From NCBI GenBank assembly GCA_013812905.1, contig JACCSP010000182.1, forward strand, positions 1 through 37,442: a DNA stretch of 37,442 nucleotides, in the 5' to 3' direction. The notes under the pieces were generated by a model. The model did no database searches. It saw only the letters and a program-made list of their open reading frames with translations, and was not told where the DNA came from. This DNA is from Pyrinomonadaceae bacterium (GTDB taxonomy: Bacteria > Acidobacteriota > Blastocatellia > Pyrinomonadales > Pyrinomonadaceae). The translations under genes were made by a program, and so were the position numbers. Positions within the stretch are counted from its first letter, which is position 1; the number at the start of each line of letters is the position of its first letter. This document shows, piece by piece, positions 1-37,442 of this stretch.

Positions 1-1
1 C

Positions 2-58
2 TGCAAAGGCGCCGCACTACAAAAACATGCAGGCGTGATCCCCGTCTTCTATAAATAA
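2..58 (+). CDS. C-terminal end of an upstream gene (partial)
   Basis: The second frame is open from the left edge and ends at a TAA at 56-58, giving the tail CKGAALQKHAGVIPVFYK, which reads like a normal folded-protein terminus. The stop shares its last A with the ATG of the next gene (TAATG), the usual layout of translationally coupled genes. Only 18 residues are visible, so no family can be named. Frame 1 is also open to position 54 but gives a basic, low-quality peptide, so frame 2 is preferred on composition and coupling. Confidence 0.35.
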   Translation, partial: CKGAALQKHAGVIPVFYK

Positions 59-519
59 TGAACAGGGAACCTGAACAGGCGCGGCTGATTGCGGAAAGAA
101 TCGCCAGACGTGTATCTGGGGGCCCAGAAGGCCAACCGTTTAAGAGTGCAGCTCTAAGCTCGCCTTCCGACTTGAGCGCTGAGCTGGCTGCGATGCGGGC
201 CGGACTGAGTGAACTACAAAAACGGCTCGCGCAGATTGAATTGAGAGTCCGCTCCAACCCCCGAGACTCACCCAACCCGGAGGTAGGATTCACATCCTCC
301 AGTTCCGGCAGGAGCGAGCGACCCGTTCCGGTGATGCATTCGCCCTGGCTAGCTGGCATCAATGGCTCTGTAGAACACCCCAGTCAGGAGAAATTTGGAG
401 TCGAGGAAGCCACTGTATCCGAATTGGTAGACTTCTTTGAGAAAGAGAAAACCTGCAGCCTGGAACCCGGCGGCAAGCCCTGTGACCACTGCGCGATGTG
501 TAGCTCGAGGGGTTTTTAG
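58..519 (+). CDS. Hypothetical protein with C-terminal Cys cluster
   Basis: A 153-residue protein of unrecognised family. Residues about 38-65 form a short amphipathic, probably coiled-coil helix. The middle (70-100) is Ser/Pro-rich and likely disordered. The end carries four cysteines at 133, 142, 145 and 148 (C-x8-C-x2-C-x2-C) around the motif EPGGKPCDHCAMC, which could bind zinc or an Fe-S cluster. There is no signal peptide or membrane segment, so it is probably cytoplasmic. The ATG at 58 overlaps the stop of the preceding frame, and an in-frame TAA at 52-54 rules out a longer form. No Shine-Dalgarno is evident, consistent with re-initiation after the upstream gene. A strong hairpin follows at 538. 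The reading frame looks real; the function is unknown. Confidence 0.7.
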   Translation: MNREPEQARLIAERIARRVSGGPEGQPFKSAALSSPSDLSAELAAMRAGLSELQKRLAQIELRVRSNPRDSPNPEVGFTSSSSGRSERPVPVMHSPWLAGINGSVEHPSQEKFGVEEATVSELVDFFEKEKTCSLEPGGKPCDHCAMCSSRGF

Positions 520-537
520 TTGCTAGCTAATTAGTAA

Positions 538-564
538 AAAGGCCGCCTTGAGAAGGTGGCCTTT
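538..564. terminator. Bidirectional intrinsic terminator
   Basis: A 12-bp stem (538-549 with 553-564, one G-U pair) encloses a 3-nt GAG loop. It lies between the convergent ends of the Cys-rich gene and lemA. Reading leftward, the hairpin is followed by a run of T (complement of the As at 536-540), so it should terminate the minus-strand lemA operon. On the plus strand only three stem Ts follow, so termination there is weaker. Confidence 0.75.
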
Positions 565-592
565 CAGTGTCTATAACCACCACATTAAGGCG

Positions 593-1225
593 CTATTTGG
601 TTGGGGTGGCGTTAGGACGCAGAGTGTTTGAGTCGATCCTGGGCACCTGCGTCGCTCCTTCCTCGGCTTTGAAGTAAGGCTCTTCCTTAAAGCCAAACAG
701 CTTTGCCGAAATGACTGTAGGGAACCTGGCGCGGGTCGTATTGTAATCCTGCGTTCCGTCGTTGTAGTCCTTGCGCGACGTTGCAATGCGATTCTCCGTT
801 CCCACCACTTCGTCCTGCAGTTTCAAAAAGTTCTGGTTCGACTGCAACTGGGGATACGCCTCCTGCAGCACGAGTAACCGGCCAATCGTGCCGCCAAAAC
901 TATTAGCCGCGTCGATCACCGCCTGCTTTTGCTCCGGGGACTTGTCGCCACCCTCGCCTTGGGGCGCCTGGTTCGTGGCGTTCAAAAGCCGGGATCGCGC
1001 TTCAGCGATCTTACCGAAGACTTCTTGTTCCTGGACGCCGGCAAGTTTCGCAGATTCGACCAGGTTATTAATCAAGTCGCCCCGGCGTTGAAGTTGAGTT
1101 TCGACGTTGGCCCATTTGGCCTTCACGTTTTGTTGCTTGGTTGTGAGCGTGTTGTAGCCGCAACCACTCGCCGTTAGTGACACGAAGATGGTTAAAGCTA
1201 TTAACAATGTTCGCTTGTAGTTCAT
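593..1225 (-). CDS. lemA: LemA family lipoprotein
   Basis: A LemA-type protein of 210 residues: a short signal peptide ending in a lipobox (TASGC), then the LemA core with the typical NxLTTKQQNVKAKWANVE stretch, the RRGDLINNLVES helix and the later RxxYND segment. LemA proteins are helical, membrane-anchored proteins of uncertain biochemical role that often sit beside TPM-domain proteins, as here. The start is set at 1225 because GGGAG (complement of 1234-1238) lies 8 nt upstream. An in-frame ATG at 1240 would add five residues and swallow that ribosome binding site. This is the last gene of a minus-strand operon that ends at the 538-564 hairpin. Family assignment is firm; function is not known. 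Confidence 0.9.
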   Translation of the reverse strand: MNYKRTLLIALTIFVSLTASGCGYNTLTTKQQNVKAKWANVETQLQRRGDLINNLVESAKLAGVQEQEVFGKIAEARSRLLNATNQAPQGEGGDKSPEQKQAVIDAANSFGGTIGRLLVLQEAYPQLQSNQNFLKLQDEVVGTENRIATSRKDYNDGTQDYNTTRARFPTVISAKLFGFKEEPYFKAEEGATQVPRIDSNTLRPNATPTK

Positions 1226-1298
1226 TTTTTGATCTCCCAATGGATTGAAAACTCACTTCCCTACTACCCCGGCGAGTTTGCCCAGCCAGGGACCCCGG

Positions 1299-2039
1299 TT
1301 AGGGTGTTTCTGCGAGCCCAGTTTCGTCAACCGCCTCAACTACGTGTTCGATCTGGACCATATAGGCCCCGAAGAGTTCATTGGCTGCCTCTTCCGTGGC
1401 GGGCCGCTCGCCCGTGGCCCGCATGGCAAATATTCTTTCAAAGGGTTCAAGGTCGAGGTTCAGCAGTTTGGCCGTCGCTCGCACGGTGTCGGGTTTCGCA
1501 ACCGGCGGTTCCTTACCGTACAACATCAACACCGCGCGAAACAGGGCCGCGAAACTCGCCAGACTGTTGTTCATCAGATCGCAAAGCTTTTCGACTGAAC
1601 CAGACGCGGGAATATAAAGGCGACGGAGTTGAATCAACTTACTCCGAAGCTCAAATTCGGCCTGGTGCCGCAAGTGAGCGTCAGAAATCCTTACGTACTC
1701 GAAGGGGTCTTTGCCAAAGAGTATAACGCGCGCCTTTGCCATCTGATGAAACTCGATCGGAAATACGTCCGCGGCATCCGATAGTTCGTTGACTGTGAAG
1801 TAGACAGGGAGTGGATTTCCCAACCGGCGCCATTCTCGCATTGGGGCCTGAGCCTGGCGAAGATCTTCAGGAGTTATCCTGTTCAGTGCGATAAGCAGAT
1901 TGTAATCAGAGCGCAACTCTACCTGGTCCCCTGCTGCTGCGGAACCGTAAAGCACTACGGAGGCGAGATTGTCGCCGTGCGTCGCGCGCAAGTCGATAAC
2001 CAGGCCATTCAACGCTTCCTTAACTAATGTCTTAACCAT
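1299..2039 (-). CDS. Nucleotidyltransferase-fold protein
   Basis: A 246-residue protein. Residues about 28-52 read VVLYGSAAAGD followed by SDYNLLIAL, which is the GS-x-SDxD signature of the minimal (MNT/pol-beta-like) nucleotidyltransferase fold. The second metal-binding acid of the D-x-D pair is Asn here, so catalysis may be weakened or altered. The C-terminal half is helical and resembles the helical substrate domain common in such proteins. Neither a toxin-antitoxin HEPN partner nor a substrate is visible nearby. It lies between the TPM and lemA genes on the same strand and is probably co-transcribed with them, but its role relative to them is unknown. Only a weak purine stretch precedes the ATG. 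The fold is well supported; the activity is not. Confidence 0.75.
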   Translation of the reverse strand: MVKTLVKEALNGLVIDLRATHGDNLASVVLYGSAAAGDQVELRSDYNLLIALNRITPEDLRQAQAPMREWRRLGNPLPVYFTVNELSDAADVFPIEFHQMAKARVILFGKDPFEYVRISDAHLRHQAEFELRSKLIQLRRLYIPASGSVEKLCDLMNNSLASFAALFRAVLMLYGKEPPVAKPDTVRATAKLLNLDLEPFERIFAMRATGERPATEEAANELFGAYMVQIEHVVEAVDETGLAETP

Positions 2040-2124
2040 CTTTTAGTATTCGGTGGATAGTAGCAGAATCCCAACTCAAGGCGCGACAGCATTCCGGGTG
2101 TGCGGGCGCGAACCACTGGGGCAA

Positions 2125-3015
2125 CTACCAACTTCCGCCCGCGCCGCCGCCGCCAAAATCACCTCCCCCTCCGAATCCACCACCAAATCCGCCACCGCCA
2201 CCGGTACCCCCAAATCCGCCACCACTCCAGCCGCTGTTGGAATCGCCCCAACCTCCCCGGCCACCGCGATTGAGCAACGAGCCCAGTAGAAACATGTTCA
2301 GGCAGCCTCCACCTCCGCCTCGCCTCATGGAAAGAAGGATAATAATAATGACAAAAACAATGACACCGAGGGTGAAGCATGAAGAAGACATTACGCCCGT
2401 GGGTTCGAGCCTTGGTTGTTGTTCACGCGACTCGCGATAAGCGTAGCTCTGATCTATACCTTCAATGCTAAATCCACGTTTTTCTGCCAGAGTCGCGATG
2501 TAGGCCTGAATCGTATCGTAGATTCCCTGGTTGTAGTTTCCCCGTCTGAACTGCGGTACCAACCGTTCTCGCTGGATTTGTCCAACTAAACCATCAGTCA
2601 GGTCACCCTCGAGGTGATTGCTAACTTGCGTAAAGTACTTCCGGTCATTTACGGCCACCACCAACAGGAAACCGTTCTTCTCACCTTCCTTTGATCCAAT
2701 CCCCCACCCACGGGCAATATCCAACGAGTACTCAAAGATATCGCGCTCGCCAGTTGTTGGCACGATCACGACTGCAAACTCTATATCAGCTCGTTGCTTA
2801 AGATTCGTGTAGATCGCTTCCAGACGCCTTCGAGTGTCAGGTTCTATGACATTGGCATAGTCAGCGACTGGAGTGAATGGTTCGGGAAGAGGAATGGGCG
2901 ACTTAGTCGCAGACTGCGCCTGAACATTTAGACCAGGGAGCCAAACCAGAGTCGCGAACGCGATGGCCAGCAGAGCAAAGAGGAATTTTCGAAACAACCC
3001 GGGTCTAAAAACCAT
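2125..3015 (-). CDS. TPM-domain (YgcG-like) secreted/membrane protein
   Basis: The 296-residue protein has an N-terminal signal peptide or anchor (about 8-34, ending near VQAQ). A TPM (TLP18.3/Psb32/MOLO-1) domain spans about 45-190, with the opening motif VADYANVIEP, VVIVPTTG and GWGIGSKEGEKNGFLLVVA. A transmembrane helix follows at about 214-230, and the tail of some 65 residues is almost pure Gly with Ser, Trp and Phe. This domain order is typical of YgcG-like proteins, which often neighbour LemA. Some TPM proteins bind metal or act as acid phosphatases, but that activity cannot be read from sequence. The AGGAG before the ATG overlaps the ZIP stop codon, so translation is probably coupled. 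The Gly-rich coding DNA is low-complexity and prone to slippage. Confidence 0.9.
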   Translation of the reverse strand: MVFRPGLFRKFLFALLAIAFATLVWLPGLNVQAQSATKSPIPLPEPFTPVADYANVIEPDTRRRLEAIYTNLKQRADIEFAVVIVPTTGERDIFEYSLDIARGWGIGSKEGEKNGFLLVVAVNDRKYFTQVSNHLEGDLTDGLVGQIQRERLVPQFRRGNYNQGIYDTIQAYIATLAEKRGFSIEGIDQSYAYRESREQQPRLEPTGVMSSSCFTLGVIVFVIIIILLSMRRGGGGGCLNMFLLGSLLNRGGRGGWGDSNSGWSGGGFGGTGGGGGFGGGFGGGGDFGGGGAGGSW

Positions 3016-3020
3016 GTCTC

Positions 3021-3854
3021 CTAACCAAGTCGAAAAGCCGTTAGTCCGTCCAGCATTCCAATCAGTTTATGTAAAAGATAGAACAGCGCGACGCCAACAA
3101 AAACGACAATCGACACCGTGGGGTTTCGTTCTTCGTTATGATTCACCTCAGGAATCAAGTCGCTGGCGGCAACGTAGAGGGTTACGCCGGCGGAGAAGGG
3201 CAGGGCATAAGCAACCGCCGACTGAATCTTCGCTTGAAGCAGGGCGACTCCGACTACACCGGCAAGTGTGGCCGCGCCGATCGCCCCAGTAGCCAGCAGG
3301 GCTTTCTTCTCAGACCGTCCGGATGCCAACATTATAGAGGCAACGGTGAACCCTTCAGGCATCTTGTGCAAGAGGATCGCAATAAAAACTAACAGCCCGA
3401 CTCTATAGTTAATCAGGAAAGCCGCCGCGATCGAGACCCCGTCGAAGAACGTATGAATCCAGAGTCCGCCGACGGCTGTATAGGCGGCGGAAGGTCGCAT
3501 AAACGGCTCCGGATGTGTCTCAGCGCCAAAATGAAAGTGCGGAGCAATCGTGTGTTCGAAGAGTTGAATGACCAGATAACCTGCGAGTAAGAGCGTCATG
3601 GCGCCGACCACCGCCTCTGCGGCGTTTTCCCCCGAACGGCTACCCGTCCATAGGCTGACAGTCTCGGGAAGGATCTCGATGAAGTTGGCGGCCAACATGA
3701 AGCCCGCTCCGAGCGCAACCAAATATTTCAGAAAGCGCTCTCCAAATCGGTGCCCACCGGCTTTGATTAATACTAGACCCCCAACCAAGTTTGCTCCCGC
3801 GGCAATCAAGCCGAAGAGGAGAAGTTCGGGTAGTCGTCCCAGGATTGGCTCCAT
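3021..3854 (-). CDS. ZIP family metal transporter
   Basis: A 277-residue polytopic membrane protein with about eight hydrophobic segments. The two ZIP metal-site motifs are present: HTFFDGVSIAAAF (helix 4) and HKMPEGF (helix 5), giving the His, Asp/Glu ligands of the binuclear site. A short His-bearing loop (HTIAPHFHFG) lies between helices 3 and 4, as is common for ZIPs. The family imports Zn2+ or related divalent metals across the cytoplasmic membrane; the preferred metal cannot be told. It is the first gene of the minus-strand ZIP-TPM-nucleotidyltransferase-lemA run and is divergent from mraZ. The spacing to the TPM gene is 5 nt. No clear Shine-Dalgarno precedes the ATG. Confidence 0.9.
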   Translation of the reverse strand: MEPILGRLPELLLFGLIAAGANLVGGLVLIKAGGHRFGERFLKYLVALGAGFMLAANFIEILPETVSLWTGSRSGENAAEAVVGAMTLLLAGYLVIQLFEHTIAPHFHFGAETHPEPFMRPSAAYTAVGGLWIHTFFDGVSIAAAFLINYRVGLLVFIAILLHKMPEGFTVASIMLASGRSEKKALLATGAIGAATLAGVVGVALLQAKIQSAVAYALPFSAGVTLYVAASDLIPEVNHNEERNPTVSIVVFVGVALFYLLHKLIGMLDGLTAFRLG

Positions 3855-4085
3855 CCAGATGTCACTCGGTCAAGAATTGTTGGACCTTAACTTCGGCGGG
3901 TCAATATACATCAAGGTTTAGGACCTGCCTATGAGGTTTGCTGGAATAATAAAATCGGCAAAGGCTTGAAGACCATCGTGGCATTCCCCACTCATTGTCG
4001 ACGAGGCGGCATACAATAGGCGAACAAGAACTTTTGGGACTGTTGACTTGAGTTCAGGAAAACCAAAGTATTTCCAGGGTTCCTA
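3855..4085. other. Divergent intergenic region, left part
   Basis: Non-coding DNA between the ZIP operon and the mra promoter. An AT-rich patch at 3944-3954 could be a -10 element for the ZIP operon read leftward (TATTAT on the minus strand), but no convincing -35 lies at the right distance. I see no ORF, repeat or strong hairpin here. Confidence 0.4.
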
Positions 4086-4114
4086 TTGACACGTCAAAAT
4101 GGGCGGCGTAGTAT
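4086..4114 (+). promoter_or_regulatory. mra/dcw promoter (sigma70-type)
   Basis: A perfect -35 hexamer TTGACA (4086-4091) is followed after exactly 17 nt by TAGTAT (4109-4114, four of six matches to TATAAT). The predicted transcription start is near 4121, immediately before the MraZ boxes, leaving a leader of about 100 nt to the mraZ ATG. A weaker TTGACT/AAGTAT pair at 4043-4071 may be a second start. Confidence 0.7.
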
Positions 4115-4121
4115 TCGACTC

Positions 4122-4151
4122 GGGGTGGTCGAAAGTGGTCGGAAGTGGGTC
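4122..4151 (+). promoter_or_regulatory. MraZ operator: three boxes, 10-bp period
   Basis: Three decamers, starting at 4122, 4132 and 4142, each carry GTGG at the same place (4125-4128, 4135-4138, 4145-4148). The best unit reads AAAGTGGTCG. Direct GTGG-containing repeats one helical turn apart upstream of mraZ are the known binding site of MraZ, which represses its own operon in Escherichia coli and acts on similar repeats in mycoplasmas. Their position at or just past the predicted start suits repression. They also argue that translation begins downstream, at 4222. Confidence 0.78.
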
Positions 4152-4221
4152 CAACCCTTGTTACGACCGATCATTAGCAACTTTTCCTGACGGCCACCCC
4201 AATCCTTGGACCGCCACTAAT

Positions 4222-4662
4222 ATGCTGCGGGGAAACTACACGGCCCGGATAGACCCGAAGGGTCGGCTAAAGGTGCCGACGCCCTTCCGTCGTCTGATAG
4301 AAGATAAACATGGTGGCGAATTCTACATTACGAGTCTTACGGGTGAAAACGTTCGCATATACGCATTGAAGGAATGGGAATCCATCGAGGAACGCCTTTC
4401 GCTCTTGCCAACGATGGACCCGGCACGACGCAAGTTCCTTGATAGAACGAACTACTATGGCCAACAGGCTACCATCGACGGACAGGGCCGATTACTGATC
4501 CATCCGCTGCTACGCAAGAGTGCCGAGGTTCTTGGTGACGTAGCGGTCCTTGGGTACCTGACGTACCTCGAGGTTTGGGAGCTTGATAAGTTTAAGTTAC
4601 GCATGCTTTCAGACCCTTATACGGAAGAAGACGAAGCGGCGATTGCGAGATTGGGAATCTAG
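4222..4662 (+). CDS. mraZ: Transcriptional regulator MraZ
   Basis: A protein of 146 residues, the usual MraZ length, with two tandem SpoVT-AbrB-like modules. The first has [19 protein letters not shown] and the second [18 protein letters not shown], each with the D-x-K/Q-G-R-L DNA-binding loop. MraZ forms a ring-shaped oligomer that binds the repeats at 4122-4151 and controls the dcw operon. The open frame extends upstream to 4099, but that part is unlike the family and overlaps the operator, so the start at 4222 is chosen. No strong Shine-Dalgarno is seen. First gene of the cluster. Confidence 0.93.
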
Positions 4663-4668
4663 AAACGT

Positions 4669-4732
4669 CGTAAATGGTAAATCGTTAAATGAAAAGACCT
4701 CCCGATTCACGATTCCCGATTTACGATTCACG
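4669..4732. repeat. Heptad array 1 (mraZ-rsmH junction)
   Basis: Right half 4703-4730 is four tandem heptamers of consensus CGATTYM. Left half 4669-4690 holds three units (7, 7 and 8 nt) of CGTAAAT type, the reverse complement of a permuted CGATTTA. A 12-nt spacer separates them. The arms can fold into an imperfect hairpin. The array begins 6 nt after the mraZ stop. Confidence 0.75.
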
Positions 4733-4771
4733 TACGGAAAGTTCTTTGAACAAGATCACGGGGCGATGGTG

Positions 4772-5737
4772 ATGGCTGCGCCTTTGGGGGGCAAAGGTGC
4801 GCCCCACCGCCCCGTGCTGCTAACAGAAACGATGCAATTCCTCGCTCCTGCGCGAGGAGGTGTCTTCGTCGATTGCACAGTAGGACTCGGCGGTCATACC
4901 GAAGCGATTCTCGAAAGCTCCACTGAGGCTCGCGTAATCGGGATCGACCTCGACGAAGAGGCGCTCGATTACGTTAGTAATCGGCTGGCGCGGTTTGGAA
5001 ATCGATTTCGTGCGGTCCAGTCGAACTTCCGAGAAATTAACTCAATCGTGGAGGAGAGCGGAGAAAAGCAAATACAGGGAGTCCTTGCTGATCTCGGCGT
5101 TTCCTCACTGCAAATTGATTCCGCCACGAGAGGTTTTAGTTTTCGCTTTGACGCTCCGTTGGATATGCGGATGAATCCAACGGGCGGGACAGAAACCGCC
5201 GCCGACTTGCTGCTTCAGGAGTCGGAGACAGAGATTGCGAGAATTCTCTTTGAATACGGCGAGGAACGGCGCTCGCGCCGCATTGCCAAGTGGATCGTCG
5301 AAAGTCGCGAGCGAGGGGAGCCGATTCGAACAACTAAAGCTCTGGCCGATCTGGTGCAACGCGCAGTAGGTTATAGCAAGCCCAGAGATATTCATCCGGC
5401 AACGCGAACCTTTCAGGCGTTGCGCATAGCAGTTAATCGCGAGCTCGCCGAGCTCGATCAATTCGTTGGCGCAGCTATAGATCTTTTACAACCGGACGGA
5501 CGATTCGTAGCGATTAGCTTTCATTCGCTTGAGGATCGAATTATTAAGCAGGAACTCCGCCGGCTCTCCGGGTACTGCCAGTGCCCGCCACGAGTTCCGG
5601 TTTGCTCCTGTGGCGCTCGGCGGGCAGTTGAACTCCTGACAAGGCGTCCGGTTGTTCCTGATGATACTCAGATAGCGCAGAATCCGCGAGCGCGTAGCGC
5701 TAAGTTGCGGGCTTGCCGGAGACTCTCTTTACCATGA
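4772..5737 (+). CDS. rsmH: 16S rRNA m4C1402 methyltransferase RsmH
   Basis: About 321 residues, normal for RsmH (MraW), which N4-methylates C1402 in the decoding centre of 16S rRNA using S-adenosylmethionine. The sequence has the N-terminal HRPVLLTE motif, the SAM-binding FVDCTVGLGGHT and VIGIDLDEEAL segments, the ADLGVSSLQ stretch and FHSLEDRIIK. A C-terminal Cys cluster (CQCPPRVPVCSC) and the NPRARSAKLRA ending are also family hallmarks. ATGs occur at 4766 and 4772; the second is preferred because GGGG at 4760-4763 lies 8 nt upstream. The frame stays open back to 4583 through heptad array 1, but that extension is unlike RsmH. Second gene of the dcw cluster. Confidence 0.93.
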   Translation: MAAPLGGKGAPHRPVLLTETMQFLAPARGGVFVDCTVGLGGHTEAILESSTEARVIGIDLDEEALDYVSNRLARFGNRFRAVQSNFREINSIVEESGEKQIQGVLADLGVSSLQIDSATRGFSFRFDAPLDMRMNPTGGTETAADLLLQESETEIARILFEYGEERRSRRIAKWIVESRERGEPIRTTKALADLVQRAVGYSKPRDIHPATRTFQALRIAVNRELAELDQFVGAAIDLLQPDGRFVAISFHSLEDRIIKQELRRLSGYCQCPPRVPVCSCGARRAVELLTRRPVVPDDTQIAQNPRARSAKLRACRRLSLP

Positions 5738-5798
5738 CGAGTGCCCAGGAGTTTCACACTCGTCGCTATTGCCTAGAACCCGAAAGCTGGAGCCTACG

Positions 5799-6188
5799 AT
5801 GCAAAAACCTCCTTCAACCCAGCGAAACACTCGTGTCCGTCGCGCACGTGACTTTCGCTCGCTCTCTCGTCTGGTACTACTGTTTTCTTGCAGCCTCCTG
5901 TTGGCGGCTGGTTTTGTATATGCGGAGCGGCAGCATTTCACCGCGGTTCAATTTGGGTACGAGAGCGAGAATCTGCGCAAGGAACGGCACCAGCTGCTGG
6001 CAGAGCAACAGCGATTACTGCTTGAAAAGGAACAAGCATCAGCGCCGGCTCGGTTGGAATCTGCGGCACTTCAATTGGGCTTGAAGCCGTTGCGGGCCGG
6101 ACAGGTTGGAACCCAGAGGGCCAACGAACTAAGACGGCTTCCCGTGGCCACGGCACTTATTAATCCTCCCGCTTCGTTCAATCGTTAG
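5799..6188 (+). CDS. ftsL: Cell division protein FtsL-like
   Basis: A 129-residue bitopic protein: a basic N-terminus (about 1-25), one transmembrane helix (about 28-43, LVLLFSCSLLLAAGFVY), then a coiled-coil stretch with Leu/Glu heptads (about 60-90) and a short periplasmic tail with LGLKPLRAGQV. FtsL sequences are poorly conserved, so the call rests on topology, size and position between rsmH and ftsI. FtsL joins FtsQ and a FtsB-type partner to activate FtsWI at the septum. The ATG at 5799 is preceded by GGAG at a good distance; a TTG at 5769 would add ten residues. The gene starts 61 nt after rsmH. Confidence 0.82.
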   Translation: MQKPPSTQRNTRVRRARDFRSLSRLVLLFSCSLLLAAGFVYAERQHFTAVQFGYESENLRKERHQLLAEQQRLLLEKEQASAPARLESAALQLGLKPLRAGQVGTQRANELRRLPVATALINPPASFNR

Positions 6189-6278
6189 CAGTTGCTTGAA
6201 ACTACGTCACCCCGGGCGACGTCGAACAAAGTTGGTGCTGTTCCCTGTCGGCACTGTTAGAAGGGATCCATTTCGGCA

Positions 6279-8360
6279 ATGTTGGGACGCCTTTCCGCTG
6301 AATCGAAAACTCGACCTGACGCTTCGATACGCCGCGCGCTTTTTGTCGCGGCGTTAATTGTCTGTTGGATGCTGGCGATTAGTGTACGTCTGGTCTACCT
6401 GCAGATTTCCGACCACGACAGACTGATCGGACGCGCGCAACGGCAGCAGCAATTTGTCCTGGACACGGAACCTGAACGCGGACAACTTCTCGACCGGCAC
6501 GACCGTGAGCTTGCACGCAGTATTCAAACCGCATCCATGTTCGTCGATCCAGCAGAATTTGAAAGGCCCGGAGACATCGCTTGTGTTGCAACTCGAGTGG
6601 CCTCAGTCCTCAAGCAAGACCAAGAGAGTTTGGTCAATCAGCTTACCCAGGCCAGGGATAGTGGTCGCAGATTTCTTTGGTTGGCGCGGCGGTTGTCTGC
6701 CTACCAAACAGGAGAGTTCCGCGGTTTGGGCTTGCCTGGTGTTCACTTCCGGACGGAGCCCAAGCGTTTCTATCCCAACGGTTCACTGGCGGCCCATGTG
6801 CTGGGTTTTGTTGGGCTTGATGGTGTTGGGCTAGGTGGAGTGGAACAAATCTATAACGAGAAGATTAGCGGTGAAGCTGGAAAACTCTTCTTTGAGAAGG
6901 ATTCAAGTGGAAATGCCTACGAGAGTTTTGAACTTCCTTCAAAGCCGGGGCAAACGATAGTACTCACGATAGATCAATCGGTTCAGTATTGGGCCGAACA
7001 GGCACTCGGAGCCGCAGTTAGGCGAAGCCGTGCAAAGTCCGGGACGGCGATTGTTCTCGAGCCCAATTCGGGAGAAATCTTGGCGCTTGCCAATGCTCCC
7101 ACTTTTGACCCTAATGACGTCGGCGCTGTCTGGCCAGAAGCGCGATCCAACTGGGCATTGCAAAATATCTACGAGCCGGGATCCACATTCAAAATCGTTT
7201 CTTTTTCTGCGGCCATCGAAAAGGGCCTGGTAACGCCCGAGGATCGCATCGATTGCCAGATGGGCGCGATCACAATTGCGGGGCGAACCATTCGGGATCA
7301 TAAGCCCTTTGGCAGTCTGACGATCCGCGATGCGCTTGCCAAGTCGAGCAACGTAGCGGCCATCAAACTGGGACTGCGCGTAGGTGATGACAGTATGCAT
7401 GAGTTCATCACTCGTTTCGGTTTTGGTTCGCGCACCGGTATCGAGCTACCGGGTGAGACACCGGGCTTGCTGCGGCCTGTGAAACGCTGGCAGGCATCGT
7501 CTATTGGATCCATTGCTATCGGTCAGGAGATTGGCGTAACTCCGCTTCAGATGGCTGCGGCGTTCGGCGTCCTGGCAAACGACGGTGTGCGTGTGGCTCC
7601 TCATCTGGTTCGTGAAATCCGAACATCCTCCGGAACTAACTTATATCGTTCAAATCCTGAACAGCGTCGCGTGGTCACTCCGGAAACAGCGCGCGCTTTG
7701 CGCAGGATGCTCGAGGAAGTAACACTGAACGGGACGGCCAAACTGGCCCAACTCGACGGTTACAGCGCCGCGGGCAAGACTGGCACAGCGCAAAAGATTG
7801 ATTCGAAGACGAAGACATATTCGAAAACGAAGCACATTGCATCATTTGTTGGCTTCGCTCCTGTGGAAAACCCCGCCGTAGTGATCATTGTTGTGATTGA
7901 CGAACCGGCCGGCGCTTACCACGGGGGCGACGTGGCGGCGCCGGTCTTCCGTGAAATAGCGGAACATACATTGCCGGACCTGGGGATCGCTCCCGACACG
8001 AAGCTCAACTTAGAGTCGCATCAGGTCGCTCAGGCGGCGCCGTCAGTGCAGAGTCCTAAGGTCGCCAAAGCTAGGGAACAGCGGACCCGAGTGGAAGACG
8101 CGCGCAAGGCCACTTTGCCGAGCGTCGCCAGGCGCGACGGAACGGGGCGCGAAATCATTTATGCCGTGGCCAGCAGTAGAGCAATCTTGATGCCGGATTT
8201 GCGCGGGCAAAGTGTTCGGGACGTAGCGCGTGCATGTGCCCACCTGGGACTGCAAGTAGAGGCTCGGGGTGACGGCCACGTGATACGCCAAAGTCCGGCG
8301 CCGGGCACAGAGCTCGGATCAGGTCAGGTAGTCTCCGTTGACTTCGGCAGGGGCAACTGA
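6279..8360 (+). CDS. ftsI: Septal transpeptidase FtsI (PBP3-type) with PASTA domain
   Basis: A class B penicillin-binding protein of 693 residues. It has a cytoplasmic N-terminus, one membrane helix (about 20-40), the dimerisation/pedestal domain with the GxLLDRHDRELA motif near 65-75, and a transpeptidase domain. The catalytic motifs are complete: S302-T-F-K305 (nucleophile Ser and Lys), S356-S-N358 and K500-T-G-T503. A single PASTA domain (about 628-690, MPDLRGQSVRDVARACAHLGL) closes the protein; this is seen in Gram-positive and spore-specific PBPs and in various other phyla but not in the E. coli enzyme. The enzyme crosslinks septal peptidoglycan with FtsW. A 90-nt gap separates it from ftsL; AAGGGA at 6261 is a slightly distant ribosome binding site. 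Confidence 0.95.
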   Translation: MLGRLSAESKTRPDASIRRALFVAALIVCWMLAISVRLVYLQISDHDRLIGRAQRQQQFVLDTEPERGQLLDRHDRELARSIQTASMFVDPAEFERPGDIACVATRVASVLKQDQESLVNQLTQARDSGRRFLWLARRLSAYQTGEFRGLGLPGVHFRTEPKRFYPNGSLAAHVLGFVGLDGVGLGGVEQIYNEKISGEAGKLFFEKDSSGNAYESFELPSKPGQTIVLTIDQSVQYWAEQALGAAVRRSRAKSGTAIVLEPNSGEILALANAPTFDPNDVGAVWPEARSNWALQNIYEPGSTFKIVSFSAAIEKGLVTPEDRIDCQMGAITIAGRTIRDHKPFGSLTIRDALAKSSNVAAIKLGLRVGDDSMHEFITRFGFGSRTGIELPGETPGLLRPVKRWQASSIGSIAIGQEIGVTPLQMAAAFGVLANDGVRVAPHLVREIRTSSGTNLYRSNPEQRRVVTPETARALRRMLEEVTLNGTAKLAQLDGYSAAGKTGTAQKIDSKTKTYSKTKHIASFVGFAPVENPAVVIIVVIDEPAGAYHGGDVAAPVFREIAEHTLPDLGIAPDTKLNLESHQVAQAAPSVQSPKVAKAREQRTRVEDARKATLPSVARRDGTGREIIYAVASSRAILMPDLRGQSVRDVARACAHLGLQVEARGDGHVIRQSPAPGTELGSGQVVSVDFGRGN

Positions 8361-8431
8361 TGGGCTTGCACCGACCAAGTTTGCTTTGATCATCAGAATT
8401 TTCAACAAATCTGATCTTTCACGGAGCAAAG

Positions 8432-8674
8432 ATGATCCCCCATCGCAGCTTGAGCAGAAGCAGTTCTGAAAATGGAGTAAGCTCTAGAGTGGGCGCTTGT
8501 CGGAAGCGATTCCGTACCATTCGTGCTGAGCAAAAGGCTCGGATCGAAACGGTTGAGCCGGTGGCCGGAGTTTCCGGCATATACGATGCTGTGGATCGGA
8601 CCGAGATATCGCAAAGTTTGGGCATCATCGCGGGGAGAGCGGAAAGGCTGGAAGACGAGGCTGGAACAACGTGA
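8432..8674 (+). CDS. Small ORF in the usual murE position
   Basis: An 80-residue hydrophilic protein, Arg/Ser-rich at the start, with no recognised domain, membrane helix or Cys motif. Three features support translation: GGAG (8423-8426) 5 nt before the ATG, a frame filling most of the 310-nt gap between ftsI and murF, and a stop that overlaps the murF GTG as GTGA, the usual coupling layout. I see no similarity to MurE (no P-loop or DSR motif). It could be a small lineage-specific gene, a coupling peptide for murF, or a remnant left after murE loss. No other gene is seen in 8361-8431. Confidence 0.45.
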   Translation: MIPHRSLSRSSSENGVSSRVGACRKRFRTIRAEQKARIETVEPVAGVSGIYDAVDRTEISQSLGIIAGRAERLEDEAGTT

Positions 8675-10149
8675 ATGTCCGAGAAGCGTCGATACTGATG
8701 GGCGCTAATGCCGCACAGGTAAGCGCCGAGTTGTTTGACAAAAAAATTACTGACTTTTCCATCGATTCGCGGTTGGTTAACGCGGGCGAACTCTTCTTTG
8801 CGTTATCGCAGGAAGATTACGCCCGCGCCGGCTTTAATGGGATATTTGTTGATGCGCATGAATTCATCGCCGATGCTCTGGGGCGCGGCGCCATCGCCGC
8901 CGTTGCCCGTGCCGACCGGGTTCGCGACGATGAACGGCTCCAGGCGCGGGCGGCTCGGCTCCTATTAGTTGACGATGCAATTGCGGCTCTGCAGAGGCTA
9001 GCTCGCGGGGTCTACGAAGCCTGGGGCAAGACCGTTGTAGGGATCACCGGGAGTGCGGGAAAAACAACGGCGAAAGAATTAACGGCGCAGGTTCTCGGTA
9101 CCACGGGATGGCGCATTCTTAAGAGCGAGCGAAATTATAACAACGGCTTGGGTCTTCCGCTCTCGGTGTTACAAATGGTGCGTCAAGGCAGATCGCCGGA
9201 GCAATTCGATGTCGCGGTGCTGGAGATGGGGATGTCTTCACCGACTCACGAAATCCGACGGCTCTGTGAGATTACTCCACCCGACATCGGAGTAGAGTTG
9301 CTGGTAGCTCCGGTTCACCTTGAATACCTGGGAACTATCGAGAACATCGCGGCCGCTAAGGCCGAGCTGATTGAGGGTCTCAAGCCTGGGGGAACTGCTG
9401 TCTTGAATGCTGATGATGAGTGGGTGATTCGAATGCGCGAAAAGCACCGTGGCCCCTTGCTTACGTTTGGCATCGATCACGAATCAGACGTCACAGCCGC
9501 AGAGATCGAGACCGCACATCTGGGTCAGGTAAACTTTCGGTTGAAGACACCTCTTGGTGAGGCGGAGGCTGTATTGCCAATGAGCGGCCGTCATAACTTG
9601 ATGAACGCTCTCGCCGCGGCTGCGGTGGCGACATGCCTACAGATTCCGCCGCACCCTATCGCAGCCGCTTTGCGACAGGTGAAGCCGCTGGGCATGCGCG
9701 GTGAACGGCTCGACTTCGCCGCTGGTTTTACAGTTGTGGACGATTCCTACAACTCGAATCCACGTTCCCTGATTAGCATGGTTCAGACGATCACCGAGGC
9801 GGAGGAGACCAGGAAACGACGAATTGTAATAGCCGGTGAGATGTTGGAGCTTGGACCTGACGAGGCACGGCTGCATCGAGAAGCTGGACATGAGATTGCC
9901 CTCAGCGGCGTAGATGTCCTCTGGGGGATTCGCGGTCTTGCCGCAGAAATAATAACCGGGGCAAGAACAGCGGGCTTAACGACAACTCGGTTTTTCGATA
10001 GCTCTCAGGAGGCCGCGGAAGCTCTGTTGAACGAGGTGAAGGAAGGGGATCTGATCCTAGTTAAAGGTTCCCGAGGGGTAGCTACAGATAAAATAATAAG
10101 GGCGCTTCGCTTACGATTCGACCTGGCGGACACCGGTGAAAGCCTCTGA
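8671..10149 (+). CDS. murF: UDP-MurNAc-tripeptide:D-Ala-D-Ala ligase MurF
   Basis: A 492-residue Mur ligase that adds D-Ala-D-Ala to the UDP-MurNAc-tripeptide in the cytoplasm using ATP. It shows the MurF-type N-terminal domain (DFSIDSRLVNAGELFFAL), the ATP P-loop GITGSAGKTT (about 124-133), the ERNYNN segment after it and EMGMSSPTHEI. The ligase C-terminal domain has DDSYNSNPRSL and the late VKGSRGVATDKII typical of MurF. The GTG start at 8671 overlaps the stop of the small ORF before it. The gene normally follows murE, which is absent here. A 72-nt spacer leads to mraY. Confidence 0.95.
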   Translation: MNVREASILMGANAAQVSAELFDKKITDFSIDSRLVNAGELFFALSQEDYARAGFNGIFVDAHEFIADALGRGAIAAVARADRVRDDERLQARAARLLLVDDAIAALQRLARGVYEAWGKTVVGITGSAGKTTAKELTAQVLGTTGWRILKSERNYNNGLGLPLSVLQMVRQGRSPEQFDVAVLEMGMSSPTHEIRRLCEITPPDIGVELLVAPVHLEYLGTIENIAAAKAELIEGLKPGGTAVLNADDEWVIRMREKHRGPLLTFGIDHESDVTAAEIETAHLGQVNFRLKTPLGEAEAVLPMSGRHNLMNALAAAAVATCLQIPPHPIAAALRQVKPLGMRGERLDFAAGFTVVDDSYNSNPRSLISMVQTITEAEETRKRRIVIAGEMLELGPDEARLHREAGHEIALSGVDVLWGIRGLAAEIITGARTAGLTTTRFFDSSQEAAEALLNEVKEGDLILVKGSRGVATDKIIRALRLRFDLADTGESL

Positions 10150-10221
10150 AGCCACCGAACACAGGCTTTGTCTATGCCTTGAAGACCATCGATTTTTGAT
10201 CCTCGGATAAAAACGCCGAAG

Positions 10222-11376
10222 ATGATCTACTACTTTTTATACGAACTACTCTACAGCCATTTCAAGGAGAAGGACTGGTTTCTGATCAAGGCTCTTAATG
10301 TCTTTCAGTATGTAACTTTCCGCACTGCCTACGCCACGATCACAGCCCTGCTGCTTTCCCTCTTGTTTGGCGGCAAGTTTATTCAGGCACTACGGAGGTG
10401 GAACGTCGGACAACAGATTCGTGAGGAAGGCCCGCAGGGTCACAAGGCAAAGCGAGGCACGCCCACCATGGGAGGTGTGTTGATCGTTGGCTCGGTGCTT
10501 ATCTCGACTCTAATCTGGGCGCGTCTAACAAACATCTATATTTGGACGATAATAATCGCGACTCTCATGTTTGCCACGATCGGATTTCTTGACGATTACG
10601 CGAAGATGGCCAAACAGCGAAGCCTGGGTCTTACCGGCAGACAGAAGTTGCTGGCCCAACTCCTAATTGCCATTGGTGTCTGGATCGTCCTTTTTGTTTC
10701 TACCAAGTACTTAGCCAGCGACTATTCATGGAATGTCAGCATTCCTTTCCTGAAAACTACATCTGAGCCCTTCGGGATCAGTTTCATAGGACCTTATCTT
10801 TACCTGATATTGATTGTGATCGTGTTGCTGGGCTGGTCAAACGCAGTGAATTTGACCGATGGCCTGGACGGCCTGGCAATTAGCGTGACCTTCATTGCTA
10901 TGGCCGCCATGACTGGTTTCACTTACTTAAGTAGCGATGCGCGCTGGGCAAGATACCTGGAACTAACACACCGGCCTGAAGCGGCTGAGTTGACTGTGTT
11001 TTGTGGCGCAATGGCCGGCGCCAGCCTTGGATTCCTTTGGTATAACGCGCCGCCGGCCGAAGTCTTCATGGGAGATGTGGGAAGTCTGGCTATCGGCGGA
11101 GCGATTGGTACCGTCAGTATCCTCACGAAACAGGAATTCATGCTGGTAATGGTGGGCGGCGTTTTTGTTTTGGAAGCCTTGTCGGTGATGCTCCAGGTAG
11201 GTGTTTTCAAAATGACCAAAAGAACCACTGGCACGGGCAGGCGACTCTTTAAGATGACCCCGCTGCATCATCATTTCGAGATGCAGGACTGGAAGGAATC
11301 GAAAATCGTCTTTCGATTTCTGATCCTGGCGATACTTTTTGCGCTCTTAAGTCTCTCGACGTTGAAGCTGAGGTAG
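10222..11376 (+). CDS. mraY: Phospho-MurNAc-pentapeptide translocase MraY
   Basis: A 384-residue integral membrane enzyme with about ten hydrophobic segments. It transfers phospho-MurNAc-pentapeptide onto undecaprenyl phosphate to make lipid I. Key motifs are all present: KRGTPTMGG near the N-terminus, the acidic pair D124-D125 (DDYAK), N210-LTDGLDG with the catalytic Asp, MGDVGS, and the H349-H-H-F-E loop. The [12 protein letters not shown]-terminus matches the family start. Its TAG stop overlaps the first unit of heptad array 2. murD follows 141 nt later. Confidence 0.96.
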
Positions 11377-11492
11377 GCAGTGGGCAGTGTGGCAGTGAAG
11401 AGATTGCCGATTGTCGATTTTGCGATTCGCGAGCGGCATCTCGATTCCGCAGGGTGGCAAACTTTTGTCAAAGATCGCAAATTGGAAATTGG
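11376..11492. repeat. Heptad array 2 (mraY-murD junction)
   Basis: Three kinds of heptad sit in one junction: GGCAGTG three times (11376-11382, 11383-11389, 11391-11397), four CGATTNN-type units (11401-11429, one of 8 nt), and AAATTGG twice (11479-11492). TTTGCGAT (11419-11426) and ATCGCAAA (11474-11481) are exact inverse complements, so the arms can pair. The first unit includes the last base of the mraY stop codon. Confidence 0.7.
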
Positions 11493-11517
11493 CCGCTGTT
11501 CACTCCATTGAGGTTGT

Positions 11518-12900
11518 TTGGAACTGGCTGGCAAGAAAGTCTTAGTGATGGGCGCAGCGCGCAGCGGAATTGCCAGCGCGAAGTTTCTGGCCGCGCGCGG
11601 CGCCACCGTCGCCCTCAACGATGAGAAGCCAATACAACAGTGGAGCCCGGAAGCGGTGGCCCTGAAAGATGAGGGGATAGGTTGTCTTCCCGGCGAGGCG
11701 CCTGGTTGGCTGCTCGACAATATCGACTTTCTGGTGGTGAGCCCCGGTGTTCCGGTCAAAAGCATTCCGGTCAGGTACGCCGAGCGAGCGGGCGCTGAAA
11801 TCATCGGCGAGGTAGAACTGGCTTCGAGGTTTTTGAAGGGCCGCATGGTGGCCATCACCGGGACTAACGGCAAGACCACGACAACGGCATTGATTGGGGA
11901 GCTGTTGAAGGATGCGGGATTGCCCGTGCAAGTGGGTGGAAACATCGGTACACCGCTGCTAACTCTGGTAGAAGGCTCAAGGGATGACGGCTGGACGGTT
12001 GTCGAACTATCGAGCTTTCAGTTGGAGACGATCAAGGAATTCCATCCCTCGGTTGCAGTAGTGCTGAACGTTACGCCAAATCATATGGATCGATACGAAG
12101 CAGTTACCGATTACGCCGCGGCCAAGCACCGAATTTTTATGAACCAGGAGCCAGGCGACGTAGCTGTACTCAATGGCGATGACGAAGTGGTTTCGTCCTG
12201 GGCGAGCGGCTTGCGTGCTCAAGTCGTGACCTTTAGCGTGCGACGCGAGCTCTGCGAGGGACTCTTCCTACGCGGGCGGGACTTGGTTTCTCGCACCGGC
12301 GCTGGCGAACGGACGCTCATGAAGCGTGACGAGATAAAACTCCGCGGGTTTCACAATGTTGAGAACGTGCTGGCGGCGTTGTCAGTTGGGCTTGCGTGCG
12401 GCGCCAGTCCTGAATCGATGCGGGAAACGGTGAGTGGCTTCGAGTCGGTGGAGCATCGTCTAGAGCTTGTAGCTGAGATTAAGGAGGTCAAGTTTTACAA
12501 CGACTCCAAGGCCACCAGCGTCGATGCGACGCTGAAAGCTCTTGAAGCTTTCAAAGATGATGCGGGCAAGCTCGTTTTAATTCTCGGCGGCAAGGGTAAG
12601 AAAGCGCCTTACACTCCGCTTGCGGAGCTCATCCGCCAGAGCGTGCGGCAACTTGTTTTGATTGGTGAAGACGCGGCGCGGATCGCAAAGGAACTTGGGG
12701 AATACGCACCTATCCATCGAGCCGTTGACATGCACGAAGCCGTCAAACTCTCGTTTCGGTCAGCGCTTCCCGGCGACATTGTCTTGCTCGCGCCGGCGTG
12801 TGCGAGCTTCGATATGTTTAAAAGCTTCGAGCACCGGGGGGAAGCTTTCAAGAGAGAAGTGCGCAGTCTAATGTCCAGTGTCCAAAGTCCTACCAGCTAA
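11518..12900 (+). CDS. murD: UDP-MurNAc-L-Ala:D-Glu ligase MurD
   Basis: The 460-residue ligase adds D-Glu to UDP-MurNAc-L-Ala. It has the N-terminal Rossmann-like start (KKVLVMGAARSGIASAKFL), the P-loop GTNGKTT (115-121), the NVTPNHMDRY motif and the C-terminal NDSKATSVDAT and LILGGKGKK segments that mark MurD. The start is TTG at 11518: an in-frame TGA at 11509-11511 blocks any upstream start, and GAGG at 11510-11513 gives a short-spaced binding site. The last ten or so codons are made of heptad repeat DNA (array 3), so the C-terminus LMSSVQSPTS is probably a repeat-derived tail. ftsW starts 41 nt downstream. Confidence 0.95.
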   Translation: MELAGKKVLVMGAARSGIASAKFLAARGATVALNDEKPIQQWSPEAVALKDEGIGCLPGEAPGWLLDNIDFLVVSPGVPVKSIPVRYAERAGAEIIGEVELASRFLKGRMVAITGTNGKTTTTALIGELLKDAGLPVQVGGNIGTPLLTLVEGSRDDGWTVVELSSFQLETIKEFHPSVAVVLNVTPNHMDRYEAVTDYAAAKHRIFMNQEPGDVAVLNGDDEVVSSWASGLRAQVVTFSVRRELCEGLFLRGRDLVSRTGAGERTLMKRDEIKLRGFHNVENVLAALSVGLACGASPESMRETVSGFESVEHRLELVAEIKEVKFYNDSKATSVDATLKALEAFKDDAGKLVLILGGKGKKAPYTPLAELIRQSVRQLVLIGEDAARIAKELGEYAPIHRAVDMHEAVKLSFRSALPGDIVLLAPACASFDMFKSFEHRGEAFKREVRSLMSSVQSPTS

Positions 12901-12929
12901 CGTTGGACGTTGGACCTTGGAGATTGGAC
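12870..12929. repeat. Heptad array 3 (murD-ftsW junction)
   Basis: Left half 12870-12890: three tandem heptamers of the form ANNGTCC, inside the murD coding sequence. Right half 12902-12929: four tandem heptamers of the form NTTGGAS, after the stop. GTCC and GGAC cores are inverse complements, giving a hairpin whose loop contains the murD stop codon. The right half ends 11 nt before the ftsW ATG. Confidence 0.8.
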
Positions 12930-12940
12930 GGTTTTAAGCA

Positions 12941-14137
12941 ATGGCCCGAAAGCTAAATCCAGACAAATGGTTGTTTGCGACCACGGTCGGTCTGGCGCTT
13001 TTCGGCGTCGTGATGGTCTACAGCGCTTCGGCGGTTATGGCACAACGCGAAAACGGCGATGAGTTTCATTACGTTCTCAAGCAAGGAATCTGGACGGGAA
13101 TCGGTTTTGTCGTGATGCTGGCCGCGATGCAGGTCGACTACAAGCACTTAAGAAATCGCCGAGTCGTCTACGGTTTGCTGGCGGTGACGACCGTAATGTT
13201 GCTCGCTGTGTTCGCGTTCCCGGCCACCAACGGCGCTCATCGCTGGATCAAGCTTCCCAAGCTCTCAATTCAACCGTCCGAACTGGCTAAGCCGTCCCTG
13301 GTGATATTTCTTGCTTACTTCCTGGAGAGGCGCGCTGGTGAGGAAGGCCAGTTCTGGGCCACTTTTATGCCATGCGCTATTGTTACATTCGCGTTGGCCG
13401 GTCTGATCGTGATCGAGCCTGACCTCGGTACGGCAATGATGCTCGGCATGATTTTCATCGTCGTTGTCTACACCTCCGGCGCTCGGCTAAAGCACCTGGC
13501 AATGGTAGCGACACCGGCTCTGTTAATTGGTGCGGGGCTGCTGATCTTTGTCCCATTTCGAATTCGGCGTTTGATCACTTTTCTCGATCCGTGGGCGGAT
13601 CCGCAGGGGAGCGGATTCCAGGTGGTGCAGTCGCTTATTGCCGTGGGCTCCGGGGGGCCGAATGGTTTGGGATTCGCTCAGGGCAGACAGAAGATGCTGT
13701 TCCTCCCTTTTGCTCACTCTGATTTCATCTACGCGGTTGTGGGTGAAGAATTGGGACTGGTAGGAGCGTTGGCGGTAATTGCAGTCTTTGCTCTCTTTCT
13801 CTGGCGCGGCATACGAGCATCACTGCTGGCGCCGGACCGGTTTGGGATGTTGCTGGCATTAGGTCTAGTAACGGCGATCGTTACTCAAGCGCTCTTTAAT
13901 ATCAGCGTGGTCCTGTCCCTCGTCCCCACAAAAGGTATTCCTCTGCCGTTCATCTCTTACGGCGGATCATCTTTAGTGCCCACGCTCGCTGCGGTGGGCA
14001 TACTGCTCAATATCTCCCAGCAGGGCGCCGGTTCCTTTGAGAGGGGAGTGCTGGGATCATTAATGACTCGCGCGCGCCGGGAACTGAAACCGCGGGTCGC
14101 AACCGGCAGGCGAATCGCTTCGTCGCGCTTCGGGTAA
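12941..14137 (+). CDS. ftsW: Septal peptidoglycan polymerase FtsW
   Basis: A 398-residue SEDS-family protein with about ten membrane helices. It polymerises lipid II into glycan strands at the septum together with FtsI. Family motifs seen are GVVMVYSASA in helix 1, HRWIKLPKLSIQPSELAK, the EPDLGTAMM loop, GLGFAQGRQKMLFLPFAHSDFIYAVVGEE split over the large extracytoplasmic loop (its core is conserved in SEDS enzymes) and PFISYGGSS near the C-terminus. The SEDS catalytic Asp is expected in the EPDLG loop. The C-terminal 45 residues are basic and cytoplasmic. It could be the related RodA, but its place in the dcw cluster supports FtsW. murG starts 6 nt later. Confidence 0.94.
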   Translation: MARKLNPDKWLFATTVGLALFGVVMVYSASAVMAQRENGDEFHYVLKQGIWTGIGFVVMLAAMQVDYKHLRNRRVVYGLLAVTTVMLLAVFAFPATNGAHRWIKLPKLSIQPSELAKPSLVIFLAYFLERRAGEEGQFWATFMPCAIVTFALAGLIVIEPDLGTAMMLGMIFIVVVYTSGARLKHLAMVATPALLIGAGLLIFVPFRIRRLITFLDPWADPQGSGFQVVQSLIAVGSGGPNGLGFAQGRQKMLFLPFAHSDFIYAVVGEELGLVGALAVIAVFALFLWRGIRASLLAPDRFGMLLALGLVTAIVTQALFNISVVLSLVPTKGIPLPFISYGGSSLVPTLAAVGILLNISQQGAGSFERGVLGSLMTRARRELKPRVATGRRIASSRFG

Positions 14138-14143
14138 AACACG

Positions 14144-15232
14144 ATGCGCGCACTGATCGCCGCGGCGGGCACCGGCGGACATATTTATCCGGGTATTGCC
14201 GTGGCGAAGGAGATTCTTCGCCGCGATCCTGAGGCAGAAATTAGATTTATAGGCACGGCTCGCGGGCTCGAAACTAAACTAGTGCCGAAAGCGGGCTTTG
14301 AACTTTCGATCATTGACAGTGCCGGCTTGAGGAGTGTTGGCCCAGTCGCCCGGCTGCGTGGGGTAGCCATGCTCCCGGGCAGTTTTCTCTTGGCAAAACG
14401 GATTATCAGGGACTTTCGGCCTGACATTGTGATAGGCGCCGGAGGATATGTCTCCGGACCGGTGGTGTTGACAGCAGCAATCCTAAACCTGCCCACGCTG
14501 ATCATGGAGTCAAACGCCTTACCTGGCTGGACCAATCGCATGCTGGCGCGCTTTGTCGACAAGGCCGCGGTTTCGTTTGAAAAGTCGCTCATTTTTTTTC
14601 GAGGCAAGGGGGTGGTGACCGGCAACCCGGTAAGGCGCGAGTTCTTTGAGATGCCCGCAACAGAGCGAAAAGCAGGCCGTTTCTCAGTGCTGGTTTTTGG
14701 TGGATCCCAGGGGGCGCATGCAATCAACGAAGCAATGGTTGCAGCTCTGCCGCAACTGGAGAGTTTGCGCCGCGCCTTGCGAATCACTCATCAAACCGGC
14801 GAAACAGATTTTGAAGGGGTATGTGCGGGGTATGCCAACGCCGGTTGGGCAGAGCAAGGGGATGTGAGGCGCTACATCGACGACATGGTGGAGTCGTTTG
14901 GCGACGCAGATCTTGTGATTTGTCGGGCCGGCGCGACAACTACGGCAGAACTTATCGCCGCGGGCAAAGCGGCCATCATGATCCCTTTTCCTTTGGCAGC
15001 AGATGACCACCAGAGAAAAAACGCGGAGGCACTAGAAGTGGAGGGAGCCGCCAGGATGATTCTGCAGCAGGATCTAAGCGGCACCCGACTTGCCCAGGAG
15101 CTGAAAAAACTTGTCCAATCTCCCGCCGAAATCAGGAAGATGGAAGAAGCCAGTCGCAAACTAGGCCGAGGCGACGCTGCCGCTGCCGCGGTTGATCTAA
15201 TTGAGGAGTTGATTGAAAGCAGGAAACAGTAG
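14144..15232 (+). CDS. murG: Lipid II synthase MurG
   Basis: A 362-residue GT28 glycosyltransferase that adds GlcNAc from UDP-GlcNAc to lipid I on the inner face of the membrane. The first G loop, AAGTGGHIYPGIAVA, opens the protein. GAGGYVSGPVV, the ESNALPG motif, VTGNPVR, the second G loop FGGSQGAHAIN and the AE-LIAAGKAAIMIPFP sugar-nucleotide site follow in family order. Length is normal. The gene is 6 nt downstream of ftsW, so translation is probably coupled. Heptad array 4 begins directly after its TAG stop. Confidence 0.95.
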   Translation: MRALIAAAGTGGHIYPGIAVAKEILRRDPEAEIRFIGTARGLETKLVPKAGFELSIIDSAGLRSVGPVARLRGVAMLPGSFLLAKRIIRDFRPDIVIGAGGYVSGPVVLTAAILNLPTLIMESNALPGWTNRMLARFVDKAAVSFEKSLIFFRGKGVVTGNPVRREFFEMPATERKAGRFSVLVFGGSQGAHAINEAMVAALPQLESLRRALRITHQTGETDFEGVCAGYANAGWAEQGDVRRYIDDMVESFGDADLVICRAGATTTAELIAAGKAAIMIPFPLAADDHQRKNAEALEVEGAARMILQQDLSGTRLAQELKKLVQSPAEIRKMEEASRKLGRGDAAAAAVDLIEELIESRKQ

Positions 15233-15235
15233 TCG

Positions 15236-15330
15236 GTTGTCAGTGGTAAGTTATCCGTTGTCAGTTTAACGAGCAACGCATCAACATAAGGACCAAGAAC
15301 CAAGAACCACGGACTACTGACCACTGACCA
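15236..15330. repeat. Heptad array 4 (murG-murC junction)
   Basis: Left half 15236-15270: five tandem heptamers that all begin GT (GTTGTCA occurs twice). After a 19-nt spacer, right half 15290-15330 has six units, of 7, 7, 7, 6, 7 and 7 nt, of GAACCAA and CTGACCA type. The right units are inverse complements of the GT units, so the halves can fold back. The array starts 3 nt after the murG stop and ends 4 nt before the murC ATG. Confidence 0.8.
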
Positions 15331-15334
15331 ATCT

Positions 15335-16735
15335 ATGTTTAGACAGATTCAGCACGTACATTTCGTGGGCATCGGGGGCATAGGTATGTCTGGGATTGCA
15401 GAGGTGCTGGTGAATCTCGGGTTCCGCGTGTCCGGATCCGATCAGAAGAGATCGAGCGTGACCGACCGCTTGAAGCAGATGGGCGTAGGCGTGGCAGAGG
15501 GCCACAGCGGGGAGAATATCGATGACGCTCAGGTCGTGGTGCGCTCCACGGCAGTGCGTGATGACAATCCTGAGATCATAGAGGCCCACCGCCGCTCCAT
15601 ACCCGTGATTCCCCGAGCAGAGATGCTCGCCGAATTAATGCGGCTGAAACCGCATTCGGTGGCCGTGGCGGGCTCGCATGGGAAAACCACGACCACGTCG
15701 ATGGTCGCGACCGTGCTCGGACATGCGGGACTTGATCCAACAATCGTCGTGGGCGGGGTCGTCGTCGCGTTTGGATCGAATGCACACCTAGGTAAAAGCG
15801 ATCTGATGGTGGTTGAAGCCGACGAGAGCGACCGCTCATTTCTCATGCTTACGCCGACCATAGCTGTGGTCACAAATATTGACCGCGAGCACATGGACTA
15901 CTACCACGATATGGACGACGTGCGTGCCTGCTTCACCAGTTTCGTAAACAAAGTGCCTTTCTACGGGGCTTCGGTGCTTTGCCTCGACGACCCTAACGTT
16001 CAGGCAATCATTCCTCACGTTGAACGGCGCAGGATGACCTACGGGTTAAGCGCCCAGGCCGATATCACAGCCCATGGCATTCGTTACGATCAGAGTTTTG
16101 GATCGAATTACACTGTCTGGCGAAGTGGCAGTGCGGTAGGCGAAATTAACCTGCGCGTACCCGGTCTGCACAACGTTTACAACTCTTTGGCAGCCATTGC
16201 GGTGGGCTTTGAACTAGATGTTCCCTTCGAGCAGATTGCCGAGGCGCTGGGTAGCTTTGGAGGCGCGGGGAGACGTTTTCAGTATAAGGGTGAGGTGGGA
16301 GGAGTGCTGGTCATTGATGACTACGGTCATCACCCAACCGAAATCAAAGCAACCCTGGCGGCAGCGAAAATTGGGTCCGGGGGACGGCGCATCGTCGTGC
16401 GTTTTCTACCCCATCGGTACAGCCGTACCCACGACCTAATGGAAGAGTTTGCGCGCTCATTTAATAACGCTGATTCGTTATTCATCACCGACATTTATGC
16501 GGCCAGCGAGGAGCCAATCGAGGGAGTTACGGCGGAGGCACTAACGGAAGCGATCAAACGTTTCGGGCATAAAGACGCCCGGCACATCGGAGCTCTCGAA
16601 AATGCGCCGGTAACTTTGCGAGATCACGTTCAGCCCGGCGATCTCGTGCTTACACTCGGAGCAGGTACCGTAAGCCGTATAAGCGAACAACTCCTGGAAC
16701 TGTTACGCGAGCGAGGTGACCCCAAAGCGGTTTGA
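15335..16735 (+). CDS. murC: UDP-MurNAc:L-Ala ligase MurC
   Basis: A 466-residue ligase for the first amino acid of the stem peptide. It has the N-terminal [17 protein letters not shown] motif, the P-loop GSHGKTT (113-119), [20 protein letters not shown] and the C-terminal [14 protein letters not shown] and HRYSRTHDL segments, all MurC hallmarks. The ATG at 15335 is directly preceded by heptad array 4; no Shine-Dalgarno can be found, so initiation may rely on the array structure or on coupling. murB follows after 6 nt. Confidence 0.96.
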
Positions 16736-16741
16736 ATTTTG

Positions 16742-17719
16742 ATGTCAGAACCAACGAACGAATCACAGATTGAGCAGCGCGATGCGGCGATTGGGAAGCT
16801 TGCCGCGCGGCTCGGAGTGCGCGCCGAACGGGGACGGCGCTTCGCTGAATTGACCAGCCTGAGAGTGGGCGGTTCTATCGATTGGGTCATCTCCCCTGAA
16901 ACTGAAGCACAGGCGGCAGGAGTAGTTCACGCCTTGGGTGAAGCAGGCATCGGCTGGCGGGCGCTCGGCTCGGGCAGCAATGTACTTGCCGATGATTGTG
17001 AGCATCACTACGTAGTGTTGAGTTTGAAAGATTTGAAGGGCGAAGTGCATTTTGATGGTCAGCTGGTCCAGGTCAGCGCCGGCTATTCTTTACCGCGCCT
17101 ATGCGTTGACGTTGCCAGGCAAGGCCTTTCAGGCATTGAGGGACTGGGGGGAATTCCAGGAACGGTTGGCGGCGCTCTTTGGATGAACGCCGGGGCTTAT
17201 GAACACGAGATCGGAAAAGTCACTGAGACTGTGAGAGTAGCCCGGGGGGGTCAGGTGGTTGAAATCCGGGGAAGCACGGTCCAATGGAACTATCGTCACG
17301 CTTCATTTGCAGAAGGAGAGCTGCTGTTGGGTGCCGTGTTGCGGCTGCAGCCCGACGATCCGGAAAAAATTCTGGCACGCATGGAAGAAGCCAAGAGCCG
17401 GAGGATGGCCACCCAGCCGCATGGCGGCCGATCGGCTGGTTGCTTCTTCAAGAATCCGCCGGAGAGCAGTGTGGGTACCGGCAAGATCATCGATGAGATG
17501 GGAATGAAGGGCGCGCGACGCGGAACGGCAGTGGTATCTCCCGTTCATGCAAACTTCATCGTCACCGAAGGCGAGAATGCGCGGGCCGAAGATGCGCTCG
17601 CGCTTGCTGAAGAAATCAGAGAGCGCGTCAAGCGTGAACAGGGAATTGAGCTGGAGTATGAAGTGGAGCTGTGGCGGTCTAATGGACCGCCGAAGCGGGA
17701 CCCTGACGTTCCGGAGTAA
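16742..17719 (+). CDS. murB: UDP-N-acetylenolpyruvoylglucosamine reductase MurB
   Basis: A 325-residue FAD flavoprotein that reduces UDP-GlcNAc-enolpyruvate to UDP-MurNAc with NADPH. It has LTSLRVGGSIDW, the FAD site GSGSNVLADD, GLSGIEGLGGIPGTVGG, NAGAYEHEI, YRHASF and the GRSAGCFFKNP motif. The last holds the proton-donor residue, Cys here where E. coli has Ser. The compact C-terminus (IDEMGMKGARRG, VHANFIV) fits the shorter type II form. The ATG at 16742 is preferred over a TTG three bases upstream. The gene follows murC directly, and its TAA is part of the ftsQ ribosome binding site. The ddl gene often found next is absent. Confidence 0.94.
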   Translation: MSEPTNESQIEQRDAAIGKLAARLGVRAERGRRFAELTSLRVGGSIDWVISPETEAQAAGVVHALGEAGIGWRALGSGSNVLADDCEHHYVVLSLKDLKGEVHFDGQLVQVSAGYSLPRLCVDVARQGLSGIEGLGGIPGTVGGALWMNAGAYEHEIGKVTETVRVARGGQVVEIRGSTVQWNYRHASFAEGELLLGAVLRLQPDDPEKILARMEEAKSRRMATQPHGGRSAGCFFKNPPESSVGTGKIIDEMGMKGARRGTAVVSPVHANFIVTEGENARAEDALALAEEIRERVKREQGIELEYEVELWRSNGPPKRDPDVPE

Positions 17720-17731
17720 GGAGCAGTAATT

Positions 17732-18835
17732 GTGCGAGAACAAGTGATCCCACAGAAGGTTGGCAACCGCAGCGGAATGGCGGCGAAGCGGCGAACGGAC
17801 GGAGCCGCGCAACGACCGCTGCGACGAGACCGCGACGGATTGGGCAAATCCCTCGGCCATCGTATGCGAGCAATCCCCAGTTACGTTCCGTTCATTCTAA
17901 AGGTGAGCTTCGCGATCGTCGTTGGCGGACTCATCTTTGCCGGGTATCGCGGCGCCTCTGCCGCCCGTTTCTTTCAAATTCGCAAAGTAGAGACACAGGG
18001 TGATTTCCGCGCGTCGGCTGCAGATGTGCAGTCTCTGGTAGTGCGCGAGGTTGCCAAGTCGGGAGTTTGGCGAGCAGACCTCAAGGAAATAAGCACCCGC
18101 CTCGAGCGCCTTCCGTGGATTCGCGTGGCGATGGTTTCCCGGGTGTTGCCCGATGGCATTCGTGTTCGTCTTGAAGAGCGCCGACCGCGCGCGGTAGTCC
18201 GCACTGCCGCGGGCCGATTTCTGTGGGTTGATGATGATGCAGTGCTGCTGGGGGAGATGCTGCCGGCGGATCAGATGCCGGCATTTTTCCTGCGCGGTTG
18301 GAACGAGGATCAAGGAGACGCGGTTCGCAAAGAGAACATGGACCGCCTGAAGAGATTTCTCGAGCTGCATCGTGACTGGAGCGCCGCTGGACTGTCTGAG
18401 CGTGTAAGTGAGGTGAGCGTCATGGACATTCATGATGTAAGAGCCCAACTCGCCGGCGACGACTCACAGATTGAGGTGCGACTTGGTTCCCAGGACTTCG
18501 GTAAAAGGTTGAAGGATGCACTTAGTGTTCTGGACGCGCACCGCCAAACACCTCGAGGTCGGTTCATAAGTTACGTAGATCTAACGCAAGGAAGGCGAGC
18601 GATCGTGGGGTTCATGTCTGGCGGCCACGCCATCAGCGATAGCTCCGCCTCTGCAAGCACCTCTTTGATTAGCGAGACCAGTACGAGTGATATGCCCGCC
18701 AAGTCCAAACGTAACCAGCGAGCAGCGAAGAATGCGGCACGTGAGAACAAAGCGGAAAAGAAACGCCAAGCAAAGCCGGGTCGCGATGAAATGAATGGCG
18801 GAAAGCGGCCAAGGCGAACCCGACCTACCCCATGA
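17732..18835 (+). CDS. ftsQ: Cell division protein FtsQ with basic C-terminal tail
   Basis: A 367-residue bitopic protein: an Arg-rich cytoplasmic N-terminus (1-50), one membrane helix (about 52-71), a POTRA domain (about 80-150, starting FFQIRKVETQGDFRAS), and the beta domain to about 300. FtsQ links FtsA and early ring proteins to FtsL and the FtsWI synthase. Past about residue 305 there is an unusual Ser-rich then Lys/Arg/Ala-rich tail (ending GKRPRRTRPTP), which should lie in the periplasm. The start is GTG at 17732 with AAGGAG (17718-17723) 8 nt upstream, overlapping the murB stop. ftsA starts 35 nt downstream. Confidence 0.88.
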   Translation: MREQVIPQKVGNRSGMAAKRRTDGAAQRPLRRDRDGLGKSLGHRMRAIPSYVPFILKVSFAIVVGGLIFAGYRGASAARFFQIRKVETQGDFRASAADVQSLVVREVAKSGVWRADLKEISTRLERLPWIRVAMVSRVLPDGIRVRLEERRPRAVVRTAAGRFLWVDDDAVLLGEMLPADQMPAFFLRGWNEDQGDAVRKENMDRLKRFLELHRDWSAAGLSERVSEVSVMDIHDVRAQLAGDDSQIEVRLGSQDFGKRLKDALSVLDAHRQTPRGRFISYVDLTQGRRAIVGFMSGGHAISDSSASASTSLISETSTSDMPAKSKRNQRAAKNAARENKAEKKRQAKPGRDEMNGGKRPRRTRPTP

Positions 18836-18870
18836 TTGCTGGACGGATTCATTTAAGGAGCAAAAGGTAG

Positions 18871-20133
18871 ATGGCTAAGCGCGCCCCACACACGATTGGC
18901 CTGGACCTCGGAACGAGCCGGGTCACGTGTATCGCCGGTGAACCTGGTGAGGGCGGGCTGCTCGATATTGTGGGCATTGGAGAGGCCGAGGCGCGCGGGC
19001 TTCGCAAGGGTGTGATTGTGAACCCTGATGCGGCGGTAGACGCGATCAAAAGGGCTGTCGAAGAAGCTGAAAGAATGAGTGGCATTCAAGCCGAAGACGT
19101 AACTATAAATCTCGCCGGTTCCCACATTCTCGGTTTCAATGGTCAGGCGATCGTGGCGGTTTCCGGGCGCGACCGTGAAATTACCCATGAAGATGTGCGG
19201 CGCGCGATCGACTCCGCCTGTGCCATTCAGCTTCCAGCCGGCCGCGAGATAGTTGACCGCCTGCCCCAAGAGTTCATCGTTGACGATCAGGATGGAATTA
19301 ACGACCCCGTAGGGATGATTGGGGCCAGACTGGCGGTCAAGGTCCACATTGTGACCAGTCCAGTGACTGCGCGGCAAAATGCCATCAATGCGGTTAACCG
19401 AGCAGGTTTAGTGGTCGCTGATATGGTGCTGGAGCAGCTGGCAGCCGCCGAAGCTTCTCTTACCGAGGACGACAAGGAGTTTGGATCGGCACTTGTGGAC
19501 GTTGGTGCGGAAACGACGGGCCTGGTGATCTATCAGCGCGGGGCAGTACAACACACTGCCGTGTTCCCACTGGGCGGTTCTCATTTCACGAACGACATTG
19601 CTTTCGGACTGCGCACTCCGATTCCCGAGGCGGAAAAGATCAAACGCACGGTGGGATGTGCTTGCAGCACGTCGCTAAGCGAGATGGAGCGGAGTGAACT
19701 GGTCGAGGTTCCATCGGTCGGCGGACGCGCTCCGCGTCAACTTTCCCGTCAAATTCTTTGCGATATCCTCCAACCGCGGGCCGAAGAAGTTCTGATGCAC
19801 GTTGCCGATGAGATTAAGGACTCCGGTTGGGAACGTCAGCTCTCAAGTGGTGTGGTGTTGGCCGGAGGTGGAGCATTGTTGAGCGGTATGACAGAGATAG
19901 CCGAACAGGTTTTTGATGCTCCCGTGCGTTTGGGTTTCCCTGAAAGAGATCGCTTCGGCGGTTTGGTTGAAGACGTGCAGAGTCCCGCGTGGGCAGCCGC
20001 GGCTGGATTGTCGTTGGTAGCGTTTCGGGCACAAGCTACCGAAATGCGCGCGGGCATTAGCCGTCGAGGCTCGACTGGAAAGCTGACGCATTTTGTTTCA
20101 AGATTTCGAAATCGTTTCAGTAGTATTTTTTGA
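18871..20133 (+). CDS. ftsA: Cell division protein FtsA
   Basis: A 420-residue actin-fold ATPase that tethers FtsZ to the membrane. It opens with the phosphate-1 loop [16 protein letters not shown]. An SHS2/1C-like domain comes next, followed by [12 protein letters not shown] (phosphate 2) and [12 protein letters not shown] (adenosine motif). The last 17 residues, [17 protein letters not shown], form the amphipathic membrane-targeting helix typical of FtsA. AAGGAG at 18855-18860 lies 10 nt before the ATG. The gene sits between ftsQ and ftsZ, as in most dcw clusters. Confidence 0.95.
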
Positions 20134-20266
20134 CAAGTTGTTGTATGCTCACGCTTCGACTGCACAAGATGTTGTCCGCAACATATCGATGCCAATGGCG
20201 CGAGCTACCCAATATAGAAGAAAAGGGCCTTGGAAGCCCTCCCGCTTTGGGAGAGAGGAAACGACT
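20134..20266 (+). promoter_or_regulatory. Structured ftsA-ftsZ spacer
   Basis: This 133-nt untranslated leader holds two small hairpins: ATGTTG/CAACAT (20169-20174 with 20179-20184, loop TCCG) and AGGGC/GCCCT (20225-20241, one mismatch above the base). A GAGG at 20255-20258 lies 8 nt before the ftsZ ATG. A TTGACA at 20130-20135 has no acceptable -10. It may be an ftsZ-specific control region (RNA structure or processing), but this is inferred only from the hairpins. Confidence 0.35.
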
Positions 20267-21418
20267 ATGGCACCGGACGCTGGTAAACCCGGAACAGGCA
20301 TTAATATTTTCATCGATGATGATCCGCCGATCACGGGTGCGCGGATAAAAGTCATCGGTATTGGGGGCGGCGGAGGTAATGCCGTTAACCGCATGATTGA
20401 GTCGGGCATCGAGGGAATCGAGTTTCTCGTCGCCAATACCGACCTGCAGGCGCTGAAGCGCTCGCGCGCGCCGATCAAGATCCAGCTCGGCAGCCGGCTC
20501 ACCAAGGGCCTAGGAGCGGGAGCCGACCCGGGCGTTGGCCGCGAAGCAGCCCTGGAAGATACGGACAAGATCATTGAAGTGCTCGAAGGCGCGGATATGG
20601 TGTTTGTAACCACGGGCCTGGGCGGTGGTACGGGGACTGGGGGCGCTCCTATTATTGCCTCGCTCGCCACCGAGTTGAATTGCCTCACCGTCGCAGTCGT
20701 AACCAAACCATTTCATTTTGAAGGTCGCCGCAGAATGCAGCAGGCTGAGCATGGCCTGCGCGAGTTGCGCGAATGCGTGGACACGGTAATAACAATTCCC
20801 AATGAACGGTTGCTGCACACGGTCGAGAAGGGGGCTTCGCTGACGGACTCTTTCAGAATTGCAGATGATGTTTTGCGTCAGGCAGTGCAAGGCATCAGAG
20901 ATCTGATTACGGTTCCAGGCTTAATCAATCTCGATTTTGCAGACGTCAAATCGATTATGTCCGGCATGGGCATGGCTTTAATGGGCGCCGGCCACGCCAC
21001 GGGTGAAAACAGAGCCATCGAAGCGACCCAGCAAGCCATTTCGTCGCCCCTCCTTGAGGAAGCGTCGATTCAGGGTGCGAAAGGAGTGCTCATCAATATC
21101 ACCGGCGGGCCCGATCTCACGCTCTATGAAGTTGACGCAGCCTCTTCCATAATTCGAGAGTCTGCAGACGCCGACGCCAACATCATCTTCGGCGCTGTAA
21201 TCGATGAGAATATGCGCGATGAGATGAAGATTACGGTGATTGCCACTGGCTTTGACAGAGAATCAGCTGCGGTCGCGTCCGGATCTGCCGCAGCCTTGCC
21301 GGCCAACGCGCCCCGCTACACCCCCCGACCCAGCGATGATTTGCCCCGTCCGATGATGAGTCATGTGCGCTCAGACGATCTTGACGTTCCGACCTTCATA
21401 CGAAAAAAAGCTGACTAG
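20267..21418 (+). CDS. ftsZ: Cell division GTPase FtsZ
   Basis: A 383-residue tubulin homologue that forms the division ring. The N-terminal GTPase domain has [13 protein letters not shown] (31-43), the tubulin signature [12 protein letters not shown] (117-128) and the T7-loop region [11 protein letters not shown] that completes the site of the next subunit. The C-terminal domain follows, then a Pro-rich linker and the conserved C-terminal peptide [14 protein letters not shown], which docks on FtsA. The start is the ATG at 20267 with GAGG 8 nt upstream; the frame is open back to 20093, overlapping ftsA, but that extension is not FtsZ-like. Last gene of the dcw cluster. Confidence 0.96.
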
Positions 21419-21443
21419 TCCAAAGCGCTGACCATATTGTGAC

Positions 21444-21475
21444 GAAAGGTAGGCTAGTGGGTGGCTTTCCTTTTT
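21444..21475 (+). terminator. Possible weak ftsZ terminator
   Basis: A short GAAAG/CTTTC stem (21444-21448 with 21465-21469), or the alternative AAAGG/CCTTT pairing, precedes a T run at 21471-21475, about 25 nt after the ftsZ stop. The stem is only 5 bp with poor extension, so the assignment is uncertain. Confidence 0.3.
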
Positions 21476-21697
21476 CACTTTGATATGCGTTTCCTCGCGA
21501 ACGTTTGGTTTTCTGCTTTGCTTTTTCTTTTATGGTTGTGTAGCATGGCGCCATTCCTTGCAGGACTTTCCATTACGGGTAAGTTTCCCTCTCCTTGAGT
21601 GGCCGCAACCTGCGAGAGTATTGTTTGTCGATCCGAGTCAGCTCATCCCTCCACTAATGTGCCTGGCGCGATCGGTGTAAACCCCGTCTTAGATCAT
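21476..21697. other. Non-coding spacer upstream of the Hfq-like gene
   Basis: About 220 nt with a T-rich stretch (21505-21535). A 66-residue frame at 21480-21680 has no ribosome binding site and no family resemblance and is not accepted. No promoter with both hexamers could be identified; the region may be the leader of the Hfq-like gene. Confidence 0.4.
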
Positions 21698-21710
21698 GGA
21701 GGAGAATCAG

Positions 21711-22118
21711 GTGAATCGTAAACTTATTCGAACCACACTCGCGGAGGTAAAAGGAAAAGCACGCGAGGCGCCGCAGCCTAGAGAGCGGACAAACGGCAGC
21801 CACCGCGGTCCGAGTAGCGATGGTGGAAGGGAAGCCTCGCAGCGTGCCGCACAGCAAGCTGCGGTTCAAGTACGAAAGCGGGTTCCGCCGCCGCTCGAGA
21901 CCAACGCGGAAATCTTCTACTACAAGAAGCAAATCGATGCACACACTCTCATGGTCATCGTCCTATTCGACGGTGAAGAGATTGAAGGCACAATCGAGTG
22001 GTATGATCGAGGTGCGCTGAAGGTTAACCGCCAGTCGGCACCCAACCTTCTTATTCTGAAGCGGAACATCAAATACATGTATAAGGCCGATGAACGCGAC
22101 GGTACGGACGCGGACTAA
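21711..22118 (+). CDS. hfq: Hfq-like Sm-fold RNA-binding protein
   Basis: A protein of 135 residues. The N-terminal 65 or so are basic, polar and probably disordered (Arg, Gln and Ser-rich). The C-terminal part is a single Sm domain: KQIDAHTLMVIVLFDGEE, then GTIEWYDRGALKVN, the Sm1 pattern with the G-x-I-x-x-YD core of Hfq, and LLILKRNIKYMYK in the Sm2 position. The classic YKHAIS of Hfq is replaced by LKRNIK, so the conserved His is lost. Hfq forms a hexameric ring that pairs small RNAs with mRNAs. The GTG at 21711 is chosen because GGAGGAG (21698-21704) lies 6 nt upstream; an ATG at 21696 would include that site. The fold is well supported; true Hfq orthology is likely but unproven. Confidence 0.78.
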   Translation: MNRKLIRTTLAEVKGKAREAPQPRERTNGSHRGPSSDGGREASQRAAQQAAVQVRKRVPPPLETNAEIFYYKKQIDAHTLMVIVLFDGEEIEGTIEWYDRGALKVNRQSAPNLLILKRNIKYMYKADERDGTDAD

Positions 22119-22185
22119 GAGTTGAACTCACCGGTTCGACCCCTACTTATCTTCATTCCCGACCTCTACGTGCGTCGTCCCCCAA

Positions 22186-23253
22186 ATGAGACAGTTCGCC
22201 AATAGCTCGTCCCCCCTCGGCTCTCGACCGAGGCGATTATTGCCTCGCATCGGCATCACTATGGGTGATCCTGCTGGGATCGGTCCGGAAGTAGTTCTCA
22301 AGGCCGTTGCCGAGGAAGAGATCAGTCGCGTCTGTGCACCTGTAATTATCGGTGATGCGCAGTTGCTGGCCCATACGGCCCGGACCCTCGACTTGCAATG
22401 TGGCTACGACATCATTCGTCAGGGAGAGCCCCTGCCTGAAACCCTCGCGGAGCCCGTCATTTTTCATCTCGATAACATTGGAGGATTCGTGGAACCGGGC
22501 ATCGAATCGGGAGCGGCTGGAAAAGCAGCCGCGGGTTACATAGAAGCCGCCGTCGAGCTTTGTGCGGCGGGTAGTGTGGATGCGATCGCAACGGCCCCAA
22601 TTAACAAGCGGGCGTTGTTCCTCGGAGGGTATAGCTTTCCTGGTCACACCGAGTTTCTCGCCCATCTCACGGGAAGTGAAAATTCGGCGATGGCCTTCGT
22701 AGCCGCGAATCTCCGAATCATCCTGTTGTCTACCCACGTTCCCCTGGCAGAGGCAATCAGACTGGTAGAGCGTGACCGCATTATCCGAACCATTAATCTT
22801 GCACATCGTGAACTCAGGCGCTGGGGCATTGAGCGCCCGCGACTGGCGGTAGCTGCATTGAACCCGCACGGCGCCGAAGGCGGCCTGTTTGGCATCGAGG
22901 AAGCTTCGGAGATGGTTCCAGCTATCGAGGCATGCCATGGTGTTGATGACGTCAATGTGCGCGGACCCTTTCCTGCGGACACGGTTTTCTTGCGCGCTTC
23001 GCGGGGTGAATTCGACGCGGTTATTGCCTGTTATCATGATCAAGCCATGATTCCAGTGAAATGTCTTTCTTTTGGAGAGGCAGTGAACGTTACTCTGGGT
23101 TTGCCATTCATTCGCACCTCAGTTGACCATGGGACGGCATTCGACATAGCTGGCAAGGGTCTGGCTGAACACTCAAGTATGGTTGCTGCAATCAAGCTGG
23201 CGGCAGAATTATCAACTAGTGCGGGCGAGAGTAGCAGTGCTGTGGAAGTTTAG
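22186..23253 (+). CDS. pdxA: 4-hydroxythreonine-4-phosphate dehydrogenase PdxA
   Basis: A 355-residue metal- and NAD-dependent dehydrogenase of the DXP-dependent pyridoxal 5'-phosphate pathway; its product condenses with deoxyxylulose phosphate by PdxJ. The GITMGDPAGIGPEVVLKA motif opens the domain. TAPINKRAL, GHTEFLA, the metal-binding His/Asp motif CYHDQAMIPVK and LPFIRTSVDHGTAFDIAG follow in order. The ATG at 22186 adds about 18 residues before the conserved start and lacks a Shine-Dalgarno, so the true start could be slightly downstream. A response regulator gene follows after 6 nt, an unusual neighbour for a vitamin B6 enzyme. Confidence 0.94.
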   Translation: MRQFANSSSPLGSRPRRLLPRIGITMGDPAGIGPEVVLKAVAEEEISRVCAPVIIGDAQLLAHTARTLDLQCGYDIIRQGEPLPETLAEPVIFHLDNIGGFVEPGIESGAAGKAAAGYIEAAVELCAAGSVDAIATAPINKRALFLGGYSFPGHTEFLAHLTGSENSAMAFVAANLRIILLSTHVPLAEAIRLVERDRIIRTINLAHRELRRWGIERPRLAVAALNPHGAEGGLFGIEEASEMVPAIEACHGVDDVNVRGPFPADTVFLRASRGEFDAVIACYHDQAMIPVKCLSFGEAVNVTLGLPFIRTSVDHGTAFDIAGKGLAEHSSMVAAIKLAAELSTSAGESSSAVEV

Positions 23254-23259
23254 GAAAAA

Positions 23260-23679
23260 ATGGCTAGTGAAGAAGAGAGGGCCTTAGGGTCAGATAGCAA
23301 AGGGCGCCGGGTTATCGTTGCTGACGACGATCCGGCAATACTCCGTCTCGTGAAGACAATTCTTGAGAAGGAGAAATATACGGTAGTAACTGCTCGCGAT
23401 GGCCGTGAGGCCTACAAAATACTGCAAAACGATCAAAACTTTACCGCGGGAGTATTTGACGTAGTGATGCCGCACATCTCCGGACCTGAACTGGTGCGCT
23501 TCATGAAGACAGAAAAAAGACTGATGCGAATCCCGGTGATGATGATGACCGCCGAACAGGATCCGAAATTATCAGCAGAAAGTTTTTCCGCGGGCGCGGT
23601 CGTCTTTTTACCTAAGCCGTTTACTACGTCGCAACTGCAGATCATGCTGCAAATGCTCATCGGGAAAAGTGGCGACTGA
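23260..23679 (+). CDS. Single-domain response regulator
   Basis: A 139-residue CheY-like receiver domain with no output domain. The acidic pocket is D22-D23-D24, the phospho-acceptor D67 (GVFDVVMP), the switch residue T97 (MMTAEQ) and the invariant K119 (LPKPF), so it should be phosphorylatable. Proteins of this type pass phosphate or act by protein contact; no histidine kinase is present in the window. It starts 6 nt after pdxA and is followed closely by the gene at 23704 and a second receiver protein at 24777, which suggests a shared transcript. Confidence 0.9.
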   Translation: MASEEERALGSDSKGRRVIVADDDPAILRLVKTILEKEKYTVVTARDGREAYKILQNDQNFTAGVFDVVMPHISGPELVRFMKTEKRLMRIPVMMMTAEQDPKLSAESFSAGAVVFLPKPFTTSQLQIMLQMLIGKSGD

Positions 23680-23703
23680 TTTTTGGCAATCGCAAGAGTT
23701 CAA

Positions 23704-24765
23704 ATGCGCTTTATTTTCCTACGCCTGGGTCTGATATTAATCCTGGCCCTCCTCACCATTGAAGTGAGAGCAGATCTGAGCGCCCAGCAAGCCCGAAAAC
23801 TCATCACCCGAATGGCAGGCGCTGAGCTTCCGAGCAGTTCCGTTCGGGTAAAGAGAATCTCTTCAATCAGTACCTCTTCTGCTGAAGCCATTGCGGACAT
23901 CAATGCTATCTTCCGGATCGCAACAAATTCCCAGGGACTGTGGCGAGTGGCAGAACTGCGCGTTGGGCAAGGCAGGTGGGAAGACTTTGCCATCGTGGCC
24001 ACGAGCCAAAGTGAGATACTATCCCGTGCCTGTGATAGTCCAAATCTTAGGAGCGCGGGTCGTGCAACCGAACCCAGCACTAAATGCGCGCGTTGTCTGA
24101 TAGCCGCTGTTCTAGGTGTGCAACTCCCGTCTGATACGGTTCGAATCAAGAAGGTATCACCGCTCGAATTGCCATTAGCCTCTCGTCCCTCAGCAGTTGT
24201 TGAGTCCTTAATTACCGCGGAGCTGCGGTTTGCGCGGGTCAACGGCGGCTGGGTGGTCGTTGCGCTGCGCACCGGCAATCGCGATTGGATCAGTCCTCAG
24301 ACCCTGGTTGCGGCCGCAAATGAGGCAAAAAAGAAACGGGCTCGCGAGGAAATGGACGCGATGGCCCATGCGCTAGCCCGATTTCGGACTGAGCGCCAAG
24401 CCTATCTGGTATCAGACTCACACGCCACTCTCATCGATCATCTCAGCCCCCGTTTCCTATCTCGAGTCATCCGCCTTGACCCTTGGCACGAGCCCTACCG
24501 CTACCGAGGCGAGCCGGATAACTTCACCTTGCGTTCCTTGGGCGCCGACCGCAAAGAAAACACCCCAGATGATATTGTGGTCTCTGGCCCTTTCTTAAAC
24601 ATGGTCCCGCCAAAGGCCTTGAAACTAAAACACTTGACTGGCTTCCCGTGGGGTGTTAGGTTCAAACTGGGCCCGCTGTCAGGGCTGCTACGAAATATGG
24701 CAACCTGCCTTGCGCCGACCGTGAACCCGCTTGCGACGCCACCAGTAGGCGCTGACTTTAGCTAA
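23704..24765 (+). CDS. Secreted protein: two internal repeats plus GspG-like end
   Basis: A 353-residue exported protein: signal peptide at 1-23 (ending VRA), then two similar segments at about 28-100 and 128-204. Both share A-x-LI, LPS-x-x-VR-K-S, a run ending in LR-x-G and a Trp, which suggests an internal duplication. A Lys-rich helix (205-225) leads to a segment like the C-terminal half of type II secretion pseudopilin GspG: LDPWHEPYRYRG, then LRSLGADRKENTPDDI (about 258-291), which in GspG binds calcium. No prepilin peptidase site is present, so it is not a pilin itself. The last 55 residues are unlike GspG. The ATG at 23704 has AAGAG 6 nt upstream. Function unknown. Confidence 0.72.
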   Translation: MRFIFLRLGLILILALLTIEVRADLSAQQARKLITRMAGAELPSSSVRVKRISSISTSSAEAIADINAIFRIATNSQGLWRVAELRVGQGRWEDFAIVATSQSEILSRACDSPNLRSAGRATEPSTKCARCLIAAVLGVQLPSDTVRIKKVSPLELPLASRPSAVVESLITAELRFARVNGGWVVVALRTGNRDWISPQTLVAAANEAKKKRAREEMDAMAHALARFRTERQAYLVSDSHATLIDHLSPRFLSRVIRLDPWHEPYRYRGEPDNFTLRSLGADRKENTPDDIVVSGPFLNMVPPKALKLKHLTGFPWGVRFKLGPLSGLLRNMATCLAPTVNPLATPPVGADFS

Positions 24766-24776
24766 GGAATTTGGCT

Positions 24777-26069
24777 TTGTTAGCTGGGCGCAAACTACTA
24801 CTTGCCGACGATTCAATCACAATCCAGAAAGTCGTAGCACTCACCTTTGCCGACGAAGGCGTGGAAGTCGTGACGGTGAGTGATGGCCATGAAGCAATTG
24901 AACAACTCCCACTAATCAGGCCCGACATTGTGCTTGCGGACGTCTTCATGCCGCAAGTCAACGGTTATGAACTTTGCAGATACATCAAACAAAATCCGAA
25001 GCTAAAGGATATTCCTGTTATGCTTCTGGTAGGCTCTTTTGAGCCATTCGACGAAGCGGAGGCGCGCAGAGTAGGCGCGGACGATATCTTGACCAAGCCC
25101 TTTCAATCCATTCGACGCTTGATAGACAAGGTTGGCGGACTATTAAGTGGTAAGCCCGCCGCAGACGCGACAACCGCTGAACTACCTCGCGTCCAACAAA
25201 AAGCCGCCGAGCCCAAGAAGCTGGGCCCTGAGGATCTGGAGATCACCACCGCCGATACCCAGCAGTTGTCGGCAGCACAGAAGCATTCAGACTATCCCGG
25301 AGCTGAGCCGGCGGCGCGTGTTCAGCGGTCAGATCACCGCTCGTATGAGCCGGTTGAGGAAACGCAACTTCCAAAGAATGGGAAACCAGATAACCTCCGC
25401 GAACGTGAAATTATGGATTCGCCCGGTAATGAATTGCGAAATGAGAGCGGATTGGATCCGGGCGACGTGTTGTTAGATCTGGGCGACGTGGGCCGGACCT
25501 CTAACCCCCCTGCCGACGACTTTGTTCTGGATCTAGATCTTGATGAGTTCAAGTCAGCCCCGGTTCTTGAGGCCGCGGCTGTATCCGGAAGTCATTCCTC
25601 CCTTGAGCCGGAGCTGTCTCGGCCTAGTGATGCTATGCTAGGCACCCCTACCGACCCGACGCTGTCTGCAATGAGGGATAAACCGGAGCTTGCATCTCAT
25701 CAGCGTGGGCAAACGTCGCATAGTGCTGAGTCCACATCAGCGACGGATCAGAAGTTTGTTGATACCCAGGAATGGTTGCGTGAAGGCCCCCGAACGTCGG
25801 ATGATTTGCAGGCCAAAGAAAAGGCAGGCAGACTCGAACGAGTTACCGATGAACCTGGCGATGTTGCACCGACCGCTAGCCCGATCAGCCCGATCAGCCC
25901 GGTGAGCCTTGATCAGTTATCGCCGGAAGTGATTGACGCAATAGCACGCCGGGCAGTCGAACAACTTTCAGCTCAAGTCGTCAAGGAGATTGCGTGGGAA
26001 GTTGTCCCGCAGCTCGCGGAACTCCTGATCAAGCGCAAGCTTGAAGAGAACCAGTCGCAGCCGAAGTAG
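24777..26069 (+). CDS. Response regulator with long acidic linker and C-terminal helix
   Basis: A protein of about 430 residues. The receiver domain (1-120) has D11-D12, phospho-acceptor D55 (ADVFMP) and K107 (TKPF). The usual Thr/Ser switch position is Val (LLVGSFEPF), so signalling geometry may differ. A long polar, acidic, low-complexity linker (about 125-370) contains VLLDLGDV and FVLDLDLDEF acidic patches and an SPISPISPVS repeat. The C-terminal 45 residues form a conserved-looking helix pair (LSPEVIDAIARRAVEQLSAQ and WEVVPQLAELLIKRKLEE). No DNA-binding motif is seen, so output is probably by protein contact. The start is TTG at 24777 with AAGGA 8 nt upstream; a TTG at 24771 is too close. 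The gene ends before a strong terminator. Confidence 0.82.
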   Translation: MLAGRKLLLADDSITIQKVVALTFADEGVEVVTVSDGHEAIEQLPLIRPDIVLADVFMPQVNGYELCRYIKQNPKLKDIPVMLLVGSFEPFDEAEARRVGADDILTKPFQSIRRLIDKVGGLLSGKPAADATTAELPRVQQKAAEPKKLGPEDLEITTADTQQLSAAQKHSDYPGAEPAARVQRSDHRSYEPVEETQLPKNGKPDNLREREIMDSPGNELRNESGLDPGDVLLDLGDVGRTSNPPADDFVLDLDLDEFKSAPVLEAAAVSGSHSSLEPELSRPSDAMLGTPTDPTLSAMRDKPELASHQRGQTSHSAESTSATDQKFVDTQEWLREGPRTSDDLQAKEKAGRLERVTDEPGDVAPTASPISPISPVSLDQLSPEVIDAIARRAVEQLSAQVVKEIAWEVVPQLAELLIKRKLEENQSQPK

Positions 26070-26093
26070 CTGATCTCAGAACGGTTAGACGAT

Positions 26094-26130
26094 GAGCAGG
26101 CGTTGGAGGCAACGGCCTGCTCGATTTGTT
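26094..26130 (+). terminator. Strong intrinsic terminator
   Basis: A perfect 8-bp stem GAGCAGGC/GCCTGCTC (26094-26101 with 26115-26122) is extended inward by GTTG/CAAC around a GAGG loop with one bulged G, then followed by the T-rich ATTTGTTT. It lies 25 nt after the response regulator stop and should end the pdxA-regulator transcript. Confidence 0.82.
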
Positions 26131-26164
26131 TCTGGCTCGTCAGTGCCGATCTATTAGTCGGCGG

Positions 26165-26193
26165 GTGAAATCAGCTTGTTATTCCCTTACAAT
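26165..26193 (+). promoter_or_regulatory. Candidate valS promoter
   Basis: A -10 element TACAAT (26188-26193, five of six) has GTGAAA (26165-26170, four of six to TTGACA) 17 nt upstream. It lies after the terminator and about 70 nt before valS, where a promoter is needed. Confidence 0.42.
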
Positions 26194-26262
26194 GACTTAT
26201 CAACAAGGAACTCGTAATGAACTAAGTCGGGTTTAACCACTCAACGAACCATTCAATTGACA

Positions 26263-28953
26263 ATGGATATCCCTAAACAATACGACCCCACGGAAGCTGA
26301 ACAACATCACTATGCGCGATGGGAGCAGGAAGGATACTTTGCTCCTGAAATCAATCGCGACCCGCAGGCGACAGTCTTCTCTATTGTGATTCCTCCGCCC
26401 AATGTTACCGGTTCATTGCACATGGGCCACGCACTCCAACATACGATAATGGACGTGATCATCCGTTACAAGCGAATGTGTGGGTTCCGCACGTTGTGGC
26501 TTCCAGGAACGGATCATGCCGGCATCTCGACCCAGTTGATGGTCTCCCGCGAACTGAAAAAGGAAGGTCTGTCGCGTTACGATCTGGGACGCGAAGAATT
26601 TGTTGAGCGAGTCTGGAAATGGAAGCGGGAGTCGGGGGGACAAATCACGAAGCAAATGCGGCGCGAAGGCGCGTCGGTGGATTGGTCGCGCGAGAAGTTT
26701 ACGATGGACCATGATTTGTCGCGCGCTGTTCGGGAAGTGTTTGTGAGTCTCTACGATGAAGGATTGATCTATCGAGGGAATAGAATTGTTAACTGGTGTC
26801 CTAACGACCAGACCGTGCTTTCCGATCTTGAAGTGCAAAAGGACCCACAACCGGGGAAGCTCTATTATCTCCATTACCCTGCAAAGAACGGCAAAAGCGG
26901 CGTCACCGTAGCAACCACTCGGCCAGAAACGATGCTTGGGGATACGGCAGTGGCCGTAAATCCGAACGACGAACGCTATGGCAAACTCATTGGCGCGACA
27001 CTGTTGCTTCCGCTCACCGGTCGCGAAATCCCGGTGGTCGCGGACGAGTTTGTCGATCCTCAATTTGGAACAGGGGCGGTTAAGGTTACACCTGCTCATG
27101 ATTCCAATGACTACGAGATGGGCCTTCGTCACAGTCTCGCGCAAGTCGTGGTGATCGATGCGCACGCAAAGATGACAGAAGCTGCCGGCTCAGACTTCGC
27201 GGGACTGGATCGATACAAGGCTCGGCAGAAGGTGGTCGCGGAATTTGAGGCGCTTGGTTTGCTCGAGAAGGTGGATGATTACGAGTTCTCGATTTCCAAG
27301 TGTGAACGATGTAAGACCGTGATTGAACCCTTGATTTCGCTGCAGTGGTTTTGCCGGATGGACAAGCTCCGCGACCTGGCGCTCGATTTCATCGCCGGGG
27401 AGAATAAGCCTCAATTTGTTCCCGAAGTGCCTTACCAGAAAGTTTATATAGACTGGCTGGAGAACCTGCGCGACTGGACCATCTCGCGCCAACTGTGGTG
27501 GGGACACCAAATTCCCGCGTGGTACACGACGGACGGTAAGGTGGTGGTCGCTCGTTCGTATGAAGAAGCCTGTACTAAAGCCGGAACCGAGGAGCTAACT
27601 CAGGATCAGGATGTCTTGGACACGTGGTTTTCGTCAGCCCTCTGGCCATTTTCGACCCTGGGCTGGCCGGAAGAAACCGAGGGCCTGAAATCGTTCTATC
27701 CCACCTCGGTGCTGGTTACAGCCCGCGACATCATTTTTCTTTGGGTCTCGCGGATGGTGATGATGGGAATGAAGTTCATGGGCCGGCGTCCGTTCGATGA
27801 CGTGTTTATCACCGGGACCATTCTCGACAAAGACGGCCAGCGAATGTCAAAGACGAAGATGAATGGTGTTGACCCGCTCGATGTTTTCGATAAATACGGG
27901 GTAGACGCCACCCGCATCATGCTGGCTTCCGTGGGCAGCACTGACATACGCTGGAACGAGAAGCAGGTTGAGTCTTATCGTAACTTCGCCAATAAAATCT
28001 GGAATGCAGCGCGCTTCTGTCTGATGAATTCGGAGGGAGCCGCCGTTGATCCAGAGAGTCTGAGGGCAGGAGTACAAGAGCTGGCTCTGCACGATCGTTG
28101 GATACTGTCTCGTTTGAACAGGACGACGGGCGACTTGCACGAGGCGCTTTCCAGTTATCAGTTCCACGAAGCGGTGCAAACTCTGTATCACTTTTTTTGG
28201 GACGACTTCTGCGACTGGTACATCGAGTTGACGAAGTCGGAGGTCACGGCTGAGGAGGCCACAACCCGTCGGACTCATGCTCGGACGCGTATCTTGACCG
28301 TACTTGAACAGGCGCTGCGGCTACTCCATCCCTTCATGCCATACATTACCGAGGAGTTATGGCAGCGTTTGCCGGGTACAGATGCAAAGCTGCTTCACCA
28401 GTCGTACGCAGGCGCTTCGCCGACAATCATGCTCACCGCCTATCCGCTGAGCGCGACCGAGTTGATCGACGAGGAGGCCGAATGGGAGATGCAAGCGATA
28501 ATCGACCTGATTTCGAGAGTACGCAATATCCGTTCGGAGATGAATATCAAACCTGGCGAACGGGTTCGCATCCTGATTGGTTCTCCCGATGAGAGGTTGA
28601 GGAAAGTGTTTTCCGTGAGCATCGACCAGATCTCCAGATTGGCGCGGGCGTCCGAAGTTTCGATCAGAGATCGACTGGATGCGCCGAGAGCCTCTGCCCG
28701 GGCTGTACTGGTGGGGGGCGCGGAAATGGCTATTCCACTCGAAGGTCTTATCGATTTTCAACAAGAGCGTCAGAGACTGCGGAAGGAGCTGGACAAACTC
28801 CAGGCAGAAGCAAGCAAGCTCGAGGCACAGCTGGGTAATACAGGCTTCGTCGAACGAGCGCCGGAAGAGAAAGTAAACGAATTGCGGGCTCGCATCACGG
28901 ATATTGCGCGGCGTTCAGCGCAACTCAGACAAACAATTGAGAATCTGAAATGA
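26263..28953 (+). CDS. valS: Valyl-tRNA synthetase
   Basis: A class I aminoacyl-tRNA synthetase of 896 residues that charges tRNA-Val. The catalytic domain has the HIGH motif as H53-M-G-H (PPNVTGSLHMGH) and the KMSKS loop as RMSKT (527-531). The editing domain lies between them (TTRPETMLGDTAVAVNP, with the threonine-rich TTRPE motif). An anticodon-binding helical domain and a C-terminal coiled coil (about 815-895) with Leu/Glu-rich heptads follow, as in bacterial ValS. The ATG at 26263 is preferred over the TTG two codons earlier. No clear Shine-Dalgarno is seen. Its stop overlaps the next gene as ATGA, so the two are coupled. Confidence 0.96.
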   Translation: MDIPKQYDPTEAEQHHYARWEQEGYFAPEINRDPQATVFSIVIPPPNVTGSLHMGHALQHTIMDVIIRYKRMCGFRTLWLPGTDHAGISTQLMVSRELKKEGLSRYDLGREEFVERVWKWKRESGGQITKQMRREGASVDWSREKFTMDHDLSRAVREVFVSLYDEGLIYRGNRIVNWCPNDQTVLSDLEVQKDPQPGKLYYLHYPAKNGKSGVTVATTRPETMLGDTAVAVNPNDERYGKLIGATLLLPLTGREIPVVADEFVDPQFGTGAVKVTPAHDSNDYEMGLRHSLAQVVVIDAHAKMTEAAGSDFAGLDRYKARQKVVAEFEALGLLEKVDDYEFSISKCERCKTVIEPLISLQWFCRMDKLRDLALDFIAGENKPQFVPEVPYQKVYIDWLENLRDWTISRQLWWGHQIPAWYTTDGKVVVARSYEEACTKAGTEELTQDQDVLDTWFSSALWPFSTLGWPEETEGLKSFYPTSVLVTARDIIFLWVSRMVMMGMKFMGRRPFDDVFITGTILDKDGQRMSKTKMNGVDPLDVFDKYGVDATRIMLASVGSTDIRWNEKQVESYRNFANKIWNAARFCLMNSEGAAVDPESLRAGVQELALHDRWILSRLNRTTGDLHEALSSYQFHEAVQTLYHFFWDDFCDWYIELTKSEVTAEEATTRRTHARTRILTVLEQALRLLHPFMPYITEELWQRLPGTDAKLLHQSYAGASPTIMLTAYPLSATELIDEEAEWEMQAIIDLISRVRNIRSEMNIKPGERVRILIGSPDERLRKVFSVSIDQISRLARASEVSIRDRLDAPRASARAVLVGGAEMAIPLEGLIDFQQERQRLRKELDKLQAEASKLEAQLGNTGFVERAPEEKVNELRARITDIARRSAQLRQTIENLK

Positions 28954-29804
28954 ACTGGCTGGACGAAGGCGCGCTATATTCTCAGATTTCCGTATTCCTG
29001 CGCGAGGACTTGGGCCGAGGCGACATCACGAGTCAAGCGATAGTGGCGCGTAACACGCGCGCCCGCGGTCGCTTCGTCGCTGGGGAAAAAATGGTCGTCG
29101 CGGGACTGGAGGCAGCCGAGGAAGTTTTCATTTCCCTGGACTCCCAGGCTCAGCTCGAAGCATTCGTCGCCGATGGCGAGGAAATCGAAGCGGGCAAGGT
29201 GATTGCGCGTATGGTCGGCTTTGCCGACGTGCTGCTTGCAGGTGAGCAGGTTGCTTTGAACCTGCTACAGCAACTCTCAGCAGTGGCCACTCTGACTAAT
29301 CGATTTGTCCGCGCAGTTGAGGGCACCGGCGCCGCGATTGTCGATTCCCGTAACACCACACCGGGGATGCGAATGTTGGAGAGGTATGCCGTGCTTCTTG
29401 GTGGCGGGCGCTGCAGTCGCTTCGGCCTGGATGACGGTGTGCTGGTCACGTCTAACCATCTAGCGATCGCGGGCGGGGTAGCTGATGCTGTTAAAAATGC
29501 CAAAGAGAGAGTTGGTCATCTCCACAAGATCAAAGTTCAGGTTTCAAGTGAGATCGATCTGCGAGAGGCAATTAGCAATGGTGCCGACATGCTTTTGCTT
29601 GAAGGCCTGCCCGTCGAAGAAGTGGTTCGCCTTACAGCTGTGACCAGGAACCTCTCATCGGTGGTGAGCATTGAGTGTTCCGGTAACATTACCCTGCAAA
29701 ACGTGCGCGCTTACGCTGAGGCTGGTGCAAACACGATCAGCATCGGTGCGCTAATGAAGTCTGCGCGGGCGATGACGGTGACTTTTCAGATACAGCCATT
29801 TTGA
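28950..29804 (+). CDS. NadC-like phosphoribosyltransferase with altered active site
   Basis: A 284-residue protein with the complete quinolinate phosphoribosyltransferase fold: REDLGRGDITS at the N-terminus, GEQVALNLLQQLSAVAT, DSRNTTPGMRMLERYAVLLGG (132-152) and the barrel end IECSGNITL / NTISIGAL. Several residues that bind quinolinate and PRPP in NadC are replaced: the Lys of DTRKTTPG is N135, NHR is C155-S156-R157, the KDNH Lys is T167, EVE is QVS and the MLDN Asp is a Glu (LLLEG). These substitutions at once make normal NAD synthesis doubtful. It may be a paralogue with a new substrate or a non-catalytic relative. It overlaps valS by 4 nt (ATGA). The family is certain, the activity is not. 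Confidence 0.85.
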   Translation: MNWLDEGALYSQISVFLREDLGRGDITSQAIVARNTRARGRFVAGEKMVVAGLEAAEEVFISLDSQAQLEAFVADGEEIEAGKVIARMVGFADVLLAGEQVALNLLQQLSAVATLTNRFVRAVEGTGAAIVDSRNTTPGMRMLERYAVLLGGGRCSRFGLDDGVLVTSNHLAIAGGVADAVKNAKERVGHLHKIKVQVSSEIDLREAISNGADMLLLEGLPVEEVVRLTAVTRNLSSVVSIECSGNITLQNVRAYAEAGANTISIGALMKSARAMTVTFQIQPF

Positions 29805-29973
29805 TGGTTCGGATTGCTTGGATGCTCGAGCATGGTCGCGATGTGGGCGGCAGCGTCGGCTTTAAGGAACCGCAACCGTCCGCTGACGTGTAAGCTCCCC
29901 ATCTTATCGAGCTTGTACCCATCGCCTCACAGGGCGTATCTTAGGACGTGTTAAGCACACTGAGGAGTTTCTG

Positions 29974-30768
29974 ATGCAAAGTTCATTTTTTCGAACGGCC
30001 GCGTTTCTGGTCGCTGTTTTAGTAGCCACCAGCTTTTGTTTGATTGATGCCGATGCCCAGACGCGCAGGAAACGGCGCTCGCGCCGCGTTGTCAGACCGG
30101 TTGTCACCAATCCGATCATAACTCCCGCCGAAGCGCAAAAAGCGAGTGCGAGCGGCGATAAAATCATCAGTACGGCCGACGAAACTCCGGACGCGGAGGT
30201 CGATGAAACCACTCAAAGCGCGGAGACTAGGCCAAAGATGGGTAAGAACGCCGGGAAACCGGCAGCCGTGGACGAGGATATACAGCAGACTATCAACGGC
30301 CTTTCCAGTCAAGTTAACAGGCTAAACGACAAACTGAGTCAGATGCAGGAGACGGACCATGCTTTGATGGACATGGAGCGGCTTTCTCGGGCCGAACAGC
30401 GTGCGGAGAGTCTGAGATCGCAGCAAGTGGAAGTCGAGAGTAAGCTGGCCGACTTGCAGTCGAAATTGGAGGAAACCGAGTATCTGATGAAACCGGAGAA
30501 TATTGAGCGAGGGATGGCCACCTTTGGCTCTACCCGTCCGGAAGAAGCGCGAGAAGCGCGACGCCGGAAACTTGAGAGCGACAGAACTCGACTCCTGGCA
30601 CAAACAAAAATCTTGGAAACGAGTCGCGTGCGGCTGGAATCCGCCGTGGCTACGGCGGATGCGGAAAGTGATCTCCTGCGCCGCCGTTTAGAGTTGAGAC
30701 GAGCGCAGGAGAGTACTTCGCTCGAACCAACCGAATCGCGCCCGAACGATCGGCGGAAGCCGGAGTAG
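29974..30768 (+). CDS. Secreted coiled-coil protein
   Basis: A 264-residue protein with a signal peptide (1-28, ending DADAQ), then a very basic patch (TRRKRRSRRVVR), an acidic disordered stretch and two long coiled coils: about 95-170 (QTINGLSSQVNRLNDKLSQM onwards) and 195-250 (Arg/Glu/Leu heptads). No enzymatic domain is seen. It resembles periplasmic structural coiled-coil proteins, but no family can be named. AGGAG lies 7 nt before the ATG. The 169-nt gap after the nadC-like gene holds only a 29-codon frame starting on the TGATG junction (29804-29893), which I do not accept. The xdhC-type gene follows 21 nt later. Confidence 0.75.
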   Translation: MQSSFFRTAAFLVAVLVATSFCLIDADAQTRRKRRSRRVVRPVVTNPIITPAEAQKASASGDKIISTADETPDAEVDETTQSAETRPKMGKNAGKPAAVDEDIQQTINGLSSQVNRLNDKLSQMQETDHALMDMERLSRAEQRAESLRSQQVEVESKLADLQSKLEETEYLMKPENIERGMATFGSTRPEEAREARRRKLESDRTRLLAQTKILETSRVRLESAVATADAESDLLRRRLELRRAQESTSLEPTESRPNDRRKPE

Positions 30769-30789
30769 CTTTCTCACGACCTCCCGAAC

Positions 30790-31125
30790 ATGGGAACCAT
30801 TGCACAACGCGACCTTTACCGAATGATCAGTGACGCGTACGAGCGAAGCGAGCGCGTGGTGGTTGCGACCGTGGCCCACACCCGGGGTTCAACTCCGCAG
30901 CAGCGCGGCGCCAAGATGCTGTTTCTTGAAAGTGGCGACGTTGCCGGCACGGTTGGTGGCGGATGCATCGAGGCAGAGGTCTGGTCGGGAGCGCGAGAGG
31001 CGATGCGATCGGGCGAATCAGCGCTGCACCATTTTTCCCTTACCGCCGAAGAGGCTACCGAAGAAGGGATGGTCTGCGGGGGAACGATGGATATTTTTAT
31101 TGATGTGATCGGTGACGCGCGTTGA
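30790..31125 (+). CDS. XdhC/CoxI-type N-terminal domain protein
   Basis: A 111-residue protein equal to the XdhC_CoxI domain alone: VVATVAHTRGSTPQQRGAKM, the GTVGGGCIEAEV loop and the MVCGGTMDIFID end, with both conserved Cys. In XdhC, this domain helps bind molybdenum cofactor for insertion into xanthine dehydrogenase-type enzymes. The usual C-terminal Rossmann domain is missing here but present in a separate gene at 31595. No molybdoenzyme gene lies in the window. No Shine-Dalgarno is evident. Heptad array 5 begins 8 nt after its stop. Confidence 0.85.
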   Translation: MGTIAQRDLYRMISDAYERSERVVVATVAHTRGSTPQQRGAKMLFLESGDVAGTVGGGCIEAEVWSGAREAMRSGESALHHFSLTAEEATEEGMVCGGTMDIFIDVIGDAR

Positions 31126-31133
31126 GGGTAGAA

Positions 31134-31229
31134 CCATTTTCCATATCTCATTTGTCATCTAGAGAATCCGGAGCGTTAACTCGTTTGAGTAATGGAAAAT
31201 GAGAAATGTCAAATGCGATATGGAAAATG
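31134..31229. repeat. Heptad array 5 (xdhC-DUF962 junction)
   Basis: Left half 31134-31161: four heptamers of YCATNTN type. Right half 31192-31226: five tandem heptamers all starting ATG (ATGGAAA twice), plus a final ATG at 31227-31229. The halves are inverse complements (20-nt stretches differ at about one base), separated by a 30-nt spacer. It lies between an upstream stop and a downstream gene start, as in the dcw cluster. Confidence 0.8.
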
Positions 31230-31273
31230 TTTTCGCACCTCTTGAGTTCAGTCAACGTCTCCGAAGGCTGAAA

Positions 31274-31576
31274 ATGTCGGGATTCCTTCTCCAAAACTAC
31301 CGAGCAAAGCATCAGCACCCGCTGAATAAACTCTGCCACAGCGTCGGTATTCCGATGATTGTGATTTCCCTTCCGCTAGTTTTCTTTAATTGGCCCTTGG
31401 CATTGACGCTATTCGCTGGAGGCTGGATTCTCCAATTTCTTGGCCATAAAATCGAAGGCAATCAACCGGCGTTTTTCAAGAACCCTGTTTACCTACTGGT
31501 TGGGCCATTATGGCTTATTCGCCGTGCTGCCGCGGCAGTTGGCCTCGCAAAGACGCGTACGACACCTGCGAAATAA
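31274..31576 (+). CDS. DUF962 / Mpo1-like membrane protein
   Basis: A 100-residue protein with two to three hydrophobic helices. It matches the DUF962 (YGL010w/Mpo1) family: HQHPLNKLCHSVGIPMIVIS near the start and LGHKIEGNQPAFFKNP toward the end. The yeast member Mpo1 is an iron-dependent dioxygenase of 2-hydroxy fatty acids in the ER membrane; the His residues of the N-HxxxxH and GH motifs are present here. Bacterial members are not well studied. The ATG at 31274 has GAAGG about 6 nt upstream; the frame is open back to 31199, but that part is made of heptad array 5. It sits between the two XdhC-type genes. Confidence 0.8.
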   Translation: MSGFLLQNYRAKHQHPLNKLCHSVGIPMIVISLPLVFFNWPLALTLFAGGWILQFLGHKIEGNQPAFFKNPVYLLVGPLWLIRRAAAAVGLAKTRTTPAK

Positions 31577-31594
31577 CCTCCTCCACCCATCCGA

Positions 31595-32437
31595 ATGTCG
31601 GAGGCAAACGAACCGCTGACCGCGCTGCTCCTCAACGCGATTGAGAACGTGCTGGAGGAAGGCTCAATCGCAGCGCTCGCCACGCTAACTAACGCTCCTA
31701 AAAATATCGGCACCAAGATACTCTTTCCAGAATCAGGCCCTGTGGTTGGCAGCTTCGGCGATGTAGCCCTCGATCAGGCCGTTGCCCAAGGGGCGGCCAA
31801 ATTCCTGGCAGCCCGAGACGCAGCTCATCTATTTCAAGTCTCAGACTTTGCTCCCGAGCTGATCGAATGGGCCGAGGCGAGCATTTTGTTCGAGCGGCTA
31901 GAGCCGGAACCGCGACTTGTGATTTGCGGTGCGGGCCACGTTGGCGCTGCACTCGCTCATCTGGCAACTCTGACCGGCTACCAGGCCGCTTTAATTGATG
32001 ACCGGGCAAGTTTTGTCGTGCGCGATCGTTTTCCAGACGACCGCATTGAATTGATAGCGGCCGAGAATTGGAGTGACGCGGTTCGTCGAGCGATTGGAAA
32101 CGGCCGTGGAGTCTCGGTAGCAGTAGTGACGCGCGGTCACAATGAGGACGAGGAGTGCATGAGGGCCGTGATCACCACTAACGCGGATTACGTAGGACTA
32201 ATCGGGAGCAAACGGCGAACGAATATAGTTCTCGATCGGTTGCGCGCAGCGGGGACTGAGTTCGAGAAGTTGAGGAAGGTGCACGCTCCCATCGGTCTGG
32301 ACATCGGCGCGGTCACGCCTGAGGAGGTGGCGCTCGCGATTCTGGCCGAGATGGTCGCTGTACGGCGCGGCGGCACGGGTGGCCCACTCTCCTCTTGGCG
32401 CCGCGAATCGAGTAAAAAAAGTAAACAGGTGAGATAG
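31595..32437 (+). CDS. XdhC-type protein with Rossmann domain
   Basis: A 280-residue XdhC-family protein. The N-terminal 95 residues keep the outline of the XdhC_CoxI domain but have lost its GGGC and CGG motifs (GSFGDVALD in place of GGGCIEAEV). The C-terminal Rossmann-like domain is intact: VICGAGHVGAALA (109-121), DDRASF, TRGHNEDEECM, GLIGSKRRT and VHAPIGLDIGAVTPEEVALAI. XdhC proteins load molybdenum cofactor onto partner dehydrogenases. It probably works with the domain protein at 30790, together giving one complete set of motifs. The tail is basic. Starts 18 nt after the DUF962 gene. Confidence 0.86.
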   Translation: MSEANEPLTALLLNAIENVLEEGSIAALATLTNAPKNIGTKILFPESGPVVGSFGDVALDQAVAQGAAKFLAARDAAHLFQVSDFAPELIEWAEASILFERLEPEPRLVICGAGHVGAALAHLATLTGYQAALIDDRASFVVRDRFPDDRIELIAAENWSDAVRRAIGNGRGVSVAVVTRGHNEDEECMRAVITTNADYVGLIGSKRRTNIVLDRLRAAGTEFEKLRKVHAPIGLDIGAVTPEEVALAILAEMVAVRRGGTGGPLSSWRRESSKKSKQVR

Positions 32438-32759
32438 GTAGCTACGGCAGAAGATTCACATTCCTGCCGCCGAAAAGGATCCACGAATCAACCTGCGAAT
32501 ACGAAGCTTGTTGGCGATTTCTCGTGGATCGTCGCGATCTATGTTTGATTAAGTTTATCGACGCATCGCTCAGCACGAAGTTCACCTGACGTGACGCCAA
32601 AACAAGCGCGCTCCGCTGGCCCTCTGCACCGCCTTCGACGCTCATTGAATATTTCGCCGAGGCTCGCTCGCAGTTAACTGAGGCCTCTTTTGAGGTGTAG
32701 ATTTAAGTGCCATTGTGGCGTTGAAGCTTTCTGGTTTCGCATGTTAAGAACAGTATGGC
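32438..32759. other. Non-coding region with a 9-bp inverted repeat
   Basis: No supported ORF. GATCCACGA (32478-32486) and TCGTGGATC (32522-32530) are perfect inverse complements with a 35-nt loop, and a smaller GATCG/CGATC hairpin overlaps the right arm (32527-32539). There is no T run, so it is not a clear terminator; it could be a small mobile-repeat remnant or an operator. No promoter for the MFS gene could be identified. Confidence 0.45.
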
Positions 32760-34037
32760 ATGTCCGAAAACGCTTTGCAGGCAGAGATCGTTTCACCCCC
32801 AGTTCCTCCGCGCAGCGGTATGTTTCGCGCGCTCTCGCATCGCAACTACCGGCGGTTCTGGGTTGGGGCCTTTCTTTCCAACGTGGGCACGTGGATGCAG
32901 GCCGTCGCTCAGGGGTGGCTTGTGCTGCAACTCACGAATTCTGCATTCTGGCTGGGCCTTGACGCTTTTATGGCCACAGTGCCCGGGTTCTTCCTTACTC
33001 TCGCCGGCGGAGTATTCGCTGATCTTGTCGACCGCCGCCGGCTGCTCCTTTATACGCAGGTTGTTGCCGGTCTGGCCGCCTTCGCGCTAGCGATTCTAGT
33101 TGGGACTACCTTGGTAAACGTCTGGATGATTCTCGGGTTCTCATTCATAACCGGATGTTGTATGGCTCTTGCCGGCCCTTCCTATCAGGCAATGACATTC
33201 GATCTGGTCGGTCGCGAAGATCTGGCCAATGCGGTGGCGCTCAACTCTTCGCAGTTTCAACTCTCGCGGGTCGTGGGGCCGGTTTTTGCGGGTTTGGGAT
33301 TCAAGTTCTTCGGCCTGGCGGGATGTTTCTATGCCAACGGACTTTCGTTTATTGCAGTAGTGATCGCTCTCAACCTGGTCCACTTCGCCAAAGACAAGAA
33401 GAACCACTCTACTCACTCCGTTAGGGATCGCAGCGCGCTTTGGCGCGATTTGATTGAGGGCGTACGCTATGTACGTAAGCGTCCGCGCGTGTTTTCCCTT
33501 CTCTCGATCTCAGCAGCAACCAGCCTGTTCGGTGCCCCTTACCTGACTCTGGTGCCGATCTTCGCTCGCGACATTTTCAAACTTGGAGAGTCTGGGCTTG
33601 CCTGGATGATGGGTATCGCAGGAGCTGGAGCTTTCTTTGCGGCGCTGCTGCTGGCTTATCTGGGGGACTTTCAGCGGAAAGGCTGGTCGGTGTTAGGTGG
33701 CGCATTCGCCTTCGGGGTTTGTTTGATCTGTTTTGCACTCTCCACCAATCTAGCAATCTCGCTCATCTTTCTCTTCGGGGTGGGATTTTCGATCGTAACC
33801 TCGGTGGCCGTCGCTAACACCCTCCTGCAAAAACTTGTGACCGATCGGATGCGCGGTCGTGTCATGAGCATGTTCATTCTCTCCTTCGTCGGTACCATGC
33901 CGATCGGCAATTTGATCGCCGGGGTCGTTTCCCATCGATTTGGCGCGCCTGTCGCTTTGGCTGCGGGCGGCCTGGCAATCATCCTGTATGTAGCGATAGT
34001 GGCCTTCACTAACGAGCGGCTCCGGAAACTATACTGA
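32760..34037 (+). CDS. MFS transporter (MFS_3 / DHA3-type exporter)
   Basis: A 425-residue membrane protein with about twelve helices in two halves. It starts with FRALSHRNYRRFWVGAFLSNVGTWMQ-type sequence and has ADLVDRRRLL in the loop between helices 2 and 3. GPSYQAMTFDLVGREDLANAVALN follows helix 4, and VTDRMRGRVMSMF is in the C-half. These features mark the MFS_3 (EntS/TetA-like) exporters, which move drugs, siderophores or metabolites by proton antiport. The substrate cannot be predicted. It is flanked by non-coding DNA on both sides and is probably its own transcription unit. Confidence 0.9.
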   Translation: MSENALQAEIVSPPVPPRSGMFRALSHRNYRRFWVGAFLSNVGTWMQAVAQGWLVLQLTNSAFWLGLDAFMATVPGFFLTLAGGVFADLVDRRRLLLYTQVVAGLAAFALAILVGTTLVNVWMILGFSFITGCCMALAGPSYQAMTFDLVGREDLANAVALNSSQFQLSRVVGPVFAGLGFKFFGLAGCFYANGLSFIAVVIALNLVHFAKDKKNHSTHSVRDRSALWRDLIEGVRYVRKRPRVFSLLSISAATSLFGAPYLTLVPIFARDIFKLGESGLAWMMGIAGAGAFFAALLLAYLGDFQRKGWSVLGGAFAFGVCLICFALSTNLAISLIFLFGVGFSIVTSVAVANTLLQKLVTDRMRGRVMSMFILSFVGTMPIGNLIAGVVSHRFGAPVALAAGGLAIILYVAIVAFTNERLRKLY

Positions 34038-34469
34038 GTTAGTGTAAGGCGGGACCGTAATCGGTTTGAAGAATTTAAGGCAAACCCTCAAAGTGGGCGG
34101 CAGCGGATTGGCGATAATTCCTCAGCAACTTTTCATTAGCGATGTCTCTCTTCTTGATGCTGCCGCCCGCCTTCGCGGGTTACGAATCTGCTTTGCAAGT
34201 ATCCTGGAGCTAAGGCCCGACACTACATTCTTTCGCCCACTTAGAAACTACCACTACTTCCCCTGGTGTCTTTTCTTGAAATTTTGTGAATCGCTTGCCT
34301 TTGGTTGCTGAGTAAGCGCGCACTGAGAAATCAATTTACAGCTTGAACTTGCTCAGTTTGTATTACGAGACTCAACTAATGTACAAATTCAGAATCAAAC
34401 AGTTAAACGATCATCGGACTTAGCAGTGGCTAGTCCTGCAGAGGGATCGTCCGACAGAAAGGTGTGAGA
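34038..34469. other. Non-coding region with a 10-bp inverted repeat
   Basis: GGGCGGCAGC (34095-34104) and GCTGCCGCCC (34159-34168) are perfect inverse complements with a 54-nt loop; CCCGC/GCGGG (34166-34179) makes an overlapping alternative hairpin, so two structures compete. An 81-residue frame at 34066-34311 starts with TTG, lacks a ribosome binding site and has no family; I do not accept it. AAAGG at 34458-34462 is the ribosome binding site of the next gene. Confidence 0.45.
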
Positions 34470-35456
34470 ATGAAGTTCCGAGATAAACTTGGTTTGGGAT
34501 ATGGCCTAACAGCGCTGATGGTTCTGCTAGTTACAGCGCAAGCTACGCTCGCTCAGCAGGTTTGGTTACCGAGCAAAATATCCTCTGCGACCGGGGATCT
34601 GAATACAGTGTTTTTTTTGGACGGCAAGCGAGGCTGGGTAGGAGGCGACGACGGTTTTCTTGGTCGTACGGATGATGGCGGCCGCACGTGGGTTCGCCAG
34701 AGCGTGGGAACCACCGACGCGATTAACGATATCTATTTCCGCGATAAGGAAGACGGATTTCTCATCGCCGGCAACACGATATTCGTAACCCGCGACAATG
34801 GAACCCGGTGGAGCGAGTCGCGTCAGTTTCTTGCGAGCGAGTTCGATGGGGCCACCGTGGAACTCTATAGCGTTCGTTTCTCCAGCAAGAAAAAGGGCTG
34901 GGTAGTGGGTTCAGTAAGCAAGCGAGATCGAGTAATCGACAGCATTCTTGTTTATACCGATAATCAAGGGGAAACTTGGCAAAGTCAGCGCGCGCCCACC
35001 CGTTCCGAATTGATCCACATCGATTTCGAAGACGACCGCCGCGGCTGGATTGTGGGGGCGGAGGGAACGATTCTCAACACCGTCGATGGTGGCCAGACCT
35101 GGAACCGCCAGACGTCAGGAACCACTGCGACGCTCTACCACACAGAATTTCGCAACGATAAGAGAGGCTGGGCTGTGGGCGAGAGGGGCACCATTTTGAG
35201 GACAACCGACGGGGGCATCACCTGGACGCCAGTGACCGCGGGAATCCGTTCGACCTTGCTCAGCGTTGAGTTTGTGAGTGACGATGAAGGATGGGCTGTG
35301 GGACGCGCTGGCACAATTCTGCGTACTGACGACGCCGGTGTGTCGTGGATCCAGCAAGAGTCCACTATTAAGAACAACCTGTACGCACTCCACTTTAGCA
35401 AGAAGATTGGCTGCGCTGTGGGCAGTAACGGAATGTCTCTGCGGTATGAAAAGTGA
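34470..35456 (+). CDS. Secreted Ycf48-like beta-propeller protein
   Basis: A 328-residue protein with a signal peptide (1-28, ending ATLAQ) and seven repeats forming a beta-propeller. The repeats have the pattern GW-x-VG-x-x-G-T-I-L-x-T-x-DGG-x-TW, best seen as GWIVGAEGTILNTVDGGQTW and two similar later units; the last (GCAVGSNGMSLR) closes the ring. Ycf48 (HCF136) is a photosystem II assembly factor in cyanobacteria and chloroplasts, but this repeat family is widespread in non-photosynthetic bacteria as secreted propellers of unknown role. AAGG lies 7 nt before the ATG at 34470; a GTG two codons upstream is less likely. No partner gene is evident. Confidence 0.88.
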   Translation: MKFRDKLGLGYGLTALMVLLVTAQATLAQQVWLPSKISSATGDLNTVFFLDGKRGWVGGDDGFLGRTDDGGRTWVRQSVGTTDAINDIYFRDKEDGFLIAGNTIFVTRDNGTRWSESRQFLASEFDGATVELYSVRFSSKKKGWVVGSVSKRDRVIDSILVYTDNQGETWQSQRAPTRSELIHIDFEDDRRGWIVGAEGTILNTVDGGQTWNRQTSGTTATLYHTEFRNDKRGWAVGERGTILRTTDGGITWTPVTAGIRSTLLSVEFVSDDEGWAVGRAGTILRTDDAGVSWIQQESTIKNNLYALHFSKKIGCAVGSNGMSLRYEK

Positions 35457-35662
35457 GCGAGCTGAACGGCCTGTCAAAACTCAGCCCCGTTAAGGCGCAC
35501 CGTTAAGCGCGGGCAACGTGGTCGCTCACTGCAGAACCGCTCGCGGCTCTGTATTGGCCTAGCGGAGCAACGGTTCCCCGTTCGAACTCATCTCAATCTT
35601 CGAGGTTAAAGGATGGCCGCAAAATATAGCGACCACCATAACACTCGGTCCTCCTGTGATTT
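35457..35662. other. Non-coding stretch before an orphan terminator
   Basis: About 206 nt between the propeller gene and the terminator. It holds an 8-nt direct repeat CCGTTAAG at 35487-35494 and 35500-35507 (13-nt period) and hairpins CCGC/GCGG (near 35537-35546) and AACGG/CCGTT (35569-35582). It may be a long 3' untranslated region or an independent small RNA; I see no promoter with both hexamers. Confidence 0.35.
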
Positions 35663-35750
35663 CGCCCGGCATGCGCAATGTGCCGGGCGGTTTTTTGTCT
35701 TGATCTCTGAGAAAGGGTTGCTGCAAAGCCGACTTGCGATTGCGATCTGA
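35613..35750 (+). CDS. Possible short leader-type ORF over a terminator
   Basis: A 45-codon frame, starting ATG at 35613 with GAGG 7 nt upstream, runs straight through the hairpin and T run at 35663-35696. Its start, MAAKYSDHHNTRSSCDFARH, has adjacent His codons, reminiscent of attenuator leader peptides, but no biosynthetic gene follows on this strand. It may be a displaced attenuator, or the frame may be accidental. Confidence 0.25.
   Translation: MAAKYSDHHNTRSSCDFARHAQCAGRFFVLISEKGLLQSRLAIAI
35663..35696 (+). terminator. Intrinsic terminator
   Basis: A perfect 9-bp GC-rich stem CGCCCGGCA/TGCCGGGCG (35663-35671 with 35681-35689) with a 9-nt loop is followed by G and six Ts (35691-35696). 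It faces the plus strand, 206 nt after the propeller stop, and shields the convergent M16 gene. Textbook form. Confidence 0.9.
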
Positions 35751-35763
35751 TGGCAGCCGATGG

Positions 35764-37442
35764 CTAGGACGTTTTGGTACCGGTGAATTGCAACTTAGGT
35801 GAATCTTGTAGGCTGATGCTCCCGTCCATCTGCGTTCCCTCAATTTCACCGTCAATCTTAGCTTCCAGCGCTTGACCGCCCATTTCGAATGATAGGACAG
35901 CCGTGAATGAATTGCCGGAAAGTGCCGCTGAATCTATATTCGCATCACCCATCTCAGATGTAACGCTTCCGCCCAGCCCGGCCGCTGTTTCCCTAACTTT
36001 GAGAATCGCCGGAATGTCTTGTCCAAACGGCGTTTGAATTTCTACCGTCCAGTCGCCCACGATAACTGCAGCATCGCTTTCGCCCTTCGAGTCAGAAGGC
36101 GCAGAAAGTTTTTCCTTGCGCTTGCCGGCTGTGTTGTAGAGTTCAATCGCATTAGTATAAGGCTTTACCTGCTCTAGAACTTCGGCACCATCCCCAACAA
36201 TGACAATCGCAGCCTCGCCAGGCCTTACATACTTCGCCGCTACTGCCTGAATTTCTTCAACAGTCACTACATGTATTTGTTGCCGGTAGGTCTCCAGATA
36301 ATCGTCAGGCAAGTCAAACATTTTTATTTGCACCAGCTGGTCGATGAGACCTTCCTGAGTTTCCAGGCGTAGAGGAAACACTCCGGTTAGATACGACTTA
36401 GCGTCCATGACCTCTTTCTCGGATACCGGCTCGGTTCGAATCTTATCCAACTCGTAGAAAAACTCCTTCAATGAATCCCCGGTCACAGGTGTTCGAACCT
36501 CAGCGCTGGCACGAAAAGTTCCCGCTGTGCGGCGAGCATCGAGACTCGAATAAGCGCCGTAAGTGTAGCCCTTCTCCTCGCGCAGGTTCATAAAAAGCCG
36601 CGAGGAAGCATTAGCTCCCAACACTGTGTGCATGAGCAACATCGGAAAATAATCCGGACTAGTGCGCGTTAGTCCAGTATTGGCAATCACGATATTTGAC
36701 TGAGCGGAACCTGGCCGATCCACGAGGTAAGCGGATAGAGACGCGCGGGATGGCGGGGCAGGAAAATGATTCTTTGGGGGTTCCCCTGGCTGCCAGTCCC
36801 CAAATAAACTCTCGATCCTTTTGAGGAGGGCATCGGATCGAACGTCGCCTGCGATGACGAACACAGAATTGTTAGGCAAGAACGTTGAGCGGTGAAACCC
36901 GACGATTCGTTCTCGCGTGGTTGCGTCGAGGGACTCCAGAGTAGGCGTAATCACAGAATAGGGATGTTCGCCAAAAACCACACGCGAGACCATCTCGGTC
37001 GCCAGGAAGGATGGCTGAGCTCTCTGCTGTCTGAGACTCTCCTTCGTGTTCTCCTTAATCAGTTCGACCTCGTTCTCGGGAAAAGAAGGATTGCGAGTTA
37101 CATCCGCTACGAGATCGAGGATGTGGCCACTAAAAGTTGCTAGCGATGAGGCGCCGACCGTGGTGTAATCGGAGTTTGCTCCAGCGCTCAGCGTGGCTCC
37201 CATTCTTCCTACTTCGTCGGCAATTTGCCGGCTGCTCAAGGATTCCGTCCCCTCCGTTAAGAGCCCGGTCAACATGTCCGTCAACCCGGGCAGTTCGGGA
37301 GGATCATGTGCGTCGCCCGTTCGGAGCGCCAGACGGTAACTGACCAGCGGCAACCGGGAATCTTCAACTATGACTACGGTCAGACCGTTCGACAGCGTAG
37401 TCTCCGACGCTCGCGGAATGTGGATCGGTCGGGAAGGCAGGG
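35764..37442 (-). CDS. M16-family protein lacking the zinc motif (partial)
   Basis: At least 559 residues; the frame is open through the right edge, so the N-terminus lies outside. It begins with LSNGLTVVIVEDSRLPLVSYRL, the M16 (insulinase/pitrilysin) opening. In the place of the catalytic HxxEH (GLAHLLEH in active members) the sequence is GLTDMLTG, so metal ligands are missing. Two M16 lobes follow (NSVFVIAGDV; MNLREEKGYTYGAYS). The last 110 residues form a beta-sandwich-like domain (VGDWTVEIQTPFGQ to QFTGTKTS) often attached to such acidobacterial proteins. Non-catalytic M16 subunits usually pair with an active one, whose gene may lie just beyond the edge. Likely periplasmic. Confidence 0.88.
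   Translation of the reverse strand, partial: LPSRPIHIPRASETTLSNGLTVVIVEDSRLPLVSYRLALRTGDAHDPPELPGLTDMLTGLLTEGTESLSSRQIADEVGRMGATLSAGANSDYTTVGASSLATFSGHILDLVADVTRNPSFPENEVELIKENTKESLRQQRAQPSFLATEMVSRVVFGEHPYSVITPTLESLDATTRERIVGFHRSTFLPNNSVFVIAGDVRSDALLKRIESLFGDWQPGEPPKNHFPAPPSRASLSAYLVDRPGSAQSNIVIANTGLTRTSPDYFPMLLMHTVLGANASSRLFMNLREEKGYTYGAYSSLDARRTAGTFRASAEVRTPVTGDSLKEFFYELDKIRTEPVSEKEVMDAKSYLTGVFPLRLETQEGLIDQLVQIKMFDLPDDYLETYRQQIHVVTVEEIQAVAAKYVRPGEAAIVIVGDGAEVLEQVKPYTNAIELYNTAGKRKEKLSAPSDSKGESDAAVIVGDWTVEIQTPFGQDIPAILKVRETAAGLGGSVTSEMGDANIDSAALSGNSFTAVLSFEMGGQALEAKIDGEIEGTQMDGSISLQDSPKLQFTGTKTS

Follow-up and report, generated by a model that had tools for sequence, protein, structure and literature searches.

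The last codons of murD in the DNA stretch analyzed here (37,442 nt from a soil bacterium of the Pyrinomonadaceae, hereafter the window) lie within a hairpin of tandem seven-nucleotide repeats. This array has rewritten the tail of MurD outside the solved fold of the protein: the codon for a conserved leucine is retained, whereas the heptad dictates the other tail codons. Among relatives, a hairpin persists at the murD-ftsW junction even though its heptads vary between close species. The hairpin is probably a single copy of a non-coding repeat that is dispersed in the Pyrinomonadaceae, spread by hairpin copying, tolerated at gene ends, and mainly a passenger or a generic hairpin. What makes the case of wider interest is that a dispersed DNA repeat invades the coding end of essential genes, murD here and murG in relatives, and carries a clear trace of protein selection within it. 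Genomes are designated G000 (that of the window), G001 and so on.

A heptad hairpin encodes the end of MurD

The features of the murD end are collected in Table 1. The C-terminus of MurD reads EVRSLMSSVQSPTS followed by the stop, with residues 450-459 encoded by the left arm of the hairpin, and 40 nt separate murD from ftsW.

Table 1. Features at the murD-ftsW junction, in window coordinates.
Feature	Position	Strand	Basis or remark
murD (UDP-MurNAc-Ala:D-Glu ligase), 460 aa	11518..12900	+	Pfam Mur_ligase_M, Mur_ligase_C, MurD-like_N; PDB MurD matches up to residue 446-452
Outermost fifth heptad, decayed, GTGCGCA	12859..12865	+	Codon/heptad table; the same place is GTCCAAA in G009 and GTCCAAT in G002
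5' arm, four GTCCAAN-type heptads (GTCTAAT GTCCAGT GTCCAAA GTCCTAC), coding for the last MurD residues	12866..12893	+	
Conserved Leu451 codon CTA	12868..12870	+	Second heptad off consensus here; CCA would give Pro
Hairpin loop, 8 nt, with murD stop TAA at 12898-12900	12894..12901	+	Predicted fold
3' arm, four NTTGGAC heptads (GTTGGAC GTTGGAC CTTGGAG ATTGGAC)	12902..12929	+	
ftsW	12941..14137	+	Pfam FTSW_RODA_SPOVE; start 11 nt past the end of the 3' arm

The predicted RNA fold of positions 12860-12945 has an energy of -35.1 kcal/mol (z -4.6), and none of 200 shuffled sequences folded as well; folded as DNA, the same hairpin gave a z of -3.7, with 1 of 200 shuffles as good. Searching the window for TTGGACNTTGGAC with up to two mismatches gave 9 matches against 2.66 expected, a number reached by 0 of 100 shuffles, and six of the nine matches are the two arms at the murD end. 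Sequence and fold thus confirm the first-pass annotation, which had read the left half of the array as the last codons of murD and placed the stop in the loop; of its boundaries, 12870-12929, the right one holds, and the clean arms begin at 12866. Two identities for the hairpin were rejected: it is not an intrinsic terminator, as no GC-rich hairpin with a T run was found in 12700-13150, and it is not a known RNA family, as no Rfam family was found in the window at gathering threshold.

The array rewrites the MurD tail around a conserved leucine codon

Of eleven solved MurD sequences, ten align at most to query residue 450-452 and one to 446. Thus, the MurD tail lies beyond the solved fold. The alignable stretch closes with the motif K-x-x-V-x-x-L, whose end position is Leu in 32 of 40 genomes, and the heptads start precisely at the V codon in G000, G009, G002, G012, G014, G011, G006, and G004. 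In all eight arrays of the GTCCAA, GTTTCGA, and GTTTCAA types that are in this register, heptad 2 departs from consensus at the Leu codon, although these eight genomes represent fewer independent events because relatives share the pattern. The codon reads CTA, TTG, TTA, or CTC in these arrays, where the array consensus would give Pro or Phe. The array of G034 is shifted to a different register, and the Leu of G020 is encoded by the regular heptad as such. As read from the junction sequences, the 3' arm of neither G009 nor G012 carries a change matching the Leu-keeping deviation, which therefore fits selection on the protein and not on pairing.

The array extends into the murD frame in 19 of the 22 family genomes with heptads at murD-ftsW. 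In G000 the MurD tail comprises 16 residues after a conserved F, against 12-20 in array-free family genomes (n=7), and it reaches up to 42 residues in other genomes. Across genomes, heptad-bearing tails are longer (median 22, n=22) than those of the 7 array-free family and 9 outgroup genomes pooled (Mann-Whitney p = 0.0055, uncorrected for kinship). A longer tail as a sign of takeover was therefore rejected for G000: its tail is of normal length, so a new stop did not extend its MurD. The proposal that the array had spread into the murD end and supplied a new stop accordingly stands as far as the array encodes the end of MurD, and falls as far as it implied a lengthened protein.

The same MurD tail encoded by non-repetitive DNA, which would have spoken against a takeover, was not found in the nearest relatives; G009 and G002 share the array. 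The split between G000 and these two genomes sets a minimum age for the murD-end array. The expected contrast between gene ends with and without an array was found at MurG, encoded in the same operon, which ends in ELIESHV in the array-free G012 and in ELIESKRRMAVGSG in the array-bearing G009, with the stop inside the array. The MurG of both G009 and G002 ends in SKRRMAVGSG, and a GGCAGTG-type array encodes this end and supplies the stop.

The murD-ftsW junction keeps a hairpin while its heptads change

We compared dcw regions from 40 relatives and scanned, in 30 family and 10 outgroup genomes, the junction between the last MurD helix and the start of ftsW. Most of these genomes are draft metagenome assemblies, and counts are uncorrected for kinship. 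G005, with a truncated murD, was left out of the tail-length table and of the junction scan and tree; G022 and G040, which lack the anchor motif of the tail-length table and were dropped from it, were included in the scan and tree with a looser motif. Period-7 segments occurred at murD-ftsW in 23 of 30 family genomes and 1 of 10 outgroup genomes, while the control periods 4, 5, 6, 9, 10, 11, 12, and 13 gave none and period 8 a single genome. At least 14 different heptads, labeled by eye (GTCCAAN, GTTTCGA, GATTGCC, GTCAGGT, and others), occupy the junction, and they differ even within the genus. On the MurD tree, GTCCAAN forms a single clade of G000, G009, and G002, nested among genomes with GTTTCGA (G012, G014, G006, G011) or GTTTCAA (G004), with GATTGCC in the adjacent G007. 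The simplest reading of this nesting is that the sequence was replaced while the hairpin stayed. Mapping all 18 heptad labels onto the tree required 18 changes, the minimum possible being 17.

Fold z-scores were below -2 in 19 of the 23 heptad-bearing regions, with a median of -5.9; G035 and G057 fell below the 40-nt length limit of this test. Furthermore, two of the six family genomes without period 7 that were tested have strong hairpins at the junction (G003, z -8.7, L145; G017, z -9.1, L142). Thus, palindromes of another make also occupy murD-ftsW.

Heptad arms have fixed polarity, a fixed core, and about four units

The order of the arms is constant. The same arm comes first in 49 of 49 GTCCAAN hairpins, with none reversed, and ATTGCC gave 24 to 0; other heptads keep the same order too, apart from a single reversed case, with the overlapping core GATTGC. 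These counts were made on pieces picked without regard to polarity. In the 49 GTCCAAN hairpins, the internal 6-nt cores show 2.5% mismatch per position, and the seventh base varies freely (A 135, T 115, C 70, G 44): neighboring seventh bases agree in 76 of 236 cases (0.32, expected 0.29), and those opposed in the stem are complementary in 40 of 115 (0.35, null 0.31), which is not beyond chance. The seventh base of ATTGCC (G 106, A 60, C 1) is independent between neighbors as well, with agreement in 48 of 100 cases and 0.53 expected. For GTCAGT, neighboring variable bases agree in 29 of 51 cases against 0.33 expected, and some other heptads are likewise above expectation.

In the dcw regions of 31 genomes (510 kb), a set not selected for arrays, there are 165 period-7 segments with a length peak at 30-33 nt. 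Four whole heptads are present in 79 of the 165; an inverted partner accompanies 102 segments, and 61 of these contain four. The GTCCAAN and GGCAATY regions, in contrast, were picked from matches with at least two exact units, which favors longer arms. As a separate observation on 52 paired hairpins, the first arm is richer in G than in C in 34 and the reverse holds in 18, many of them GTCCAAN; there may be a strand rule.

The element is dispersed and occupies other operon junctions

In the whole G000 genome (347 contigs, 3.79 Mb, Pyrinomonadaceae-like), GTTGGACNTTGGAC with one mismatch gave 139 matches, compared to 7 for the reversed control pattern. In 200 kb of G000, mostly picked for holding arrays, there were 37 period-7 segments and 0-4 at each of periods 4-6 and 8-13. 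Numbers differ widely among 16 genomes of the genus. TTGGACN pairs number 203 in G004, 175 in G014, and 116 in G000, and are absent from G005, G010, and G015; GGCAATY pairs range from 0 in G014 to 113 in G003, and CTCGAAA pairs reach at most 22 per genome.

We followed three further junctions, first seen with GTCCAAN in G000, through the 16 genus genomes, leaving NO-NEXT matches uncounted. The hairpin lies 0-7 nt past the stop in most filled cases, the heptads vary, and relatives have bare states. Between the amidase gene and preA, GTCCAAN is present in G000, G012, G011, and G004, and GATTGCC in G007, G002, G001, and one copy in G010; in G014 and G008 the hairpins are of a different make, and the gap is bare in G005 (4 nt), G015 (15 nt), and the other G010 copy (11 nt). 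At M48-fabI, GTCCAAN is kept in the four genomes nearest by the M48 protein (G000, G009, G012, G007), with seventh bases and unit numbers that differ among them.

Elsewhere in the window, the most clear-cut arrays consist of heptads different from those at the murD end. The mraY-murD gap (11376-11500) holds a decayed array with GATTGCC-like units; clean GATTGCC hairpins are found there in G012 and G007, and G009 has only a 24-nt gap. In the murG-murC gap (15230-15330) a GTCAGTG / CACTGAC hairpin is mixed with an AAGAACC array, and the same gap in G004 (L136) has a very long ACTGACA-type run, unlike the usual four units. A CGATTCA-type array is situated at 4700-4732, about 40 nt past the end of the upstream ORF, and positions 31132-31232 contain a 27-nt inverted repeat (89% complementary) together with a 14-nt tandem repeat.

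Discussion

The element consists of a pair of inverted arms, each of about four heptads, with a short loop between them, and occupies operon junctions from just past one stop to just before the next start; at murD-ftsW it overlies the last helix turn and the tail of murD. It may have spread by the copying of whole hairpins between loci, a reading suggested by the constant arm order of each heptad, and the position of the MurD tail outside the fold points to tolerance at gene ends. Its role would then be mainly that of a passenger, or of a generic transcript hairpin between cistrons, and not that of a regulator specific for murD or ftsW. Loops and flanks appear by eye to be unrelated between loci, which is odd for copied hairpins and counts against copying. 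The birth, replacement, and loss of such elements can be tested directly, as many closely related genomes bear different heptads at shared junctions.

A somewhat doubtful but tenable alternative is that selection maintains the hairpin as an RNA element between cistrons (an mRNA stabilizer, a processing site, or a translation insulator), so that its structure is kept while its sequence drifts. Hairpins outlast heptad changes at murD-ftsW with the strong folds described above (median z -5.9 in the 23 regions), their placement just past the stop is regular, and other palindromes take the same places in some genomes; the strong hairpins of G003 and G017 without period 7 are what keeps a selected structural role in consideration. 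However, close relatives have bare gaps of about -8 to 24 nt at other junctions, opposed seventh bases are complementary only at chance level, and the Leu-keeping deviation is not answered in the opposite arm of G009 or G012. A narrower proposal, in which termination in the loop would let ribosomes open one arm and in this way govern initiation at ftsW, strikes us as hardly credible. In the window the stop does lie in the loop with ftsW 40 nt downstream, and the same holds for the loop position in G009, G002, and G004. Yet the stop falls within or past the second arm in G021, G022, G012, G006, G014, G011, and G020, and precedes the array in G008, G025, and G023; in G012, G006, G014, and G011 both arms are in the murD frame, with the stop either 2 nt away from the ftsW start or past it. 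As the place of the stop relative to the hairpin (loop, arm, or outside) varies with the species, a loop-stop switch is not a conserved design, and the effect on ftsW suggested by the first-pass annotation is unsupported.

How the arrays arise can be read in other ways as well. Polymerase slippage on 7-nt units, combined with repair of imperfect palindromes, could make and homogenize arrays in place, with neither copying between loci nor recognition. That heptads favor slippage in bacteria is put forward as a hypothesis in the accessible portions of PMC4679880 and PMC4692102, and the agreement of neighboring variable bases in GTCAGT (29/51 vs 0.33) is what slippage would leave. We nevertheless judge this origin unlikely, since a slippage duplication would copy the seventh base along with the core, whereas GTCCAAN combines a 2.5% core mismatch with a free seventh base whose neighbors agree at chance, as do those of ATTGCC; nor does slippage predict the fixed polarity across loci or the peak at four units. 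Quite improbable in our view, a templated polymerase (reverse-transcriptase or telomerase-like) might write out any heptad some four times in each arm, leaving one base loose, and place the hairpin behind stops. It would fit because the 6-nt core is fixed, the seventh base free and independent, the count about four, the polarity fixed, and the heptads interchangeable; if true, it would make the quadruplex account of the four-unit rule in Xanthomonas a coincidence.

Comparison with known repeat systems

REP/BIME elements are dispersed extragenic palindromes associated with RAYT transposases. The elements described here are likewise dispersed extragenic palindromes, and Y1_Tnp genes are present in 14 of the 16 genus genomes; unlike in REP/BIME, the arms are tandem heptads of changing sequence. 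GTCCAAN counts correlate with Y1_Tnp counts in the 16 genomes (rho 0.54, p 0.03, without correction for kinship), no relation is seen for GGCAATY counts, and two genomes in which Y1_Tnp was not found, G010 and G015, have GGCAATY arrays. A link to Y1_Tnp is weak, holding for one heptad of two.

In the limited open-access set of literature consulted, nothing was found on such repeats in Acidobacteria. In other groups, the P6b stem of the Nostoc trnL intron is described, in the available text of PMC3488679, as base-paired degenerate heptanucleotide repeats. As there, the heptads here pair into one hairpin, have degenerate positions, and vary in copy number; P6b is part of an intron RNA, whereas our element sits in operon junctions of protein genes, and the Rfam search of the window at gathering threshold did not place it within an intron. 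The TAACTGA repeats of Beggiatoaceae and Cyanobacteria, as far as the accessible text of PMC4679880 goes, are also 7-nt units dispersed between genes; unlike those here, they are direct repeats of one heptamer, mostly just before starts, with one indirect repeat reported.

The closest resemblance is to the GGGAATC / (GGGANTN)n heptamer repeats of Xanthomonas (Rehm et al. 2015, PMC4692102). The accessible sections of that paper report convergent inverted pairs (70 in Xcc and 75 in Xac), link the four units to G-quadruplexes, and state that the authors were unable to identify a role in gene regulation. Both systems have 7-nt units with variable positions, mostly four of them, in convergent inverted pairs that are intergenic, near the end of the upstream ORF, and variable in length and sequence between relatives. 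In our data, period 7 lies far above other periods, four units prevail (79/165 dcw segments, 61/102 with an inverted partner), and the convergent arms have fixed polarity (49/49 GTCCAAN hairpins). Quadruplex-capable G-runs are missing from the main heptads, GTCCAAN, GTTTCGA, and GATTGCC being without GGG; since the four-unit preference holds nonetheless, its cause has to be looked for elsewhere than in G-quadruplexes. As described in the available text, the Xanthomonas repeats also differ in that here the arms overlap coding ends, the host is an acidobacterium, and many heptad sequences coexist, sharing one junction in different species. Judged by sequence, the architecture is already known from the Xanthomonas heptamer pairs, and the elements of the Pyrinomonadaceae would be its version without G-runs.

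Follow-up and report, generated by a model that had tools for sequence, protein, structure and literature searches.

In the window analysed here, a stretch of 37,442 nucleotides from a Pyrinomonadaceae bacterium (Acidobacteriota), we studied a gene for a NadC-fold protein of 284 aa whose catalytic pocket has degenerated (nadC*, positions 28950..29804, forward strand). We propose, with a probability of roughly 60%, that its product NadC*, the valS-linked NadC that the family originally had, is a pseudoenzyme, which would have lost its quinolinate phosphoribosyltransferase (QPRT) chemistry after the loss of nadA and nadB and whose scaffold would have been kept for a non-catalytic function. NadC* displays the combination by which conserved pseudoenzymes are recognised, that is the loss of catalytic residues while purifying selection continues.

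A NadC fold with a substituted pocket

The start codon of nadC* overlaps by 4 bp the stop codon of valS (26257..28953, forward strand), a gene that adjoins nadC across the family. By searching protein family profiles, we found that NadC* matches both NadC domains of Pfam (QRPTase_N and QRPTase_C) and scores 256 bits against the NCBIfam nadC model (TIGR00078), for which the curated cut-off is 198, placing it in the NadC family. An identity as ModD was rejected, the modD profile giving 96 bits against a cut-off of 178.85. The AlphaFold model of NadC* (pLDDT 85) superposed on solved NadCs over its full length, with a Z of 31.5 and an rmsd of 1.9 over 274 residues in the case of 1x1o. The scaffold is therefore intact, as the preliminary description of this DNA had maintained. 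The genome from which the window comes (G000) is 98% complete.

Then, we aligned NadC* with 51 reference proteins of the same family, Pyrinomonadaceae, namely 39 canonical valS-linked NadCs and 12 nadC2 proteins. The following residues, invariant in all 51 references, are changed in NadC*: K45G, R100Q, K135N, N155C, H156S, K167T, D168S, E195K, E197Q, D218E, N219G and H270K. The alignment thus confirmed every substitution listed in the preliminary description (N135, C155-S156, T167, Q197 for the second Glu of VEVE, and E218) and added G45, Q100, S168, K195, G219 and K270 to them. G45 (29082..29084, forward strand as for all codons below) stands in place of a Lys of the N-domain, and C155-S156 (29412..29417) in place of Asn160-His161.

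Published work assigns roles to many of these positions. First, in the NadC of M. tuberculosis, an Ala at Arg105', Arg139, Arg162, Lys172 or His175 is each enough to make activity undetectable (PMC4065032). Within this quinolinate-binding set, NadC* has Q100 (29247..29249) for Arg105' (M. tuberculosis numbering) and T167-S168 (29448..29453) for Lys172-Asp173, and keeps Arg139, Arg162 and His175; it is thus devoid of two of the five residues whose single Ala mutants are inactive. Second, the porcine enzyme binds ribose through Glu201 and Asp222, and phosphate through Lys139, Asn223, Gln274 and three glycines (PMC3633916). The corresponding set Lys140, Glu201, Asp222, Asn223 and His/Gln274 reads N135, Q197, E218, G219 and K270 in NadC*: N135 (29352..29354) replaces the phosphate-binding Lys140 (porcine Lys139), K195-V-Q197 (29532..29540) replaces E-V-E with loss of the ribose-binding Glu201, E218-G219 (29601..29606) replaces the ribose- and phosphate-binding Asp222-Asn223, and K270 (29757..29759) replaces a phosphate-binding His (porcine Gln274). 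Given the published roles of the replaced residues, NadC* of the window has very likely lost QPRT activity. Moreover, the set of substitutions goes beyond chance, since 17 related proteins, grouped in one clade, are altered at the same positions.

Orthology of NadC* and the NAD pathway genes around it

We surveyed the family in 99 genomes, draft assemblies throughout and mostly metagenome-assembled, and read the residues in about 60 of them. In most genera, the NadC at the same locus has its full set of catalytic residues and is the sole NadC match in the genome. The gene order valS-nadC-orf264-xdhC1-mpo1-xdhC2 is common to genomes with a canonical copy and to those with a degenerate one. In the NadC tree, the 17 degenerate proteins (genera g1, g29 and g3) form one clade (100/99) nested among canonical NadCs, and the same clade was recovered in a tree of the concatenated flanking genes (95/95); the valS tail by itself did not recover it. 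Together, tree and synteny show that NadC* and the family's working NadC are positional orthologues, NadC* being the original gene and not a side paralogue.

To place these copies in their metabolic context, nadA, nadB, nadC and PncB were scored in 40 genomes. First, seven genomes with a degenerate copy (G002, G015, G029, G030, G045, G059 and G064) have no nadA, as far as drafts of 92-100% completeness indicate, lack any nadB that passes the curated cut-off and have the degenerate copy as their single NadC; a PncB-type protein is present in each of them. Second, the other genomes with a degenerate copy (those of g1, together with G053 and G069 of g3) possess nadA as well as a distinct, canonical nadC2, with nadC2, nadA and nadB adjacent where contigs allow (e.g. 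G079:C654). A second, canonical nadC accompanied by nadA/nadB, whose presence the preliminary description had proposed to check, was indeed found in the window's genome: nadC2 lies close to a contig end on C86, as does the nadA-nadB pair on C112. PncB gave no match in that genome. NadC2 shares roughly 43-56% identity with NadCs across the phylum. Third, none of the sampled genomes combines nadA with a degenerate NadC as its sole NadC; the canonical copy of G011, a genome 93% complete, occurs with no nadA match. These data show that pocket loss tracks the loss or replacement of nadAB. As for the idea that NadC* could be the nicotinate transferase of nadA-less genomes, we rejected it as a general explanation because all seven of them have a PncB-type protein.

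NadC* and NadC2 are present side by side in 9 g1 and 2 g3 genomes. As NadC active sites sit between two subunits (PMC3633916), NadC* might enter mixed oligomers with the canonical NadC2 and regulate it. We consider such a partnership very improbable. Sequence identity between the two proteins amounts to only about 40%, and Arg105', the residue that one subunit would lend to the other, has given way to Gln or His in the window's subclade. More importantly, NadC* is the sole NadC of five g3 genomes and of G029 and G015, so that a partner role fails as a general cause of retention.

Selection, pocket loss and retention of nadC*

By reading the pocket across the clade, we observed that no member retains K45, D168 or H270, that a single one retains Asp222, and that Asn223 is missing from the majority. 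All five quinolinate-binding residues are present in g29. Most g3 proteins keep these five as well, two having Gln at Arg105' and one Leu at His175. In g1, Lys172 and Lys140 are lost in every protein, and the window's subclade has additionally lost Arg105' and Asn160. The NadC of G015 (L009:6001-6846), from a genome with no nadA, carries N155V, H156S and N219S with most other residues intact; because it lies outside the clade and has fewer losses, it appears to represent a separate case (g15) in which pocket loss is at an earlier stage. The graded series formed by canonical NadCs, g15, g29 with g3, g1 and the window's subclade suggests an order in which the pocket was surrendered, and the residues involved suggest that the phosphoribosyl side may have been given up first.

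We used codon models to measure the constraint on nadC*. Omega was 0.128 in the window's subclade, compared to 0.145 for the valS tail of the same genomes, 0.052 in the other g1 subclade and 0.084 in g3, where most genomes are without nadA or a second NadC. An omega of 1 was rejected in the window's subclade (2dlnL 233) and, across the three subclades, with 2dlnL from 233 to 907. Also, differences among relatives concentrate at third codon positions. An antisense gene was dismissed as the source of this constraint: the 117-aa antisense frame at 29150-29503 is interrupted by one or more stops in each of the relatives checked.

A joint codon model of 16 taxa then separated 20 pocket sites from non-pocket sites on canonical, stem and degenerate-clade branches. 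At non-pocket sites, canonical branches gave an omega of 0.084 and the degenerate clade one of 0.064, values that do not differ (2dlnL 2.6), and non-pocket neutrality across the degenerate clade was strongly rejected (2dlnL 1573). Pocket omega was 0.001 on canonical branches, a value that is low partly by construction since sites were picked partly for their invariance in canonical NadCs, 0.40 on the stem, where it is poorly determined (2dlnL changes by just 0.4 when the stem pocket is set to 1), and 0.099 in the clade. The increase of pocket omega was significant (2dlnL 24), as was the departure of the clade pocket from neutrality (2dlnL 299). The choice of canonical-invariant sites does not affect comparisons made inside the degenerate clade, and within the window's subclade the pocket evolves faster than the remainder of the protein, with an omega of 0.35 against 0.11 and with 9 of 20 pocket sites variable against 51 of 264 elsewhere. 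By comparison, the pocket was invariant in two canonical sets. The proposal first made from the letters of the window, of a changed or absent activity under selection and not random decay, agrees well with these results, as neutrality is rejected, the pocket is released and the constraint on the scaffold is normal. Between the two, the variability of the pocket favours an absent activity.

A changed activity would mean that the NadC* pocket acts on a different substrate and without PRPP chemistry of the usual kind. In line with such a new enzyme, purifying selection on nadC* is strong, the clade pocket remains constrained as measured above, N169 is kept in all degenerate-clade proteins and H170, R134 and R157 in most, and S264 turned into Arg together with G266 into Asp/Glu in both g3 and g1b. 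However, no newly fixed pocket residue is found clade-wide, and within g1 only T167 and E218 are. Furthermore, the pocket varies among the 87-90% identical proteins of the window's subclade (N, D, G or Y at position 135, R or L at 134, and R, C or H at 157), evolving there at three times the rate of the other sites; as the pocket is the most rapidly changing part of the protein in that subclade, a conserved new active site is disfavoured there. Finally, none of the neighbouring genes hints at a substrate, which bears out the earlier remark that the valS overlap and the XdhC neighbours point to no clear one. Taking these observations together, we regard a new enzymatic activity as unlikely.

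We also asked how regularly the gene is kept. It is intact in 7 of 7 g3 genomes and found in 9 of 16 g1 genomes, 8 times intact and once fused to valS. The g1 genomes G048, G034, G009 and G072, which together form one subclade (98/98), are without it, and a profile search detected no nadC* remnants in the valS-orf264 gap of g1 genomes that do not have the gene. Since this subclade lost nadC* cleanly, the gene is dispensable. In G085, an in-frame deletion joins valS (to residue 881) with NadC* from residue 27, so that the NadC N-terminus is missing. The single open frame created by this deletion lies at L006:3389-6774 (the same place as L107), with valS broken again upstream. Given this other break and an assembly only 78% complete, the fusion may be an assembly fault.

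The deletion in one g1 subclade, the truncated fusion of G085 and the fact that active-site loss follows nadAB loss could all be expected if NadC* were an old nadC relic slowly decaying until its deletion. This is hardly compatible with an omega of 0.05-0.13 in three subclades, with sites outside the pocket being as constrained as in live NadC, with third-position differences and with the 16 matches in g1 and g3, which contain zero internal stops. We therefore hold slow decay to be very improbable.

A probable scaffold without its chemistry

We thus favour a pseudoenzyme that arose in several steps. The de novo NAD pathway (nadA, nadB) would have been lost in the ancestor of g1, g29 and g3, and this loss probably preceded that of the pocket. 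NadC* would then have been retained as a folded NadC oligomer without chemistry, for a putative non-catalytic function such as a scaffold, protein-protein or carboxylate-sensing role, which the family's working NadC would already have had. Later, g1 would have regained de novo synthesis through the separate nadC2-nadA-nadB genes without NadC* being reinstated. As the gene is intact and constrained like the working enzyme, a second, non-catalytic job is probable, and since the constraint is undiminished in an orthologue, a prior second role of the working enzyme is the simplest account. More tentatively, and somewhat short of even odds, this second function would be important enough to impose full constraint after both activity and pathway have gone, NadC* being that function laid bare. 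What speaks against a pseudoenzyme is that the clade pocket is relaxed but not free, its omega of 0.10 being below 1. In g29 and most g3 proteins, some ligand may still bind because the quinolinate-binding Arg/Lys/His set is intact.

Compared with NadC, or quinolinate phosphoribosyltransferase (TIGR00078, QAPRTase), NadC* is orthologous and has the same two-domain fold, length and locus, but its substrate- and phosphoribosyl-binding residues are largely replaced and, in its genomes, the de novo pathway is absent or served by another NadC. ModD (TIGR01334) is likewise a NadC-like protein outside NAD synthesis, whereas NadC* is a NadC proper and no molybdate transport genes were recognised adjoining nadC*. 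Other pseudoenzymes reported to derive from metabolic enzymes are an inactive APRT isoform of Trypanosoma brucei (PMC8836349) and those of PRPP synthetase (PMC13252144). They reportedly resemble NadC* in that the fold is kept, the chemistry lost and the protein kept. Such pseudoenzymes are usually described as duplicates alongside an active copy. In contrast, NadC* is putatively the original gene inactivated in place, and g29, g15 and most g3 genomes hold no active NadC beside the degenerate copy. Among the papers listed by our literature searches, which left most subscription journals outside, we found neither a known NadC pseudoenzyme nor work on NadC of Pyrinomonadaceae.

NadC* would represent a natural separation of function, in which constraint outlasts chemistry in an orthologue and not in a spare copy; a hidden second role of this textbook enzyme is thereby open to direct testing. 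As NadC* passes the curated cut-off, it is expected to be annotated as nadC with high confidence, and metabolic models of these soil bacteria would therefore wrongly credit this gene with NAD synthesis.

Downstream of nadC*, the locus continues with a conserved gene for a 264-aa protein (orf264, 29974..30768, forward strand) with no Pfam or NCBIfam match. This protein has a signal-like N-terminus and coiled-coil-like sequence, and its gene lies 3' of nadC, or of valS where nadC was lost. Next come the conserved neighbours xdhC1, an Mpo1-like gene and xdhC2 (30790..32437, forward strand), in which XdhC is split into an XdhC_CoxI part and a Rossmann part (30790-31125 and 31595-32437) by the Mpo1-like gene, an arrangement conserved across the family. 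In g1 genomes without nadC* (L100:3627-4396, L101:2291-3750 and L102:3243-4051), valS is followed by the gene of a small protein of ~180 aa that looks secreted and ends ...DDGCGCIAFDSSQVTLE.
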